From an uncultured Granulosicoccus sp. (GTDB taxonomy: Bacteria > Pseudomonadota > Gammaproteobacteria > Granulosicoccales > Granulosicoccaceae): a stretch of DNA of 64,000 bases. Positions 1 to 64,000 of the stretch are shown one piece after another. Made by a program: the position numbers and the translations under genes. The stretch is taken from the NCBI GenBank assembly GCA_947495035.1, contig CANLXI010000017.1:62001-126000 (forward strand). The letters run 5' to 3'. Under the pieces are notes generated by a model. It was not told where the DNA came from, searched no databases, and worked only from the letters and a program-made list of their open reading frames with translations. Numbering within the stretch: the first letter of the stretch is position 1; each line of letters begins with the position of its first letter.

Positions 1-964
1 GCGCCTGCAAGGCGGCCACTGACTCGGCCGGGAGATCCGTGCCATTGAATGAAAAGCCGTTGCCGATGTTCAATGTGCCGCTACCCACAGTCATGCTGGC
101 CGGGCGGGGAATGATGCGTGCCTGGATCTCTTCAGCGCTGAGCGTGTCGGCGATGGCCTGGGCATCCCCATTGGCCTCGAAGCGACTGCTGGCCGAGGCA
201 ACCGGCGTGGGTTCGCCATTGTAGGACTTGGCATTGTCACCGGTGATCGCCACCGAATAGGCGGACTCGTCGGTGTCTTCATCGGTGTTGCCGATGAGCG
301 TGACATTGCCGTTGTCGCGGACCAGCCAGTAGCGCGGCATGAAATCCGATTCGATCAGGTGATTGAATTCCGTGACCAGGCCGATGGTCTTGACGTTGCC
401 ATCGAACCCGGTGAATGCATCGGTAGGCTCCAGGTAGTTCAGATCACCGTTGACCAGGGAGACGCTGAATTCTTCGCTGTCTACCCGCAGAATGCGGCGA
501 ATGCTGTGGAAGTACAGTTTCCAGTTGCCATCGTTCAGTTCGCCATTGGCGTCCTTGATGTGCAGATTGGTCACACTGCAGGAGGCATATTCGGCAGCCA
601 GTGACTGACAGCTGGGGTTGCCCGTCGGAAAGGCATCTCCGCCATGGTTTTCCACCACTTCGTAGACCACTGCCAGATTGTCCGGCAGAGCGGCTGCCTT
701 GGCACGCCCAACATCCGAATACAGGGCTGTATCGGCCGGGTTGACCGCGTTCTGTGGCAAGGGCTTGCCTGTGTGGCTCAGGGCCGACAAGTCGCCGGAG
801 TCCTGACCGCCAGTGGTACCGCCGTCCGTGCCACCACCGTCGGTACCACCAACGGTGCCTCCGTCAGTGTTGCCGCCGGAGCTGCTGGAACCGCCACAGG
901 CAGTTGCCAGAGCTGCCGTGAACAGCAGGGCAAGAGTCAGTTTCAAGGAATTTTTTTTCATCAT
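1..964 (-). CDS. GH20 beta-N-acetylhexosaminidase lipoprotein, N-terminal part (cut by window edge)
   Basis: Reading from 964 leftwards the product opens with a lysine-containing signal peptide and a lipobox-like ALATAC-G at about residues 17-22, then a Gly/Thr/Asp-rich linker (repeats of GGT-DGG type) of about 30 residues. From about residue 75 it matches the CHB_HEX N-terminal domain of chitobiases (WKLYFHSIRRIL, then NGDLNYLEPTDAF and DFMPRYW). From about residue 270 it enters the GH20b domain (IIPRPASMTVGSGTL). The catalytic (beta/alpha)8 barrel with its Asp-Glu pair lies outside the window. GH20 enzymes release terminal GlcNAc/GalNAc from chitin oligomers or peptidoglycan fragments; the lipobox suggests the enzyme is anchored in the outer membrane. 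Two ATGs are adjacent (964 and 961), so the start is ambiguous by one codon. The gene is divergent from the DMT transporter. Confidence 0.85.
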   Translation of the reverse strand, partial: MMKKNSLKLTLALLFTAALATACGGSSSSGGNTDGGTVGGTDGGGTDGGTTGGQDSGDLSALSHTGKPLPQNAVNPADTALYSDVGRAKAAALPDNLAVVYEVVENHGGDAFPTGNPSCQSLAAEYASCSVTNLHIKDANGELNDGNWKLYFHSIRRILRVDSEEFSVSLVNGDLNYLEPTDAFTGFDGNVKTIGLVTEFNHLIESDFMPRYWLVRDNGNVTLIGNTDEDTDESAYSVAITGDNAKSYNGEPTPVASASSRFEANGDAQAIADTLSAEEIQARIIPRPASMTVGSGTLNIGNGFSFNGTDLPAESVAALQA

Positions 965-1033
965 GATGTGCAGATGGAGTAGTGCTGGCATTATGCCTGC
1001 CCATTTCCTGTTTTTTCGAGCAGTTGTCACACC

Positions 1034-1960
1034 TTGCAAGAGATTAACGAGACGACGTTGCGAAAACCCCTGTTGCGCGATCATCTGCGCCTTCTGACGG
1101 CGGCAGCCATCTGGGGTTCCTCCTTTCTGCTCAATGCCGTGGCGCTGGGGGATTTCACGCCCGTGGCGATTGCCAGCTACCGGGTGTTGCTGGCCGCTGT
1201 GATCATCTGCCTGGTGTGCCGCAGCATGAAACTGCCAGTGAAGCTGGATCGTCGCTCTGTGCTGTTGCTGGGCGCCATCGGTCTGCTCAATAGCGCGGTT
1301 CCATTCACGCTGATCGGCTGGGGACAATTGCGAATCGACAGTGCCACCACGGCCATCCTGCTGGCCTCGTCGCCGTTCTTCACGCTGCTGTTCTCGCATT
1401 TCATGACGCAGGATGATCGTTTCTCATGGCCCAAACTCACCGGACTGATACTGGGTTTTCTGGGGGTGGTGGTGTTGCTGGGACAGGGGCTGCTGCAGGG
1501 CGGTGGTGGCTTGAGCGGCATGCTGGCGGTCGTCGCAGCTGGCTGCTGTTACTCGATATCATCACTGTTGATCCGTCGCCTGAAAGGCATGCCGACGCTG
1601 CTGCTGGTGGCCGGTACCCTGGTGGCCGGCTGCGTGGTGATGGTACCCATTCTGCTGCTGTCGAGCCCACCCTGGGAGCAGCGCTGGCATCTGGAGACCG
1701 CTGGCGCTCTTGCAGTGCTGGCCATCGGACCGACCGCCATTGCCTATGTACTGCGCGCGCAGATCGTGCAGATCAACGGCGCGGTCTACATGTCCAATGT
1801 CGGTTATCTGATTCCGCTGTTTGCCGTGTTCTGGGGCTGGCTGTTCCTGTCACAGCAGCCCAGCCTTGCCATGTGGGTGGCATTGCTGCTGATTCTGGCC
1901 GGTATTGCCATTGGTCAGCGCCGCACGGACAGGCCGCTGGCGTCACCGGTTACACAATGA
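1034..1960 (+). CDS. DMT-superfamily transporter (two EamA domains)
   Basis: About 308 residues with ten predicted hydrophobic helices arranged as two EamA repeats, the usual size and layout of the 10-TM drug/metabolite exporter family in the inner membrane. The first repeat begins with AAIWGSSFLLNAVAL, the typical motif of helix 1, and the second with GCCYSISSLLIRRL. These proteins export amino acids, nucleobases or other metabolites; nothing here shows the substrate. The start is a TTG at 1034; a second TTG at 1055 would shorten the cytoplasmic tail by seven residues and is equally plausible. No partner gene is adjacent on the same strand. Confidence 0.85.
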   Translation: MQEINETTLRKPLLRDHLRLLTAAAIWGSSFLLNAVALGDFTPVAIASYRVLLAAVIICLVCRSMKLPVKLDRRSVLLLGAIGLLNSAVPFTLIGWGQLRIDSATTAILLASSPFFTLLFSHFMTQDDRFSWPKLTGLILGFLGVVVLLGQGLLQGGGGLSGMLAVVAAGCCYSISSLLIRRLKGMPTLLLVAGTLVAGCVVMVPILLLSSPPWEQRWHLETAGALAVLAIGPTAIAYVLRAQIVQINGAVYMSNVGYLIPLFAVFWGWLFLSQQPSLAMWVALLLILAGIAIGQRRTDRPLASPVTQ

Positions 1961-2193
1961 CCGCGAACGGCACGATAATGGATACACGACACCGTACCTG
2001 GCGAACGTCAGCCGAAGGAGAAGTCGAGTCGCCTCGATGAGCGCGGTGTTCCTGCCTGACGTACCCCGGTACGCCTTCGCGGCAACATCTGGTCAGTGCG
2101 AAGGCTGACACTCTGCATGCGAAATCATCCGATGGGCGCACCACTGGGTATACTTCACACTTTCCGAATTTCACAACGAATCCATTCTTCATC

Positions 2194-3444
2194 ATGACTA
2201 AAGCCAATCCCTGGTCGACTCCCATGCCGGACGAACAGTTCGAGATCATGCGCGACATCATTGCGGCTCCCAGCCCGGTGGGCCTGGAGTCGGCGATGAC
2301 CCTGGGCGTTCTGCAGCCCTATTTCGACAGCTTCATGCCCTCGAGCTGGGAAATGCATCAGTTTGTCGGCAATGCCGGGGTCGTGTGGGATTCTCACCCG
2401 GGCGAGGACGATCGTTTCAGCGTGATGCTGGTGGGCCATGCCGACAAGATTCGCATGCAGGTGCGCAAGATCGGCAGCGATGGCAAGGTCTACGTCAACA
2501 GCGACTCCTTCCTGCCGTGTACCCTGATCGGCCACGAAGTGACGGTGTTCAGCGAGAACCCGGACGAACCGGGTGCCTATCGATCACTGAATGGCGGCAC
2601 CATCGAGGCCATGGGAGCCATCCACTTCTCGGATCCGGCGCAGCGTACCGGCGACAAGGGCATCCGTCCCAATTCCCTGTATCTGGATCTGCAGGTCCAT
2701 GGTGACAACAAGGCTGATCAGATCAAGCGTCTGGGTCTCAAGCCCGGCGATCCGATCCTGTTGAATCGTCCCATCAAGCGCGGATTCAGTCCCGATACCT
2801 TCTACGGCGCCTACCTGGACAACGGTCTGGGCTGCTTCGTGACCGCCGAGGTGGCCAGACTGGTGGCCGAGGCCGGTGATACGCAGAACATTCGTGTGCT
2901 GTACGCCATTGCCTCGCATGAAGAGATCGGTCGGTTCGGCAGCCGGGTGCTGGCCGGAGAGATGGCGCCGGATGTCCTGATTGCCATTGATGTGAATCAC
3001 GACTACGTGGCAGCTCCGGGCATCGGTGATCGCAACATGCAGCCACTGGAGATGGGCAAGGGCTTCACACTGACCAGTGGCGCCATTGTCAGCGAGCAGC
3101 TCAATGCCCGGATCAAGCGCGCGGCGGCCAGTGAAGGCATACCCATGCAGATCGATGTCAGCGGTCGTGACACCGGCACCGATGGCATGGCCTCGGTTCT
3201 GGCCAGTGTGGACAGTGCGGCAACCTCCGTCGGTTTTCCCACGCGCAACATGCACACGATCTCGGAATCGGGTCATACGGGGGATGTACTGGCCGCTATT
3301 CATGCGCTGAAGGCGACATTGCTGGCGATGGACCAGGAAGAGGATCTGCATCATGCATTCAGAACCTCACATCCTCGACTCGACCAGACGGAACCGCTGA
3401 GCCATCAGGGCTTTGCCAAGCTGGACAAGAAGAAGGGAAAGTAG
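2194..3444 (+). CDS. M42-family metallopeptidase (glutamyl/leucyl aminopeptidase type)
   Basis: A 416-residue protein of the M42 (and related M20/M28 clan MH) zinc aminopeptidase family, which forms large cytosolic oligomers that trim peptides. The expected metal and catalytic motifs are visible in order: GHADKIRMQV (first metal His), GAYLDNGLG with the bridging Asp, SHEEIGRFGS with the catalytic Glu-Glu pair, the AIDVNHDY metal Asp, and HTISESGHTGDV near the C-terminus supplying the last His. It is somewhat longer than the typical 340-360 residues, with an insertion between the first His and the bridging Asp and a C-terminal tail rich in Lys. It lies alone between the DMT gene and the tRNA. 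Confidence 0.88.
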   Translation: MTKANPWSTPMPDEQFEIMRDIIAAPSPVGLESAMTLGVLQPYFDSFMPSSWEMHQFVGNAGVVWDSHPGEDDRFSVMLVGHADKIRMQVRKIGSDGKVYVNSDSFLPCTLIGHEVTVFSENPDEPGAYRSLNGGTIEAMGAIHFSDPAQRTGDKGIRPNSLYLDLQVHGDNKADQIKRLGLKPGDPILLNRPIKRGFSPDTFYGAYLDNGLGCFVTAEVARLVAEAGDTQNIRVLYAIASHEEIGRFGSRVLAGEMAPDVLIAIDVNHDYVAAPGIGDRNMQPLEMGKGFTLTSGAIVSEQLNARIKRAAASEGIPMQIDVSGRDTGTDGMASVLASVDSAATSVGFPTRNMHTISESGHTGDVLAAIHALKATLLAMDQEEDLHHAFRTSHPRLDQTEPLSHQGFAKLDKKKGK

Positions 3445-3459
3445 CGCTGTGTTGCGCGG

Positions 3460-3477
3460 CGGCAGCTACGGCTGCCG
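3460..3477. other. Perfect hairpin between M42 peptidase and tRNA-Arg
   Basis: CGGCAGC-TACG-GCTGCCG forms a perfect 7-bp stem with a four-base loop, 15 bases after the peptidase stop and just beyond the 3' end of the convergent tRNA. There is no T-run on either side, so termination is possible but not shown. Confidence 0.4.
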
Positions 3478-3484
3478 TTGTGCA

Positions 3485-3561
3485 TGGTGTCCCGGGAGGG
3501 ATTCGAACCCCCGACCTGCCCCTTAGGAGGGGGCTGCTCTATCCAGCTGAGCTACCGGGAC
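3485..3561 (-). tRNA. tRNA-Arg (anticodon CCT)
   Basis: A 77-nt cloverleaf on the minus strand. The acceptor GTCCCGG pairs with CCGGGAC, followed by discriminator A and an encoded CCA (3485-3487). The D-arm has AGCTCAGCTGGATAGAGC, the anticodon stem GCCCC/GGGGC encloses the loop CTCCTAA with anticodon CCT, and the T-loop is TTCGAAT. It reads the AGG codon. A -10-like TATACT (minus strand, 3579-3584) lies the right distance upstream of the 5' end. The gene is flanked by the M42 peptidase and the PilZ gene. Confidence 0.97.
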
Positions 3562-3679
3562 GGCAGACACAGTGCCGCAGTATAGCTAAAACAGGGCCGC
3601 AGGGATGAACATTGCGTGATTCGAGCTGACAGGCAATGTCGAGTCGAATGAGAACCGAGCATTCACTACAGGTAGTCAC

Positions 3680-4249
3680 ATGACAGATCAGTCCGATATG
3701 GGTGGTACGCAGGAATCCTCCGAACGGCGCTCCAGCGAGCGTGTGCAGGACGCCATTGCCCTGCATGTCGAGCGACTGACCGATCTGCCGGCAGCCGGTC
3801 AGGTCGTCCGTGCACCGGCGAGGCAGTCGGTCCGCAAGCGCGACAAGTACGAGATCGATGGTTACGCGGAGGTCTGCCGGGATCACCCGGAAGTGGCTGC
3901 CTACATCGATGCTCTGGAAGAACGCATCCGTGAACTGTTGCTCGGCGGAGAAAGCGCACCGATCCGGCCGACACACAAGGTCAGCCTGTCGGCCGGCGGG
4001 ATCCGGTTTCAGGATACGCTGTTGCTGCAGCCGGGTGAAATGGTAGGTCTGACCATGACGCTCTTTCCCAGTGGACAGCGGATCGGAACGGATGCGCTGA
4101 TTCTGGCAGGTAATGATTCACCCGAGGTGGCTCGCGGGGATTCACCGACCTATCGCGCCAGATTCGTGCGAATGAGTGACGCGGATCGCCAGACCATTGG
4201 CGATCACGTGCAGAGTCTGCTCGGCAAGAGAACAAATCTACAGGATTGA
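3680..4249 (+). CDS. PilZ-domain-like protein
   Basis: A 189-residue soluble protein. An Arg-rich N-terminus (ERRSSERVQ) is followed by an acidic, probably helical stretch and then HKVSLSAGGIRF, which resembles the PilZ signature (RxxxR plus D/NxSxxG), and a beta-rich C-terminal half ending in ARFVRMSDADRQTI. PilZ domains bind cyclic di-GMP and control motility, secretion or exopolysaccharide. The serine-glycine motif lacks the Asp/Asn, so nucleotide binding is uncertain. Its stop at 4249 abuts the cobT start (GTG 4250 or ATG 4253), so the two are probably cotranscribed and translationally coupled, although no functional link between PilZ and cobalamin synthesis is obvious. Confidence 0.65.
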   Translation: MTDQSDMGGTQESSERRSSERVQDAIALHVERLTDLPAAGQVVRAPARQSVRKRDKYEIDGYAEVCRDHPEVAAYIDALEERIRELLLGGESAPIRPTHKVSLSAGGIRFQDTLLLQPGEMVGLTMTLFPSGQRIGTDALILAGNDSPEVARGDSPTYRARFVRMSDADRQTIGDHVQSLLGKRTNLQD

Positions 4250-4252
4250 GTG

Positions 4253-5266
4253 ATGACTTCCATTGGCGCAGATGCGCAACACTGTATCGACAACAAGACC
4301 AAGCCACTCGGCTCCCTGGGGCTGCTGGAAGCCCTGGCTGTGCAGTTGGCCACGGTTCAGGAGACTCTGAAACCGCAGGTGGATCCGGCGCGCATCATCG
4401 TCTTCGGTGCCGATCATGGCGTCGGAGTAGCCGGAGTCAGTGCATTTCCGGTTGAAGTCACGGCGCAGATGATGACCAACTTTGCAGCGGGCGGTGCCGC
4501 CGTGAATGTACTGGGCGCCAACGCAGGTGCCTCGCTGGAAGTGGTGGACGTTGGCGTGGCGTCCGATCTGGGTCATCTGCAAGGCGTACTCGACTGCAAG
4601 GTCAGGGGCGGGAGCCGCAATCTGATTCATGAGGCTGCCATGTCGCATGAGGAGCTGGATCAAGCGTTGCAGGTCGGGCGTGAAGCAGTGGTGCGGGCTG
4701 TTGCGGATGGACATCGCTGTCTGGGTCTGGGTGAGATGGGCATAGCCAATACCACATCGGCCGCCATTCTCGTCGGCCTCATGTGTGGCGAGGATGCGCA
4801 GACCGTCACCGGGCGTGGCACCGGTGTGGATGATCAGCAGTTGACCTGGAAGCAGGTGGTGGTCGGCGACGTCATCGAGCGTCTGACCGGGCAGAGCGAT
4901 GATCCGCTGGAGTGCCTGCGCCAGGCAGGTGGTCTGGAAGTGGCTGCACTGGTGGGTGCCATGCTGGAAGCACCTGCGCATCGTTTGCCGGTACTGGTCG
5001 ACGGCTTCATTGTCACGGCGGCCGCGCTGATTGCCTGTCGGATGAAGCCCTCGGTGCGCGATGTGCTGTTCTTTGCCCATCAGTCGGCTGAAGCGGGTCA
5101 TGTGCTCGCCCTGAACGAACTGCAGGCCAGACCCATTCTGCAACTGGACATGCGGCTGGGAGAAGGGTCGGCCACGGCGCTGGCCCTGCCGATACTGCGC
5201 GGAGCTGCCGCCATACTGCGTGACATGGCCAGTTTTGCCGACGCTGGCGTTTCCACCAGCGCGTGA
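4253..5266 (+). CDS. cobT: Nicotinate-nucleotide--dimethylbenzimidazole phosphoribosyltransferase
   Basis: About 337 residues, the normal CobT length. CobT transfers the ribose phosphate of NaMN to 5,6-dimethylbenzimidazole, making alpha-ribazole phosphate for the lower ligand of cobalamin. Diagnostic segments are present in order: DNKTKPLGSLG near the N-terminus, VFGADHGVGVAGVSAFP, NFAAGGAAVNVLG, GLGEMGIANTTSAAI, TGRGTGVDD, and the C-terminal RLGEGSATALALP that carries the catalytic Glu. The ATG at 4253 is preferred; a GTG directly before it would add one residue. It is followed by cobS and cobC on the same strand, giving a nucleotide-loop assembly operon. Confidence 0.95.
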   Translation: MTSIGADAQHCIDNKTKPLGSLGLLEALAVQLATVQETLKPQVDPARIIVFGADHGVGVAGVSAFPVEVTAQMMTNFAAGGAAVNVLGANAGASLEVVDVGVASDLGHLQGVLDCKVRGGSRNLIHEAAMSHEELDQALQVGREAVVRAVADGHRCLGLGEMGIANTTSAAILVGLMCGEDAQTVTGRGTGVDDQQLTWKQVVVGDVIERLTGQSDDPLECLRQAGGLEVAALVGAMLEAPAHRLPVLVDGFIVTAAALIACRMKPSVRDVLFFAHQSAEAGHVLALNELQARPILQLDMRLGEGSATALALPILRGAAAILRDMASFADAGVSTSA

Positions 5267-5315
5267 TGGCGGTACTGCCCGGCTGCTGCACCACACTGTC
5301 AGGACTGGCGAACCC

Positions 5316-6083
5316 ATGCAGGAACTGAATCGTCTGGCAACAGCGATCATGTTCCTGACGCGACTGCCCACGGGAACTCTGGCCAGTGGCGAGGCCACCG
5401 AGCTGGTCCGGTCGACCCGCTATTTTCCGCTGGTGGGTTTCATCGTGGGGTCGATGCTGGCAGCCAGTCTGGCCATCCTGCAGCAGCTGTTGCCGATCTC
5501 CGTGTCGATTGCACTGATGCTGCTGCTCTCCGTGCGGCTCACCGGCGCCTTTCACGAAGATGGGCTGGCCGATGTCGCTGACAGTGCCGGTGCCTTCGGC
5601 GTTGATCGCAAGCTGGAGATCATGCGCGACAGCCGCGTCGGCACCTATGGTGCACTGGCGCTGATTCTGCTCGTCGTGATCAAGCTGCTGAGTCTGTGGG
5701 AACTGTGGATGCTGGCCCCGCAGCTGTGTCTGGCCACGCTGATCTGTGCCCACGTGCTGAGTCGCTGGAGCAGTGTCTGTCTGATGGTGCTGGAAGAGTA
5801 TGCCCGGCCGGAAGCTGCCAACAAGGTCGTGGCTGAAGGGGTTGATCGGCGTTGTCTGCTGCACGCCAGCCTGTGCACCGCGGCGGTTCTGTTGCCATTG
5901 GCTCTGTGGCAGGGTGCCGGTCTCTACCTGCTGTTCATCGTTGCCTGGCTGGTCGTGTTGCTGTCCGGCAGACGCTTTCGTGCCGTTTTCGGAGGGATAA
6001 CCGGGGACTGCCTGGGGGCTGCCAATCAGGTGGTCGAAGTGACAGTCCTGCTGAGTGTGCTGATGGTGGTGTCATGGCATTGA
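5316..6083 (+). CDS. cobS: Adenosylcobinamide-GDP ribazoletransferase (cobalamin synthase)
   Basis: A 255-residue polytopic membrane protein. CobS joins adenosylcobinamide-GDP to alpha-ribazole (phosphate) in the inner membrane, the step after CobT. It shows the family start FLTRLP, the YFPLVGFIVG segment, the Mg-binding signature FHEDGLADVADS-AGAFG, and the RDSRVGTYGALAL motif, followed by several hydrophobic helices and the late ITGDCLGAANQ motif. I chose the ATG at 5316 because the family begins close to FLTRLP; an upstream ATG at 5220 would add 32 residues that overlap cobT and look unlike the family. The 3' end overlaps the cobC start by 10 bases. Confidence 0.94.
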   Translation: MQELNRLATAIMFLTRLPTGTLASGEATELVRSTRYFPLVGFIVGSMLAASLAILQQLLPISVSIALMLLLSVRLTGAFHEDGLADVADSAGAFGVDRKLEIMRDSRVGTYGALALILLVVIKLLSLWELWMLAPQLCLATLICAHVLSRWSSVCLMVLEEYARPEAANKVVAEGVDRRCLLHASLCTAAVLLPLALWQGAGLYLLFIVAWLVVLLSGRRFRAVFGGITGDCLGAANQVVEVTVLLSVLMVVSWH

Positions 6084-6745
6084 AGTCCCTCTACCTGATT
6101 CGACACGGGCATACCGAATGGCATGCGACGGGCGGCGTTGCGGGCAGTTCCGATATCGCACTGGCCGAGCAGGGGCGAGATGCCATCCGGCAGCTGGCTG
6201 CCAGCTTGCAGCAGATGATGGTGACACCACAAGCCTGGTACTGCAGTCCGATGTTGCGAACCCGGCAGAGCTCGGATCTGCTGCGCGAACACTGGTGGTC
6301 AGATGAGACCGGTTCCACGGCTGCAGCTGACCGGATATTGCCCGATACCCTGCTGGATGCGCGTCTGGTGGAGCTCGATTTCGGGGACTGGGAGGGCATG
6401 ACCTGGGCCGATGTGCATGAGCAGCACGCCGATGTCATGCAAGCCTGGGCAGAAGACTGGGTGAATCGTGCACCTCCCGGCGGAGAGCGCTTTGCCAGTC
6501 AGGCGGCGCGTTGTCAGGCGTGGCTGGAAGAGGCCCGCAAGGCGCTGGCCGATGTCGAATCGGCATCGGCCGTGGTTGTCAGCCACGGTGGCAGTATCCG
6601 GGCGCTGTTGTGTCTGTGCCTGGGCTGGTCATTACAGCGCGCCATGAGTTTCCGGGTTGACCCGGCCTCGCTGACGCACCTGCAGTTCGACGCCAGCGAG
6701 GCTCGCTGGCTGACCCGCGGCATCAATGTGCGGCGCGCTCCCTGA
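6074..6745 (+). CDS. cobC: Alpha-ribazole phosphatase-like histidine phosphatase
   Basis: A 223-residue histidine phosphatase-superfamily protein with the phosphohistidine motif LIRHGHTEW at residues 7-15, the second Arg in SPMLRTRQS, the acid Glu in ELDFGDWEGMTW, and the second catalytic His in VVSHGGSIRAL. Its place behind cobT and cobS makes alpha-ribazole-5'-phosphate dephosphorylation, the CobC reaction, the natural assignment; phosphoglycerate mutase-like paralogues share the same motifs. The ATG at 6074 lies inside the end of cobS (TGA 6081-6083), which suggests translational coupling. The last 23 bases overlap the convergent YheT gene. Confidence 0.88.
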   Translation: MALKSLYLIRHGHTEWHATGGVAGSSDIALAEQGRDAIRQLAASLQQMMVTPQAWYCSPMLRTRQSSDLLREHWWSDETGSTAAADRILPDTLLDARLVELDFGDWEGMTWADVHEQHADVMQAWAEDWVNRAPPGGERFASQAARCQAWLEEARKALADVESASAVVVSHGGSIRALLCLCLGWSLQRAMSFRVDPASLTHLQFDASEARWLTRGINVRRAP

Positions 6746-7685
6746 GCGAACTCAACACCTCGGCCACATGTGTGTCCAGCCAACGCTGGCGACCTTGAAG
6801 AAAACCGACATGGCCACCGGCCTGCGGTATCTCCAGCGTGGTCTCGGCGGACAGTTCTGCGGCCTCCGGAAGAATCTGCGGGGTGAAGAAGGGGTCGTCA
6901 TGAGCACACAGGATGTGCGTGGGGGTGCGGATAGCGGGCAGGAACTGGCGAGCACTGCAGCGCTCATAGTATTCACGGGCGTCGGCAAAACCGTGCAGCG
7001 GCGCCGTGATGGCATCGTCGAATTTCCACAGGGAGTCCAGACGCCGGGTGGCAGGCGGCAGGTTCAGTTCGGGGTAGATCTGACGTTTGTTCTCGTGGTG
7101 TCTGCGCATCAGCCGCAGCAGGTGCGCCTGATACAGGCGCGAGACACCGCTGTTGAGCTTGTTGGCGCCTTCCTGCAGAACCAGCGGCGGTGAGACGGCC
7201 ATGGCGCCGCTCAACAGGGCATTGCTGCCGTTTTCACCGAGGTATTTCAGCAGCGCATTGGCACCCAGAGAATAGCCCAGGGCATAGCGCGGCGTGTCGC
7301 CGAAGCGCTGCTGCAGGAACCGGATGAACCACTGGACATCATCGCTGGCGCCCGAGTGATAGGCCCGTGGCAGGCGGTTGGGTTCGCCACTGCAGCCGCG
7401 CCAGTGCATCAGCATCGGCCGAAAGCCGGCCAGTTCCAGAGTCCTCCAGACGCCACGGATGTAGTTGCTGTTCACGCTCCCGGCAAGGCCATGGAAGATG
7501 GCAACCAGTTCGCCTTGGCTCTGCTGACTGAGATTGACGTCGATGAAGTCACCGTCCGGTAGTTCGATGCGCTCATGATCGGTCTGAACCGCAGCCGGTC
7601 TGAGAAGCTGACTGGCCACGATGGTCTGCAGATGAGGGTTGCTGAGCCAGCGTGATGGTGTATAGGTGCTCTGGATGATCGGCAT
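6723..7685 (-). CDS. YheT-family alpha/beta hydrolase
   Basis: A 320-residue hydrolase of the YheT/embryogenesis-associated EMB8 family. The N-terminal SRWLSNPHLQTI motif is typical of the family. FHGLAGSVNSNYIRG forms the oxyanion region, GYSLGANALLKYLG gives the nucleophile Ser near residue 139, AHDDPFF supplies the acid and GGHVGFL the His. The cellular substrate of these proteins is not settled; they behave as carboxylesterases. It converges on cobC with a 23-bp overlap of the two coding ends, and its start faces surE across a 98-bp divergent intergenic region. Confidence 0.88.
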   Translation of the reverse strand: MPIIQSTYTPSRWLSNPHLQTIVASQLLRPAAVQTDHERIELPDGDFIDVNLSQQSQGELVAIFHGLAGSVNSNYIRGVWRTLELAGFRPMLMHWRGCSGEPNRLPRAYHSGASDDVQWFIRFLQQRFGDTPRYALGYSLGANALLKYLGENGSNALLSGAMAVSPPLVLQEGANKLNSGVSRLYQAHLLRLMRRHHENKRQIYPELNLPPATRRLDSLWKFDDAITAPLHGFADAREYYERCSARQFLPAIRTPTHILCAHDDPFFTPQILPEAAELSAETTLEIPQAGGHVGFLQGRQRWLDTHVAEVLSSLRERAAH

Positions 7686-7731
7686 GGGTGAGTGACTTTT
7701 TTGCGAATATTCTGTTGCTTAAATGCCAATG

Positions 7732-7751
7732 CGGACTAAATTTACAGTCCG
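7732..7751. promoter_or_regulatory. Inverted repeat in the YheT/surE divergent promoter region
   Basis: CGGACT and AGTCCG form a perfect 6-bp dyad separated by the AT-rich spacer AAATTTAC, centred between the divergent YheT-family gene and surE. It could be an operator or simply a promoter-proximal stem; nothing identifies the binding protein. Confidence 0.35.
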
Positions 7752-7783
7752 ATGACTACAACTGTGTGTAAGCGGACCGGACT

Positions 7784-8533
7784 ATGAGAATTCTTGTCGC
7801 CAACGACGATGGGTATCTGTCTCCCGGCATTCGTGCGCTTCACAACGCCATGAAGACGCTGGGCGAGGCGACCATTGTGGCGCCGGATCGCAACCACAGT
7901 GGTGCCAGCAATTCACTGACATTATCCCATCCGATCCATGCCCGGCGCCATGAGCCGGACATCTATTCACTCGAAGGCACGCCGACCGATTGCGTGAACG
8001 TCGCGCTCAGTGGCTTGCTGGAAGAGGAGCACGACATGGTGGTCAGCGGAATCAACGACGGGCCCAATATGGGCGATGATGTGTTGTATTCGGGCACTGT
8101 GGCGGCGGCCATCGAAGGGCGTCATCTGGGGCATCCGGCGGTGGCCGTGTCCATGGCCAGCCACGCACCGAAGCATTTCGAGACGGCGGCAACAGTCATG
8201 CGCAATCTGGTGGCGCACCTGAAGGAAGTCCCCTTGCCGATGGATACCATCCTCAACATCAATGTACCGGATCTGCCCTTTGATGAACTGGCCGGTCTGC
8301 GTGCCACACGCCTCGGCACCCGGCATCCCTCCAAGGAAGCCATCAAGCAGCTCAGTCCGCGTGGAGAAACCATCTTCTGGATAGGGGCTGCCGGGGATGT
8401 GGCCGATGACGGTCCGGGCACCGATTTCGGTGCCGTTCGCGACGGCTTCGTGTCGGTGACGCCGCTGCAGATCGATCTGACGCGAATGGACAGTGTAGCC
8501 CCGGTGAGTGCCTGGCTGGAGAGACTCTCGTGA
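7784..8533 (+). CDS. surE: 5'/3'-nucleotidase SurE
   Basis: A 249-residue SurE phosphatase, a metal-dependent nucleoside monophosphate phosphatase tied to stationary-phase survival. All family landmarks are present: VANDDG at residues 5-10 (metal Asp pair), APDRNHSGASNSLTL with the metal-binding Ser, GTPTDCVNVAL, and SGINDGPNMGDDVLYSGTVAAA with the metal-binding Asn. The gene starts a four-gene block on the plus strand (surE, pcm, nlpD, rpoS) that is conserved in gammaproteobacteria. Its stop overlaps the pcm start by 4 bases. Confidence 0.96.
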   Translation: MRILVANDDGYLSPGIRALHNAMKTLGEATIVAPDRNHSGASNSLTLSHPIHARRHEPDIYSLEGTPTDCVNVALSGLLEEEHDMVVSGINDGPNMGDDVLYSGTVAAAIEGRHLGHPAVAVSMASHAPKHFETAATVMRNLVAHLKEVPLPMDTILNINVPDLPFDELAGLRATRLGTRHPSKEAIKQLSPRGETIFWIGAAGDVADDGPGTDFGAVRDGFVSVTPLQIDLTRMDSVAPVSAWLERLS

Positions 8534-9201
8534 TCGCCAGCCCCGAGCAGATTGCCGGTATCGGATTTACCTCGCAACGCACTCGAAGCCGCATGATCCG
8601 TCGCCTGATCGATCGCGGCATCGAGAACGAAGCCCTGTTGCAGGTCATGGCCTCGGTGCCGCGGCATCTGTTCGTCGATGAGGCGATTGCCTCACGTGCC
8701 TACGAGGATGTGGCTCTGCCCATCGGTGAAGGACAGACCATCTCGCAGCCCTATGCGGTGGCTCGCATGACGGAAATCCTGCTCGAGGACGGTCCGCTGA
8801 ACCGTGTGCTGGAAGTGGGAACCGGTTCAGGTTATCAGGCCGCCGTGCTGTCTCGACTGGTCGAAGCGGTGTTCACGGTGGAGCGCATCGGTTCCCTGCT
8901 GGAGCGGGCACGCCGGCGTTTCAGGGCATTGCAGTATCACAATATTCATTCGCGCTACAGTGACGGTGGCTGGGGCTGGTCCAGTCATGGCCCGTATGAC
9001 GGTATCATCGTGACCGCGGCCCCGCCGAGTATCCCCGAACCTCTGCTGGAACAGCTTGCCATTGGCGGCCGCATGATCGTACCGGTGGGTGAGCAGAGCG
9101 GCATGCAGGCGTTGACGATCATTACCCGAACGCGGCAGGGATTCAGTCAATATCGTGAATGTGACGTGAAATTTGTGCCTTTTCTTTCTGGTAAGTCCTG
9201 A
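8530..9201 (+). CDS. pcm: Protein-L-isoaspartate O-methyltransferase
   Basis: A 223-residue class I SAM-dependent methyltransferase that repairs isoaspartyl damage in proteins. The GTG start at 8530 overlaps the surE stop. Motifs in order are VPRHLFVDEA, the family signature ALPIGEGQTISQPYAVA, the SAM-binding LEVGTGSGYQAAVLS, YDGIIVTAAPPSIPEPLLEQL and the GGRMIVPVG segment. Length and order match Pcm. The surE-pcm overlap and the downstream nlpD-rpoS pair are the standard stress-survival arrangement. Confidence 0.95.
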   Translation: MIASPEQIAGIGFTSQRTRSRMIRRLIDRGIENEALLQVMASVPRHLFVDEAIASRAYEDVALPIGEGQTISQPYAVARMTEILLEDGPLNRVLEVGTGSGYQAAVLSRLVEAVFTVERIGSLLERARRRFRALQYHNIHSRYSDGGWGWSSHGPYDGIIVTAAPPSIPEPLLEQLAIGGRMIVPVGEQSGMQALTIITRTRQGFSQYRECDVKFVPFLSGKS

Positions 9202-9291
9202 GCAGGCAACTACACTTCCTTGATCGTGAGTGAATCTGTCACGTCCTGCCGGATGGTGATGGCGAACACAAACAGTATTATCGAGTGATCC

Positions 9292-10335
9292 ATGAAGCTT
9301 CTGCAACGCGTTTGCTGCCTGACCGTTCTGTCCCTGACTGTCTCGGGCTGCGTGTCAGTGCCCAGAGTCGAGGAAAGCCTGAACAGTCTCGATCTGGACT
9401 CGGGCACCTATGTGGTGCGGGCCGGGGATACGCTGGAGAGTATCGCCTTTCGCTACAAGCTCTCACCGAATGAGCTGGCAGCTCTGAACCCGGACAAGGG
9501 CAGGCATTTTGCGGCCGGCACCCATCTGAACATTCGTTCGGCATCCAACGCGCGGGAGAGCTATCGCTCGGAGGCTGCCTGGGCAGAAGCGCAGCAGCCC
9601 GCCGCGGCATCGGCGCCACGACGTGACCCTTATCGGGATGAACGGGATGATCGCGCCGTGGTATCTCGCGTCGAAACACCCAGGGCAGTACCGCAGACGC
9701 AGCCGCAGCGCCATGAAGTGCCCGAGAACCGATCGGTATTCACACCGGCGGTCAACGCCGTGGTCTCCGATGTGACACTGCTCGATACCCGCAAGCCGTA
9801 TCGGCGACCGGAAGCCCCGGTGCAGGAGATTGCGCCGGAAACTCCTCAGCCCATGGTGCCGCGCGAGTCGACCTTTGCCGGTCGGGAGATCGTTGAAGAG
9901 GAATATGCCGGCAATGATGCCTTGCTTGACAGCCGGGGGGTGAGCGATCGATTGCAGCCCCTGGTCGGCAGCTGGACCTGGCCGACGCAGGGACCGGTGG
10001 CCCGCGGATTCGCACCGATTCAGGAAGGACGACATGGCGTCGACATTGCCGGTGTTCCCGGGCAACCCGTGGTAGCCGTGAAGGATGGTGTGGTGGCCTA
10101 CTCGGGCAAGGATCCCAGCGGTTCGGGCAATCTGATCATCGTCAAGCACGATGGATCGCTGCTGACGGCCTATTCCCACACCAAGGATCTGTATGTCGCA
10201 GAGAACGACACCGTCAGGGCAGGGGATCCGATCGGTACGCTGGGCTGGAACGCGCAACAGGAGTCTGTGCTCAGGTTCGAGGTACGCAAGGATGGCAATT
10301 CATTGAATCCGATGGATTTTCTTTCCGCTCGGTAA
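9292..10335 (+). CDS. nlpD: LysM/M23 murein hydrolase activator lipoprotein NlpD
   Basis: A 347-residue lipoprotein with signal peptide and lipobox LTVSGC (Cys near residue 19). A LysM domain follows (YVVRAGDTLESIAFRYKL, residues about 42-85), then a long Pro/Glu/Arg-rich linker, then a C-terminal M23/LytM domain from about residue 230 (PTQGPVARGFAP, HGVDIAGVPGQPVVAV). The second zinc-site motif reads AYSHTKDLYV and the conserved HxH is missing, which fits the degenerate LytM domain of NlpD: it activates amidases such as AmiC at the septum and is not itself a peptidase. The rpoS promoter of enterobacteria lies inside nlpD; here a further 144-bp gap precedes rpoS. Confidence 0.93.
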   Translation: MKLLQRVCCLTVLSLTVSGCVSVPRVEESLNSLDLDSGTYVVRAGDTLESIAFRYKLSPNELAALNPDKGRHFAAGTHLNIRSASNARESYRSEAAWAEAQQPAAASAPRRDPYRDERDDRAVVSRVETPRAVPQTQPQRHEVPENRSVFTPAVNAVVSDVTLLDTRKPYRRPEAPVQEIAPETPQPMVPRESTFAGREIVEEEYAGNDALLDSRGVSDRLQPLVGSWTWPTQGPVARGFAPIQEGRHGVDIAGVPGQPVVAVKDGVVAYSGKDPSGSGNLIIVKHDGSLLTAYSHTKDLYVAENDTVRAGDPIGTLGWNAQQESVLRFEVRKDGNSLNPMDFLSAR

Positions 10336-10479
10336 TGCAACTTTTCATGAGTCTCGCGCCTTGCAGGCACAGGCGAGTAACAGTGTCCCGGGGAATTTAT
10401 ACGTTAGTCCATGGAAATTGCATTAGCAAGTCGATCTAAGTTGCTTTAATATATAAAAAAAACAGCAAGAGAGTGTCTC

Positions 10480-11469
10480 ATGACACAGCATTGGGGAAAT
10501 TTCACGATGTCCACTGACGACCGCGCCGGCTGGAGCCGACGAGGTAGTAGTGGGTCTTCAACTGCCGCTGCAATCAGCGATGACGACTCTGGCGAGAAGA
10601 TCACTGCCAGCAAGTTGCGGGATGGTTCGAGGAAGGAGATGGACGCCACGCGTCTGTATCTGAAGGAAATCGAACATTCAGAGCTTCTGACTGCCGACGA
10701 GGAAAAGATGTACACCCGTCTGGCTCAGAAAGGTTGCGAGAAGTCTCGTGCCAAGATGATCGAATGCAATCTGCGCCTGGTGGTCAAGATTGCTCGCCGC
10801 TACATGAACCGTGGGCTGGCCCTGCTGGATCTCATCGAAGAAGGCAATCTGGGGCTGATTCACTCGGTCGAGAAATTCGACCCCGAGCGCGGCTTTCGCT
10901 TCTCCACCTACGCGACCTGGTGGATTCGCCAGACCATCGAACGTGGCCTGATGAACCAGACACGCACCATTCGTCTGCCGATTCATGTCGTGAAAGAGAT
11001 GAATGTCTACATCAAGGCCGAGCGTCGTCTGCAACAGTCACTGGATCGTGAGCCAACGGCAGAAGACATCGCGGCTCTGACGGAACGACCGGTGGAAGAC
11101 GTGATTCGCCTGCTGGGACTGCGTGATCGAGTCACCTCTGTGGATGTGGCCATCGGCAAGGACGGCGAACGACCACTGCTGGACATCATTCCTGACGAAA
11201 ACAACGTGGATCCATCCATGGTGCTGCAGGACGAGACGGTGAACTCCAACATCAACGACTGGTTGCTGAAGCTCGAATCCAAACAGCGCGAAGTGCTGGT
11301 ACGACGCTTTGGACTGCACGGCCACGAGAAGTGCACACTCGAGGAAGTCGGTCAGGAACTGGGCGTGACTCGCGAGCGAGTCCGGCAGATCCAGATGGAA
11401 GCGCTGAAGCGATTGCGCCGGATTCTGGAAGGCAGTGGCTATTCCGCAGAAAATCTGTTTCTGGCCTGA
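10480..11469 (+). CDS. rpoS: RNA polymerase sigma factor RpoS (sigma-38)
   Basis: A 329-residue group 2 sigma-70 factor. Region 1.2 ([20 protein letters not shown]) is followed by region 2 ([20 protein letters not shown], then [18 protein letters not shown] and [17 protein letters not shown] for -10 recognition and melting), region 3, and region 4 with the helix-turn-helix [19 protein letters not shown]. Position after nlpD and the absence of a long region 1.1 separate it from RpoD and identify it as the stationary-phase and general-stress sigma factor. The start may be the ATG at 10480 or the one at 10507; the N-terminal extension is Ser/Gly-rich. A 144-nt leader with an A/T-rich stretch at 10447-10464 precedes it. 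Confidence 0.95.
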
Positions 11470-11538
11470 GTTCGGCGGCTGATACGAGACCCGTTGCCGC
11501 CGTGATCGCACACGGTGGCACGCAGTCGCACCCCGAGT

Positions 11539-11850
11539 TCAGGACTCCGTGCGCAGCCGGTTCTGTTGAAACCGGCTGATCTCCTGTTCGACATCCCTGA
11601 CAAAGCGGCTCATGCCGGCCAGAACGGCCGCATTGTAGTATTCATCGCCGGCTTTCAATGCATCGACGGCAGACGCCATGTCAGCATGTGCCGCTTTCGA
11701 GCGCAATTCCAGCCTGTCGATCGCAACCCATTGCTCTTCATTCGGCACCCTGTGCGCCAGGGTGCTGGCTTGCCTATTGTCCACTGACGAGTATGCCAGT
11801 GACTTCGTCAACGCATCGAATTCGGCAATGACCGTGTAGGACCGTTCCAC
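11539..11850 (-). CDS. Hypothetical small protein
   Basis: A 103-residue frame starting at GTG 11848-11850, predicted mostly helical and soluble (AEFDALTKSLAY, RSKAAHADMASAVDALKAG, MSRFVRDVEQEISRFQ). I do not recognise it. The frame stays open well upstream of the GTG, to beyond 12000, without another standard start codon, so the true start or a disrupted 5' end is uncertain. The extreme 3' end contains a 9-bp hairpin (11554-11578) that could also serve as the rpoS terminator. It faces rpoS convergently. Confidence 0.45.
   Translation of the reverse strand: MERSYTVIAEFDALTKSLAYSSVDNRQASTLAHRVPNEEQWVAIDRLELRSKAAHADMASAVDALKAGDEYYNAAVLAGMSRFVRDVEQEISRFQQNRLRTES
11554..11578. terminator. Possible rpoS-downstream hairpin
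   Basis: CAGCCGGTT and AACCGGCTG form a 9-bp perfect stem around a seven-base loop, 85 bases after the rpoS stop. It sits inside the 3' end of the small convergent frame and is followed by GATCTCCTGTTC and no clean T-run, so it is a weak intrinsic terminator candidate. Confidence 0.35.
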
Positions 11851-12057
11851 ATTGCATTGAGCCTGATGATTGAAGTTACTCAGGGATAAAACGCACGTAG
11901 CGAGATTCGGTTGACCGCAGAGTACATGGCAGACACCGACGTCACTGCTTGTGATGGTGTGTAGCGGCGGATGCAGTCGCCGGAATCGCCAAGCGGAGCG
12001 CTTGCCTGCCTGGCTGCAGGCGATTTCCGGCCGTGCAGGTGGGTAGAGGTGGCGGAG

Positions 12058-12399
12058 TCAATCCTCCTTGAGCGGATCATGTCCCCAGTTCATCAGTGAA
12101 TGACGCCAGTTCGAGTGTTCCTTGCCTTCATCCGGTCCGCCCTGCGACAAGTGGCGCTTGATGTAGCCCACAACCTTGGCCATGTGGTCCCACTGATCAT
12201 CGCTGATGTCATCCTTGTTGCTGCGCTTGATCTCGACGATGCGGCGCCCGGAGGCGTGTCCGGTGCTCTCCCCGTCGTCGCTGTCGCCGACCGATTTCGA
12301 GTCATCGGTCTCCAGCCAGTCTTGCAGTTCCTGTGGCGCCATATTGACCAGATCGCGCCATTCCGACCAGATTTCCTCGCGTGATTTCGATGATGACAT
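12058..12399 (-). CDS. DUF3140 protein
   Basis: A 113-residue hydrophilic protein matching the DUF3140 pattern: N-terminal EEIWSEWRDLVNMAPQELQDW, a short acidic Ser/Asp linker, GHASGRRIVEIKR, then MAKVVGYIKRHLSQGG and the very characteristic C-terminal SLMNWGHDPLKED. The function of the family is unknown; it occurs in soil and marine bacteria and often beside stress or DNA-binding genes. It is a single gene here, with the convergent hypothetical gene on one side and the divergent PEP mutase relative on the other. Confidence 0.85.
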   Translation of the reverse strand: MSSSKSREEIWSEWRDLVNMAPQELQDWLETDDSKSVGDSDDGESTGHASGRRIVEIKRSNKDDISDDQWDHMAKVVGYIKRHLSQGGPDEGKEHSNWRHSLMNWGHDPLKED

Positions 12400-12572
12400 G
12401 ATTGATTCCCGTGGAGCTGATGAAGGCAGGGGCCTGCTTCTGACAAGGCCAAAACTAGCCTGAAACAGGCAGACAGGAGAACGACTTGCAATTTGTTCTC
12501 GCGTCGAACGCGGTAAGCTGGAATGCGAGATGACGGCTGATTCCCGGCCCGACCACTGGAGACACCACTGTC

Positions 12573-13418
12573 ATGAGCATGCAATCAGGTTCACGCTTTC
12601 GCGATCTGCACCGTCCCGGCAAGCCCTTCGTCCTTGCCAATGCCTGGGATGCCGGATCGGCAAGGATGCTCGAAGCTCTCGGCGCCGAAGCCATCGGGAC
12701 TTCCTCGGCCGCGCACGCATTCACTCTGGGCAGGCCGGACATGGGCCATGTAACCCGGGACGAAGCTCTGGCGCATGCAAGCGACCTGGTAGCCGCCGTG
12801 AAAGTGCCGGTTTCCGGCGACTTCGAGAATGGTTTCGGCGATGACCCCGATACCTGCGCCATGACGGTGAAACTGGCGTTCGAGGCCGGTCTTGCCGGTA
12901 TCTCCATTGAAGATACTGCACTGCCTTCGGCCACGCCCTATGAGCGCGCGCTGGCCGTTGAACGCATTCGTGCGGCCTGCGCTGCTGCGCGCGCACTGCC
13001 TGGCGACTTCGTGCTGGTGGCACGCGCCGACGGCGTGATGAATGGCCAGTACGACATCGATGAAGCATTGGCGCGCCTGGCCGGTTACGAGGCGGCGGGT
13101 GCCGATTGTGTGTATGTGCCCTTGCCGGGTACGCTGGAGGATCAGGCTCGCATCTGCGCAGCCACGGAACTTCCGGTGAATGCGCTGGCTGCGGGTCCTT
13201 TCACCCGCCATAGCTGGGGGCAGTTCGCCGCCGCCGGAGTGGCTCGCATATCCCTGGGTTCGGCCCTTGCACGAGCCACACATCGTCTTATCGTCGACGC
13301 CGGCAGCGCCATGTTCGAACAGGGCGATTTCTCATTGTTGTCGAAGTCGATATCGGGAGACGTGGTGGATGGTCTGGTGAGTCGTCAGGGGGACTCGGCG
13401 CTGTTTTCGAAGAAATAG
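12573..13418 (+). CDS. Isocitrate lyase/PEP mutase-family protein
   Basis: A 281-residue alpha/beta-barrel protein of the ICL/PEPM superfamily. It begins with the FRDLHRPGKPFVLANAWDAG segment and continues with GDFENGFGDDPD (substrate and Mg region), AGISIEDTALP (Mg-binding Glu-Asp), ARADGVMNGQYDIDEALARL and GADCVYVPLPG. The canonical lyase Cys motif KKCGH is absent, so it is neither isocitrate lyase nor classical 2-methylisocitrate lyase; oxaloacetate decarboxylase-like or C-C lyase activity on a 2-hydroxy diacid is possible. It is a single gene; the reaction cannot be fixed from sequence. Confidence 0.82.
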   Translation: MSMQSGSRFRDLHRPGKPFVLANAWDAGSARMLEALGAEAIGTSSAAHAFTLGRPDMGHVTRDEALAHASDLVAAVKVPVSGDFENGFGDDPDTCAMTVKLAFEAGLAGISIEDTALPSATPYERALAVERIRAACAAARALPGDFVLVARADGVMNGQYDIDEALARLAGYEAAGADCVYVPLPGTLEDQARICAATELPVNALAAGPFTRHSWGQFAAAGVARISLGSALARATHRLIVDAGSAMFEQGDFSLLSKSISGDVVDGLVSRQGDSALFSKK

Positions 13419-13842
13419 AGCAACTCCAATCTGCAGAAATAGCAATTTGTTATAAACATATAGAAGTATATATGTTATAAAGTCAACTGCAGATCATCAA
13501 TGGGTTCGGATCAGTCGACAAGTTGGGGTGATGCCCGGTCGATTGGCAGTGGGCATGACGGCCAACTCGCCAAGCTCGGTCTGCGGCCCGGGTGTTTCGC
13601 CCGGGTTGAACACTGACCTCGGGAGAACCAACAATCTTGCTCACTCAGCCCATTGCATCGGCCTTCAGGCGTGATGAGCATCGGCAGATTCGCAAGGTCG
13701 AAGGTCTGGTGAGTTGCATCTGGTGGAGAGTTGGCGTGCGGGTGGGTGGTGCCGACCTGTGGGCAAGTCTGCAGCTCGGCAGGAATTCGCTGCTCGGATC
13801 GTTTGCCGATGACGGTAGTTCTTGTCCTGGACCCGAGGCCTC
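13419..13842. other. 424-bp intergenic region before the SulP gene
   Basis: No supportable gene. It contains the AT-rich dyad at 13449-13481 (listed separately) and a repeated GCCCGGGT about 100 bases further on (around 13588-13612) that can fold on itself because CCCGGG is self-complementary. A 69-codon frame at 13637-13846 has no recognisable content. Confidence 0.5.
13449..13481. promoter_or_regulatory. AT-rich inverted repeat, candidate operator (site 1)
   Basis: TTATAAACATATA (13450-13462) faces TATATATGTTATAA (13467-13480) across GAAG. Read outwards, both arms give an A-rich stretch ending in ACATATA. The same half-site recurs at 18302-18340, 29959-29998 and 31608-31623, with a related dyad at 32494-32530, all in front of genes of the catabolic region. 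A single regulator, most simply the GntR protein at 30876-31583, is the inferred binder. Confidence 0.6.
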
Positions 13843-15669
13843 ATGACCGGTTCCTGGCTATTGGGGAAATTCTCCTTACGACGTCCATGGCATGCAGCAG
13901 TGACGCTGGATACCTTGCGGGAGGATGCGCTCGCAGGCCTGACCAATGCAGCCATCGTCCTGCCTCAGGGAGTGGCCTTTGCAGTCATCGCCGGTCTTCC
14001 GCCGGAGTATGGATTGTTCACGGCCATGATCACGCCGGTGATTGCAGCCATCTGGGGTTCATCCATGGTGATGGTGTCGGGACCAACTACGGCGATATCG
14101 GCGGTGATGTTCGCCTCGTTGTCGCAGTTTGCGCCACCGGGTACGCCTCTCTACGTGCAGTTTGCGCTTGCATTGACGATTGTCGCCGGTCTGTTTCAAT
14201 TGCTGGCAGGCGTTTTTCGGCTGGGAGGACTGATCTCCTTCATCTCGCATTCCGTCATGGTCGGGTTCACAGCCGCAGCAGCGTTGCTGATCGGTGCGTC
14301 GCAGATTGGCGGAGCGCTCGGAATCAGCGTAGATGGCGGCGGCGGGGTGGCCGAGCGGATCATGCAGGTCGCCGATCACTGGCGAATGGTCAATCCGGTG
14401 GCCATGATGATCGCCTTGACGACTCTGGTGACGATCATCGTCTGTCAACGCTTGAGCAAGCGCATACCGTCCTATCTGTTGGCATTGTTTGTCGGATCGG
14501 CTATCGGCGAGGTGCTGGCAGCGGAGGAGGCCGGCGTGGCAATGTTCCAGAAGCTGCCTTCCATCGTGCCGGCGATGACTGTTCCGGAGGTTTCGCTGTC
14601 GGACATCTCTGCGCTGATGCCCGCTGCTCTGTCGGTTGCCTTTGTCGGGCTGCTGGAAGCGATCAGCATCGGTCGCTCGTTTGCAATGCGACGCCAGGAA
14701 CGGTATGACTCCAATCAGGAAATCGTGGGTCAAGGCATGTCGAATGTCGTAGCCGGATTTTTCCAGGCCTATGCGGGCTCCGGATCCTTTACCCGTTCGG
14801 CCTTGAATCTGGAGTCTGGCGCTCGCACCCCGCTGGCAGCGATTCTGGCGGCACTCTTCCTGTTCATCCTGCTGTTCCTGGTTGCACCTCTGGTCGATCG
14901 AATTCCCAAGCCGGCGGTGGCTGGTATCGTCATCTATGTGGCCTGGCGCCTGATCAGCTTCGTCGAAATTCATCACATCCTGCGCAGTAGCCGCAGTGAA
15001 ACGCTGATCCTCAGTCTGACCTTTCTGGCTGGTGTGACCACTGAGCTGGAGAACGCAATATTTGTCGGAGTTATAACTTCGCTTGCCGTATTTCTGCACC
15101 GTAGCGCGCGTCCACATCTGGCTGAGATCTCGCCCATCGTCTATCACGGTCGCAGGTTGTTGCGTGGTGTGGACTACCACGCGCTTGAGCAATGCCCGCA
15201 AATCAGTGTGTTGCGTCTGGAAGGACCTTTGTTCTTTGGCTCGGTTGAACATGTGGAATCCGAGCTTCGTCGCTTCGAGAGTCGAGCTCCGAATCGCAAC
15301 TTGAAGGTTCTGGCCCTGAAAGGGCTGGGAAAGATCGACCTGTCCGGTGTTGATCTGCTGGTGTCAGAGTATCTGAGGTCTCGCAAGGCAGGCGGCGATC
15401 TGCATGTCGTGATCGCCTACAAGGAAACCGTGCTGGCGCTCAAACGGATGAATCTTTTTTCGGTCATCGACAAGTCCAGGGTTCATCCGAGCAAGGCTGA
15501 AGCGATCGGTGCTGTCATGGAGCAGGTTGATCCGGACATCTGTGCCGGATGCCGCATTCGGGCCTTTGTCGAGTGCGCAGGCAAACCAGCCCCTGACGGA
15601 GTTTCTCGAGAAAGCACGCCACCGGTCGTGGACGCGCTTGGTACGCATGGAATGAGTTTCAGGGACTGA
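13843..15669 (+). CDS. SulP-family anion transporter with STAS domain
   Basis: About 608 residues. An N-terminal SulP membrane domain of 12-14 helices (DALAGLTNAAIVLPQGVAFA and GLPPEYGLFTAMITPVIAA are the family signature) is followed by a cytoplasmic STAS domain from about residue 440 (CPQISVLRLEGPLFFGSVEH). The extreme C-terminus carries a Cys motif, DPDICAGCRIRAFVEC, found in a subset of bacterial SulP proteins and possibly redox- or metal-sensitive. SulP proteins move sulfate, bicarbonate or dicarboxylates; the substrate here is unknown. The ATG at 13843 is preferred over an upstream TTG (13822). It precedes the aldehyde dehydrogenase by 117 bp. Confidence 0.92.
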   Translation: MTGSWLLGKFSLRRPWHAAVTLDTLREDALAGLTNAAIVLPQGVAFAVIAGLPPEYGLFTAMITPVIAAIWGSSMVMVSGPTTAISAVMFASLSQFAPPGTPLYVQFALALTIVAGLFQLLAGVFRLGGLISFISHSVMVGFTAAAALLIGASQIGGALGISVDGGGGVAERIMQVADHWRMVNPVAMMIALTTLVTIIVCQRLSKRIPSYLLALFVGSAIGEVLAAEEAGVAMFQKLPSIVPAMTVPEVSLSDISALMPAALSVAFVGLLEAISIGRSFAMRRQERYDSNQEIVGQGMSNVVAGFFQAYAGSGSFTRSALNLESGARTPLAAILAALFLFILLFLVAPLVDRIPKPAVAGIVIYVAWRLISFVEIHHILRSSRSETLILSLTFLAGVTTELENAIFVGVITSLAVFLHRSARPHLAEISPIVYHGRRLLRGVDYHALEQCPQISVLRLEGPLFFGSVEHVESELRRFESRAPNRNLKVLALKGLGKIDLSGVDLLVSEYLRSRKAGGDLHVVIAYKETVLALKRMNLFSVIDKSRVHPSKAEAIGAVMEQVDPDICAGCRIRAFVECAGKPAPDGVSRESTPPVVDALGTHGMSFRD

Positions 15670-15786
15670 TGCGGAACGCCATGAGCTCAGATTCCACACA
15701 ATGCAAGTTTGTACATCCATTACATCCTGTGAACACTGCACGTAGTGACAAGCGTTGCATCATCACGACAACACGAGAATGAAAAC

Positions 15787-17229
15787 ATGAATGACTATCC
15801 CGAACTGAGATTGTTGATCGACGGCGAGTGGCGTGGCGGCTCGACGGGAGCAACGCAGGATGTGATCAATCCAGCGACCGAAGAAGTTCTGGGTGCTCTT
15901 CCGGTTGCCTCGGCTGAGGATCTTGACGCGGCCCTTGAATCGTCCGGGCGTGGCTTCGCAATCTGGCGGGCCATGTCCTGTTATGAGCGAGCTCGAATCA
16001 TGATGATGGCAGCGCAGCTGATCCGCGAACGCAACGAGTTGATTGCAATTGCCGTGACACTGGAGAACGGCAAACCCCTGGCAGAGTCTCGCATGGAAGT
16101 CGGAACGGTGGCCGATATTCTCGAGTTCAGCGCAGAGGAAGGAAAACGTCTGCATGGGAGAATCGTCGAGGGACGTGCAGCTGGCGTTCAGCATCATGTG
16201 GTCAAGGAGCCGGTTGGAGTCTGCCTTGCAATAACGCCCTGGAATTTTCCGATCAATACGGTCGCCAAGAAAACCGGGGCAGCGCTGGGTGCGGGATGTT
16301 CACTGATTCTCAAGGCATCGAACGAGACACCGGCATCTGCCATTCTGCTGGTGCAGGCGTTGATGGATGCAGGCCTGCCTGCGGGCGTGGTGAATGTCGT
16401 CTTCGGTCCCTCCGCGCAATTGACCCGCCATCTGATGTCATCCAGCATCGTTCGCAAGGTGTCGCTGACAGGCTCGGTGCCTGTTGGCAAGCAGTTGGCG
16501 GCAATGGCAGCCGACAGGATGCAACGATTGACCATGGAACTGGGAGGTCATGCCCCTGTCGTCGTGTTTGATGATGTGGATATCGGCAAGGCTGTCGACC
16601 TGCTGGTGCCGGGCAAGTTTCGCAATGCCGGGCAGATCTGTATTTCGCCGACTCGCTTCTTCGTGCAGGAGGCGATTTACTCGGATTTCGTCAAGGCCTT
16701 CAGCGAACGAGCTGCAGCTATCAAGGTGGGTGATGGCATGACTCGGGGTACCATGATGGGGCCATTGGCCAATGCACGCAGGCTGGCTGCGATGGATGAC
16801 TTCGTGGCCGATGCGAAGTCTCGTGGATCGACCATCACGACGGGTGGCGAACGAGTGGGTGAACGAGGCTATTTCTTCGCACCAACCGTGATCGAGAATG
16901 CCGCGGACGACAGTCTGCTCATGACCGAGGAGCCGTTCGGTCCGATGGCACCGATGACGCGATTCCGTTCGATCGATGAAGTGGCCGAACGCGCCAACGC
17001 GCTGGAGCTTGGTCTGGCATCGTATGCCTTGACCAATTCACTGGAGCGCGCGACGCGAATTGGCGAAGCGTTGCAGGCCGGCATGGTTGGCATCAATACG
17101 GTGGCAATAGCCATTCCGGAAACCCCGTTTGGTGGGGTCAAGGAAAGTGGTTACGGTGTCGAGGGTGGCCCCGAAAGTCTGGATCATTATGTCGTGCCGA
17201 AGTCCATCGCCATGAAGCCAGGCTTGTAA
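15787..17229 (+). CDS. NAD(P)-dependent aldehyde dehydrogenase (succinate-semialdehyde dehydrogenase-like)
   Basis: A 480-residue aldehyde dehydrogenase. The fold landmarks are ITPWNFPINTVAKKTGAAL (coenzyme binding), VSLTGSVPVGKQL, the general-base Glu in MELGGHAPVVVFDD, the catalytic Cys in FRNAGQICISPTRF, EEPFGPMAP and the late ETPFGGVKESGYG. The last motif and the length resemble the GabD/succinate-semialdehyde group, but related enzymes oxidise many semialdehydes. It follows the SulP gene on the same strand and is closed by a good hairpin terminator at 17264-17288. In context it probably oxidises an aldehyde intermediate of the neighbouring catabolic route. Confidence 0.92.
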   Translation: MNDYPELRLLIDGEWRGGSTGATQDVINPATEEVLGALPVASAEDLDAALESSGRGFAIWRAMSCYERARIMMMAAQLIRERNELIAIAVTLENGKPLAESRMEVGTVADILEFSAEEGKRLHGRIVEGRAAGVQHHVVKEPVGVCLAITPWNFPINTVAKKTGAALGAGCSLILKASNETPASAILLVQALMDAGLPAGVVNVVFGPSAQLTRHLMSSSIVRKVSLTGSVPVGKQLAAMAADRMQRLTMELGGHAPVVVFDDVDIGKAVDLLVPGKFRNAGQICISPTRFFVQEAIYSDFVKAFSERAAAIKVGDGMTRGTMMGPLANARRLAAMDDFVADAKSRGSTITTGGERVGERGYFFAPTVIENAADDSLLMTEEPFGPMAPMTRFRSIDEVAERANALELGLASYALTNSLERATRIGEALQAGMVGINTVAIAIPETPFGGVKESGYGVEGGPESLDHYVVPKSIAMKPGL

Positions 17230-17263
17230 AAGCCTGATAATCATTACACCGATCATCAGGAAA

Positions 17264-17288
17264 AGGCCACGCGCGATGGGCGTGGCCT
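17264..17288. terminator. Bidirectional terminator between aldehyde dehydrogenase and DUF4437 gene
   Basis: AGGCCACGC-GCGATGG-GCGTGGCCT is a perfect 9-bp stem between two convergent stops (17229 and 17308). It has AAA on the left and CTTC on the right, so it can act on transcripts from both sides. Confidence 0.65.
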
Positions 17289-17307
17289 CTTCGAAGCAGT
17301 CGGATGA

Positions 17308-18159
17308 TCAGGAAGCAGCGAGTACGTAATCGCCTTCGGTGTGCATGTACAGGATGCAATCATCGTCAGACTCACACGCAACCGTGTGTGAGGCCTCTCC
17401 GCGGGACCCGAAATAGCTTCCCGGATTCAAACTGTTGGTTTCTGTCTCGCCTGACATCGTGACTTGCGTGGTGCCTTGAATGGTGACGGCACGCATCAGT
17501 GGGGCATCGGTGCTCAGTGTCCCGTTGTAACCACTTGGCAGTTTGACGAACGTACCATTCTTTTCGTTGCCTTCCAGGCTGCCCCAGAGGAATGCCATCT
17601 GCGCTCCATCATCACCGTCCACCCATTGCACATCCTCGGCATCCAGCCAGACAACATTACGGGCATCGACATTGACCGGAAGTTCATCGCTGGCGAAAGC
17701 CTGGTCGGCCGGTTTGACCAGATAGGGGCCTGACAGGATTTCCAGGAAGATCATCGGGGTCTTGCCATCGGCGCTCTTGGCGGCGGTAATGTGGTTTTCA
17801 CCCAGGGGTTGAGTCCAGAACGAACCGGGTCCCATCCACATGTTGGCTGCGTCGGGATCGTCATTATGAGCGAGCCCATTGATCACGACTGCGCGATAGG
17901 TAATGTTGTGTATGTGTGGTGGGGATGAAAAACCGTCTGCGAAGGTCACCAGCATGCCCGAGGGAACGTCTTCGCGGATATTGCCCCAGAGTGCTCCGGA
18001 CCGAGGACTGGCATCGCCACGTGCCGGGTTGAGCGGGATGAACTTGACATCCGTGTCCCTGACCAGTTCGTTGCCCGGTTCTGCTGCCAGCAGCGGGGTG
18101 TTTGCGGTAGCCAGCAGGCTCAGTGCCAGGCCGAGAGCGTGGTAGCGATTCGATTTCAT
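17308..18159 (-). CDS. Secreted DUF4437 cupin-like protein
   Basis: A 283-residue protein with a cleavable signal peptide (positive start, [16 protein letters not shown], cleavage near residue 26). The mature part is a duplicated cupin: the first half has [29 protein letters not shown] with a metal-binding HxH, and the second half has the [12 protein letters not shown] and [16 protein letters not shown] segments. This is the DUF4437 family, found in the periplasm of marine and soil proteobacteria; no reaction is established. A C-terminal pair of cysteines ([11 protein letters not shown]) could form a disulfide. It is divergent from the SDR-TRAP operon across the dyad at 18302-18340. Confidence 0.8.
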
Positions 18160-18530
18160 GCGTATCTCCTGTATCGATGATTGGTGTTCACGCGTGTGAT
18201 GTTGTTGACCTTGATAGTCGGGACAAGCGTGATTTTCAAACGCTCAGGCACAGCTCGTCGATCAAGGCCGAGCAGATGCTACTACGTTGGAACGCACAAA
18301 AGTAAAAATATGTATTGATATATACCTTTATATGTTTTACAGTGCAGTTGTGGTAACGAATCGTCGTCTGTATTCGAATGCACACACGTCCTGATGGAGG
18401 TGTGTTGAGGCTGCAGAAGCTGCGTGGAGGATTCCACGGAAGAGTGCGCACCCATGGGGCCGGGTGAGCTGGCACGATACGGATAGTATCCGCTCGTCAT
18501 GTCCATTCACGATAAGAAAGAGGAAATCAC
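18160..18530. promoter_or_regulatory. Divergent promoter region with AT-rich dyad (site 2)
   Basis: This 371-bp region lies between the DUF4437 gene and the SDR-TRAP operon. At 18302-18340 GTAAAAATATGTA faces TATATGTTTTAC, whose reverse complement GTAAAACATATA is nearly the same as the arms of the dyad at 13449-13481. The rest holds no gene I can support. The dyad is placed to control both divergent units. Confidence 0.6.
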
Positions 18531-19316
18531 ATGTCCGAAGAGAAGTCGCTTGCCGGCAAGACAGCAGTAGTAACCGGAGCTGGTCGTGGTGTCGGGCGCT
18601 CGATTGCGCTTTATTTTGCTCGCGCGGGAGCCGATCTCGCCATTTGCTCGCGCACTCTGGCGGAGCTGGAAGCGGTCAAGGCCGAAGTGGAGGCCGAGGG
18701 TGTTCGTTGCATCATTGCTGCCGTGGATCTTGCGAATCAGGAGGCTACGCAGCGCTTCTGTGCAGATGTCATGACTGAATTCAAATCTATCGATGTACTG
18801 GTCAACAATGCAGGGGCGGAACTCGAAAATGGAAAAATCGAAGAGTCGGACCCGCAGAACTGGTGGAAAACGGTCGAGATCAATGTTCGAGGGCCCTATA
18901 TGGTGACTCGATTTCTGCTGGAAGGGCTGTCGGAAGGGGCCAAGATCATCAACGTTTCATCCGGAATGGGCAAGCGTGCCGGTAATAGCAACAGCGCTTA
19001 CCATGTTTCCAAGGCGGCGATGAACATGCTCACCGATGCTCTGGCCAATGAGCTATGGCCACGCAGAATCGACGTCAACAATCTGATTCCCGGCCCCGTA
19101 GCGACCAGCATGCTCAACAAGGACAAGCCCGGCGATCGACGCACCACGCCCGAAGAAGTGCTGGAGAGATTCGCAGACGCACTGCCGCCGGGGTTCCCCG
19201 AGTGGGAAAGGTTGAAGCATCCCGATGAAGTCGGGGAGTTGGCACTGTACATGGCAACACGGCCTGTCGGCGGGCCAACAGGCCAGAGTTTCTCGCTTGC
19301 ACGACGCCCGCTTTGA
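18531..19316 (+). CDS. Short-chain dehydrogenase/reductase
   Basis: A 261-residue classical SDR. It has the cofactor motif VTGAGRGVGRSIALYFA (TGxxxGxG) at about residues 15-31, DVLVNNAGAELENG, the catalytic Ser in INVSSGMGKRAG and YHVSKAAMN with Tyr-x-x-x-Lys. The CSRT after the second strand suggests NADP(H). The C-terminus (PTGQSFSLARRP) shows the SDR end. It is the first gene of a run with the TRAP transporter and the CoA-transferase, so its substrate is probably the transported compound or a product of it. Confidence 0.9.
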   Translation: MSEEKSLAGKTAVVTGAGRGVGRSIALYFARAGADLAICSRTLAELEAVKAEVEAEGVRCIIAAVDLANQEATQRFCADVMTEFKSIDVLVNNAGAELENGKIEESDPQNWWKTVEINVRGPYMVTRFLLEGLSEGAKIINVSSGMGKRAGNSNSAYHVSKAAMNMLTDALANELWPRRIDVNNLIPGPVATSMLNKDKPGDRRTTPEEVLERFADALPPGFPEWERLKHPDEVGELALYMATRPVGGPTGQSFSLARRPL

Positions 19317-19396
19317 AGAGTCATTCGAATCGCGGCTTCCGCTTACCTCCGATGATGATTTTACGTGGCAGCTGTTGCCAGCGACCAAGGGTATAG

Positions 19397-19942
19397 ATGA
19401 TGAAAGCGTTGATAGCAGGCCTGAATCAGACCAATCTTGCGATCTGCAAACTGTTGCGATGGTTGACCATCCTGTTGATGGGTGCGATCACGCTGAATGT
19501 TTTCGTCGGCGTTTTCTGGCGCTATGCCCTCAATAGCTCGATTCCCTGGTATGAAGAAGCCGGCAAGTACATGATGTTCTGGCTTGTATTTGTCGCCGCA
19601 CCGATCGTTTTGAAAAACCGTGGACAGATTGCGCTGGATATCCTGCCCAGCCTGTTGCCTCCAAGGCTACGCAATCTCAATTACCTGATCATCTATTGCA
19701 TCGTGTTTGTGCTGATGTGCGTGTTTGTCTGGCAGGGCTACAGCATTGCCTGGATCGCCCGCAATCAACAACCCTCTTCTTTCGAGATGTCATTTTTCTG
19801 GATCTACTTTGCCATTCCCTTTGGCAGCTTTGTCATGGCCCTGATATCTCTGGAATTTTCCCTGAGTGCCTTGCTCGGCATTTTCAGTCCCGACGAGGTT
19901 GATCTCGAACCGGGAAGCATGATCGATAACTCGTTGTCGTGA
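19397..19942 (+). CDS. TRAP transporter small permease (DctQ type)
   Basis: A 181-residue four-helix membrane protein of the DctQ family. It contains the conserved early helix followed by FWRYALNSSIPWYEEAGKYMMFWLVFVAA and KNRGQIALDIL, the family signature. With the DctM-like and DctP-like genes downstream it forms a complete TRAP transporter, which takes up organic acids or similar solutes using the sodium or proton gradient. The start MMK offers two adjacent ATGs. It lies 80 bp after the SDR and 72 bp before the large permease. Confidence 0.93.
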   Translation: MMKALIAGLNQTNLAICKLLRWLTILLMGAITLNVFVGVFWRYALNSSIPWYEEAGKYMMFWLVFVAAPIVLKNRGQIALDILPSLLPPRLRNLNYLIIYCIVFVLMCVFVWQGYSIAWIARNQQPSSFEMSFFWIYFAIPFGSFVMALISLEFSLSALLGIFSPDEVDLEPGSMIDNSLS

Positions 19943-20014
19943 AACGGCATTCGACCTCAATAATCAAGTTCAGGCCGCAGCCATTCTGCGGAATCTAGGG
20001 AGGAAATTGGCACC

Positions 20015-21304
20015 ATGGCAGCTCTGACGTTTTTCTGGGTATTTCTGTTCTTCATGGCGGTGGGGATACCGATCGTGTTCGCACTGGCTGCGGGGCCGCT
20101 GGCCGGGTTCCTGCTGACCGATCAGGCTGCTTTCATGAAAATGCTGCCGCAGCGCATGTTTGGCGGTATAGCGCAGTTCCCCATACTCGCGATTCCGTTG
20201 TTCATCCTGGCGGGCGAGGTGATGAATGTCAGTGGTATCACCAGGAGTCTGGTGCATTTTGCCAACGTGCTTATCGGTCATGTGCGCGCCGGTCTGGCGC
20301 AGGCAAACATTCTTGCTTCGATCATGTTTGCCGGGCTCAGTGGATCGGCGGTGGCAGATACCTCAGCGTTGGGTTCCATCTTCATTCCGGCAATGGAAAA
20401 GGACGGTTATTCTCGTGCGTTCTCCGCGGCCGTGACTGCGGCAAGCTCGGTCATCGGACCGATCATTCCTCCCAGTATCATCATGGTTATCTATGCCTAT
20501 GTGATGAATGTTTCGGTGGCTGCACTGTTTCTTGCTGGCATCATACCTGGTGCCATGGTTGGTATTGGCTTGATGGTGGTTACCGCCATCATCGGAAAGC
20601 GACGCAATTATCCGAAGGCTGAACGACGAGCCAGCAAAGGTGAGATGTGGGGAGCTTTCAAACCCGCTCTTTTGCCATTGATGACCCCGGTGATCATACT
20701 TGGCGGCATCGTGTCGGGAATCGTTACTCCCACCGAGGCTGCCGCAGCTGCCGTCTTCTATGCCTTGATTCTGTCCATGCTGATTACACGCACGGTCAAG
20801 CCTTCCGATCTGCCTGGCATCCTGTACCGCACTGGTCTGGTGTCCTCATCCATTCTGCTGATCGTCGGTTCGGCCACGATCTTCGGTTGGGCGGCGACCG
20901 TGTCTGGCGTACCACAGGCTTTGGCTGAACTTCTGTTCACCATTACCGAGAACCCGTATCTGTTGCTTCTGCTGGTCAATATACTGTTGCTGTTCATCGG
21001 CATGTTTCTGGATGCGGTGCCTGCGATTCTCATTCTGGGGCCGATATTTGGTCCCGCACTGGCGCAGGTAGGTGTCGATCCCGTTCACTTTGCCATCATC
21101 ATGTGCGTCAACGTTACCGTCGGCCTGGTGACGCCACCCATGGGCATGATTCTGTTTGTCGCATCCGGGCTGACCCGAACGGGCATCGAAAAGATCTCCC
21201 GTGAACTCTGGCCGTATCTCGCTGTGCATTTTCTGGTCATCGTGCTGATTTCCATGATCCCGGCACTGACCCTCACCATTCCACGCCTGTTCGGTTTCAT
21301 GTAA
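20015..21304 (+). CDS. TRAP transporter large permease (DctM type)
   Basis: A 429-residue 12-helix DctM subunit. Typical segments are GIPIVFALAAGPLAGF, AIPLFILAGEVMNVSGI, MFAGLSGSAVADTSALG with the conserved substrate/ion pocket, GPIIPPSIIMVIY, and VGLVTPPMGMILFV. It is the catalytic translocation subunit in the inner membrane and works with the DctQ and DctP genes on either side. A purine-rich AGGGAGG ribosome site lies before the ATG. Confidence 0.95.
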   Translation: MAALTFFWVFLFFMAVGIPIVFALAAGPLAGFLLTDQAAFMKMLPQRMFGGIAQFPILAIPLFILAGEVMNVSGITRSLVHFANVLIGHVRAGLAQANILASIMFAGLSGSAVADTSALGSIFIPAMEKDGYSRAFSAAVTAASSVIGPIIPPSIIMVIYAYVMNVSVAALFLAGIIPGAMVGIGLMVVTAIIGKRRNYPKAERRASKGEMWGAFKPALLPLMTPVIILGGIVSGIVTPTEAAAAAVFYALILSMLITRTVKPSDLPGILYRTGLVSSSILLIVGSATIFGWAATVSGVPQALAELLFTITENPYLLLLLVNILLLFIGMFLDAVPAILILGPIFGPALAQVGVDPVHFAIIMCVNVTVGLVTPPMGMILFVASGLTRTGIEKISRELWPYLAVHFLVIVLISMIPALTLTIPRLFGFM

Positions 21305-21346
21305 AGCCGCACAGACCCACTACAGACAATACAGGGGGAGGACCCG

Positions 21347-22411
21347 ATGTCTATCAACAACAGCAGTAGAAAACTTGTCATTGGCCTGAGCGGTAGTCTG
21401 TTCAGTGCCTTGGCATTCACAGCCAGTGTGCATGCCGCTGACTACACGCTCAAGATTGGCCATGTCTCGGCGGTTTCACAGCCCTTGTCGACCTGCGCCG
21501 AGGTGATGAAGTCCCATGTCGAGCGATACTCGGGGGGGCGTATAGAGGTAAAGCACTATCCGGCAGGTCAATTGGGCAACTTTCGGGAAAATGTCGAGGC
21601 GGTGCAGTTTGGAACGCTCGAGATGACGCTGACCTCCGGCGGTGGCATTGCCAATTTTTTCGGCCCCATCCAGGCCTTTGATATTCCCTATATGTTCGAG
21701 AATGATCAGGTGATGGACAAGGTCATGGCTGATCGTGAATTGACCGAGCGGTTGCGTGCCGACGTACTCAAGGCGACAGGGTCCGTAAGATTGATGGGCA
21801 TGACGGGTGGTGTTGGCTGGCGAGACTTCTTCGCCGATGTGCCGATAAAGACGGCAGCAGACCTCAAGGGTGTGAAGATGCGTACGGTGGAGTCGCCGGT
21901 TTCGATGGAGTTTGCCCGCGCGCTTGGCATGAACCCGACGCCGGTGCCCTGGCCCGAGCTCTACACTTCGCTGGCAACTGGCGTGGTCCACGGTACCAAG
22001 AATGCCCTTTCCGACGTGGTTGATACTTCATTGAACGACTATGTCAAATACGCTGTTGCCGATCACCATACGCATAATCTGATCTTCTGGTGGATGTCGG
22101 ATACCTGGCTGCAGAAACTACCTGAAGACTTGCAGGGAGTGGTGGCTGACGGCTTCCATGAGCTGAACAAGACCTGCAATGGTTTGCCTGGTGCCCTGTA
22201 CCTCGAGAAATACCAGAAGTTCGTGGATGGCGGCGGTGAGGTGCATATCCCCTCTGCCGAGGAAAAAGCGACGTTTCTGCCCGGACAGCAGCCGGTGATC
22301 GACTGGTTTGTCGACAAGTATGGTTCCGAGTATTACGACCTTGTTCAGGCGGCTGTCGACAGGGCAAATGCCGAGATCGAAGCCGAGAGGGCCAGTTTCA
22401 TCAAGCAGTAG
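21347..22411 (+). CDS. TRAP transporter substrate-binding protein (DctP type)
   Basis: A 354-residue periplasmic binding protein. A signal peptide ends near VHAADYT (residues about 28-32). The mature protein has the DctP pattern: VMKSHVERYSGGRIEVKHYPAGQLG, TAADLKGVKMRTVESPV containing the conserved Arg that binds the substrate carboxylate, and NPTPVPWPELYTSLATGVVHG. That Arg suggests an organic acid ligand; the exact ligand cannot be read. An extra Cys pair (Cys in PLSTCAEV and in LNKTCNGL) may form a disulfide. It completes the DctQ-DctM-DctP transporter. Confidence 0.93.
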   Translation: MSINNSSRKLVIGLSGSLFSALAFTASVHAADYTLKIGHVSAVSQPLSTCAEVMKSHVERYSGGRIEVKHYPAGQLGNFRENVEAVQFGTLEMTLTSGGGIANFFGPIQAFDIPYMFENDQVMDKVMADRELTERLRADVLKATGSVRLMGMTGGVGWRDFFADVPIKTAADLKGVKMRTVESPVSMEFARALGMNPTPVPWPELYTSLATGVVHGTKNALSDVVDTSLNDYVKYAVADHHTHNLIFWWMSDTWLQKLPEDLQGVVADGFHELNKTCNGLPGALYLEKYQKFVDGGGEVHIPSAEEKATFLPGQQPVIDWFVDKYGSEYYDLVQAAVDRANAEIEAERASFIKQ

Positions 22412-22607
22412 TACTCACCTTCGGTATCTGCACCGGCGAATCTCGTCGGTGCAGCTGATGTTGCGAGAGTCGAGTAAGCCAATGGCGCAGGTTGGTAATG
22501 CAAGACGACAAGGCGAATCATGAAACAGGGCGGTGGGGCAGAACATTGGCGCTGAGCCGCTTCGACGCAGTGAATCATTTTGAACAAGGCAAGCTGACAG
22601 GTATCTC

Positions 22608-23312
22608 ATGAACAAGACTTACGACACGGCCGTGGCAGCGCTCGACGGAGTGCTGACTGACGGTATGCTGATCGCTGCGGGAGGTTTTGGCCTCTGTGGA
22701 ATTCCGGAATTGCTGATCTCGGCCATTCGAGACGCAGGCACCCGGGACCTGACGATAGCGAGCAACAATGCAGGCGTTGACGGGTTCGGACTAGGCATAT
22801 TGCTGGAGAGCCGTCAGGTCAGGAAGATGATCAGCTCCTATGTGGGGGAAAATGCGGAATTCATGCGTCAGTACCTCTCGGGAGAACTGGAGCTTGAATT
22901 CAATCCGCAAGGTACCCTGGCTGAACGGATGCGTGCAGGCGGCTGTGGTATTCCGGGCTTTTATACTCGTACTGGCGCGGGAACCGTCATTGCAGAAGGC
23001 AAGGAAAGCAAGCTGTTCGATGGCGAGGAATACATACTCGAAAGGGGAATCGTGGCGGATCTGTCGATCGTCAAGGCCTGGAAAGCCGATGATACCGGTA
23101 ATCTGGTGTTTCGCAAGACCGCACGCAACTTCAATCCGCCCGCGGCGATGTGCGGCAGAATCTGTATCGCCGAAGTTGAGGAAATCGTCCCACGCGGCAC
23201 GCTGGATCCCGATCATGTTCATCTGCCGGGTATCTATGTGCACCGCCTGGTGCAGGGGACACACGAAAAACGAATAGAACAGCGCACCACGCGCAAGAGG
23301 GAGACAGACTGA
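22608..23312 (+). CDS. 3-oxoacid CoA-transferase, subunit A
   Basis: A 234-residue alpha subunit of the class I CoA-transferase family (ScoA/AtoD/PcaI). It shows the glycine-rich GGFGLCGIPELLISAI (CoA site), IASNNAGVDGFGLGILL, GTLAERMRAGGCGIPGFYTRTG and VRGTHEKRIEQRT-like end (here VQGTHEKRIEQRT). It moves CoA from succinyl-CoA or acetyl-CoA to a 3-oxoacid such as acetoacetate or 3-oxoadipate. The stop codon overlaps the ATG of subunit B. With BKACE at 28997-29878, which releases acetoacetate, succinyl-CoA:acetoacetate transfer is the most economical reading. Confidence 0.93.
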   Translation: MNKTYDTAVAALDGVLTDGMLIAAGGFGLCGIPELLISAIRDAGTRDLTIASNNAGVDGFGLGILLESRQVRKMISSYVGENAEFMRQYLSGELELEFNPQGTLAERMRAGGCGIPGFYTRTGAGTVIAEGKESKLFDGEEYILERGIVADLSIVKAWKADDTGNLVFRKTARNFNPPAAMCGRICIAEVEEIVPRGTLDPDHVHLPGIYVHRLVQGTHEKRIEQRTTRKRETD

Positions 23313-23935
23313 TGCCTTGGGATCGTAACCGGATGGCTGCACGCGCAGCCGAAGAACTTGACGATGGAATGTACGTGAATCTGGGCATCGGTATTCCGAC
23401 ACTGGTTGCCAACCATACCGGCGACAAGGACATCACATTGCAGTCCGAAAACGGCATGTTGGGCATGGGGCCGTTCCCGCTGGAAGGTGAGGAAGACGCC
23501 GATCTGATCAATGCAGGCAAACAGACCATCACGGAACTGGCGCGAACCAGCTACTTCGACAGTGCAAGCAGTTTTGGCATGATCCGCGGTGGGAAGATCG
23601 CGGCGGCGATACTGGGGGCCATGGAGGTAGCCGAAAACGGTGACCTGGCCAACTGGATGATTCCGGGCAAGCTGGTCAAGGGCATGGGTGGTGCGATGGA
23701 TCTGGTCGCGGGTGTCGGACGAGTGATCGTGGTCATGGATCACACCAACAAACACGGCGAGAGCAAGCTGCTGAAACAATGCACTCTGCCTCTGACAGGC
23801 AAGGCAGTCGTCAACCGGATCATCACCAATCTGGGCGTACTGGATGTCGTTGAAGGCGGTTTGAAGATTGTCGAATGTGCCGATGGCGTCAGCGAAGAGG
23901 ATTTGCGGGCAGCCACGGAGGCGACCATCGTGTGA
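23312..23935 (+). CDS. 3-oxoacid CoA-transferase, subunit B
   Basis: A 207-residue beta subunit. The catalytic Glu that forms the glutamyl-CoA thioester is in LQSENGMLGMGPFPL near residue 46-52. YVNLGIGIPTLVANH near the N-terminus and the C-terminal GLKIVECADGVSEEDLRAATEA are typical of ScoB/AtoA. It partners subunit A, with the two genes sharing a base at the A stop and B start. The preceding purine-rich AAGAGGGAGA serves as ribosome site. Confidence 0.94.
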   Translation: MPWDRNRMAARAAEELDDGMYVNLGIGIPTLVANHTGDKDITLQSENGMLGMGPFPLEGEEDADLINAGKQTITELARTSYFDSASSFGMIRGGKIAAAILGAMEVAENGDLANWMIPGKLVKGMGGAMDLVAGVGRVIVVMDHTNKHGESKLLKQCTLPLTGKAVVNRIITNLGVLDVVEGGLKIVECADGVSEEDLRAATEATIV

Positions 23936-24072
23936 GCAGTGGACGACAGTAGTTCATCGGAGTTGGCGAACGAGTCGCCTGTATTGTCACAGTCGCGGCG
24001 TTTCGCTTGAATCAGGCTGTTCTGTCACCTTGCAGGAACGGTAACACAGACATTTAAACGAGTCAGAACGAT

Positions 24073-25089
24073 ATGAGGGCTATTGGATACACGGAACGGG
24101 GAGCCATTGATGCTGCCTCATCGGTTGTGGAGTTCGTGGCAGACAAGCCGAGCCCCGGAGCGAAGGATCTGCTGGTCGAAGTCAAGGGAGTCTCGGTCAA
24201 CCCTGTGGATGTAAAAGTCAGAGCCAACCGGCAGCCGCCGGAAGGTTCCCCTCGCATTCTGGGCTTCGATGCCTCCGGAACCGTGGTTGAGGCGGGCTCG
24301 GCAATCAAACAATTCAAGCCGGGTGACGAAGTGTTCTATGCAGGGGACTTCACGCGACCTGGTTCCAATGCCGAATTTCAACTGGTGAACGAGAAGCTGG
24401 TTGGACGTAAACCGGTATCGCTCAGTCACGCTGAGGCTGCAGGCATGCCGCTGACGAGTATCACCGCGTGGGAGATCCTGTTCGATTGCTTCAGGTTGAA
24501 TGCCAGTGAGGGCAAGGGTGAAGCCTTGCTGGTTGTCGGCGCTGCCGGTGGTGTCGGTTCCATGCTGGTTCAGCTGGCCAGCCGACTCACGGAGTTGACC
24601 GTGATTGCCACCGCCTCTCGTGACGAATCGATATCATGGGTGAGCAGGATGGGCGCGGATCATGTCATCGATCACCGCAAGTCGCTTCCGGAAGCGATGG
24701 AAGCTCTGGGAATACAACCACGCTATGTGGCCTCGCTGAATCACACTGAACTGCACTTTCCGTCCATTGTCGACCTGATCGAGCCACGTGGCCATATCAC
24801 CATGATTGATGACCCACAGACACTCGACATGACACTGATCAAATCGAAAGCACTGACTTTCAGCTGGGAATTCATGTTCGCTCGTTCGATGTTTCAGACG
24901 CAGGATATGGATGCCCAGGGGGCATTGCTCGACCGCGTATCGGCATTGCTGGACGAGGGGGTGCTGGTATCGACAGTCAACAGGCATCACGGCGCATTGA
25001 GTGCGGATACCTTGCGAGCAGCCTTGACCGAACAGGAACGTGGTACCGCTATTGGCAAGATTGTTCTCGACGGTTTCACAGCTGCTTGA
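24073..25089 (+). CDS. Zinc-free MDR oxidoreductase (quinone oxidoreductase-like)
   Basis: A 338-residue medium-chain dehydrogenase/reductase. It begins [12 protein letters not shown] and has [31 protein letters not shown], and the dinucleotide-binding [18 protein letters not shown]. The catalytic zinc Cys and the structural four-Cys lobe are absent, which places it with the zinc-independent quinone reductase/YajO-like 'zinc-binding alcohol dehydrogenase' group and indicates NADPH. The motif NPVDVKVR is typical of that group. It follows the CoA-transferase on the same strand after 137 bp and precedes another SDR. Confidence 0.88.
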
Positions 25090-25162
25090 GGCAAGCTGAG
25101 CGCCGACTCATTCACATCAATACTGACGCCGCGAATGTGGCAAGCCATCAACAGGATATCGC

Positions 25163-25891
25163 ATGAATCGTCTTGATAACAAGATCGCCATCATCACTGG
25201 AGGCGCAAACGGGCAGGGAGCTGCGGAGGCAGAGTTGTTCGTTTCAGCAGGAGCCAGAGTTGTAATTACGGATGTCAACCGTCAAGCGGGTGAGGAAGTA
25301 GCCGCACGCCTGGGAGAGAACTGCACGTTTTTCGAGCACGACGTCAGCTCCGAAGAAGACTGGGCACGTGTCATCGATGGCACGGTCAAATTGTACGGTC
25401 AGATCGATGTACTGGTGAACAATGCGGGTATTTTCAGGGTGCTGGGTCTGGAAGAGACCGAGCTGGATGTCTGGAATCAGACGGTTGCCATCAACCAGAC
25501 AGGTGTATTCCTGGGTATGAAGGCCGTAGCACCCGAAATGAAGCGGCAGAAGGCCGGCAGCATCGTCAACATTTCTTCCATTGCCGGATTGGCGGCCTCC
25601 AAGGCTCATGCCTACTGTGCCACCAAATGGGCTGTACGGGGCATGACCAAGGCTGCAGCCGTTGAACTCGGACCTTCCAGGATCCGCGTCAATTCGGTTC
25701 ACCCCGGTTATATCGAAACCCCGATGCTGGATGCTTTCGGTGTACCGCGAGAAGAGCTTGTGGCCAGGATTCCATTTGGCCGTACCGCCGAGGTGATCGA
25801 GGTGGCAAAGCTTGTCCTGTTCCTGGCTTCCGACGACTCCAGCTACTGTACTGGCCATGAGTTTGTCGTTGATGGTGCCATCAAGGCCTGA
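25163..25891 (+). CDS. Short-chain dehydrogenase/reductase (3-alpha/20-beta-HSD-like)
   Basis: A 242-residue classical SDR with IITGGANGQGAAEAELFV, an Asp at the end of strand 2 (VITDVNRQ) indicating NAD, DVLVNNAGIFRV, the catalytic Ser in NISSIAGLAASKAHAYCATKWAVRG with Tyr-x-x-x-Lys, and a C-terminal CTGHEFVVDGAIKA. It resembles the group labelled 3-alpha-hydroxysteroid or glucose 1-dehydrogenase, labels that say little about substrate. It is the last gene of the plus-strand run and is followed directly by the heptamer repeat. Confidence 0.9.
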   Translation: MNRLDNKIAIITGGANGQGAAEAELFVSAGARVVITDVNRQAGEEVAARLGENCTFFEHDVSSEEDWARVIDGTVKLYGQIDVLVNNAGIFRVLGLEETELDVWNQTVAINQTGVFLGMKAVAPEMKRQKAGSIVNISSIAGLAASKAHAYCATKWAVRGMTKAAAVELGPSRIRVNSVHPGYIETPMLDAFGVPREELVARIPFGRTAEVIEVAKLVLFLASDDSSYCTGHEFVVDGAIKA

Positions 25892-25909
25892 TCCCGGGGG
25901 GCAAAACTT

Positions 25910-26024
25910 GAGCCCCGAGCCCCGAGCCCCGAGCCCCGAGCCCCGAGCCCCGAGCCCCGAGTCCCGAGTCCCGAGTCCCGAGTCCCGAGTCCCGAGTTCA
26001 GGGTTCAGGGTTCAGGGTTCAGGG
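25910..26024. repeat. Graded heptanucleotide tandem array
   Basis: About 16 units of a 7-bp repeat in unbroken register between two convergent genes. It has seven copies of GAGCCCC (25910-25958), five of GAGTCCC (25959-25993), one GAGTTCA, then three GGGTTCA and a final GGG. Each block differs from the previous one by one or a few substitutions. No gene reads through it with support. Confidence 0.95.
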
Positions 26025-26075
26025 GAGCACAGGGGCCAACGCACAAGCCCCTTGAGGGTTCGACTTCTCCGTTTG

Positions 26076-27212
26076 TCATCGCTCGAATTCACGTTCCAGC
26101 GCTGCAATGTTGACTCCGAGCCCGGGTTCGTCTGTCAGCGTGACCCAACCCTTGCTCAACGGTAGTGGGAACACCTCGTCGCGGAATGTGTTCTCGTTTG
26201 CGTCGCATTCCAGTAATCCGGGCCCGCCCGCCGCTGCCAGGAGGTGCGCGGACGCCGCCAGTGCGACACCACCACCCAGAGAATGCGGGCAATAGGTCAG
26301 CCCGTTGGCAACTACATCAGTTGCTACCGGCAGGCATTCACTGAAACCGCCCCATTTTGCAATGTCCGGCTGAACGATATCCATCCAGTTTCCGCGTGCC
26401 ACTTCATCGTATTCGCCACGGGTCAGAAAGTTCTCGCCACCGGCGATCGGTATGTTCGTCGCGTTCTTCAAGGTGCGCCATGCTGCTCTGGTGGTGTCGA
26501 CCGGCATCGGCTCCTCGATCCAGCGCGGGTTGCATGCTTCGATCCAGTACATGGCCTGGATGGCTTCCGATGGTGACCAGGCCTGATTGGCATCCAGCAT
26601 GAAGGTTTCCGCCTCGCCCAGGTTGTCGGCCACTCCGTGAACATTGGAGCGATCGGTTTCCTCGCCGAAGCCGACCTTGACCTTGAAGTGCCGGTGTCCG
26701 TTCGCGCGGGCGCGTTCGACGGTTTCCAGAACGCCAACCGGGTTGATACCGCTGGCATAGGCTGGAATCCTGTGTCGTGTGGATCCAAGCAATGCATGCA
26801 GCGGTACATTGTTTCGCCTGGCGATCATGTCCCAAACGGCGATGTCCACCCCGGCGATTGCCTGAGCAATCGGCCCTGTTTCACCGGTTTGCAACCGCAG
26901 GATGCGCAGTAGAGAATTCATTGTCTCGTAGCAGTCCTGTGGACTGGAGAATTGCCGGCCAACCAGGCGTGTCGCAATTTCGGTGTCCACGAGCAGGGCT
27001 CGATGTTCGGCACCGCAAACCGGAAAGTTGCACCAGATCTCCCCATACCCTTGCGTGCCGGATGAATCAGTCACGCGAACCAGAAGTGTTGGCCGGTCAT
27101 GCATTATTCCGAAGGAGGTACGCACCGGAACGGATATGGGCGTCCGTACCAGCCGGGTTTCTACCGACATGAGTTCAAGGCTCTTTTCGTGGTGATCGGC
27201 AGTAGTGCTCAT
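26076..27212 (-). CDS. Enolase-superfamily enzyme (mandelate racemase/muconate cycloisomerase group)
   Basis: A 378-residue member of the MR/MLE group. A capping N-terminal domain is followed by the barrel. The Lys-x-Lys acid/base pair is in HFKVKVGFG (about residue 183), and the three metal ligands are in FMLDANQAW, WIEEPMPVD and IAGGENFLTR, followed by the C-terminal CPHSLGGGVALAAS. These residues fit the muconate lactonizing/MR type rather than a sugar dehydratase; racemisation or cycloisomerisation of a carboxylate is likely. It is the third gene of a minus-strand operon with BKACE and the GMC oxidoreductase. Confidence 0.9.
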   Translation of the reverse strand: MSTTADHHEKSLELMSVETRLVRTPISVPVRTSFGIMHDRPTLLVRVTDSSGTQGYGEIWCNFPVCGAEHRALLVDTEIATRLVGRQFSSPQDCYETMNSLLRILRLQTGETGPIAQAIAGVDIAVWDMIARRNNVPLHALLGSTRHRIPAYASGINPVGVLETVERARANGHRHFKVKVGFGEETDRSNVHGVADNLGEAETFMLDANQAWSPSEAIQAMYWIEACNPRWIEEPMPVDTTRAAWRTLKNATNIPIAGGENFLTRGEYDEVARGNWMDIVQPDIAKWGGFSECLPVATDVVANGLTYCPHSLGGGVALAASAHLLAAAGGPGLLECDANENTFRDEVFPLPLSKGWVTLTDEPGLGVNIAALEREFER

Positions 27213-27311
27213 TCAGGAAACTCCATGAATTGGACGGTGGATGTTGAGATCTTGTGGACTACGGGTGGTATCACCACCAGCAAACACGGTCGTATCAAGA
27301 AAGTAGCAGGC

Positions 27312-28916
27312 TCAGTGGTCGGCTCGGTCCTGCAGGATCATGTCGCTGGCTTTTTCGCCGATCATCACGGCAGCTGCGTTGGTATTGCCGGACACGATCT
27401 CGGGCATGATCGAACAATCGACGACACGCAGCCCCTGGATTCCCCGTACCCGGAGTCGTGCGTCTACGACCGCCATATCGTCTGTCCCCATCTTGCAGCT
27501 ACCGGTCGGATGAAACACGGTTGTCGAATGATTGCGTACCCAATCCAGTGCCGTATCATAGTCGTCCAGATCGAGCTCACGCGGTGGTCGGAACTCCTCG
27601 AAGATTTCTGCTGACAATGCGCGTTGACGGGCAATGTGGCGTGAGATGCGCACGCCTTCTACGGTCTTGCGGCAATCGTCTTCGGTGCTCAGATAGTTGG
27701 GTTGTATCCTGGGGGCGGTCATGGGGTCTGGTCCGTTCAGAGTGATTTCCCCCTTGCTGGTCGGACGCAGAACACATACGGTTGCCGTGAACGCCGAAAA
27801 GGGATGAACGCCTTCAGCCGGGCTGTCGGCAGACCAGGGATTGATGTGAAACTGGATATCCGGTGTCTTCAGATCGGGGGAACTGCGTAAAAACCCTGCC
27901 ACCATGCTGGCACCCATGGTCATCGGGCCACTGCGGTTCAGCCCATAGCGTATGGCCGTCTTCATTTTCGCCAGAAGACTGCGAACCTCATCGTTGACAG
28001 TACCATGACGGGTCTTGAACGTAGTACGCGCCTGTAGATGGTCCTGCAGATTCTTGCCGACACCGGATAATTCATGTTGCGGAACGATCCCCGCCCTGTT
28101 GAGCTGCTCTCCGTTACCAATGCCGGACAGCATCAGGATGTGCGGTGAACCGATGGTACCTGATGAAAGAACAACCTCCTGATTCGCCCTGATGGTACGA
28201 GTCTGGCCGGACGCATCGACAAGCTCAACGCCCACCGCACGGCGTCCTTCCAGGATGACTCGACGCACCTGCGCTCGCGTGAGTATTTCCAGATTCGGAC
28301 GTTTCTCAGCTGGTTTGAGATAGGCAACGGCGGTGCTGCATCGACGACCGTTGCGAGTGGTCAACTGATAATAACCAACGCCTTCCTGTGTGCCTCCGTT
28401 GATATCGTCGTTGCCCGGGTATCCCGCCTCTTGCGCGGCCTTGAGCCAGGCATCGCAGATCGGATGTGTGTAAAGAGGATCGGACACGCTCAATGGGCCA
28501 TCGACGCCATGCAGCGCATCTTCGCCTCGTTCATTGTCCTCGGAACGTTTGAAATAGGGCAGCACATCTTCCCAGGCCCAACCCGTGTTGCCCAGTTCCT
28601 GCCAGCGGTCGTAGTCCTCGGCCTGACCGCGTACATACAGTAAACCGTTCAGCGCCGAACTGCCTCCCAGAACCTTGCCGCGAGGCCAGTTGATGGCCTT
28701 GTCATTCAAACCGGGAACGGGGCTGGTCTTGTAGCACCAGTCGTAGCTCGGATTGTTCATGGTCTTGAAATACCCGGCCGGAATGTGGATCCATGGGTAG
28801 GTATCTCGCCCACCTGCTTCGATCAGCAGAACCTTGTGTGTCGGGTTCTCGCTGAGTCTGTTGGCCAGCACGCAGCCCGATGAACCTGCGCCAACGATGA
28901 TGAAATCCGGTTCCAT
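27312..28916 (-). CDS. GMC-family FAD oxidoreductase (choline dehydrogenase-like)
   Basis: A 534-residue glucose-methanol-choline oxidoreductase. It has the FAD-binding VGAGSSGCVLANRLSE at residues 7-22, the GMC signature 1 GKVLGGSSALNGLLYVRG, signature 2 SSGTIGSPHILMLSGIG, and the C-terminal catalytic region TVFHPTGSCKMG followed by NTNAAAVMIGEKASD. The family oxidises primary or secondary alcohols to aldehydes or ketones. BetA is the best known relative, but no betaine aldehyde dehydrogenase or betI partner is beside it. It lies between the BKACE and MR/MLE genes on the same strand. Confidence 0.92.
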   Translation of the reverse strand: MEPDFIIVGAGSSGCVLANRLSENPTHKVLLIEAGGRDTYPWIHIPAGYFKTMNNPSYDWCYKTSPVPGLNDKAINWPRGKVLGGSSALNGLLYVRGQAEDYDRWQELGNTGWAWEDVLPYFKRSEDNERGEDALHGVDGPLSVSDPLYTHPICDAWLKAAQEAGYPGNDDINGGTQEGVGYYQLTTRNGRRCSTAVAYLKPAEKRPNLEILTRAQVRRVILEGRRAVGVELVDASGQTRTIRANQEVVLSSGTIGSPHILMLSGIGNGEQLNRAGIVPQHELSGVGKNLQDHLQARTTFKTRHGTVNDEVRSLLAKMKTAIRYGLNRSGPMTMGASMVAGFLRSSPDLKTPDIQFHINPWSADSPAEGVHPFSAFTATVCVLRPTSKGEITLNGPDPMTAPRIQPNYLSTEDDCRKTVEGVRISRHIARQRALSAEIFEEFRPPRELDLDDYDTALDWVRNHSTTVFHPTGSCKMGTDDMAVVDARLRVRGIQGLRVVDCSIMPEIVSGNTNAAAVMIGEKASDMILQDRADH

Positions 28917-28996
28917 GCAAGCTCCTGAAGCTAATGGATAAATTATGGAGTCCAGCCCCTGCGACGGGGTAAGGGCTGGACGATGGAATGCGGGAC

Positions 28997-29878
28997 TCAG
29001 AGCTGCCGCAGCCCCAGAATGTCACGAGCCTCTGCCGGCGTGGCCATCTCGCCGCCGAGTTTCTCGACGATGTCCACGCCTTTTTCAACCAGCTGAGCAT
29101 TGCTCTTGCACAGTTCACCCTTGTCGATATACACCGTGTCTTCCATACCGATACGCACATGGCCTCCCATGAGATAGGAGAGTGCGAGCATGCGGAAAGC
29201 ATTCTTGCCGATACCGAATGCAGCCCATTCACTCTCGGCAGGTAATTGCGAAACAAGATACGCCAGAGTCTGGTAATTGGCGGCAGAGCCGAAATTGATT
29301 CCCATGACAAACTGGAACATGGCAGGTGACTTGAGGATGCCCTTGGCCAGAAAATCCTTGGCCATGTTCAGATCGCCGGAATCGAATATCTCGATCTCGG
29401 GTTTGGTGCCAGCCGCATTGGCAATGTCAGCCATGGTCTTGAGTGTGATCGGGGTATTGATGACTGTCCAGGTCTTGTTGACCATGGTGTTGAAATCCAG
29501 AGTGCAGATCTCCGGTTGCAGCTCCTTTACATGAGCCGAGCGCAACGCGGGGTGACACAGGGTAGTGCCCGGTCCTGCAATACTGGGATCTTCCTCGCTG
29601 GGCACGAAACGCTGCCCTTCACCGGTGGTCAGGTTGATGACCACGTCCGAGCCCGCATCCCGGATGCGATCGACAACTTCCTTGTACAAGGCGATATCCA
29701 TCGAACCCTTTGCCGTCTCCGGATCGCGCACATGAATATGGGTGATCGCAGCGCCGGCCTTGCCTGCATCGATCGCTGCCTGCGCAATATCGGCCGGCTT
29801 GACCGGGAGATTTTCATTCTGCGAAGGCATGGTTCCGTTGCCGGTGACCGCACAGGTCAGGATGGTTTTTCTAGTCAA
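28997..29878 (-). CDS. Beta-keto acid cleavage enzyme (BKACE, formerly DUF849)
   Basis: A 293-residue TIM-barrel zinc enzyme of the BKACE family. Zinc and active-site motifs are present: CAVTGNGTMPSQNENLPVKP at the start, ITHIHVRDPETAKGS with the HxH zinc pair, INLTTGEGQRFVP, and GGHVRIGMEDTVYIDKGELC. BKACEs condense a beta-keto acid with acetyl-CoA, yielding acetoacetate and a new acyl-CoA. Known members act on 3-keto-5-aminohexanoate, dehydrocarnitine and others, and the substrate here is not decided by sequence. It leads the minus-strand operon, divergent from the SDR at 30095, with the AT-rich dyad between them. Confidence 0.92.
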   Translation of the reverse strand: MTRKTILTCAVTGNGTMPSQNENLPVKPADIAQAAIDAGKAGAAITHIHVRDPETAKGSMDIALYKEVVDRIRDAGSDVVINLTTGEGQRFVPSEEDPSIAGPGTTLCHPALRSAHVKELQPEICTLDFNTMVNKTWTVINTPITLKTMADIANAAGTKPEIEIFDSGDLNMAKDFLAKGILKSPAMFQFVMGINFGSAANYQTLAYLVSQLPAESEWAAFGIGKNAFRMLALSYLMGGHVRIGMEDTVYIDKGELCKSNAQLVEKGVDIVEKLGGEMATPAEARDILGLRQL

Positions 29879-30094
29879 GGCAGTAGTCCTTTCGGTTTGG
29901 CGCGGACCTGCCGGATTCTCCGGTAATGGCTCCGCGATGCGAGTGGATTTTCAACAGTGTTATAAATATCTATTGTTATAAACTACTATATGTTTTAATG
30001 TTGGTCAAGCAATTCGGCGTAGAGTCGTCGGATTGTCACTACCCAGAGCAAGTTGCCTCGGCAGCTCGTTCAACATCGAAAACAGGAGACAGTA
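29879..30094. promoter_or_regulatory. BKACE/SDR divergent promoter region with AT-rich dyad (site 3)
   Basis: Between the divergent BKACE and SDR genes, 29959-29998 holds GTTATAAATATCTAT, then TTATAAACTAC facing TATATGTTTTAA. The reverse complement of the right arm, TTAAAACATATA, matches the half-sites at 13449-13481 and 18302-18340. The position is right for coordinated control of both units. Confidence 0.6.
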
Positions 30095-30859
30095 ATGGAC
30101 AGGCAAAGTGGCAAGACACGTACGGCACTGGTGACCGGTGGTGCGTCAGGCATAGGGTTGGCCAGTGTGACCCTGCTGGCGCAGCAGGGTATTCGGGTTG
30201 CCATGAATCATCTGGACGAGGACGCACAAGGTCCCGAACAGATCGAGCGTCTTCGGTCGCAGGGTCTGGATGTCATTGGCGCACCAGGCAATGTCTCGAT
30301 TCCCGGTAGTGCAGAATCCATGGTGAAAACTGCCATAAAGGATCTTGGCGGACTGGATTACCTGGTCAACAATGCCGGCATTTCGGGCACCCGTGATCCT
30401 ATCCCTGCATCAGAACTGGACCGGATTGACGAGGATCTCTGGATGGCGCTGCTCAACACCAATCTGATCGGTGTTTTTCGGTGCTCCAAGGTCGCTGCCG
30501 CCGCGCTGCGCGATTCGGGTGGTGCCATTGTCAACACGGCGTCTACCGCTGGCATGGGGTTGCAGGGTAGTAGTACTCCCTATGCGGCCAGCAAGGCGGG
30601 CGTAGTCAGTGTCACCCGATCGCTTGCACGTGGACTCGCTCCCGATGTTCGGGTAAACGCGGTCGCGCCGGGACAGGTCGCGACTCCCTGGACGAAGGAC
30701 TGGCCGGCCGAACGTAAACAAGCCGCTCTGAACAAGATGCTGATCAAACGGCACGTCCAGGCGGAAGACGTAGCACAGACCATTGTCTACCTGCTGACCG
30801 GGGCGCCGATGATCACGGGGCAGACCATCGTGATCGATGGTGGGATGACGGTTTCCTGA
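30095..30859 (+). CDS. Short-chain dehydrogenase/reductase
   Basis: A 254-residue classical SDR with LVTGGASGIGLASVTLLAQQ, DYLVNNAGISGTRDP, the catalytic Ser in NTASTAGMGLQGSST and the PYAASKAGVV Tyr-Lys pair, ending TGQTIVIDGGMTVS. The ATG at 30095 follows a GGAGA ribosome site; an upstream TTG at 30053 would add 14 residues. Divergent from BKACE across a shared operator, it is a good candidate for oxidising a beta-hydroxy acid to the beta-keto acid that BKACE cleaves. That role is inferred only from position. Confidence 0.9.
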   Translation: MDRQSGKTRTALVTGGASGIGLASVTLLAQQGIRVAMNHLDEDAQGPEQIERLRSQGLDVIGAPGNVSIPGSAESMVKTAIKDLGGLDYLVNNAGISGTRDPIPASELDRIDEDLWMALLNTNLIGVFRCSKVAAAALRDSGGAIVNTASTAGMGLQGSSTPYAASKAGVVSVTRSLARGLAPDVRVNAVAPGQVATPWTKDWPAERKQAALNKMLIKRHVQAEDVAQTIVYLLTGAPMITGQTIVIDGGMTVS

Positions 30860-30875
30860 GCAACTCGGGCATTAT

Positions 30876-31583
30876 TCAGAGAAAGTCGATGCGGAACTCC
30901 AGCGCATCGCCTGCATAGATGAGATCGCCGAGGTAGATCAGCTCATCCTTGTCGTTCTTCACGGTACGAACCACCTTGAATACCGGAGAATTCACATCGA
31001 CCTGCAATCCTTCGGCTATCTCCAGATCCGCTGCGGACAGCGCCACAGTCTGTGTCGCTGAGCCCAGCGTTATGCCGAGCTTCTTCAAGGTGGGAACAAT
31101 GAGTTCCTTGTCGAATTTTCCGGGCGCACTGTCATAGATATCCATTCTCAGTTGTACATCAAGCATGCAGAAGGGTTTGCCGCCCAGTTCGTGACGGCGC
31201 TTCAGGCGCTTGAAGGCTGTACCTTCTATCAGGACTTCAGCCTCGGAGGCGGAATCGGTGGTCAGGACAACTTCCAGCGGCATATCACCACCTGACAACT
31301 GGGAGAGATCGGATTTGACAGAAAATACCCGGCGCGGTTTGATTTCGACATCCTTGACGAATGTGCCTCGGCCCGAGGATCGTTCGATCAGTCCTTCGGC
31401 ATGCAGCGTGTTCATTGCCTGACGAACTGTCAGGCTGGTCACGCCAAAGACCTCGGCCAACTCTGCCAGTGAGGGGAGCTTGTCACCGCTCTTCAAGTCA
31501 CCGCTGTTGATACGGTTTCGCAGCAGTGCGGCAACTTCGACATGAAGTGGTACGTTTGCCCGACGATTGGATTGCAGTGACAC
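30876..31583 (-). CDS. GntR-family regulator, HutC subfamily (UTRA domain)
   Basis: A 235-residue regulator. The N-terminal winged helix-turn-helix is clear (LRNRINSGDLKSGDKLPSLA then LAEVFGVTSLTVRQAMNTL and GLIERSSGRGTFV, residues about 20-75). The rest is a UTRA ligand-binding domain (PLEVVLTTDS, RRHELGGKPFCMLDV, VVRTVKNDKDELIYLGDL). HutC-type GntR proteins usually repress catabolic genes until a small effector binds. It sits in the middle of the catabolic region, convergent with the SDR (16 bp apart), and its own promoter contains a half-site similar to the AT-rich dyads (31608-31623), which would fit autoregulation. Confidence 0.92.
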   Translation of the reverse strand: MSLQSNRRANVPLHVEVAALLRNRINSGDLKSGDKLPSLAELAEVFGVTSLTVRQAMNTLHAEGLIERSSGRGTFVKDVEIKPRRVFSVKSDLSQLSGGDMPLEVVLTTDSASEAEVLIEGTAFKRLKRRHELGGKPFCMLDVQLRMDIYDSAPGKFDKELIVPTLKKLGITLGSATQTVALSAADLEIAEGLQVDVNSPVFKVVRTVKNDKDELIYLGDLIYAGDALEFRIDFL

Positions 31584-31770
31584 AGGGTTGACCTTCCATT
31601 AGTGAAAACTAGAAAACGTATAGCCACGAAACGTGTTGACTTCATGTCATTGTCGGTGTTGCGACAGGCGGCGTCTGGTCGCAGCGCTTGATCTCGGCAG
31701 CGAGAGGTGGATGATGTTTCTGCGGGTCATCGTGTGACGATCCCCAGATCTCGAGTTGCTTTCCATGAGC
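31584..31770. promoter_or_regulatory. GntR gene promoter region with half-site (site 4)
   Basis: CTAGAAAACGTATAG at 31609-31623 resembles one arm of the AT-rich dyads found at 13449, 18302 and 29959, with one G replacing an A. It lies 25-40 bases upstream of the GntR start. No second arm is obvious. Confidence 0.4.
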
Positions 31771-32301
31771 TCATTCCTGAACTGTCAATTCCGCTTTGAA
31801 TCGTTTCCAGTTCATTACATAGTTTTCTGCAGATTTACGCAACTGGGCGAGACCCTCCTCGGAAAGGGGGCGTACTATCTTGGCTGGAGAGCCCATGACC
31901 AGAGATCCGTCCGGAATTTCCTTGCCTTCGGTCACCAGTGCACCGGCCCCGATCAGGCACTGCTTGCCGATTTTTGCGCCATTGAGTACGGTGGCGCCCA
32001 TGCCGATCAGTGTGCCATCACCAATGGTGCAACCGTGGACGATGGCCCGATGGCCTATCGTCACGCCTGCACCAATCGTGGCAGGAAACCCTGGATCGGC
32101 ATGGATCATGACGTGTTCCTGAATGTTCGTGCCATCTCCGATGAGCAAGGGTTCTTTGTCACCCCGCAGTACGGCGCCAAACCAGATGCCGACATCACGG
32201 CCCAGGTGCACATCACCGATGACATGTGCGCCGGGAGCGATCCAGTAGGTACCTGGACCTGCCGATTTGACCGACATATCGCCAAGAGAGTAAAGAGGCA
32301 T
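31771..32301 (-). CDS. Gamma-class carbonic anhydrase-like protein (YrdA/CaiE type)
   Basis: A 176-residue left-handed beta-helix protein built of hexapeptide repeats (IGDVHLGRDVGIWFGAVLRG, IGDGTLIGMGATVLNGAKIG). The three zinc His are in NIQEHVMIHADPGF and IGHRAIVHG. Proteins of this group include true gamma carbonic anhydrases and the CaiE/PaaY proteins that accompany CoA-dependent catabolism, where PaaY is a thioesterase. Linked to CoA-transferase and BKACE, either role is possible. The start at 32301 (MPLYSLGD) fits the family; a longer frame reaches 32475. An AT-rich dyad lies upstream at 32494-32530. Confidence 0.87.
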   Translation of the reverse strand: MPLYSLGDMSVKSAGPGTYWIAPGAHVIGDVHLGRDVGIWFGAVLRGDKEPLLIGDGTNIQEHVMIHADPGFPATIGAGVTIGHRAIVHGCTIGDGTLIGMGATVLNGAKIGKQCLIGAGALVTEGKEIPDGSLVMGSPAKIVRPLSEEGLAQLRKSAENYVMNWKRFKAELTVQE

Positions 32302-32493
32302 GTTGTGTTTACCTGTTGTCGTGTTGAAGTTTCCGGACCGGTCGGTTACTTGTTGATAGCGGAAGGGTGGCAAGTGGTGCCTGCCCGGCCGCGGATGTAC
32401 AAGCGATAGCGGACGCTCGGCGAAGTGAACTGTCTGGACATTTTCGGCGCGAGATCCGACCTGAACAATTCGCAAATCCGTGGCTGATTCTAT

Positions 32494-32530
32494 ACTATAA
32501 AATATATATACATATATATCAATTTATAGT
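32494..32530. promoter_or_regulatory. AT-rich inverted repeat, candidate operator (site 5)
   Basis: ACTATAAA (32494-32501) faces TTTATAGT (32523-32530) around an alternating AT core (ATATATATACATATATATC). It resembles the other dyads in composition and in the ATAAAA-ATATATA arm, though the C of the common half-site is missing. It lies about 190 bp upstream of the carbonic anhydrase start. Confidence 0.5.
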
Positions 32531-32812
32531 TGATTGTCACTTGCGCACTCCGGATGATTTCGCGCGATGCTCCCTTTCGCGACCTGCAGCTTCCGCAAAG
32601 CTGTGTCTTCATCTTCTTGTTGCTATGGCTTGATGCAGGTAACGCGGACAGCATTTGATGGTTGGGTGCCATGAAGAGTAGGATGAATGCAGCGTCTTCA
32701 TTGGCTGGAGTAGAGTGCAGTCCATCCTGTGAGTGTCGCTATCGTCTCGTGTCAACGGCGTGGCCGAACGGCTGTCGCGCCGCCACGAAAGCAACCGGAG
32801 ACACCGTCAACA

Positions 32813-33118
32813 ATGAACAACGACAACGCGGCTGATAGGCCGAATCCAGTGACGCAGATGAACGAAGAGGAGGTGGAGGGGCGCCTCAGTGCGCATCGCT
32901 ACATCCTGTCGCATCTGTTGGCGAAACTGTCCCCAGAGCCCGGGCAGCAGAAAGGCCTGATCGACTGGCTCGACGAACGCGCCAGTGTCAACGATGGTGA
33001 AGAAGATCCGGGGGCTGTCATCGTGCAAGGCTATGCCGAGCAGCAGGCCAGGGCGGATGAATTCAGAATCATCGCGGAAGACCTGCGCAGACTGACGACA
33101 CAGAACGGTCAGAAATAG
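32813..33118 (+). CDS. Hypothetical protein
   Basis: A 101-residue hydrophilic protein, predicted mainly helical: EEEVEGRLSAHRYILSHLLAKL followed by a loop and RADEFRIIAEDLRRLTTQNG. I do not recognise a family. The ATG at 32813 is favoured because the product starts a polar N-terminus there; a frame from 32729 is longer but lacks support. It sits 14 bp before the VOC gene on the same strand and may be cotranscribed with it. Confidence 0.6.
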   Translation: MNNDNAADRPNPVTQMNEEEVEGRLSAHRYILSHLLAKLSPEPGQQKGLIDWLDERASVNDGEEDPGAVIVQGYAEQQARADEFRIIAEDLRRLTTQNGQK

Positions 33119-33132
33119 AGGGTTGCAAGGCG

Positions 33133-33519
33133 ATGAAGACACGACTCGACCCCATCATTGCGGTGCGCGATGTCGGCGTCAGCCGCGACTGGTATCGGTC
33201 CGTATTTGCCTGGCAGAGCCGACATGACGGTGATGAATTCGCGGTGATGGCCGACAGGCAGGGTGAGATTCAACTCTGCCTGCATCGCTGGGGAGCGCAT
33301 GATCATCCGACGATGATGCAAGCCGACATCAGCCCGGGCAATGGTCTGATTCTGTACGTCTGTACCGGAGACCTGCAGGATACTCATGATCGCGTGATCA
33401 CACTGGGCTTTCCAATGGAAGCGGATCTGGCACAGAATCCGAATTCAGGGCAGCAGGAGTTCGCACTGCGCGATCCGGATGGGTATTACCTGATTGTGTC
33501 AGCGTTTCATGCTTACTGA
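33133..33519 (+). CDS. VOC-family (glyoxalase/bleomycin-resistance-like) protein
   Basis: A 128-residue single VOC module pair (beta-alpha-beta-beta-beta twice): PIIAVRDVGVSRDWYRSVF starts the first half and GLILYVCTGDLQDTHDRV the second, ending in the typical FALRDPDGYYLIVSAF. VOC proteins bind a metal or a small molecule; the catalytic activity ranges from glyoxalase to dioxygenase or antibiotic binding and is not defined here. The end of the gene merges into a hairpin shared with the convergent coaA. Confidence 0.82.
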   Translation: MKTRLDPIIAVRDVGVSRDWYRSVFAWQSRHDGDEFAVMADRQGEIQLCLHRWGAHDHPTMMQADISPGNGLILYVCTGDLQDTHDRVITLGFPMEADLAQNPNSGQQEFALRDPDGYYLIVSAFHAY

Positions 33520-33546
33520 GCGAGCTATATATCGCTTGCTGCTCAG
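33516..33546. terminator. Hairpin between convergent VOC gene and coaA
   Basis: CTGAGC (33516-33521) pairs with GCTCAG (33541-33546), extended inside by GAGC with GCTT (one wobble) around TATATATC. It overlaps both stop codons, leaves three bases unpaired on one side and lacks a long T-run, so it is a plausible but weak bidirectional terminator. Confidence 0.4.
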
Positions 33547-34535
33547 AGCTTTCGCAGATGCACGGCATCAATGGCGTGCGTTGGTCCCTTGTGCAGAATC
33601 AGTTTTGCCCGATACTTGGTCGGTTCGATGTTCTCGTGCAGGTTTACCTGGTTGATCGTGCGCCAGATACGATTGGCGGTCTCGATGGCCTCGTCTTCCC
33701 CCAGTTTTGCATAGTCCCTGAAATACGCATCGGGCCGGTTGAATACCGTTGTACGCAGTTTCAGGAAGCGCTTCACATACCATTGCCGAATGACATCCAG
33801 ATCGGCATCGATATAGATGGAAAAGTCGAAGTAATCGGAGACGAACACCTGCGGTTCGCCGGGAGTCAGTTTGCCACTTTGCAGCACATTGAGGCCTTCG
33901 ACAATCAGTATGTCCGGCTGGTCGACCAGAATGTGTTCATCCTTGACGCGATCGTAGAGTCGGTGCGAATAGATGGGGGCGCGCAGATTGCCACGGCCGC
34001 TCTTGATTGCGGTGAGGAAGTCGAGCAGGGCGGCGCGATCGAAACTCTCCGGGAAGCCCTTGCGATGCATCAACTGACGCTTTTCGAGCTCGGCAGTGGG
34101 GTACAGAAAACCATCGGTGGAGATCAGATCGACCTTGGGATGCTCGGGCCATCGTGCCAGCAGCGTTTGCAGGACTCGGGCCACCGTACTCTTGCCCACG
34201 GCGACCGACCCCGCGATACCGATGATGAACGGAACCTTCTCGGTATTGGTTCCCATGAATTGCTGCGTACCCTCGTTGAGTGTCTGAATGGAGGCCACGT
34301 AGAAACTCAGCAGACGAGACAGGGGCAGATAGACCTGAGCGACTTCATCGAGAGAAACTCGCTCGTTCATGCCGCGCAGCTCCGTCAACTCCTCTTCGGT
34401 CAGGGGCAACGGCGTATTCTCGCGCAGTCGGGCCCACTCGGTGACCGAGAAACTGCGATAAGGCGACAGGCGATCCTTATCCGGGTCGTTATCGGGCATG
34501 GGCTCGGCAAGGGCTGGCAATTGAACGGTGGCCAT
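33543..34535 (-). CDS. coaA: Pantothenate kinase, type I
   Basis: A 330-residue type I (prokaryotic) pantothenate kinase, the first and regulated step of coenzyme A synthesis. Visible motifs are [21 protein letters not shown] near the start, the P-loop [41 protein letters not shown], and [14 protein letters not shown] with [10 protein letters not shown]. The length is close to the Escherichia coli enzyme (316). It stands alone on the minus strand; nothing in the region links it to the neighbouring sugar locus. Confidence 0.96.
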
Positions 34536-34608
34536 TGTCGCTGGAATCGCCAGGTCGAGTCAATCTGCTGGCAGTGCCGGTAATCCGGGGCGACGTGGTA
34601 TCAATCGC

Positions 34609-35637
34609 TCAGGTACTTTGCCGTTCGATGATTTCGAAGCCCATGTCACAGTGGCGGGAAGGGGCAGCTTCGCCGCTTTTCTGTCCATCCAGATCGGCCA
34701 GCACCATGCTCGCAGCGCGGGAGCCGATATCGTGTGCTCGCAAGCGCACGGTGGTCAGTGGCACAGGCAGGTGTTCGGACAGGCTCAGATCGCCAAAACC
34801 GGCCAAAGCAACATCGTCCGGCACCGAATAGCCATGAGACAGGCAGGCCATCATGGCGCCGTGTGCAGGTATCTCTGCCTGAAAGAAGATGGCTTCGGGT
34901 TTCGTGCTGCTGCTCATCAGCTGCAATAATGCATCCCTGCCACTGGCAATGGTTGTCGGATTGGGCACTGACACCACATGCTCGGGGGCAACGCTGGCAC
35001 CTGCCTCGGTCATGGCGGCCAGAAAGCCGTCTCGCCGGTCAGTCGCCTGATCATTGTTTTCGAACGCACCGCCCACCATGGCGATTCGGCGGTAACCTCG
35101 GGATAACAGATAGCGGGTCATGGCTTCGGATGCCTGGAAGTTGTCATAGCCGACACACATGTCGATGGCATCCGGTCTGAGGTTCCAGGTCTCTACCACC
35201 GGGCCGTCGAAGCGCAACAACAGTTCCCGGCAGGCATCGGAATGCGTGAAACCGGTAACGATGATGGCGTCGGCCTGTCTTGCCATGAAGGTCTTGATGA
35301 CCTCGAACTCATCATCCACCGAGCGGTTGCTGACACCGAGCAGCATCTGGCGATCGTGCTGGCGCAATTCTGATGCCGCCCCCTGGGCGAAGTCGGCGAA
35401 CAGGGAACTGGCCAGAATGGGCACTACCACGCCGACCATGCCGGAGCGCTGCGAGACCAGGGAGCGTGCCGTCAGATTGGGCAGGTAGCCGATCTCGTTG
35501 ATGGTACGCATGACCTTCTCACGCGTCTGTGGCTGCACGAGTTCCGGTTGGCGCAAGGCTCTGGATACGGTGATCAGGGACAAGCCAGAGGCCTTGGCTA
35601 CATCTCGGAGTGTGACGTTCCGATGACTGGACTTCAT
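34609..35637 (-). CDS. LacI-family transcriptional regulator (sugar locus, copy 1)
   Basis: A 342-residue LacI-type repressor. The helix-turn-helix with hinge is VTLRDVAKASGLSLITVSRAL, followed by GYLPNLTARSLVSQRSGMVGVVVP and a periplasmic-binding-protein-like effector domain. It is closely similar to the regulator at 37847-38866 (both share NLTARSLVSQRSGM, SSLFADFAQGA and RQADAIIVTGF), so the two arose by duplication. The ATG at 35637 starts MKSSHRNVTL; an earlier frame start adds 19 residues of unlikely sequence. It is downstream of the lactonase and dehydrogenase genes on the same strand. Confidence 0.93.
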   Translation of the reverse strand: MKSSHRNVTLRDVAKASGLSLITVSRALRQPELVQPQTREKVMRTINEIGYLPNLTARSLVSQRSGMVGVVVPILASSLFADFAQGAASELRQHDRQMLLGVSNRSVDDEFEVIKTFMARQADAIIVTGFTHSDACRELLLRFDGPVVETWNLRPDAIDMCVGYDNFQASEAMTRYLLSRGYRRIAMVGGAFENNDQATDRRDGFLAAMTEAGASVAPEHVVSVPNPTTIASGRDALLQLMSSSTKPEAIFFQAEIPAHGAMMACLSHGYSVPDDVALAGFGDLSLSEHLPVPLTTVRLRAHDIGSRAASMVLADLDGQKSGEAAPSRHCDMGFEIIERQST

Positions 35638-35831
35638 GTGATGCAGAACACGCGAACTTCCTTGGCAGGATCGATAGTGCAAACAGCATATCATGACGAC
35701 CCTGATGCAGCGATATCAACGACATACGAGTCTCTCGTCACAATTCGCCTCCACCCGCTGCGGATTGTGGAACCGCGCCGCGCGGGTGGATGGGCGACAT
35801 CCTGCGGTGCTGGGCGACAAATCCTGCCTCC

Positions 35832-36764
35832 TCAGACCAGGCGGTAAACCCGTCTGGCTGCGTCCGAAAAGATCTGTCCAAGCTCATTGGCGGAACACTC
35901 GGCCAATATCTGCTGCAATTGCGACATCTGCCGGACCAACGAGCAATTGACCGTTTCGATTGGCAGGTTCGAGCCATACAGGATCCTCTCGGCCCCGATG
36001 GTGTCGAGCAAGTGGCGAACGTATGGTTGAACCACCGCCGGTTCCCAGTTCCTGTCCACAGTCCACAGTCCGGACAACTTCACATGAACATTGGGCAGGT
36101 CGGCGAGCAGGTCGATTCCCGTTTTCCAGGCTTGCGCGTTGCCGGGCTCGTCCGGTTCCAGTGTGCCAAAATGATCAACGACGATAAGCTGCCCGGGATG
36201 TGCCCTGGCCAGTGCGGCCAGTTCGTCGAACTGTTCAGGCACCACAACCACTTCCAGACATAGCCCATTGGCTTCCAGTATCGACAGAGAGCGACGAAAC
36301 CCGGCGTCGGCCATGACGCCCGCTTGCGACGCCACACGCCAGCGCCCCTGCCTGTCCCAGGCAACGGGCGTTCGGATGCCACGCAGGGCAGGGCACTCCA
36401 GGTGGCGTGCAATCAGCTCCGGAGCCGTCGGATCAAGCAGCTCGGCCTCTCCCACGATTGCCGATGGCCAGCCGGTCCGGGCTTGCAGTTGCTGCAACCA
36501 GCGGGTTTCCTCTGCCGGGTCTTCGGCCCCGCAATTGGCCTGGACATGTACGCTTGCCGACAGTGCAAGGCCCGAGAATTCGTCGAGATAGTGCACGGGC
36601 AGGAAATCGCGGCGCAGGCTCTCCTTGCTGCCAAAGCGACCCGGGCTGGCATCGGGCGCCAGCCAGTGAAAGGGGAAGCGGTCAAGCTGCAGGAAATGGT
36701 GATGCGCATCGACGATGTCGATGCCTTGCAGAAAGCCTGTGCCGGGAAGTTGAGGCTCAGCCAT
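35832..36764 (-). CDS. COG3618 amidohydrolase (sugar lactonase/PDC lactonase family)
   Basis: A 310-residue TIM-barrel amidohydrolase of the L-fuconolactonase/2-pyrone-4,6-dicarboxylate lactonase family. It has the N-terminal VDAHHHFLQLDRFPFHWL (HxH motif with the family Trp), HVQANCG, ALRGIRTPV, IVVDHFGTLEP and the C-terminal LYGSNLPIE, where the usual catalytic Asp of GSDWP is Asn, a substitution seen in part of this family. Opening a sugar lactone to the acid fits the neighbours: a Gfo/Idh dehydrogenase that would make the lactone overlaps it by 8 bp, and dehydratases follow in the divergent operon. Confidence 0.87.
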   Translation of the reverse strand: MAEPQLPGTGFLQGIDIVDAHHHFLQLDRFPFHWLAPDASPGRFGSKESLRRDFLPVHYLDEFSGLALSASVHVQANCGAEDPAEETRWLQQLQARTGWPSAIVGEAELLDPTAPELIARHLECPALRGIRTPVAWDRQGRWRVASQAGVMADAGFRRSLSILEANGLCLEVVVVPEQFDELAALARAHPGQLIVVDHFGTLEPDEPGNAQAWKTGIDLLADLPNVHVKLSGLWTVDRNWEPAVVQPYVRHLLDTIGAERILYGSNLPIETVNCSLVRQMSQLQQILAECSANELGQIFSDAARRVYRLV

Positions 36765-37824
36765 CACTCTGTTCTGTCGTTGTCTTGTCATATCGGGTGA
36801 TCTGCTGCTCCTCCCCATCCGCCTTGTCGGATTCGATGATGGCATGCAGTGCTTCAACGGCGCGAGCGCCCACATGGCCGGGGCTCTCGTTGCGTCCACG
36901 CCCCAGGGCGATGTCGACCAATCTGTCGGCGGGCCCCTCGCAGCTGTATTTCCAGGCGTCTTCAGGCACTTCTGCCACCCGCGTTTCTCCATCAGGCAGC
37001 TTCAGTACCAGACGTTGGGTTTCGATATCCAGCAGCACCGAGCCATGCTTGCCATACACTCGAATGTCCACTTCGAATCCATGCCCATGAGGAACACCGC
37101 AACTGCCGGAAAAGACGCCTGTCGCACCGTTGTCGAATCGCACGGCGGCGGCATCGTGCAAGTCGATGGTGGAGGGGGCTCTGAAGTTCATCGAACGCAC
37201 GGTCGAACAGCGCAGGTCGGTCAACCAGAACAGGATACCCAGCGCATGGGACAGCTGACCGTAGGCATATCCGCCGCCCTGGTCGGGAGATTCCCAGGTA
37301 CTGGGTTCCGGCTGAATGGCGATATGTCGCCAGTTGGCCAGCTCACCACCGGAGAATATGCTGCGGGTGAACGAGGCCATGTGACAGACCACGTGTTCGA
37401 TCTCGCCAATCTGCGAGATCATCTCGCGCATCTCGTCCAGTCCGGGCTTGTAATTCCAGCCGTAGGCAACCAGTAGCTCCCGCTCTGAGGCGTTTGCCAC
37501 CTGAACCAGATCCCAGGCGTCTACGGGCTCCAGGCACATGGGTTTCTCCACCAGTACATGACAGCCTTTTTCCAGAAACGCTCTGGCCTGTTCATGATGC
37601 AGGTGGTGTGGCGAGGAAATGACCGCGATGTCGATATCCCGGTCCAGTACTTCCTGCCAGTTTTCCGTGGCGAAGTCGAAATCGAATTCCTTCTGGATCA
37701 GGTTGAGCTCCTTCTGGCCAAGGCGGCAGACCGAATCCAGCTTGACCTCGGGCCGATTGGCCAGAACGGGAATATGCATGCGATAGGCGAAGTGCCCTGC
37801 GCCGATGATTGCTGCTTTTATCAT
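36757..37824 (-). CDS. Gfo/Idh/MocA-family dehydrogenase
   Basis: A 355-residue oxidoreductase with the N-terminal Rossmann motif KAAIIGAGHFAYRMHIPVL, VISSPHHLHHEQARAFLEKG with HVLVEKPMCL (the conserved EKP Lys), and a C-terminal alpha/beta substrate domain with GGGYAYGQLSHALGILFWL. Such enzymes oxidise or reduce sugars and cyclitols with NAD(P). In this locus it is the only candidate for the first oxidation of the imported sugar to a lactone. It starts at ATG 37824, 22 bp after the LacI gene, and its stop overlaps the lactonase start. Confidence 0.9.
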   Translation of the reverse strand: MIKAAIIGAGHFAYRMHIPVLANRPEVKLDSVCRLGQKELNLIQKEFDFDFATENWQEVLDRDIDIAVISSPHHLHHEQARAFLEKGCHVLVEKPMCLEPVDAWDLVQVANASERELLVAYGWNYKPGLDEMREMISQIGEIEHVVCHMASFTRSIFSGGELANWRHIAIQPEPSTWESPDQGGGYAYGQLSHALGILFWLTDLRCSTVRSMNFRAPSTIDLHDAAAVRFDNGATGVFSGSCGVPHGHGFEVDIRVYGKHGSVLLDIETQRLVLKLPDGETRVAEVPEDAWKYSCEGPADRLVDIALGRGRNESPGHVGARAVEALHAIIESDKADGEEQQITRYDKTTTEQSDG

Positions 37825-37846
37825 TGATTGATGCCTCTTGAGTGGG

Positions 37847-38866
37847 TCAGGTACTTTCTCTGATTTGAAGGTGATAGCCAACGTCATGGGTGGAGGGCTG
37901 GTCGATCTTGCCCTCCAGACGTTCCATGACCAGCTGGGCGGAGCGCTCGCCGATCGCGCGTCCCTTGATCTGGACCGTGGTCATGGGTACCGGCAGAAGC
38001 GCTGACAGGTCGAGATCGCCAAAGCCGGCAATGGCGACATCTTGCGGAACACTGAGCTTGTTCGACAGGCACCACATCATCGCGCCATGCGCTGGCAGCT
38101 CTGCCAGAAAGAAAACGGCCTCGGGCTTTTGCTCGCGTGACAGGAGTGACTGGATCAGTGTCATGCCGCTGGCGATGGTGGCAGGCTTGTCTGAAGCCAG
38201 TATCACGTTCTCATCCGCGTCAAGCCCTGCCTGACGCATGGTGTCGATGAATCCGCGTGTCCGGTCCTGCGCCTGGTCGTTATCCGAGGAGGCGCCGCCA
38301 GCCAGGACGATGTGTCGGTATCCGCGTTCTATCAGATGACGCGTCATGTCCACGGCACCGCTGTAATTGTCAAAGCCGACTGCGCTGTCTACCACCTTGT
38401 CGCACAGGTTCCAGGCTTCCACCACGGGACCGGGAAAGGTGTCGAGCATCTTGCGGGTGGCCTCGGTGTGAGAGAAACCGGTCACGATGATGGCGTCAGC
38501 CTGGCGCGCAATGAAGGTTCGTACCGCTTCTTCCTCCTTCGCCGGCGACCAGTCGCTGATGGCCAGCAGCATCTGCAGCCCCTTGGGCTCCAGCACCTGA
38601 TTGGCTCCCTGGGCGAAGTCGGCGAACAGGGAACTGGCGATGATGGGTACCACGATGCCGATCATGCCGGAGCGCTGCGACACCAGGGAGCGCGCCGTCA
38701 GGTTGGGGATGTAGCCGATGTCTTCAATGGTCTGCTGAATCCTGGCGCGTGTATCTGCGTGCACGGTATCCGGCTTGCGCAGGGCGCGGGACACGGTGAT
38801 CAATGACAGTCCGGAAGCCCTGGACACGTCCTTGAGGGTCACTTTCCTCTTGTTGTGTTGTGTCAT
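37847..38866 (-). CDS. LacI-family transcriptional regulator (sugar locus, copy 2)
   Basis: A 339-residue LacI repressor paralogous to the one at 34609-35637. The HTH is KVTLKDVSRASGLSLITVSRAL, the hinge helix region RSLVSQRSGMIGIVVP, and the C-terminal domain ends LPVPMTTVQIKGRAIGERSA. It is first in the minus-strand operon (regulator, dehydrogenase, lactonase) and divergent from the ABC importer operon, the usual place for the pathway regulator. A palindrome at 38997-39014 between the two is the likely operator. Confidence 0.94.
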   Translation of the reverse strand: MTQHNKRKVTLKDVSRASGLSLITVSRALRKPDTVHADTRARIQQTIEDIGYIPNLTARSLVSQRSGMIGIVVPIIASSLFADFAQGANQVLEPKGLQMLLAISDWSPAKEEEAVRTFIARQADAIIVTGFSHTEATRKMLDTFPGPVVEAWNLCDKVVDSAVGFDNYSGAVDMTRHLIERGYRHIVLAGGASSDNDQAQDRTRGFIDTMRQAGLDADENVILASDKPATIASGMTLIQSLLSREQKPEAVFFLAELPAHGAMMWCLSNKLSVPQDVAIAGFGDLDLSALLPVPMTTVQIKGRAIGERSAQLVMERLEGKIDQPSTHDVGYHLQIREST

Positions 38867-38996
38867 GTCGCACTCTCTCCAGCATCTTGGCCGTGCAGGT
38901 ATTCGCGCCGTGCACTTTTGTGCAAGGCGGAATTGAAAAATCTCAATTTGTAATTGACATACGAACATCATTTCCGTTAACGTCAGTTTACACGCA

Positions 38997-39014
38997 ATGA
39001 TATTCGAATGTCAT
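38997..39014. promoter_or_regulatory. 18-bp palindrome, likely LacI-type operator
   Basis: ATGATATTCGAATGTCAT is palindromic except for one base pair and has the central CG typical of LacI-family operators. It lies 55 bp before the ABC binding-protein start and about 130 bp before the divergent LacI start. A second, weaker candidate, TGACATACGAACATCA, is at 38955-38970; its GACATACGA also occurs at 35721-35729 upstream of the other LacI gene. Confidence 0.65.
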
Positions 39015-39068
39015 TCGTTGATAGAGATTTCTTGGAAACACCATTTCAGGCCACATGAGGGGGATAGC

Positions 39069-40385
39069 ATGTCTACATCAATCAACCGTCGCAGGTTTCT
39101 GGGCGCCACCGCAGCTGCCGGTGCAGCTGCATTTCTGCCGTTCAGTCGGGGTCACGCGGCCTCCGGCGAAGTTTCCGTCTGGAAGTTCGGCGGAACGCCT
39201 CAGGAAATCGAAACCTGGGCACAACGCAACGATGTCTTCTCGCAGGCCAATCCGGACATCGATCTGAAGTATTCCTATTTCAACGGGCAGATCCGTCGGC
39301 AGAAGATCCTGGCCGGATTCCAGACCAACCGCGTGGCGGATGTCGTCATCGCCTTCGGTCAGGACATCCCGGAATTCGCAGGCTTCGGCATGCTGCAGCC
39401 ACTTGACGATATCGCTGGCAGCAAGATGGACGGCTGGAAGGAGCGCATCGTTCCCGAGGTCTATCAGTCCGGTGTTCACGAAGGCAAGCTCTACGCATTG
39501 CCTACCTATGTGGACATGGCCAGCTTCCTTGCCATCAACCTCGATGCCATGGAAGAGGCCGGCTTCGACAGGCCGCCGGAAACCTGGGAAGAGCTGCGTG
39601 AGTATGCCAAGGCGATGACCAAGCCCGATCGCCCGGGTATTGCCTTCCCGGCGACGACAGCGCCTGTGGATATCAATATCTTCGAGGGCCTGGCCTATGC
39701 CAATGGTGGACGCATCTTCGATGAGGAGACCGGCAAGGTCACACTGAACGATCCGGGCGTGGTTGATGCCCTGCAGTTGTACATGGATCTGATTGCCGAT
39801 GGCTCGACCCCGGCGGCCACTTCCATGACCGAAACCTTCTTCCGCGATACGGCGCAACTGTTCGGACAGGGGCGTACCGCAATGTGGATCGGCTTGTCAT
39901 GGCTCAACACCCCCTGGGGTGTGAACGATGATGTGCGCTGGACCGGCGTGCCATTCCCGCGCCCTGAAAAGCCCAGTGGCAGTTATGAACCCGTCAGCGC
40001 GATCATGGATGGCACAGCGATGCTGATGATCTCCTCGCGGGCGAAAAATCCGGAAGCGGCATTGGAGTACGTCGACTTCTGGTCGCAGAACCAGCAGATG
40101 GAAATCTGGGGTGGTCAGCCCGAGATTGCACGTATCCCGGCAGGCAAGGCTGCCTGGGACAACCCCGAGCTGAAGGAAGCCTGGCCGAACTGGGTCAAGT
40201 CCTACGATGCAGGCACTCTGTTCAAGGGCGGTGCACCCATGCCGCGCTTCATCGGGGTATCGGCCATCGAGTCCTCGCTGGGTACCGCAATACAGCAAGC
40301 CGTACTTGGCCAGAAGACACCGCAGGAAGCGTTGGACGAAGCCACAGCTGCCGCACAGACACAAATCGATCTGATCCGCGGCTAA
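39069..40385 (+). CDS. Carbohydrate ABC transporter substrate-binding protein, Tat-type signal
   Basis: A 438-residue family-1 solute-binding protein. It begins with a twin-arginine signal (NRRRFLGATAAAGAAAFLPF), suggesting export of the folded protein, with cleavage around residues 30-33 (GHAAS). The mature part shows FQTNRVADVVIAFGQDIPEF, LPTYVDMASFLAINLDAME and the GRTAMWIGLSWLNTPWG cleft region. It belongs with UgpB/MalE-type binding proteins for oligosaccharides or sugar derivatives. The ATG at 39069 follows a GAGGGGGAT ribosome site. Two permeases and an ATPase follow. Confidence 0.93.
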   Translation: MSTSINRRRFLGATAAAGAAAFLPFSRGHAASGEVSVWKFGGTPQEIETWAQRNDVFSQANPDIDLKYSYFNGQIRRQKILAGFQTNRVADVVIAFGQDIPEFAGFGMLQPLDDIAGSKMDGWKERIVPEVYQSGVHEGKLYALPTYVDMASFLAINLDAMEEAGFDRPPETWEELREYAKAMTKPDRPGIAFPATTAPVDINIFEGLAYANGGRIFDEETGKVTLNDPGVVDALQLYMDLIADGSTPAATSMTETFFRDTAQLFGQGRTAMWIGLSWLNTPWGVNDDVRWTGVPFPRPEKPSGSYEPVSAIMDGTAMLMISSRAKNPEAALEYVDFWSQNQQMEIWGGQPEIARIPAGKAAWDNPELKEAWPNWVKSYDAGTLFKGGAPMPRFIGVSAIESSLGTAIQQAVLGQKTPQEALDEATAAAQTQIDLIRG

Positions 40386-40415
40386 GTCTTCAACAACCCC
40401 TGGGAGGGCCCGACG

Positions 40416-41300
40416 ATGCTGCGAAGCGATCGTTTACTGGCGTATGCCATGATCTTGCCTGTCGTGATTGCTGTTGTTGCATTCGTCGTCGGGCCTACTT
40501 ACAACGTGGCCACACTCAGCCTCACTCAAGTGGTGATGGGGCAGGAGCGTGGTTTCGGTACGCTCGGAAATTTCCGGGCACTGGCCGCTGATCCGGTCTT
40601 CGGACTGGTACTGCAGAACACGGCCATCTGGATTCTGGGCGGTACATTCCTGTGCGTCACCGTCGGTCTTGGTGTCGGAACGTATCTGGCCATTGATTCA
40701 CGCATGACCGGCTGGTTGCGTGCACTGATCCTGTTGCCATGGGTACTGCCTGATGTGGTCACGGCCATGGCCTGGAAGTGGATGCTGCATGGGCAGGTCG
40801 GCATCATCGGCCAGACACTGGAGTCGAGTGGAATTACCGAGGACACCATTTCCTTTCTCGGCGACCCGGATCTGGTGATGTGGATGCTGGTCATCGTGCT
40901 CATCTGGCGCAAGATGCCTCTGGTGGCCTTGATTCTGTGTGCCGCCATCCGATCGGTGCCGGATGACCAGCTGGAGGCAGCTCGCATGGATGGGGCCAAT
41001 GCTGTAGAACGCTTTCGCTTCGTCACCTTGCCCAATATCGCCTTTTCGCTGACGGCTGTCACCGTGATCTCGATGATCTGGATTACCGCCGAGTTTGCCT
41101 TGCCGTGGATCATGACCGGAGGCGGCCCCGCCAATGCCAGCCAGATCATGGCCACCTATATCTATCAACAGAGCTTCGAGTTCTTCAACTGGGGTGTTGC
41201 CTCAGCCATGTCCGTGGTCAACCTCTTCATGCTGGCGTCCATCGTTGCGCTCTACCTGTATGTCAATCGCCGCTCCTGGGCGTCGGAGGAGTCGAAATGA
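40416..41300 (+). CDS. Carbohydrate ABC transporter permease (MalF/UgpA type)
   Basis: A 294-residue six-helix permease. The EAA loop that docks to the ATPase reads DDQLEAARMDGANAVERFRFVTLPN. The first helix is AMILPVVIAVVAFVVGPTYN and the late region has EFALPWIMTGGGPANAS, a hallmark of this group. It forms the membrane channel together with the next gene, which it overlaps by 4 bases (ATGA at 41297-41300), indicating translational coupling. Confidence 0.94.
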   Translation: MLRSDRLLAYAMILPVVIAVVAFVVGPTYNVATLSLTQVVMGQERGFGTLGNFRALAADPVFGLVLQNTAIWILGGTFLCVTVGLGVGTYLAIDSRMTGWLRALILLPWVLPDVVTAMAWKWMLHGQVGIIGQTLESSGITEDTISFLGDPDLVMWMLVIVLIWRKMPLVALILCAAIRSVPDDQLEAARMDGANAVERFRFVTLPNIAFSLTAVTVISMIWITAEFALPWIMTGGGPANASQIMATYIYQQSFEFFNWGVASAMSVVNLFMLASIVALYLYVNRRSWASEESK

Positions 41301-42154
41301 ACGAGCAACCACGTCCGCTTTACTGGCTCTTTCTCGGCCTGGTAGGCCTGGTGATATCCATCTATGTGCTGTTTCCGGTCTTCTGGCTGTTTCTGGCCTC
41401 GTTCAAGACGGAAGCCGAGCTGGCGCAACTGCCGATCTCTTTCTGGCCGCAGGCTGCAACTCTTGATGCCTACACGGCGCTGTTCTCGGATACCCATCAG
41501 AAGGGGCAGTTGCTGGATTGGCCACAACTGATCGGCAACAGCTTCTTCGTGGCCATCAGTTCCACCGTGCTGGTGTTGTTCTTCGGCACACTGGCGGGGT
41601 ATGCCTTCGCACGATTGAGCTTTCCGGGTCGTGACCTCATTCTGGGCGGACTGCTGATCAGCCGCATGTTCCAGGGGGCGGCGCTACTGCTGCCCACTTA
41701 CCGGTTGATGAGCATGCTGGGCTTGCAGGACAGTCTCATCGGGCTGGTGCTGCTCTACTCGGCCTTCGGCTTGCCCTTCGCCACCTGGATCATCGCGTCA
41801 AGTCTGCGTGAGATTCCCAAGGAGCTTGAGGAGAGCGCCATGATCGATGGTGCCACTCGTCTGCAGAGCATGGTCAAGGTGGTACTGCCACTGGCCACAC
41901 CTGCATTGATCACCGCATCCATGTGGCACTTTGTCGGCGCCTGGTCCGAGTTTGCCTTTGCCTCCATATTGCTCGAGTCCAACGAGAACAAGACCGTCAC
42001 CATTGGGCTGGCAAGCTTTGTCGAACTGTTCACGCTGGAGTTCCAGTACGTGGGGGCCGCAGCGACCATCGTGGCATTGCCCATCATGCTGGTGTTCTTC
42101 TTCGGACAGCGCTATTTCACCCGCGGACTGCTGGCCGGGGCTGTCAAGGGATGA
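41297..42154 (+). CDS. Carbohydrate ABC transporter permease (MalG/UgpE type)
   Basis: A 285-residue six-helix permease, partner of the upstream permease. It starts with LFLGLVGLVISIYVLFPVFW and LASFKTEAEL, typical of the second permease of family 1 importers. The EAA loop is PKELEESAMIDGATRLQSMVK with LPLATPALITAS. The start codon overlaps the previous stop by ATGA and its own stop overlaps the next ATG by 4 bases, so the whole run from 40416 to 43305 is tightly coupled. Confidence 0.94.
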   Translation: MNEQPRPLYWLFLGLVGLVISIYVLFPVFWLFLASFKTEAELAQLPISFWPQAATLDAYTALFSDTHQKGQLLDWPQLIGNSFFVAISSTVLVLFFGTLAGYAFARLSFPGRDLILGGLLISRMFQGAALLLPTYRLMSMLGLQDSLIGLVLLYSAFGLPFATWIIASSLREIPKELEESAMIDGATRLQSMVKVVLPLATPALITASMWHFVGAWSEFAFASILLESNENKTVTIGLASFVELFTLEFQYVGAAATIVALPIMLVFFFGQRYFTRGLLAGAVKG

Positions 42155-43305
42155 GGATCACCTCGATCAGCGCACGGGCCGTGGATTGCGGCTTCAACCG
42201 ACAGTCACTGCAGACGAGTCGTGTTGCTTCGCCCATGTCCCGCTTTGCACGCTTTGCGAAAGAGCGTTCAAGCTGGATGTGGCCGACGAAGAAGGTGTTT
42301 GTCTGCGTCACTGGCGAAGATGGCAACACCGGCTGGGGATGCACCAATGGCGGTGAGATCGTCGAGATGATCGTGAACGAGCATCTGGCACGCTTGCTCC
42401 ATGGAGAGGAGATCGATGATCTGGCGATGTTGAATGACCAGATGAGTGCCTCGCTACTGCCGTGCGACCGATCCGGATTTGCCATGATGGCCGTGGCGGG
42501 GGTGGATATTGCGCTGTGGGATCTGAGCGCAAAATCTTCGGGACAATCCCTGCTGGAGCATCTGGGAGGGTCGGACCAGAACACATTGCCGGTCTACATG
42601 ACCACCCAGAGGCCCGAGACCTTCAATGGCGGTCATTGGCGTGGGCTGAAGGCGGCCGCTCCCTATGGTCCGGAATCGGGACAGCAGGGCCTGGATGAGA
42701 ACATCGCATTGATGCGGCGCTTTGCTGCCGCAGCGGGCCCCGATGTGCCGATCATGATCGATGCCTTCCTGTCGTGGGATGCCGACTACACTCTGCGCTT
42801 CGCCGAAGGGGTCGCCGATCTGCCACTGACCTGGATAGAAGACCCCACACCTCCGCAGGATCTGGAAGCGCTGGGGAAGATACGCAGCGAGATGGATCCA
42901 TCCATCTCGCTGGCCCTGGGCAATTTTGCGTTTTCACACGCGGATTGCACCGATCTGCTGAGCAGCGGGCTGGTGGATATTCTGCAGCCGGACGTGGCCT
43001 GGGCGGGAGGCGTGAGCGAAGCGCTGCGCATTCTCGATCTGGCCAGTGGTCATGATGTGCCGGTCATTCTGCACAACACCTGCGAACAACCCTGGGCACT
43101 GGCGCTTGCCGCTGCTCGACAGAACGATGCACTGGTCGAGTGTGTCGACCGGGGAGAAGCATCGCCGCTTTACAGTCTGATGGGGTCACGCCCCGATTTC
43201 ATTGACGGGCGGGTTGCCGTGCCTTGCGATCCGGCCGGCAATCGTCCACCACCACACGTTTCCGCCGCCTTCGAGGTGGCTGTCAATCATATAAAGGAGG
43301 GCTAG
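42151..43305 (+). CDS. Enolase-superfamily dehydratase candidate (copy 1, altered metal site)
   Basis: A 384-residue MR/MLE-group protein. The barrel carries GLKAAAPYGPE (Lys), IMIDAFLSWD (metal Asp), WIEDPTPPQDL (metal Glu) and VILHNTCEQPW (His acid/base on a late strand). The third metal ligand, normally Glu in a GGE or GEH motif, falls at SISLALGNFAFS and appears to be Asn. The His and the sugar locus argue for a rhamnonate- or xylonate-type acid sugar dehydratase; the altered ligand could mean different metal binding or a non-catalytic copy. It overlaps the permease stop by 4 bases and precedes the ATPase gene by 4. Confidence 0.82.
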   Translation: MRITSISARAVDCGFNRQSLQTSRVASPMSRFARFAKERSSWMWPTKKVFVCVTGEDGNTGWGCTNGGEIVEMIVNEHLARLLHGEEIDDLAMLNDQMSASLLPCDRSGFAMMAVAGVDIALWDLSAKSSGQSLLEHLGGSDQNTLPVYMTTQRPETFNGGHWRGLKAAAPYGPESGQQGLDENIALMRRFAAAAGPDVPIMIDAFLSWDADYTLRFAEGVADLPLTWIEDPTPPQDLEALGKIRSEMDPSISLALGNFAFSHADCTDLLSSGLVDILQPDVAWAGGVSEALRILDLASGHDVPVILHNTCEQPWALALAAARQNDALVECVDRGEASPLYSLMGSRPDFIDGRVAVPCDPAGNRPPPHVSAAFEVAVNHIKEG

Positions 43306-43309
43306 CCCC

Positions 43310-44371
43310 ATGGGGTCCGTCGCACTGAAAAACATCCGCAAATCCTATGGCCCTGTCGAAGTGCTGCATGGCATCGACCTTGACATACGCGATGGCGAAT
43401 TTACCGTACTCGTGGGTCCTTCCGGCTGCGGGAAATCCACCTTGCTGCGATCGATCGCCGGGCTGGAGACCATTACCGGTGGTGATATCTGCATTGACGA
43501 AACAGTGATCAATACCCTGGCGCCGAAAGAGCGAAACATCGCCATGGTGTTCCAGAACTATGCCCTTTACCCGCACATGAGTGTGGCGAAGAACATGGGC
43601 TTTTCGCTGCGACTGGCCAAGGAGTCTCAGGCAGAAATCGATCGCAAGGTGAATGCGGCCGCCGAGATTCTGGATCTGACCGATTTGCTCGACCGCTATC
43701 CACGACAGTTGTCCGGTGGACAACGACAGCGGGTTGCCATGGGGCGGGCCATTGTACGTGATCCCAAGGTCTTCCTGTTCGACGAGCCATTGTCGAACCT
43801 GGATGCCAAGCTGCGCGTACAGATGCGTTCGGAAATCAAGGAACTGCATCAACGCCTGAAGACCACCACGGTCTATGTGACACACGATCAGATCGAAGCC
43901 ATGACCATGGCCGACCGCATCGTGGTAATGCGAGGTGGTCAGATCGAACAGATAGGATCGCCGCTGGAGCTGTATGACAACCCGGCCAGTGTGTTCGTGG
44001 CAGGCTTCATCGGTTCGCCTTCGATGAATTTCATCAAGGCCACGGCGAAGGGTGGTGAGCTGGTTCTGGATACTCAGGAGTCGCTGGGTCAACTGCCGGT
44101 TGCTCTGAATGAAGGACGTGAAGTCATTGCCGGCTTTCGTCCGGAAGACATCCGTCTGTCGGATGCGGGCGTTGCGGCGAAGGTTGCGCTTATCGAGCCG
44201 ACCGGTGCGGAAACCCAGCTGGTACTGCGAACCGGTGGTGAGTCGATCATCATGACCACGCGTGATCGAATCACGCTGTCACCGGGCGATCAAGTGCATT
44301 TCTCGATCTCCGCAGGCAAGCTGCACGGCTTCGACTCGGAGACTGAACGGACGATTCAAGGTTCTGTCTGA
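43310..44371 (+). CDS. Carbohydrate ABC transporter ATPase (UgpC/MsmK type)
   Basis: A 353-residue ATPase with Walker A GPSGCGKSTLLRSIAG (residues about 36-51), Q-loop MVFQNYALYPHMSV, signature LSGGQRQRVAMGRAI, Walker B VFLFDEPLSNLDAKL and the H-loop VYVTHDQIEAM. The C-terminal part is the TOBE/regulatory domain of sugar importers ([15 protein letters not shown]-type FRPEDIRL). It energises the two permeases upstream. The pseudogene at 49307-49728 contains a decayed piece of a close relative. The stop overlaps the next ATG by one base. Confidence 0.95.
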   Translation: MGSVALKNIRKSYGPVEVLHGIDLDIRDGEFTVLVGPSGCGKSTLLRSIAGLETITGGDICIDETVINTLAPKERNIAMVFQNYALYPHMSVAKNMGFSLRLAKESQAEIDRKVNAAAEILDLTDLLDRYPRQLSGGQRQRVAMGRAIVRDPKVFLFDEPLSNLDAKLRVQMRSEIKELHQRLKTTTVYVTHDQIEAMTMADRIVVMRGGQIEQIGSPLELYDNPASVFVAGFIGSPSMNFIKATAKGGELVLDTQESLGQLPVALNEGREVIAGFRPEDIRLSDAGVAAKVALIEPTGAETQLVLRTGGESIIMTTRDRITLSPGDQVHFSISAGKLHGFDSETERTIQGSV

Positions 44372-45534
44372 TGAAGATCACGGATGTCAGGGTAATTCGC
44401 TTTCGCACGCATGCGGATCGATGGGACATCGGTCATGCGCGGCTGAAGCCGCAGGCGGAGGTGCATCAGACGATCACATGCATCGATACCGATGAAGGGG
44501 TGAGCGGCTATTTCCTGGGCGGCGGCAAACACGGTGATCAGGACGGCATGACGCCTGACGAACAGCGTCTGATCGAAGGGCGCGTTCGTGATCTTCTGCT
44601 CGGCGAAGATCCTTTCGATCGCGAAGCCGTGTGGAAATGGATGTGGGTGGCCAATCTTCCGGAAGTGGCGCAGAGCGTTATCGATTGTGCGCTCTGGGAT
44701 CTGGCGGGGCGCTACGCCGACCTGCCGGTGTACAAACTGATGGGTGCGGCGCGTGACAAGGTGCCGGCCTATGCCTCGACTTATCCCAATATCGGGCAGC
44801 CCGAGGTCTACGCCGAACATGCGCTGGCCTGTCGTGAGGAGGGTTACCAGGCCTACAAGATTCATCCTCACTACTTCTGGAATCCGGACACCGGCAAACC
44901 GACCAAGGGGCGCCCGTCCAACATTCGCGCCGATATCGAGACCATCAATCTGGTGCGGGAAGCCGTGGGGCCGGACATGGTATTGATGTACGACGTCTGG
45001 GGTACGTATCACACGATCGAAGAGACCATCAAGGTCGGTCGTGAACTGGAGAAGAACGATTTCTACTGGTTCGAGCATCCGATGCCCGAATACCGTGTCG
45101 AGAGTTATGTTCGCTTGTGCAGGGAATTGTCGATCCCGGTTCTTGCCCCGGAAATCGCCGCTGGTGGGGTGTTTACCCGCGCTGAATGGATATTGCGTGG
45201 TGCATCGGACATGAGCCGCATGGATATCAGGCGCGGCGGTGTCACGGGCTGTCGCAAGACAGCGGTCGTTTGCGAAGCATTCGGTCAGCGTTGCGAGATT
45301 CACATGGCAGGCTGGGGCAATCTGCAGGTCATGGGAGCCACCTCGGAAGATACCAGTGAATGGTACGAAAAAGGGCTGCTGGCCCCCGGGGTCGACTACA
45401 ACGCAAGCCATCCCTATCTGAAACGCAATTGTGACCCCATGGACGCTGAAGGCTACGTGGCACTGCCACAGACGCCGGGGCTTGGCTACGAAATCATCTG
45501 GGAGCACATCGACGACAACCGGATAGCCTCATGA
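44371..45534 (+). CDS. Enolase-superfamily dehydratase candidate (copy 2)
   Basis: A 387-residue MR/MLE-group protein. The acid/base position is KIHPHYF, a Lys-x-His in place of Lys-x-Lys; metal ligands are in LMYDVWGTY, YWFEHPMPE and VLAPEIAAGG, and the late-strand His in EIHMAGWGNLQ. The Lys-x-His and the late His suggest an acid-sugar dehydratase acting on a substrate epimer different from that of copy 1. The two copies are not close to each other in sequence. It overlaps the ATPase stop by one base and the mutarotase start by 4 bases. Confidence 0.86.
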   Translation: MKITDVRVIRFRTHADRWDIGHARLKPQAEVHQTITCIDTDEGVSGYFLGGGKHGDQDGMTPDEQRLIEGRVRDLLLGEDPFDREAVWKWMWVANLPEVAQSVIDCALWDLAGRYADLPVYKLMGAARDKVPAYASTYPNIGQPEVYAEHALACREEGYQAYKIHPHYFWNPDTGKPTKGRPSNIRADIETINLVREAVGPDMVLMYDVWGTYHTIEETIKVGRELEKNDFYWFEHPMPEYRVESYVRLCRELSIPVLAPEIAAGGVFTRAEWILRGASDMSRMDIRRGGVTGCRKTAVVCEAFGQRCEIHMAGWGNLQVMGATSEDTSEWYEKGLLAPGVDYNASHPYLKRNCDPMDAEGYVALPQTPGLGYEIIWEHIDDNRIAS

Positions 45535-45869
45535 GCCTCTACCGCCGCGCCTGGACGATGCAACTGACAGAAGGCTCGGAAGCTGCCTACGAGGCAGCGC
45601 ATGCCGAGATCTGGCCGGAGTTGCGAGAGCAGATGACAGACAGCGGCATCGTGCGCTTCTTTCTGTACCGTTCCGGCACCACGATCTTTGCCTTTCAGGA
45701 GCGCGCGCAGCCTTTTGATTCAACCACGGCGCCACCGAGTGACATCACCCGTCGCTGGTGGCGCAAGATGGCCCCGTTGATGGAGACGACGGGTGACGAC
45801 CAACAACCGATTCACACTGTATTGCGTGAGGTTTTCGCACTGGAGCCCACGACGGAGAACGACACATGA
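45531..45869 (+). CDS. L-rhamnose mutarotase-family protein
   Basis: A 112-residue member of the RhaM/YiiL (COG3254) family. It has YEAAHAEIWPELREQMTDSGI with the catalytic His, RFFLYRSGTTIFAFQE, and the C-terminal RRWWRKMAPLME with the paired Trp that stacks on the sugar. RhaM interconverts the alpha and beta anomers of L-rhamnose; members also act on L-fucose and other deoxysugars. Its presence is the best clue that the substrate of the locus is a 6-deoxyhexose or a related pyranose. Confidence 0.9.
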   Translation: MSLYRRAWTMQLTEGSEAAYEAAHAEIWPELREQMTDSGIVRFFLYRSGTTIFAFQERAQPFDSTTAPPSDITRRWWRKMAPLMETTGDDQQPIHTVLREVFALEPTTENDT

Positions 45870-46747
45870 CTGGTATGGAAGGCATCATCCCCATTCTGCT
45901 GACCCCCTTCAACGACGACCTGTCGATCGACTACGCCAGTCTGGAGCGTGAAGTCGAGGCCACGCTCGGCGCTGGCGTGCATGGCATCGGTATTGCCATC
46001 GGCAGCGAGATTTTCAAGCTGACACCGAAGGAGCGTGGCGAGATACTGCGCGCGGTAGCGAAGCAGGTTGACCGCAGGGTGCCTGTCATCATGAACACCT
46101 CGGCTCCCGGTACGGCACCGGCAGTGCAGCTGGCCATCGAGGCGGCTGAGGCCGGTGCCACACGACTGATGATCTGGCCGCCGGATTTCTTTGCCTGCGG
46201 CGCGGAATCGGTGATCGACCACTTGCGCCGAATCGCCGATGCCGTGAGTCTGCCCATTGTCCTGCAGGACGTCCCCCAGGCACCAATCTCACCAGCACTG
46301 GCACTGCGCATTGCCGAGGCTGTACCGCTTGTCGACACCATCAAGGTGGAGACGCAACCCACGGTGGCGCAAGTGGCTGCCATGACCGCGGCGGTGGGTG
46401 AGCAATTGACCATTCTCGGAGGTGCCGGTGGTGGCACAATCGTGGAGGAGTATCGACGCGGTGCGCGAGGCACCATGCCGTTCGCCAGCCAGGCGCAGGA
46501 TTTCATGCAGATCTGGAACTGCCTGAATGAGGGTAAGTCTGAGCAGGCAGCAGAGATTGTCGAGAACCGCATACTGCCGGTGAGCCGTCTGGGCTTTCAA
46601 TCCGCCGACTTGTTCTATCACGTGCACAAGGCGATCTTGTGTGAGGCGAATCAGTTTGATCGCGCTACCGTGCGCCCACCCACCGCCTTGCCGGACTCGG
46701 TAACGGCGAAGGAGATCGAGCAGTTGGTGGAGCGTGTGGCAGGGTAG
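45866..46747 (+). CDS. DapA-family aldolase/dehydratase
   Basis: A 293-residue class I TIM-barrel protein of the DHDPS/NAL family. The N-terminus GIIPILLTPFNDDLSIDY is typical and the Schiff-base Lys is in DTIKVETQPT. The usual Tyr-Asn-x-Pro motif that carries the catalytic Tyr reads LQDVPQAP here, and the second-strand GSTGE motif reads IGSEIF, so it is not dihydrodipicolinate synthase. In this locus it should act on a 2-keto-3-deoxy sugar acid, either as aldolase or as a second dehydratase like L-KDA dehydratase. It is the last gene of the operon. Confidence 0.88.
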   Translation: MTGMEGIIPILLTPFNDDLSIDYASLEREVEATLGAGVHGIGIAIGSEIFKLTPKERGEILRAVAKQVDRRVPVIMNTSAPGTAPAVQLAIEAAEAGATRLMIWPPDFFACGAESVIDHLRRIADAVSLPIVLQDVPQAPISPALALRIAEAVPLVDTIKVETQPTVAQVAAMTAAVGEQLTILGGAGGGTIVEEYRRGARGTMPFASQAQDFMQIWNCLNEGKSEQAAEIVENRILPVSRLGFQSADLFYHVHKAILCEANQFDRATVRPPTALPDSVTAKEIEQLVERVAG

Positions 46748-46754
46748 CCTGCCT

Positions 46755-46896
46755 ACGCCTCCTGCGTGCCAGTACCACCGCCTGACTGGGTCAGGCGGTA
46801 TTCCAGTAGCTGCACAGCCATGTTCAACCGGCGCACCGCGTCACGCTCTGTGGTGGAATCCTTGCCGATGGTGTCCAGATCAAGAGCGCGTAAACC
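46755..46896 (-). pseudogene. 3' remnant of an unidentified gene
   Basis: Directly downstream of the large lipoprotein gene, the minus strand reads an open segment containing LDLDTIGKDSTTERDAVRRL and AVQLLEYRL and ending at a stop near 46758, but without a start or ribosome site. It looks like the C-terminal end of a helical protein whose front is gone. The 10-bp hairpin at 46777-46799 lies inside it. I cannot name the family. Confidence 0.4.
46777..46799. terminator. Hairpin after the sugar operon
   Basis: ACCGCCTGAC-TGG-GTCAGGCGGT is a perfect 10-bp stem with a three-base loop, 30 bases after the DapA-family stop. There is no T-run, only ATTCC, so Rho-independent termination is possible but unproven; it would serve the operon that begins at 39069. 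Confidence 0.5.
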
Positions 46897-48681
46897 TCAG
46901 GGCATTCGTACGGAAATGACCCCGTGAACATCACTGCGCTCCGTCCCACTGTAGGCATGCCCACCCGGAGCACTGACAGCGGATGTATCCACCGAATTAC
47001 GCGTATTCAGCACAGTAACCAATCGGCCATAGGCACCATCATCGGTCAGCTCTACAACTCCCGCTCCTGGGCAGGAACCTTGTGCTGAATGATTGACGGA
47101 TACCGGGGATGGCCCGCGAAAGGCAATGAGCAGATATTTTCCATCCGGCGTGTTCTCCACCAGATCGGGAGCTGGATCGTTTTGTGGCAATCCTGCATCG
47201 TCCGTTATGGACCGCGCCAGACAGGGGCCTTCGCCATTGCCACGACCATCTTCCGATGTCAGATCATAGGTTGTCCTGTTGAATTCCGTGGAGTCGAACA
47301 CCTCTACCACGTTGCGGATTCGGTCAACCGTGTGCACGTATCTACCGTCTACAGTGGGTGCCATTCCGTGTGAGTCACGACGAGTGGTTGCGTCAGGCAA
47401 CTGCCCACTGTCATTGGATTCAACTCCGGTCTCGTTACCCCCTGTGGCTGTATTTCCCTCATCCTTGTACAGCAACATGGGCGCAGGCGTATTTTGCGGA
47501 TTGGACACATCCTGAAAGTCACTGTCGTTGAACGTGTACATCGTGAACACGGACTGGGTGGCTCCGGCGGCAGAGGCAGAGACACCCGCATTGATCCAGA
47601 CTGTATCCCCGGTTTGTATGCCACCACAACCAGCACCATTGACAGACTGATTGCCGTATTCTCCGACAATACTCATGGGTGTGCTTTGCGTGTTGGCAAT
47701 GATCAAACCACCACCACCCAAGGTGACATAGCTGTTTCCGCCAGTACTGGAAATGGGACAAATGATCACGTTGTTCGGTCTGCCACCCAGTGCTCCGTCG
47801 GTGCCATCGCAGCCGTTCTCCTTGCAGACACCACCGGGGGTCAAATCTGCAAAATCCGCGTTGGCATAATCACCTCCGACACTGCCAAGCAAAGGGTTGC
47901 CAAATGCATTATTGCCACTGAAAGTCGTGGCTGAAGTCGTTACAACCTGTCCCTTGCCCACTCCCAGTGACGCCGACCGATTGAAGACGATGTCTGTGAT
48001 CTTGCCCTCAGCGTCCCGTGTCGCATCAATGCGTTCGAGCACCTTGCCATTGAGATTGGCCACAAGAATCGCATTACCATCCGTCGTCCAGTCAGACATG
48101 TGTACCGACCGCACATCAGTACCATCGCCAACATTGGTTCCCGTGACTCGGAACAGGCTGATCGCTTCTCGTGTTCGTGTGTCGATGACACCAACAAAGC
48201 CACCTCCTGGTGCAAAGATACTGGCTGTCACGTACCGATCCTGAGGGTCCGCCAGCATGCCATGTAAGCGCCCAAAGCCATTCAGATCAGCCAATGTCTG
48301 GCCTGTTGGATTGCCGTTCGCGTCAATTTCCACCAGCTCCTGAGGGAAAACATCCAGAAGGTCGCAAGGACCTGCAGGCACCGCGACCGATTCATCGTCT
48401 GCCGGGAGACAGCCGACAGGAATGGCATCGTCGCCTCCCGCGATTTGCGTTTCCATATCTTCCGAGTTCCAGATCCAGAGATAGCTACCTTTGGTGCCTG
48501 GCCCGTCTGCATCAGCGACGGAATTCGACTGATCTGATGCCCATATCTGGTATTCATCGCCCGCGGCCGGAGGGTTGTCTGCTTCATCGTCATCACTGCA
48601 AGCACTCAGCAGGACCGCACAGATGAGACCGGACAGCCAGATGCGTTTTGAATGACTCAAGTCAGTTTTGGTGATGCTCAC
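46897..48681 (-). CDS. Unidentified lipoprotein, possible beta-propeller
   Basis: A 594-residue exported protein with lipobox LLSACS (Cys near residue 28) followed by an acidic linker. The mature part has repeated segments typical of propeller blades: GRLHGMLADPQDRYVTASIF, RSVHMSDWTTDGNAILVANL, RDSHGMAPTVDGRYVHTVDR and VENTPDGKYLLIAFRGPSPV, roughly 50-150 residues apart and each with a His or Pro-Asp-Gly turn. Several Cys pairs are present (GGVCKENGCDG). I do not recognise a named family; it resembles YVTN/surface-layer propeller proteins. It converges on the sugar operon. Confidence 0.75.
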   Translation of the reverse strand: MSITKTDLSHSKRIWLSGLICAVLLSACSDDDEADNPPAAGDEYQIWASDQSNSVADADGPGTKGSYLWIWNSEDMETQIAGGDDAIPVGCLPADDESVAVPAGPCDLLDVFPQELVEIDANGNPTGQTLADLNGFGRLHGMLADPQDRYVTASIFAPGGGFVGVIDTRTREAISLFRVTGTNVGDGTDVRSVHMSDWTTDGNAILVANLNGKVLERIDATRDAEGKITDIVFNRSASLGVGKGQVVTTSATTFSGNNAFGNPLLGSVGGDYANADFADLTPGGVCKENGCDGTDGALGGRPNNVIICPISSTGGNSYVTLGGGGLIIANTQSTPMSIVGEYGNQSVNGAGCGGIQTGDTVWINAGVSASAAGATQSVFTMYTFNDSDFQDVSNPQNTPAPMLLYKDEGNTATGGNETGVESNDSGQLPDATTRRDSHGMAPTVDGRYVHTVDRIRNVVEVFDSTEFNRTTYDLTSEDGRGNGEGPCLARSITDDAGLPQNDPAPDLVENTPDGKYLLIAFRGPSPVSVNHSAQGSCPGAGVVELTDDGAYGRLVTVLNTRNSVDTSAVSAPGGHAYSGTERSDVHGVISVRMP

Positions 48682-49306
48682 AATGAGATTTCCTGGTGAC
48701 TATCGAGATGTATGGCTTGATTCCTGACGTTAGGGGAAAGATATTTCCACAGCGGAATAACCGTCCATTTTCTGAATGAAATGGTTGCCCGATGATCAGA
48801 AATTCAACGGAAGATCTACGGGGAGACTAACAGTCGGGTATCGACCGTGCCACTATACCTTCGTGTCAAAAGAAGGATTGAGCCAGGTACAAGGGCTGTC
48901 CGAGTCTCGCCTCCTGAAACAATGGTCAATGCAGAAGATCAATTCCATGGCAACTATGGCACACCTCGTGAAATACAAGTCAGGATGACGTATACAACCT
49001 TCTGCTACAGGTAGTCGACCAGTCCCTGTTTCAGCTGAATCGGTTCAGGAATGGAACACACGGCCCGGGTTTGCAGGTACGCATTTCCGGACCCGCAGCG
49101 GCTGCTGATTAATCGAGTCCATCTGACCTGCTCATCCGTTTCAACCGCGTATTCATCCTCGGTTTCCTGCAGGAAATGTTCACTCAAAGCATCCAGGGAC
49201 TTTGCAGGTTCGGTAACCGTCGCAGGACTCACGCTGAGTCTGGCGAGCAGTTTACGCCGCGTTTCGTCACCTGAAACCTTGATATCGTCGGAGATATTCA
49301 GTCAAA
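48682..49306. other. Gene-poor stretch between lipoprotein and pseudogene
   Basis: No supportable gene. Open frames exist (plus 48776-48988; minus about 49005-49300 with no start codon and a segment DETRRKLLARLSV that looks coding-like), but none has a recognisable domain, ribosome site or family. Given the pseudogene next to it, these may be decayed fragments. Confidence 0.4.
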
Positions 49307-49728
49307 TCACGGGGGTGACCGCAGTGATTTCAGTTGATGAAGGAGGCACGTTTTCCTGCCTTTGACGGCCGGATCCATGAAAGTATCGTTCCAGACGCGG
49401 CCGCGAATGAAGTTCATTGACGGTGAGCCGATGAAGGCTGCCACGAACTGGTTGGCAGGACGGTCGTCGAGCTCCAGCAGTGTACCAATCTGTTCCACGA
49501 CCCAGCCTTGCAATACGACGATTCTGTCGGCCATGGTCATGGCTTCCACCTGCAGAATGTCAGTCATGGTGGCGGCAGCAAGTTGGATGTTCCACATGGT
49601 GCCACAGTAAGCGTAGGCGAACTGCGTCAGTGCCTGTTGCTGGGTGAACATGTCGGGCGAGGAGATGAACACGATGGGTTTCAGGAATGCAGCAAAGGTG
49701 AAGAATGCAACGCCTGCGTCAATGTCTT
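49307..49728 (-). pseudogene. Chimeric remnant: ABC sugar permease C-terminus joined to ABC ATPase C-terminus
   Basis: One reading frame carries two unrelated pieces. From about 49722 to 49560 it reads [20 protein letters not shown] and [19 protein letters not shown], the late region of a MalG-type permease. Directly after, from about 49560 to 49390, it reads [20 protein letters not shown] and [18 protein letters not shown], the H-loop-distal region of a UgpC/MsmK ATPase; compare [15 protein letters not shown] and IGSPSMNFI in the intact ATPase at 43310-44371. Everything N-terminal, including all ATPase motifs, is missing. It is the scar of deletion or recombination inside an ABC importer operon. 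Confidence 0.8.
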
Positions 49729-50645
49729 GAGCGCAAGGTATCTCGATACTGACTCGGTGTCATTCCGGTCTTCTTCTTGAATACTCTGGTGAAGTAGTTG
49801 CCGCTTTCATAGCCCAGACTGTAGGCTACGCTGCTCACGTTCTGATCATCTGCCAGCAACAGGCTCTTGGCCTTGTCGATGATGTATTGCTGAATGCAGG
49901 CCTTCGCACTAGATCCGGTTTCCGACTTCAATGCATCGCTCAGATAGCGCGGGGATACCCGAAGCTGTGTACTGAGTACTTGAAGATCAGGCAGCGTCGT
50001 GAGGCCGTTGCCACTGTAATGTGTATCGAGAACACCTTGCAGGCGAGTGTGCCAATCACCGACCATTTCGCGACGTTGCAGGAATTGGCGTCGGTAGAAG
50101 CGTTGGCAGTAGTGAAGCAGAACCGTCAGGTGCGCCAGAACGATGTCGCGGCTCGATGGATCGTAGCGACTGCTCATCAATTCTTCGTCAAGGGCGTCGA
50201 ACAGATGGTGCAATGTCTGTTGCTCCGACTCGGACAGGTGGAGTGCTTCGTTTACCTGATAGTGAAAGAAGCCACAGTCGCTGATCAGGGTCTCAACGGC
50301 ATGGCCACGGATGTAGTCGGGGTGAAGCATCAGCACCCGAGTGTCGGATCGGGTGATGACATCGCTGGTGGCCATGGTCTGTCGCGGTGCCATCGCGAGC
50401 AGGGTGCCGGTCTGGCAATCGTACTCGGTACGCCCGTAGTGCACCTGCCCGCTGACTATCTGCTTGAGTGACAGATAGTAGAAACCACCTGACAGACGCG
50501 CGCCCTCGGGAAAACGGCGAGGACGCGCAGCCAGTTCGCTGGCGCTGACTTTCAGGGTGGACACCAGCGGGTGAGACGGTGCAACTCGTCCGATGGCCGA
50601 GAAATAGTCGCTGATGTGTTCGAAATGAATGTGCTTGTCGCTCAC
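49719..50645 (-). CDS. AraC-family transcriptional regulator
   Basis: A 308-residue regulator. The N-terminal two-thirds is an effector/dimerisation domain of the kind paired with AraC_binding_2 ([21 protein letters not shown]). The C-terminal DNA-binding part contains two helix-turn-helices ([18 protein letters not shown] and [20 protein letters not shown]) and ends [15 protein letters not shown]. It lies 4 bp downstream of the SDR gene on the same strand; such AraC-oxidoreductase pairs are common and the regulator probably controls the SDR. Its end abuts the chimeric pseudogene. Confidence 0.93.
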
Positions 50646-50649
50646 GGGG

Positions 50650-51507
50650 TCAGGTGAATGCTTGCTGTACGAGTGCTACCTGTTTCAGACCATCCGGGTC
50701 AGCTTGTGTTTTCAGGGCCGTGAACTGTTCTGCCCATGATGAGGTACGTCGACGCAGCGGCATCTGTTCCTGGCTTGCAATATCGATGACAACCCTGGCA
50801 ACATCTTCCGCACTCTGGTATACATCGCCACGAGCTTCGCCCACACCACTTGCCACGAAGCGCTCGAAAACGGGCTTGTAGTCATCCTCCGGCATGGTGC
50901 CTCTGGACTGAAGTTGTGTCAGGGCATTGTTGGCAAATTCGGTGGCAATACCGCCTGGTTCCACGCAGCAGAACTGAATGCCGAAATTGGGCGTGATGTA
51001 GCTGGCCAGAGATTCAGTGTAGCCTTCCACGGCAAACTTAGCGGCGCAGTAGATGTCGCTGAACGGTTGGCCTACCAATCCACCCACCGAGCTGATGTTG
51101 ATGATCCTGCCTTGTCCGGCAGCACGCATGTGCGGCAGTACCGCTCTGGTACAGCGCAGGACGCCATGAAAGTTGACATCCATGACCCAATCGGCCTCTT
51201 CCTCCGTGATGTGTTCTGTCGTCCGTACGCAGCCAGCACCGGCGTTATTCACCAGAATGTCGATGCGGCCATGTGCCTGGATGATCTGTTCGACGCAGCT
51301 GTTCACGCTCTGGTTGTCCTGAACATCAAGCGGCAAGAGATTCAGGTTCACACCAGCGTCCCTGGCAGCACTCAGCAGGGCCTCTTTCTTGTCAGGATTG
51401 CGCATGGTGGCATAGACCTCATGGCCAGCTTGCGCTGACTGTATGCTCAGCGCAATGCCCAATCCTGTGGAAGTTCCGGTAATCAGTACGACGGATGTCA
51501 TGTCCAT
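50650..51507 (-). CDS. Short-chain dehydrogenase/reductase
   Basis: A 285-residue SDR with LITGTSTGLGIALSIQSAQA, VYATMRNPDKKE, DILVNNAGAGCVRTTE, the catalytic Ser in NISSVGGLVGQPFSD and YCAAKFAVEGYTESLA, and the long C-terminal extension of the 17-beta-HSD/retinol dehydrogenase-like group (EPGGIATEF). Arg in ATMRNP suggests NADP. The start may be the ATG at 51507 or one two codons later. The substrate is unknown; AraC lies behind it. Confidence 0.9.
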   Translation of the reverse strand: MDMTSVVLITGTSTGLGIALSIQSAQAGHEVYATMRNPDKKEALLSAARDAGVNLNLLPLDVQDNQSVNSCVEQIIQAHGRIDILVNNAGAGCVRTTEHITEEEADWVMDVNFHGVLRCTRAVLPHMRAAGQGRIINISSVGGLVGQPFSDIYCAAKFAVEGYTESLASYITPNFGIQFCCVEPGGIATEFANNALTQLQSRGTMPEDDYKPVFERFVASGVGEARGDVYQSAEDVARVVIDIASQEQMPLRRRTSSWAEQFTALKTQADPDGLKQVALVQQAFT

Positions 51508-52071
51508 ATCGCTGTGTTGTTGGAATGTCTACATGCTAGCGCCGATGCCAGGGCGTTACAGTGCACGAAAAAACGAGATTTCAGCACAAAATGCCAGAGA
51601 GACACTTTCGGGACCCAGCGGCCGTGGCTTGCCCACGGCACGTGGTCGCCGCTTGAGCAAGGACAGAAGCCTCGAACGCGCAAGCGGTTGACATTTGCCG
51701 GCAGAGAAGAGTGCGGAATCGTACTGAAAATTCGACCAGGCTCGTTTTTCCCACGGCAGGGCTGGCATCCTGTGGCTGTTCCACTGGACATTTGGTCTTG
51801 CCGATTCATCGATGTGGTTGTTCCTTCGCACATGTGGTCCGACCGGTTCTTCTCTGTGGCTGTTCCTTCGCACATGTGGTCCGACCGGTTCATCTATGGG
51901 GCTGTTCCATCGCACTTGTGGTCCGACCGGTTCATCTATGGGGCTGTTCCATCGCACTTGTGGTCCGACCCGATAATCTGTGAACGGTTCGGCAAATTCA
52001 TCGGGCTGAAAGTGATCAGGCGATGTCAAATATTCGTATCAGCTGGGTGAGTGATTGATGAGCAGAATGCG
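51508..52071. other. 564-bp intergenic region carrying the 42-bp repeats
   Basis: Apart from the tandem repeats at 51774-51983 I see no gene here. The left part (51540-51770) continues in similar composition without clear repeat units, and could be the eroded end of a mobile element whose transposase is no longer present. Confidence 0.4.
51774..51983. repeat. Five 42-bp tandem repeats
   Basis: Units start at 51774, 51816, 51858, 51900 and 51942, each 42 bp, beginning GGCTGTTCC (or GGTTGTTCC) and containing TGTGGTCCGACCGGTTC with the small palindrome GGTCCGACC. The three central units are nearly identical; the first and last are diverged. As 42 is a multiple of three, long frames stay open on both strands (repeated SDRFIYGAVPSHLW on plus, GPQVRWNSPIDEP on minus), but neither looks like a real gene. 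Confidence 0.93.
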
Positions 52072-52536
52072 ATGTTGCAAAGATCGATTTCGTGCCGATT
52101 TTTCCTGTTCGTACTGGCGCTTTGCGGGGCGCTCGTCATGAGCTGTCATGCAGGCTATTCCGACAGGCGCCAGGTAATCGTGTTTGCCGCTCCCGATTCG
52201 CCGGCGGGAAAACGCATGCAGGCGTCGGTCGATGAATTGAGCTGTCAGCTCCAGGAACGTGACACGGATGTGCGCTTCGTCGATACCAGCGATTTGCCGG
52301 ATGCAGATGCTGTAACGGCACCGGCAGGTGTGCTCGCGGAACTGATGCAGCTACGCAGCAGGGAACATCCGGAATTCGAGATGCTGCTGGTTGGCAAGGA
52401 TGGTGGTGTCAAGGCACGAACCAGTGATCCGGATGCGCTGGAGGACTTTCTGTCGCAGATCGATACGATGCCAATGCGGCGCGCAGAAATGCGAACAGAG
52501 AAAGGTGGCCACTCTGCTTGTCAGTCTGAAGATTGA
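52072..52536 (+). CDS. DUF4174 exported protein
   Basis: About 154 residues with a hydrophobic signal (FFLFVLALCGALVMSC) ending in a lipobox-like Cys. The mature part matches DUF4174: RQVIVFAAPDSPAGKRMQAS, a helical stretch with QERDTDVRFVDTS, then FEMLLVGKDGGVKARTSDP and the closing SQIDTMPMRRAEMR. The family has a thioredoxin-like fold without the active-site cysteines and an unknown role. A GTG at 52051 would add seven residues. It is a single gene, with nasT on the other strand beyond it. Confidence 0.83.
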   Translation: MLQRSISCRFFLFVLALCGALVMSCHAGYSDRRQVIVFAAPDSPAGKRMQASVDELSCQLQERDTDVRFVDTSDLPDADAVTAPAGVLAELMQLRSREHPEFEMLLVGKDGGVKARTSDPDALEDFLSQIDTMPMRRAEMRTEKGGHSACQSED

Positions 52537-52641
52537 GCGGCGAGGCAGGGAATAGTTCTGTTTCAATCTGGCCTGATGCTCTGGGTTGAATTCGGTCAAG
52601 ACCTCCACGAAGGGCATATGCTTGCGGGAGAAGCTGACCCG

Positions 52642-53289
52642 TCAGTCGCGAAACAGGATGTCGGCGGCTTCGACCACGATTGCGGCGACCTCTGCCAGTC
52701 GTTTGTTGGTACTCATCGCCTGTGAACGCAAGGCCTTGTAGGCTTCCTCTTCGCTCATGCCACGTTGCTTCATCAAGAGTTTCTTCGCCTTGTCCAGAGT
52801 CTTGCGTTCTTCGAGTTCGTTGCGCGTCTTCTCAAGCTCATCGGCAATGCCGCGAAACTGCTGGAAACGCTGGATGGCTGCATCCAGAATCGGGCGCACG
52901 CGCTTGCGACTGAGTCCGTCCACCACATAAGCGCTGACGCCTGCGCGCGTGGCACGGGCTATGGTGGCGCCATGATCATCTTGCGAGAACATGACGATGG
53001 GCCGTGGCGTGATGCTCTGAACGCTTCTGAGGCTGTCAAGCGTGTCGCGACCCGGAGACTCCAGGTCGACAATGACCACATCCGGATTGCAATCCTGAAC
53101 ACGGATCAGTACATCGTCCTGATCCGACACAAATCCGATGACCTCACAGCTTACCTCCGCCAGTGCGTCGGCGATGGCATTGCGGCGCTCGCTGCTGTCA
53201 TCAACCAGTAGTACGCGCAGCCGGCGATGATGACTGGTGTCATCATCCTCCAGCGCGTAGCTGTCATAGATGGTGTCCTTGCGTGTCAT
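52642..53289 (-). CDS. nasT: ANTAR-domain antitermination regulator NasT
   Basis: A 215-residue regulator. A receiver-like domain comes first (LRVLLVDDSSERRNAIADAL, then DVVIVDLESPGRD), followed by a coiled-coil linker (DELEKTRNELEERKTL) and the C-terminal ANTAR RNA-binding domain (DKAKKLLMKQRGMSEEEAY and KALRSQAMSTNKRLAEVA, residues about 150-210). ANTAR proteins bind pairs of hairpins with hexaloops and prevent leader termination. NasT is normally held inactive by the nitrate sensor NasS. It lies 13 bp after the nrtC-like gene, whose C-terminal half is NasS/NrtA-like, and its RNA target is the leader at 58233-58398. Confidence 0.92.
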   Translation of the reverse strand: MTRKDTIYDSYALEDDDTSHHRRLRVLLVDDSSERRNAIADALAEVSCEVIGFVSDQDDVLIRVQDCNPDVVIVDLESPGRDTLDSLRSVQSITPRPIVMFSQDDHGATIARATRAGVSAYVVDGLSRKRVRPILDAAIQRFQQFRGIADELEKTRNELEERKTLDKAKKLLMKQRGMSEEEAYKALRSQAMSTNKRLAEVAAIVVEAADILFRD

Positions 53290-53302
53290 CGTGGCAGGCT
53301 TG

Positions 53303-55555
53303 TCATGGCAGACGCTCTTTCAAGGGCGCATGGTCACCGTGGGTACCTGTCAGGCCGGCGTTGACTGCCGTGTCGACCTCAGACAAAGCACCTTGCAATC
53401 CAGCATCAGGCCAGCGCCGAATCGGAAAACCGCTGACATAGCCTTCGATGTCGTCAGCGGTGAATCGTCGTCCGTCAATGAAACGGTCAGCTCCCATCGC
53501 AATGATATCGTTCCCGGCTTGCAGTTCCCAGCCGGATTCATGTTCGCCTTCATTCTTTTCGTCCACCAGGGGGCAGGGGATGCCCAGTGCATTGGCAGCT
53601 GCCCGGTATTCGTCGGGTCGGTAGACCGCGTTCACCGCTCGCTGGATATCAGCCGTACTGTCCAGCTCTCCCCAACGCAGCATCTGGGAGTAGAACCAGA
53701 GCGCGTGAGAGCGCCAGGGCATATTGGCTGCATAGCGGTGGAATACATTGTAATCAGGTGCTGCCTGTTTCTCGCCACCCGAACTCGTTTGCAACGTGCC
53801 CGACAAGGACGTCTCCAACACATCCACAGGCACGTTGACATAGCGTCCCTGGCTGAGAATTTCGCAGGCTTCGCTGCGGTTCTCGGGAGACTCCAGCCAG
53901 GCACAGGCTTGCAGCAAGGATTTGATCACGGCGTGATGGGTATTGGGATTGCATTCCGCCCAATAACGCGTAACCGCGAAGACTTTCTCGGGGTGGTTGT
54001 TCCAGATATCGTGCGTTGTCGCAACGATTCTACCCAGACCATCGCTGACGGCAAGTGTATTCCAGGGTTCTCCCACACAGCAGCCGGCAATCAGCCCGAC
54101 ACGCAGATAGTGACCAACCTGTTGGGGTGGCACGACAATCAGCCTCACATCACTATCCGGATCGATACCGGCGTCCGCCATCCAGTATCGCAGCAGATAG
54201 TTGTGTGATGATTGTGCAAATACCACAGCGAAGCTCAGTGGCGGCCGCCCGGCGTTGCGATCCTGATCGACGACCATCTTCAATGCGCGTGCAGCACCGG
54301 CGGCCGTGTCCAGGTCTTGCTGCCCGGTGGCCATCATGCGTCCGTAGAGTTCGCGCGAGAGGGTGATGGCGTTGCCGTTGAGGTCAAGGCTCAGCGAGGT
54401 CACCATGGCTTGCGTACGTTGGGAGTCGAAGGCCGCTGCCAGTGGAATGGCTGCCAGCATCTGCGCACCATCGAGCATGCCGGTGCTGACCTTGTCGCGA
54501 ATATTTGCCCAGGAGCTCTCACGCGAGAGTTCGATCTGTAGCCCGTGTTGATTGAAAAAGCCCTTCTCGGCAGCGATTACCAGTGGCGCACAATCGGTCA
54601 GGGGAACGAAGCCGAGGGTCAGCTGGTTCTTCTCCAGTCGGCTCCCGGCGTTGGCGGTACGCGCACTGCCGATGGGGACAATGTTGCTCGTGTGCGTATC
54701 CGATGTCGCGGTGTGTTCCTCGCTATCGGCAGCCGCTGCAGGGGGCGGCGATGCCACGACAGTGGAACTGGTCTCACTTTGATGCCGCTCATGCAGGAAC
54801 TTCACGACCTCGGCTCGATAGTGGTTGAAGGCGGGGTCTTCTGCCAGAGCCAGTCGATCACGTGGCCGTTCGAGGTTGATGTCGAGAATTTCGCCAATGG
54901 TGGCAGATGGGCCATTGCTCATCATCACGATACGGTCAGAGAGCAGAACGGCTTCATCGACATCGTGCGTGATCATCACGACGGTATTGTTCAGGCGCGC
55001 CTGAATCTCCATCAATGAATCCTGCATATGGGTACGTGTGAGTGAATCCAGCGCGCCGAAGGGTTCGTCCATCAACAGCACCTTGGGCTCCATGGCCAAT
55101 GCCCGGGCAATACCCACTCTCTGCTTCATGCCGCCGGATATCTCATCAGGCTTGCGATCCAGTGCATGCGACATGTTCACCAGTTCCAGGTTGTGGCGTG
55201 TCCATTCGTCACGTTGAGCCTTGGTCTTGGTGCGTTTGAATACCTGATCGACGGCGAGGCGTACATTGTCGTAGGTACTCAGCCAAGGCAGTAGTGAATG
55301 GTTCTGGAAGACCACAGCACGGTCCGGGCCCGGCTCATCGACTTCCTGGTTCTCCAGCAGTACGCCGCCTTCAGTGGCCTTGAGCAATCCCGCAACGATA
55401 TTCAGAACCGTGGATTTACCGCAGCCCGAGTGGCCGATCAGCGAGATGAACTCACCTTGCTGCACCTTGAGATCCACGCTCTGGAGTACGTTCAGCGGAC
55501 CCTTGTCGGTCTTGAACGTCATGCCGACATGATCGATATGGAGGTAATTTTTCAT
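53303..55555 (-). CDS. nrtC: Nitrate ABC transporter ATPase fused to NasS/NrtA-like binding domain
   Basis: A 750-residue two-domain protein. Residues about 1-260 are an ABC ATPase: LIGHSGCGKSTVLNIVAGLL (Walker A), VVFQNHSLLPWLSTYDNVRL, ISGGMKQRVGIARALAM (signature) and VLLMDEPFGALDSLTR (Walker B), with MITHDVDEAVLL. After a Ser/Ala/Glu-rich linker, residues about 310-750 form an NrtA/NasS-like domain (LGFVPLTDCAPLVIAAEKGF, SSHNYLLRYWMADAGI, CCVGEPWNTLAVSDG). Cyanobacterial NrtC has the same architecture, with a C-terminal domain that inhibits uptake. Its location directly before nasT makes it a candidate NasS partner as well. nrtB lies 9 bp upstream. Confidence 0.92.
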   Translation of the reverse strand: MKNYLHIDHVGMTFKTDKGPLNVLQSVDLKVQQGEFISLIGHSGCGKSTVLNIVAGLLKATEGGVLLENQEVDEPGPDRAVVFQNHSLLPWLSTYDNVRLAVDQVFKRTKTKAQRDEWTRHNLELVNMSHALDRKPDEISGGMKQRVGIARALAMEPKVLLMDEPFGALDSLTRTHMQDSLMEIQARLNNTVVMITHDVDEAVLLSDRIVMMSNGPSATIGEILDINLERPRDRLALAEDPAFNHYRAEVVKFLHERHQSETSSTVVASPPPAAAADSEEHTATSDTHTSNIVPIGSARTANAGSRLEKNQLTLGFVPLTDCAPLVIAAEKGFFNQHGLQIELSRESSWANIRDKVSTGMLDGAQMLAAIPLAAAFDSQRTQAMVTSLSLDLNGNAITLSRELYGRMMATGQQDLDTAAGAARALKMVVDQDRNAGRPPLSFAVVFAQSSHNYLLRYWMADAGIDPDSDVRLIVVPPQQVGHYLRVGLIAGCCVGEPWNTLAVSDGLGRIVATTHDIWNNHPEKVFAVTRYWAECNPNTHHAVIKSLLQACAWLESPENRSEACEILSQGRYVNVPVDVLETSLSGTLQTSSGGEKQAAPDYNVFHRYAANMPWRSHALWFYSQMLRWGELDSTADIQRAVNAVYRPDEYRAAANALGIPCPLVDEKNEGEHESGWELQAGNDIIAMGADRFIDGRRFTADDIEGYVSGFPIRRWPDAGLQGALSEVDTAVNAGLTGTHGDHAPLKERLP

Positions 55556-55564
55556 GATATGTGC

Positions 55565-56596
55565 TCAGCGCAGTACTGCGTTCTTGTCCCAGGAAATGAA
55601 TCGCTGCAGTTGCAGCATCGCGCGATCCAGCAGAAATCCGATGAAGCCGATCACCAGCACGGCGACCATGATGCGCGCCAGAGAATTGGAGCTGCCATTC
55701 TGGAATTCATCCCAGACGAACTTGCCCAGACCGGGGTTCTGCGCCAGCATTTCAGCGGCAATCAGTACCATCCAGCCGATGCTGAGCGACAGGCGCATTC
55801 CCGTGAACATCATGGGCAATGCGGAAGGCAGGATTATCTTCAGGGTCTTGTTGAACCAGTTGAGGCGCAGCACACGGCTGACGTTCAACAGGTCCTTGCT
55901 GACAGCGGAGACGCCCACGGCTGTATTGATGATGGTTGGCCAGAGGCAGCACAGGGTTACCGTGATGGCCGAGGTCAGAAAGGATTTCGAGAACCAGGGG
56001 TCGTCGGACACGTACACGGCCGAGACGACCATGGTGACCAGTGGCAGCCAGGCAAGCGGCGACACGGGCTTGAACAGCTGGATGATCGGGTTGAACGCCT
56101 GGTACAGAGTCTGGCTCATGCCGATGATGATGCCCAGAGGAATGGCAATGAGCGTGGCGAAGAAGAAACCTGTCATCACTGTGACAAGGCTGGTGAAAAT
56201 CTGGTCGATGATGGTCGCCGGGCCGGTGTACTGCCGAGATTGCATGCGTTCGATGCGATCAGCAGGTTGACCATCAGCCCTGGCTTTTGCAACGCGTTCT
56301 TCCAGGCGTTCGTGAAACTGTATTTCCTTGTCCCTTTCGGCCAGATGTTCCTGAAACAGGGTGATTGCCTGGTTTCCGACCTGAGAGGGGCCGGGCAATT
56401 CTCCCAGCGAAGTCTGTACACGGCTCGCACCGACGCTCCACAGCGTCAGAAATACCAGCAGGGCCATGACAGGTACAAAGATGCTGCGACTGACCGAGCG
56501 CATGCTTCCCGCCAGGCGATCGCTGGCCAGGGTGTCGAGAATGCGTGTCAGAGTGGCATTATCGAAGGTCTTGTGGTTCTGTAGATAACCGGACAT
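55565..56596 (-). CDS. nrtB: Nitrate/nitrite ABC transporter permease
   Basis: A 343-residue permease of the NrtB/SsuC/TauC group. It starts with a cytoplasmic stretch and the helix SIFVPVMALLVFLTLWSVGA, has a periplasmic loop with acidic helices, and then a compact five-helix core (PLGIIIGMSQTLYQAFNPII, PVSPLAWLPLVTMVV, LPSALPMMFTGMRLSLSIGW). The EAA loop reads SKDLLNVSRVLRLNWFNKTLK. It is longer than sulfonate permeases because of the N-terminal insert typical of NrtB. nrtA precedes it by 176 bp, in which there is a stable hairpin. Confidence 0.93.
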   Translation of the reverse strand: MSGYLQNHKTFDNATLTRILDTLASDRLAGSMRSVSRSIFVPVMALLVFLTLWSVGASRVQTSLGELPGPSQVGNQAITLFQEHLAERDKEIQFHERLEERVAKARADGQPADRIERMQSRQYTGPATIIDQIFTSLVTVMTGFFFATLIAIPLGIIIGMSQTLYQAFNPIIQLFKPVSPLAWLPLVTMVVSAVYVSDDPWFSKSFLTSAITVTLCCLWPTIINTAVGVSAVSKDLLNVSRVLRLNWFNKTLKIILPSALPMMFTGMRLSLSIGWMVLIAAEMLAQNPGLGKFVWDEFQNGSSNSLARIMVAVLVIGFIGFLLDRAMLQLQRFISWDKNAVLR

Positions 56597-56649
56597 GAAT
56601 CGTTCCTCGTATCGTTAAACGGACATCGTCCGGGAAATCAGGGCTTGCA

Positions 56650-56682
56650 CCCATCCCCGGCGTATCGGCGTCCGGGGATGGG
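56650..56682. other. Intercistronic hairpin between nrtA and nrtB
   Basis: CCCATCCCCGG pairs perfectly with CCGGGGATGGG (11 bp) around an 11-base loop, 90 bp after the nrtA stop and 54 bp before the nrtB start. It has no T-run. Such stems often protect the 3' end of a binding-protein message so that it accumulates above the permease; that role is inferred. Confidence 0.7.
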
Positions 56683-56772
56683 GCATGGCATGAATTACTT
56701 GGGAGCAGGAACAAGGCAATGCTGCGGGTCCCTGCTACTGCTCGGATCAGTTGGCAGAACTCGAGCGCATGC

Positions 56773-58197
56773 TCAGAGCATGTCGTCCTTCAGACCGATC
56801 GGGAACGATGACAGGTAGCTGTTCGGCTTTGTGCCATCGAAAGTGATGCCGTCGATGAATTCCGTCTGCGGTGGGCGATAACCGGTTTCGCTATCGAAGT
56901 TGGGGAATTCGTCAGCCGTCATGTAGCCTTCGTCGATCAGTTCCTGAGCTGCCGTGGTGTAGATGTCCGGACGGTAGACCGACTTTGCAATCTCGTCATA
57001 CCAGCTGTCGTCCTTGGGCTCTGAAATCTGCCCCCAGCGACGCATCTGCGTCAGGTACCAGACGGCATCCGAGTAGTAGGGGTAGGTTGCGTTGTAGCGA
57101 AAGAACACGTTGAAGTCGGGGATCTCGCGCTTGTCGCCTTTTTCGAATTCGAAGGTACCGGTCATCGAGTTGGCGATGACATCGTAGTCCGCACCCACAT
57201 AGTTCGGTTGAGACAGGATTTTCACCGCTTCCGGGCGGTTGGCATTGTCATTCTCGTCCAGCCACTTGGCAGCACGCAGCATGGCCTTGACGATGCGGAT
57301 CGTGGTGTTGGGATTCTCTTCGGTGAAAGCCTGCGTCATGCCGAAGACTTTCTCCGGATTGTCCTTCCAGATCTGGTAGTCGGTGATGACCGGTACGCCG
57401 ATGTTCTTGAACACGGCTTGCTGGTTCCATGGCTCACCCACACAGTAGCCGTGGATGGTACCGGCCTCGAGCGTTGCCGGCATCTGGGGAGGCGGTGTCA
57501 CAGAGAGCAGCGCATCGGCATCGATGGTGCCGTCGATGTCGCCCTTGTGAGGTGCATAGTAGCCGGGGTGAATGCCACCGGCAGCCAGCCAGTAGCGCAG
57601 TTCATAGTTATGCGTGGAGACGGGGAATACCATGCCCATCTTGAATGGCTTGCCATCGGCCTTGAATTCATCGACGACCGGCTTCAGGTAATCCGCCTTG
57701 ATGGGATGCTGAGGTCGTCCATCCTCCATCTTTGGGATGTTCGGTTTCATCATCTCCCAGACCTCGTTGGAGACCGTGATGCCGTTGCCATTCAGGTCCA
57801 TGGAGAATGGCGTGACGATATGCGCTTCGGTGCCATAGCCGATGGTGGCTGCCAGCGGCTGGCCGGCGAGCATGTGCGCACCATCGAGCTGACCGTCGAT
57901 GACGCCGTCGAGCAGCACCTTCCAGTTCGCCTGGGCCTCGAGCGTCACATACAGACCTTCGTCTTCGAAGTAGCCTTTTTCGTAAGCGATGGCCAGCGGG
58001 GCCATGTCGGTCAGCTTGATGAAACCGAACTTCAGATCTTCCTTTTCAGGGTATCCGACTTCGGCAACAGCATTGGAGATACCGGTACTCAGAATTGCGG
58101 CGAGCCCGAGGCTCAGCAGCGTTCGCTTCGGCGCAGAAGCCTGAGTGTGGGTGCGGTTGCCGGATCGGCAAACCACATTGAACGTCATTGCTCTCAT
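56773..58197 (-). CDS. nrtA: Nitrate/nitrite ABC transporter substrate-binding protein
   Basis: A 474-residue periplasmic binding protein. The N-terminus has [20 protein letters not shown], a signal peptide cleaved around residue 45. The mature protein matches NrtA throughout: [74 protein letters not shown], and [17 protein letters not shown]. These carry the nitrate-binding Trp, His, Lys and Gly residues of the family. The signal peptide separates it from the cytosolic sensor NasS. AGGACA lies just upstream of the ATG. Expression is controlled by the sigma-54 promoter, ANTAR hairpins and terminator upstream. Confidence 0.94.
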
Positions 58198-58232
58198 CTG
58201 AATGTCCTGTATTGATTACGAAACCATTGCCC

Positions 58233-58277
58233 AAAAAAAAACGTCACGCCCCCGGCCGCGCGAACGCGGTGGTGACG
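58233..58277 (-). terminator. Attenuator in the nrtA leader
   Basis: On the minus strand CGTCAC-CA-CCGCG-TTCG-CGCGG-CCGGGGGC-GTGACG forms a strong GC-rich stem (58242-58277) followed at once by nine T (58233-58241), 36 nt before the nrtA start. This is a textbook intrinsic terminator placed inside a leader, which means transcription must be allowed past it for nrtABC to be made. Confidence 0.9.
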
Positions 58278-58398
58278 AGACGCCGTTGTCTCCGGTGGTT
58301 GCCCCTGTGGAGCTACCGTTATTCTTGTCGTATGGCAGGTGATGAACCGGTAACCCGCCGTTGGGTCACTGGCAGAGCTTCACCTGCGTATGCCATAC
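58277..58398 (-). promoter_or_regulatory. Two-hairpin ANTAR-binding leader RNA
   Basis: P1 (58347-58372) is CCAGTGACCC-AACGGC-GGGTTACCGG, a 10-bp stem with one mismatch and one wobble; P2 (58277-58292) is GAGAC-AACGGC-GTCTC. Both loops are the same hexamer, with A at position 1 and G at position 4, the feature conserved in known ANTAR RNA targets. P2 abuts the terminator and shares one base with it. P1 is enclosed by a further stem, AGGTGA (58380-58385) with TCACCT (58337-58342), possibly extended by GTATGGC/GCCATAC. nasT in the same operon encodes the expected ligand. Confidence 0.88.
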
Positions 58399-58404
58399 CA
58401 GATC

Positions 58405-58419
58405 GCAATCGATGTGCCA
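58405..58419 (-). promoter_or_regulatory. Sigma-54 (RpoN) promoter of the nrt operon
   Basis: TGGCAC-ATCGA-TTGC on the minus strand matches the -24/-12 consensus with the exact GG-to-GC spacing. The predicted start point, about 12 nt beyond the GC, falls near 58393, at the beginning of the hairpin leader. Nitrogen-controlled nitrate assimilation operons commonly use RpoN with NtrC. Confidence 0.85.
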
Positions 58420-58713
58420 GCCTGTTGACTGAATGTGATGGTTGAACTGTTCTTGCCTATTAACCTTTGATTTCAATGGAAATATTCGTGCTGTCAGCGT
58501 CCTGACAATGCTTAGTCAGGCATCGCCGTGCAGAGGTGAAAGTCGCGAATTCAAGGTTGAACGCACAGCGGAAGTGCGGTGAATGCACCACGAATGCACC
58601 GAAGGTGGGGCGGGTGTGGTGGTCATGTTCGGCTAACCGTTATCCACAAATGCTATGGATGGGCATGTGGAAGACAGGCGCTTGAACTGCCAGACAGCGC
58701 CTGGTGGCGCGCA
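58420..58713. other. Upstream region of the nrt promoter
   Basis: No gene is seen. It holds the NtrC-type dyad (58563-58577), tandem AATGCACCACG-type repeats at 58581-58600 and separates the nrt operon from the 3' end of the acyltransferase gene on the same strand. Confidence 0.5.
58563..58577. promoter_or_regulatory. NtrC-type enhancer dyad
   Basis: GCAC-AGCGGAA-GTGC fits the GCAC-N7-GTGC core of NtrC sites and lies about 145 bp upstream of the sigma-54 -24 element, a usual enhancer distance. Further GCACC/GGTG repeats follow at 58584-58607 and may hold a second, poorer site. Confidence 0.6.
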
Positions 58714-59817
58714 CTAATGACGTGACAGTGCTCGCGCCAACCGTATCAGCACGAGAAGTGGGCGGCTTTTCCAGAAATCCAGCTCCACCGTGTGGCAGGT
58801 TTGCCTGGCATAGGTGGACTTGTAAGGGTAGTCACCCTTGAGAAGGTCGATGTAAATCGCGCCATCGACAATCGCCTGATCAATCGTGTGCATCATCAGC
58901 AGATGCCCGAGGGACAGATGCTGGTACCGTGGATCGAAGCCGGTCTGAAAGAAACTGAGCGTACCATTGCAGAGAAAGGCGTACTCGACGCCGACGATGG
59001 TGCCATCGATTCTGAGGGTGAGCAGTTTCAGCTCATCCAGCTCCTGCGCCTTTTCCATTACGGCCCGATGAAAGCGTCGGTAATTGTCCGACTGGAAGGA
59101 GTCGGAGCCGCCCTTGCTGGAGAATCGTTCGTGATGCAACCGCATCAGCGCTTCGAAGGCTTCATCGATTTCGCAAGCGCTGCGGCAGAAGGAAAACACG
59201 GCATGCCCCGCCTTGTGCAATCTTGTCCGTCGCTGCTTGCGCTGCTTTCTGGCGTTGCGGCTCAGATTGCCTTCGAACTCTTCCACCGTTTCCGGCAAGA
59301 CATCGACCAGACGTTGCTGTGTGCTTTCCAGTGGTCTCTGCCAGCGTCTTGCCTGCGCACATTTGCGCAGTGTGCTGACCAGCAGCGAGTCCTGGCCGAG
59401 ATCGCTGAGGCGAATGCGTGTGATATCGGAGGCTTCAAACAGATAGTCACAGATGGCCCTGGTTGCCACGGACTCATGGTCGGGGTGAAACAGGACACAC
59501 AGATCGTCCGGTGAGGTATCGCCGCCGCTGCCGATGAACTGAACCGTTCTGGCCTTGATGAGTTTCAGTTTGCGCGTCGTCGACTGGTACAGTGGCGCTA
59601 TGCCGATGACAGTGCCGTGCAGGCGCGCGACCAGAATGTACAAGGAGGCACTCTGCCCGTAATGTTGCCACCACAGCCGGTTCCAGTAGCCGCTGTTGAA
59701 CAGACCGGCCTTGATGCACAGGGTATGCAGTATGTCCCAGTCGGCAAGCAGGGCATCGAATTCTGCGTCAGTGGTGATAACTTGTACGCTGATATTCGTT
59801 GAAGGGTCGGCATCCAT
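58714..59817 (-). CDS. GNAT/BcsL (CelD)-type acyltransferase
   Basis: A 367-residue protein of the CelD/BcsL family (double GNAT fold, BioF2-like acetyltransferase). It has the N-terminal AEFDALLADWDILHT, GSGGDTSPDDLCVLFHPDHE, a Lys/Arg-rich helical stretch (SRNARKQRKQRRTRLHKAG), and the C-terminal GVEYAFLCNGTLSFFQTGFD with LSLGHLLMMHTIDQAI and IDLLKGDYPYKSTYARQ. These enzymes modify polysaccharides or are involved in cellulose and envelope biosynthesis. The ATG at 59817 interlocks with the divergent YdcF start; the frame is open further upstream, inside ydcF, without family-like sequence. Confidence 0.85.
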   Translation of the reverse strand: MDADPSTNISVQVITTDAEFDALLADWDILHTLCIKAGLFNSGYWNRLWWQHYGQSASLYILVARLHGTVIGIAPLYQSTTRKLKLIKARTVQFIGSGGDTSPDDLCVLFHPDHESVATRAICDYLFEASDITRIRLSDLGQDSLLVSTLRKCAQARRWQRPLESTQQRLVDVLPETVEEFEGNLSRNARKQRKQRRTRLHKAGHAVFSFCRSACEIDEAFEALMRLHHERFSSKGGSDSFQSDNYRRFHRAVMEKAQELDELKLLTLRIDGTIVGVEYAFLCNGTLSFFQTGFDPRYQHLSLGHLLMMHTIDQAIVDGAIYIDLLKGDYPYKSTYARQTCHTVELDFWKSRPLLVLIRLARALSRH

Positions 59818-60613
59818 GCCTGTGTTGCTCGATTGGTTCCTGCAGCCCCTGGGTCTTGTATTCACCGTGCTGCTCATCGGCCTGCTGTTGATCCTGAGAT
59901 CGGGAGCTGTCTCCCCGGTGCAGACATCCGCCCTGGTCGGCAGCACGATGCTGCTGTGGCTGTGCAGCGCGCCCCTGACAGCCAATTCCATGGTGAAGTG
60001 GATGGAGAGGCCGCGATATACCGTGCCCGACGTATGTTTCGGTGGCGGCGAAGAGGGCCCGTCAACGGTGTCGTTGCCCATCGTGGTACTGGGCGCCGAT
60101 CTTGATGCCTATGTGGAGAGTGACAACCCCTATCGCGTGTTATCGCGAGAGTCCCTGATGCGCACACTGCATGCCGCCGACCTGGATTCGGGGAACACTG
60201 CGTATTATCTGATGGGTGGTGGCCAGACATCTCGCAAGCTGAGCGATTATATGGCGGCGGTACTTGCGGAACAGGGCATTCCCGAGTCACGCATCGTGCG
60301 TGACCGGCTGAGTCTGTCCACCCGTGGCAATGCCGAACGCCTGCGTGAGTTGCTGGCGGCGGACACGTCCGCCCCCATTACGCTGATCACATCCGCCCTG
60401 CATATGAACAGAGCCGTGCATGTGTTTGACGATCTCGGATTCATGGTCTGTCCCAGTGCCTCTGCATCCCTGTACTCGGTATCGGCCGGTTGGGTGGGTT
60501 TGCTGCCTTACATAACCGGGTTGAGCAAGACAACTCTGGTAATCAGAGAGTGGCTGGCGACTCTCAAGTTCCGTGCCGTCGGTGTTATCAGTGACCTGCG
60601 GGCTCGTTATTGA
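59816..60613 (+). CDS. YdcF/ElyC-family membrane protein (DUF218)
   Basis: A 265-residue protein with two N-terminal membrane helices (FLQPLGLVFTVLLIGLLLIL and ALVGSTMLLWLCSAPLTA) followed by the DUF218 domain: LPIVVLGADLD, YYLMGGGQTSRKLSDYMAAV, QGIPESRIVRDRLSLSTRGN and ITLITSALHMNRAVHVFDDL. ElyC and YdcF relatives take part in envelope or polysaccharide metabolism, possibly handling lipid-linked intermediates. Gly-Gly-Gly-x-Thr and the Asn-Ala-Glu segment match the conserved site. Its start codon shares the CATG with the divergent acyltransferase. Confidence 0.88.
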   Translation: MPVLLDWFLQPLGLVFTVLLIGLLLILRSGAVSPVQTSALVGSTMLLWLCSAPLTANSMVKWMERPRYTVPDVCFGGGEEGPSTVSLPIVVLGADLDAYVESDNPYRVLSRESLMRTLHAADLDSGNTAYYLMGGGQTSRKLSDYMAAVLAEQGIPESRIVRDRLSLSTRGNAERLRELLAADTSAPITLITSALHMNRAVHVFDDLGFMVCPSASASLYSVSAGWVGLLPYITGLSKTTLVIREWLATLKFRAVGVISDLRARY

Positions 60614-60659
60614 ATCGGGGAGCGATTTCCAGCGACCCAGAGGGTGGCCTTTGCACCCG

Positions 60660-61667
60660 TCATGACACCTGAGTTTCAGGCTGGTCGAGCTGCGACCGTT
60701 CGGACTTTTTCGAAAACGATGCGATGACCGGTTTGTCGAGTTTTCTGAGTCCGGAGGGGCTGTGTGGATCGACTTGCAGATCCGTGATGTAGGAGGCAGA
60801 GCGATCACGTCGCGTGAAGGGTCGTATCTTGTTGGCTGCTCGATAGGTGAAGCGCTTGACGGCGGGCAGTACGCCGTCTTCTGCCATGCTGCGTGACTTC
60901 AGACCCAGTCCACGCAGCACGAAGCGATTGGCGAGTTGCACATACTGGCGCTTGTAGATCGTGGGTGTGTAATAGCTGGTCGCCAGAGACACATTCATGT
61001 CCTGATTCACGATGCGGTGTGGTCCGTTGTGCGGCCAGGACGCCACATCGCCCGGTGACAGCAGGAAATCCCGGGCCACTTCGTCGAAGGCAGGGTCGAA
61101 TGGCAGATTCTCGTCAATCTCGCCAGCGTAGATATCCTCCAGCAGATTCTGGGGTACCAGACGCGTATCCATGGCGGGGTAGATCCATACGCGTTTCTGA
61201 CCGCGCAGATGCCACAGCATGTTGGGTTCGGCATCGACGTGATAGTAGACCTGCGCGCCCGGTGAGCTGATCAGCAGAGTGCTGTAATTGGCTCTCGGGT
61301 TCTGCAGGTGTGCGCAATGCTCGTCCAGGTGCTCATACATGCCCTTGACCAGTTGCGCGTAGTCGTCACTGACTTCCTCGATGTGAGTGATGTTCAGCCA
61401 GAGCCTGCCATGGCTGACTGCCTGCCAGAGCTCTTCGCCAGTGGTTTCACGGGCGATGTCCACACAGCGCCATTCACTGGCATTGCAGGGATCCTCTCCC
61501 ATGGTGAAGGCCTGCAACCACTTGCGCGGATAGCTGTCCAGCAGACTGACGAGCTCGGGTTCGTCGAACAATGTGCGTTCGTGGTAGCGGTGCTTGCTGA
61601 CCATTGGCACGGTGCCGAAGCGGTCATACTCTTCCGGGGTCCATGTAATGGGCGCTGAAGTGTTCAT
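60660..61667 (-). CDS. JmjC/cupin-8-like oxygenase
   Basis: A 335-residue protein with a JmjC-like core. The iron motif HxD is in VYYHVDAEPNMLWHLRGQKR and the distal His in WPHNGPHRIVNQ; RVWIYPAMDTRLVPQ, FLLSPGDVASWP and ATSYYTP complete the barrel. This group includes Fe(II)/2-oxoglutarate hydroxylases and proteins of unknown substrate in polysaccharide and natural-product loci. The N-terminal LFDEPELVSLLDSYP and C-terminal basic tail are outside the cupin. It converges with ydcF (46 bp between the stops). Confidence 0.84.
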   Translation of the reverse strand: MNTSAPITWTPEEYDRFGTVPMVSKHRYHERTLFDEPELVSLLDSYPRKWLQAFTMGEDPCNASEWRCVDIARETTGEELWQAVSHGRLWLNITHIEEVSDDYAQLVKGMYEHLDEHCAHLQNPRANYSTLLISSPGAQVYYHVDAEPNMLWHLRGQKRVWIYPAMDTRLVPQNLLEDIYAGEIDENLPFDPAFDEVARDFLLSPGDVASWPHNGPHRIVNQDMNVSLATSYYTPTIYKRQYVQLANRFVLRGLGLKSRSMAEDGVLPAVKRFTYRAANKIRPFTRRDRSASYITDLQVDPHSPSGLRKLDKPVIASFSKKSERSQLDQPETQVS

Positions 61668-61833
61668 TGACAGTCAATCTGCTAGGAGACAAATCCTCGC
61701 CAATTATATCAGCCGCCAGTGAGAAGCCACCTGCGCAGGGCGTCAAACTACCATGCTGTCACAGGAGCCAATGCTGCACCAGCGGGACACAGGCGGGTGA
61801 TACGATTCGGAATCGCGAATCAGGTGCAATGGC

Positions 61834-62496
61834 ATGACTATCAGGTGGCTGCTCTTCAGGATTCTGAACACGGTATGCCGAAGCGATATCACGCACGTCT
61901 TGTGGCGTGGCAGATCAGTGCAGGCCATCGACCCACTTGACACGAACTGTGAATGCCGTTGGCTGACAGAGGCCGATCTCGAGCAGTTGCGCCACGATAC
62001 GGATTTCCGGATAACGCCATCATTCATCGAGGATTATCGCCGGTATGGTTTTCTGGGTGTCATCGCCTGCGTCGATGAGCAGCCAGCGGGCCTCCTGTTT
62101 CTGGTAGCCGACAGGGTTGCCGCCCGGCATAACAGCGCCGGATCGGTATTCAGCGGTATTGCCGTGGAGCTGCCGCCGGGGGTCTTCTTCCTGTTCAAGG
62201 TCTTCGTCAAGGAGGCCGTTCGTGGCCGGCGAATCAATGCAGCGATGCTCCGCTTTGCCGAAACACAAGTACAGCATCCTCCCATGGAGGCCATCATCAC
62301 CACCACCGACTGGACCAACCAGTCGTTTCTCAAGAGTGTGGAATCGCTGGGTTTCCAGCGCTGCGCCATGGCCTCGGAATTTGTCATCAGAGGCAAGCAC
62401 TTCCATCGATTGCCTCGTCCTTTCGATCCGCAGGGCGGGCAGCCTTTGCCGGCAAATTCGGCCCGGGAAGCCGTCAGGTTCGTTGTCGATGCGTGA
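61834..62496 (+). CDS. GNAT-family N-acetyltransferase
   Basis: A 220-residue protein. GNAT-type segments are QPAGLLFLVADRVAARHN, GVFFLFKVFVKEAVRGRRI with the motif A-like GRRINAAMLRFAE (pyrophosphate loop of acetyl-CoA), and NQSFLKSVESLGFQR near the end of the fold. The leading part, DPLDTNCECRWLTEADLEQL, is typical of membrane-associated GNATs in lipid or polysaccharide loci. The acceptor is unknown. It is divergent from the JmjC gene and may belong with the acyltransferase and YdcF genes nearby. Confidence 0.78.
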   Translation: MTIRWLLFRILNTVCRSDITHVLWRGRSVQAIDPLDTNCECRWLTEADLEQLRHDTDFRITPSFIEDYRRYGFLGVIACVDEQPAGLLFLVADRVAARHNSAGSVFSGIAVELPPGVFFLFKVFVKEAVRGRRINAAMLRFAETQVQHPPMEAIITTTDWTNQSFLKSVESLGFQRCAMASEFVIRGKHFHRLPRPFDPQGGQPLPANSAREAVRFVVDA

Positions 62497-62684
62497 AGAC
62501 CGCTTGCCGGTGAGTTCGGGGCGTGAGCTGATGCAGGCAGTTGTGCATCAACGCTACTGCCGAGCGTTGCGATAATACAGCGCCGCTCCTGTCAACCAGA
62601 CCACGGTGAAAGTGTTGTCGCCGAGCAGAGGTGATTCAGGAGTATTTTGATGTTATAACGTATCACTTGCTTACTGGAGCCAGT

Positions 62685-64000
62685 ATGTCCATCAGAGTCG
62701 ATACACGAAAACTGCTTGCCGCCCTGCTCATGACCGGGGTTGCCCTGTCGTTTCCGGTTGCAGCTCAGGAGCGAAGCAATGTCACCATTGCCTCTCCCTG
62801 GGAGGTCGCCAGCGCAGATCCGGCTGTGGCAGGCTTTGCCATACAGAAACTGCAGATCATGGAAAATCTGGTCGATGCGGATGTGCATGGCAAGTTGCGA
62901 CCGGGCCTTGCCACCGAATGGTCGGCCTCCGCTGATGGTCTGACCTGGACGTTTACCCTGCGTGATGGTGTGCGCTTCCACGATGGCAGCGAGTTGACGG
63001 CGGACAATGCAACGCAGGCCTTGAATCGATCCTTCGAGCAACCAGGGGTGCTGTCCAAGGCGCCGATATCCGGTATCACGGCCGGGGATGGTGTGGTCAT
63101 TGTTCAGCTCGAGAGCGCCTTTGCGTCACTGCCTTCATTGCTGGCACACGCCACGACGGTCATCCCCGCACCGTCTGCGCTGGATGCAGATGGGGTACCC
63201 AGCGAGCTGATCGGAACCGGGCCGTTTCGGGTCACGCAATTCTCTCCCCCGCAATCGATAGACATGGAGCGCTTCGACAACTACTGGGGAGAGGCGCCGG
63301 CGATCGAAACGGCGAGCTATCTCGCCGCCGGACGCGCCGAGACACGGGCTCTGCTGGCCGAGAGTGGCGATGCCGATCTGGTGTTCACGCTGGACCCGGC
63401 GGGCTTTGCCCGTCTGGCCGATGTGGGTGAAGTACAGACCGAGGCCGTTGCCATTCCGCGCGTCATGATGTTGAAGGTCAACGCGGCCCATCCCTTTCTG
63501 GATGATCCGCGTGCTCGCCAGGCGTTGAGTCTTGCCATCGACCGAGCAGGTATTGCAACGGCCATCAACCGTTTTCCCGAAGGTGCCGCCACGCAACTGT
63601 TTCCGCCGGTGCTGGCCGGATGGCACGATCAGACACTGAGCCCGCTGAATACGGATCCCGCTGCCGCCCGGGCGCTCCTGGCCGAACTGGGCTGGAGCGA
63701 AGGCGAAGACGGTATCCTTGTGCGAGAGGGAGAGCGATTCAGCCTGGAATTGAGAACATTCCCCGACCGACCAGAGTTGCCTCTGATCGCCGCGGCACTT
63801 CAGGATCAATGGCGTGGCATCGGTATCGAGCTGGACGTCAATGTGTCCAATTATTCGATCATTCCCGAGGGGCACAAGGACGGCACATTGGAAGTGGCTC
63901 TGTATGCCCGCAACTATGGACTGACTCCGGACCCCATTGGTACCGTGCTGCAGGATTTTGCTGCGGGAGGCGGTGACTGGGGCGCCATGGGCTGGCAGAG
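62685..64000 (+). CDS. ABC transporter solute-binding protein family 5, NikA/opine-like (cut by window edge)
   Basis: At least 438 residues; the frame is open at the window end. A signal peptide (RKLLAALLMTGVALSFPVAA) is cut near residue 28. The mature part shows family 5 features: LVDADVHGKLRPGLATEWSA, GLTWTFTLRDGVRFHDGSEL, IGTGPFRVTQFSPPQS, FDNYWGEAPAIE, and the DPRARQALSLAIDRAGIATA segment. The conserved NYWG and GTGPF fit peptide, nickel and metallophore-binding proteins; NikA/CntA-like length and the LFPPVLAGW segment favour the nickel or opine-metal group, but this is a guess. The ATG at 62685 follows a GGAGC ribosome site. Confidence 0.88.
   Translation, partial: MSIRVDTRKLLAALLMTGVALSFPVAAQERSNVTIASPWEVASADPAVAGFAIQKLQIMENLVDADVHGKLRPGLATEWSASADGLTWTFTLRDGVRFHDGSELTADNATQALNRSFEQPGVLSKAPISGITAGDGVVIVQLESAFASLPSLLAHATTVIPAPSALDADGVPSELIGTGPFRVTQFSPPQSIDMERFDNYWGEAPAIETASYLAAGRAETRALLAESGDADLVFTLDPAGFARLADVGEVQTEAVAIPRVMMLKVNAAHPFLDDPRARQALSLAIDRAGIATAINRFPEGAATQLFPPVLAGWHDQTLSPLNTDPAAARALLAELGWSEGEDGILVREGERFSLELRTFPDRPELPLIAAALQDQWRGIGIELDVNVSNYSIIPEGHKDGTLEVALYARNYGLTPDPIGTVLQDFAAGGGDWGAMGWQ

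Follow-up and report, generated by a model that had tools for sequence, protein, structure and literature searches.

The region upstream of nrtA is the control region of a nitrate-uptake operon, nrtA-nrtB-nrtC-nasT, in the genome (7.16 Mb) of an uncultured Granulosicoccus, and lies on the minus strand of the analysed 64-kb stretch of DNA (hereafter the window), between a GNAT-family gene (58714-60081) and the start of nrtA at 58197. In the direction of transcription, an NtrC-like dyad, a sigma-54 site, hairpin P1, a spacer hairpin, hairpin P2, and a terminator that closes with nine T are followed by nrtA, nrtB, nrtC, and nasT (Table 1). The explanation that we favor, with a probability of roughly 0.8, is that the operon would be driven by an NtrC-activated sigma-54 promoter, attenuated by a terminator under the control of NasT, supplied with a candidate nitrate sensor in the C-terminal domain of NrtC, and positively autoregulated. 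A sequence-only reading of the same stretch had listed the promoter elements, the two hairpins, the terminator, and a nasT gene at the end of the operon, all of which were recovered on the minus strand where it had placed them. Its prediction of dual control, by NtrC and sigma-54 on the one hand and by a NasT attenuator on the other, is well supported by the conservation of promoter, dyad, hairpins, and terminator, by the presence of ntrC and rpoN, and by the finding of a sole ANTAR protein in the genome.

Table 1. Features of the nrtA control region and of the operon behind it (window coordinates)
Feature	Position	Strand	Sequence or product	Remark
NtrC-like dyad	58563..58577	-	GCACTTCCGCTGTGC (GCAC-N7-GTGC)	158 nt upstream of the sigma-54 element
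Sigma-54 promoter (-24/-12)	58405..58419	-	TGGCACATCGATTGC (TGGCAC-N5-TTGC)	conserved in homologous leaders
Basal stem with P1 at its tip	58335..58387	-	GCAGGTGA (58380-58387) with TCACCTGC (58335-58342)	minimum-energy fold
Distal ANTAR hairpin P1	58350..58369	-	GTGACCC-AACGGC-GGGTTAC	
Spacer hairpin	58297..58317	-	GGTAGCTCCACAGGGGCAACC	triloop, no A1/G4 loop
ANTAR hairpin P2	58277..58292	-	GAGAC-AACGGC-GTCTC	covariation in 4/5 pairs
Intrinsic terminator stem	58240..58284	-	GGCGTC with GACGTT	GC-rich; includes the 3' arm and last loop bases of P2
Terminator T run	58233..58241	-	nine T	
nrtA	56773..58197	-	nitrate-binding protein (NMT1_2, PF13379)	apparent signal peptide
nrtB	55565..56596	-	nitrate ABC transporter permease	
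nrtC	53303..55555	-	nitrate ABC ATPase with fused C-terminal NasS-like (NMT1_2) domain	750 aa
nasT	52642..53289	-	receiver-ANTAR protein	last gene, 13 nt past nrtC

Homologous leaders and the predicted NtrC/sigma-54 promoter

For comparison, relatives of NrtC and NasT were collected, their gene order was mapped, and the regions upstream of nrtA were scanned, yielding 59 distinct leaders in which a P2-like hairpin is followed by a T run about 45-50 nt downstream; one of these (L125) was later dropped as doubtful, leaving 58. Because an A1/G4 hairpin before a T run was the criterion of selection, the invariance of those letters is no evidence; the register of the terminator played no part in the choice. 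The elements of the window leader are conserved across the 58 other nrtA leaders, and its minimum-energy fold has a z-score of about -3 to -4. A covariance model trained on 45 leaders, all from outside the Granulosicoccus genus, matches the window at 58237-58292 with 21.6 bits (E about 0.003 for the 64-kb search), the runner-up reaching 9.5 bits (E 2.1), so that the nrtA leader is the sole good match in 64 kb. When 150 of 873 first-look candidates from the genome were scored for other NasT targets, the model found the nrtA leader only.

On the window alone, the sigma-54 string occurs once against 0.23 expected, and the dyad string three times against 2.37 expected, which is not significant. 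While such counts are suggestive at most, both sites are made solid by their conservation in homologous leaders: 47 of the 59 leaders have the sigma-54 pattern upstream of P2, compared with 1.8% in shuffled sequence, and upstream of this promoter the dyad is found in exact form in 11/47 leaders (0.6% by chance) and with at most one mismatch in 36/47 (9% by chance). The distance between dyad and promoter is identical in four Granulosicoccus genomes, and the genome encodes both NtrC (695 bits, cut-off 559) and sigma-54 (rpoN). The arrangement thus has what is expected of an NtrC-activated sigma-54 promoter, namely a -24/-12 consensus, a dyad 100-200 nt upstream, and the genes for the activator and the sigma factor. 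Judging from the conserved sites and from these two genes, nitrogen limitation would lead NtrC to act at the upstream dyad and activate the promoter, with the RNA expected to start near 58393.

Two further observations concern the surroundings of the operon. The gap between nrtA and nrtB (56597-56772, 176 nt) contains a strong GC-rich hairpin, CCCATCCCCGG...CCGGGGATGGG, without a T run, perhaps an mRNA-stabilizing or processing element. In addition, nirB and the genes for a molybdopterin nitrate reductase follow a GAF-domain gene at a separate locus (L154 4629-10984, G000:C22), where no ANTAR leader was detected ahead of the nirB-nasA operon; NasT seems to control uptake only.

NasT and the C-terminal domain of NrtC

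NasT, the only ANTAR protein of the genome, consists of a receiver and an ANTAR domain, as in known NasS-NasT systems. In NasT receivers, including that of the window, the conserved lysine is mostly replaced by D (55/67), which would fit control through a partner better than control through phosphorylation. The NasS and NasT proteins of Paracoccus associate as a 2:2 complex, and nitrate dissociates it (PMC3795266; PMC5424462). No separate cytoplasmic NasS was found in the Granulosicoccus genome, in which the strong members of the nitrate-binding family are NrtA (325 bits) and the C-terminal domain of NrtC (280 bits), the next scoring 39; both this absence and the sensor-like domain fused to NrtC escaped the sequence-only reading. 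Because no standalone NasS was found, the NrtC domain is the most likely nitrate sensor, and the balance tips slightly towards a cytoplasmic NasS-like domain that would hold NasT until nitrate arrives and then release it. About evenly poised is the further proposal that the transporter itself is the sensor, the NasS-like domains of NrtC holding NasT at the membrane and nitrate freeing NasT to antiterminate its own operon, which would amount to an ANTAR analogue of MalK-MalT control. With two NrtC subunits, a transporter would present two NasS-like domains, comparable to the 2:2 complex of Paracoccus. Since nasT is itself subject to the attenuator, the loop would be positively autoregulated.

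Each of 20 related genomes encodes a single NrtA and a single regulatory domain, whether fused or standalone; four of the 20 show an additional partial match. Many relatives have the gene order nasT, leader, nrtA, nrtB, nrtD, and a gene for a standalone NasS-like protein, the latter mostly without a visible signal peptide; others have the NasS-like domain joined to the ATPase, and in Granulosicoccus nasT has, in addition, moved to the end of the operon. In the tree, the fused domains form one group (100/99) placed within a moderately supported group (90/93) together with the standalone proteins and with alphaproteobacterial NasS (from Sinorhizobium, Paracoccus, Methylocystis, and Shinella plasmids), the gene for which comes immediately after nasT. 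An origin of the fused NrtC independent of that in cyanobacteria, suggested by the free tree, was not supported by the AU test, in which trees placing the fused domain with cyanobacterial NrtC/CmpC (p 0.60) or with NrtA (p 0.31) are not rejected. The W, H, and K residues at the putative nitrate site, whose roles we presume from the NrtA structure, are retained by every fused and every standalone member.

The main rival of a sensory role is a role in transport control. The promoter and attenuator would then work as described, with the C-terminal domain of NrtC regulating transport only and NasT being otherwise controlled or constitutive. Cyanobacterial NrtC and CmpC (PDB 8WM7, 9U9Z, 9UAK) combine, in the same way, an ATPase with an NrtA-like cytoplasmic C-terminal regulatory domain and have no known ANTAR link; in cyanobacterial NrtC, this domain is required for the inhibition of uptake by ammonium, and a nitrate-sensing role has been put forward for it (PMC6603209); the tree, as noted, does not reject a joint clade. 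However, the fused domain shares 48-56% identity with the standalone proteins that follow nrtD in the same operons, compared with 38-39% for the cyanobacterial domains; genomes with the fused gene nearly always have an ANTAR protein (11 of 13 further genomes checked have one) and no other NasS-like protein; and receivers lacking the conserved lysine argue against control of NasT by phosphorylation. A role confined to transport is thus unlikely, although both roles could coexist in one domain. The cyanobacterial systems have an NrtC-NrtD pair and transport proposed to be regulated with PII, whereas the operon in the window has one ATPase and an ANTAR protein.

Other proteins of the family were noted in passing. 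At two loci (L044, L045), binding proteins encoded beside nasT resemble the NrtC C-terminal domain (51-55%) more than NrtA and may represent one ancestral protein of both roles; that of L045 has a visible signal peptide. Partial matches to the NrtC domain (33-37% over residues 150-372) occur in other ORFs of about 500-630 aa (G024:C44:28760-29413, G149, G153, G159).

Among characterized regulators, a close likeness is shared with the NasS-NasT systems of Paracoccus denitrificans, Azotobacter vinelandii, and Bradyrhizobium, which have a NasT-type ANTAR protein, a nitrate-binding partner of the NrtA family, and leader hairpins upstream of nitrate genes (PMC3795266; PMC5424462). In these bacteria, nasS is a separate gene, whereas the window encodes a NasS-like domain joined to the transporter ATPase; likewise, nasTS of Paracoccus lies outside the attenuated operon, whereas nasT of the window lies inside its own. 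The NasR protein and nasF leader of Klebsiella oxytoca also share ANTAR-mediated nitrate induction, a two-hairpin A1/G4 leader with a terminator, and Ntr control (PMC7496416; PMC5424462), but NasR carries its own NIT sensor domain, in contrast to the receiver-type NasT of the window. A search of the open-access literature found no described NasS-NrtC fusion.

Hairpins and terminator of the leader

Judging by homology, NasT would bind hairpins with an A1/G4 hexaloop. P2 has such a loop, with A at position 1, G at position 4, and a closing C:G pair, and P1 provides a second hairpin upstream of it. The two had been taken in the sequence-only reading as the usual ANTAR pair, which holds insofar as both are present with the loop AACGGC; the linker between them, however, which contains the spacer hairpin, is 57 nt long, far beyond the range tested for ANTAR targets. 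In eut leaders, natural P1-P2 linkers measure 5-12 nt, and lengthening to 14 nt impairs induction (PMC3369931). The EutV two-hairpin antiterminator (Ramesh 2012) shares with the window the A1/G4 hexaloops and a P2 that overlaps and excludes the terminator, but differs in these short linkers and in being activated by phosphorylation; the wide spacing sets the window apart from the nasF leader of K. oxytoca as well. The 57-nt linker is therefore a real deviation from known ANTAR targets, and one that the earlier reading missed.

It is doubtful, all the same, that P2 works by itself and the distal hairpin is a stabilizing structure at the 5' end with no relation to it, or that the spacer hairpin is the true partner of P2. 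Besides the length of the linker, this alternative has in its favor that the spacer hairpin lies where a partner is canonically found (loops about 20 nt apart), occupying the site where 24 of the 58 leaders carry a proximal ANTAR hairpin; a C:G-closed A1/G4 hairpin at this distance (16-27 nt between loops) is expected by chance in 0.5%. Yet in all four Granulosicoccus genomes it is the distal hairpin only that has retained A1 and G4 together with a closing C:G pair, while the hairpin at the canonical place is without this signature. Across the family, too, C:G-closed A1/G4 hairpins farther upstream (28-105 nt from P2) are enriched, being present in 34/58 leaders against 2.7% by chance. Proximal and distal hairpins occur together in 16/58 leaders, and, by the strict criterion, another count of 16/58 leaders lack any hexaloop hairpin upstream of P2. 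The basal stem, at the tip of which P1 is presented, is largely conserved in sequence within the genus. P1 may either act across the folded spacer or serve as an accessory site.

Related hairpin arrangements were met elsewhere. In Thiodiazotropha and relatives (L070, L072, L074, L077, L075, L081, L071), four A1/G4 hexaloop hairpins precede nrtA, forming two tandem pairs before one terminator. The Rfam narK RNA (RF03032) has consensus hexaloops AACGGC and AAAGAC on two hairpins, one of which is matched by P1 of the window; membership of the window leader in this family was rejected, since the window scores 13.8 and 13.4 bits, below the gathering score of 43.2. With two A1/G4 hexaloop hairpins and a short linker in its consensus, the narK RNA, which is not labeled as an ANTAR or NasT target, looks like one. 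A NasT hairpin has been predicted in the narK leader of Bradyrhizobium (PMC6759348), and nothing describing the narK RNA as an ANTAR target was found in the literature searched.

The relationship between P2 and the terminator follows from the register in which the latter folds. In the minimum-energy register of the window, GGCGTC, comprising the loop end and 3' arm of P2, is paired to GACGTT, and next to this CGTC is paired to GGCG, giving -24.7 kcal/mol with the P2 arm and -14.0 without it; over the leaders, the mean energies are -31.4 and -14.3 kcal/mol, respectively. In 58/58 leaders, the folded terminator takes in three or more of the four bases of the P2 arm together with the last two loop bases. 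Covariation, tested on an alignment of 52 leaders with 500 shuffles, shows both alternatives: in P2, 89.6% of cells are paired and 53 carry compensatory double changes, a number reached by none of the shuffles, and in the terminator base formed with the P2 arm, 91.3% are paired, with 64 compensatory cells and double changes in seven of eight pairs (again 0/500 shuffles). The register CGTCAC/GTGACG, on which the sequence-only reading had relied, is 42.6% paired, shows no covariation signal, is not the minimum-energy fold, and was rejected. Its statement that P2 and terminator overlap by one base is true in that register only, and the variant exclusion mechanism that it had envisaged from this overlap falls away, given that the 3' arm of P2 lies inside the terminator stem throughout and both structures covary. 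That the two coexist, NasT acting, for example, by steric block of terminator folding from an adjacent hairpin, is highly improbable: a short stem (GUCAC/GUGAC) can form beside P2 in the sequence of the window alone, at -21.1 kcal/mol for the pair, but the stem that includes the P2 arm has the lower energy, is universal among the leaders, and covaries, whereas the short register shows no covariation.

Because the terminator takes in the 3' arm and last loop bases of P2, the two structures, by this comparison, exclude one another in the standard ANTAR manner, as described for other targets (PMC3369931; PMC7496416). By default, the transcript would stop at the intrinsic terminator, 110-160 nt downstream; NasT, by keeping P2 closed, would withhold its 3' arm from the terminator stem, allowing the polymerase to read through.

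Significance for nitrate regulation

In Klebsiella, nitrate genes are known to be under both Ntr and ANTAR control (PMC5424462), and the regulatory logic of the leader is thus not new; the fused sensor candidate, the position of nasT, and the spaced hairpins are less ordinary. No description of this promoter and attenuator logic in this marine genus was found in the literature searched, and the leader provides a clean, well-conserved example of it there. The gene-fusion series, from a separate NasS after nrtD to a NasS-like domain on the ATPase and the shift of nasT into the operon, argues clearly and testably that a transporter can incorporate a nitrate sensor for RNA-level control. If true, uptake activity and induction would be tied in one protein, and a defined domain would be at hand for the study of NasS-NasT signaling.
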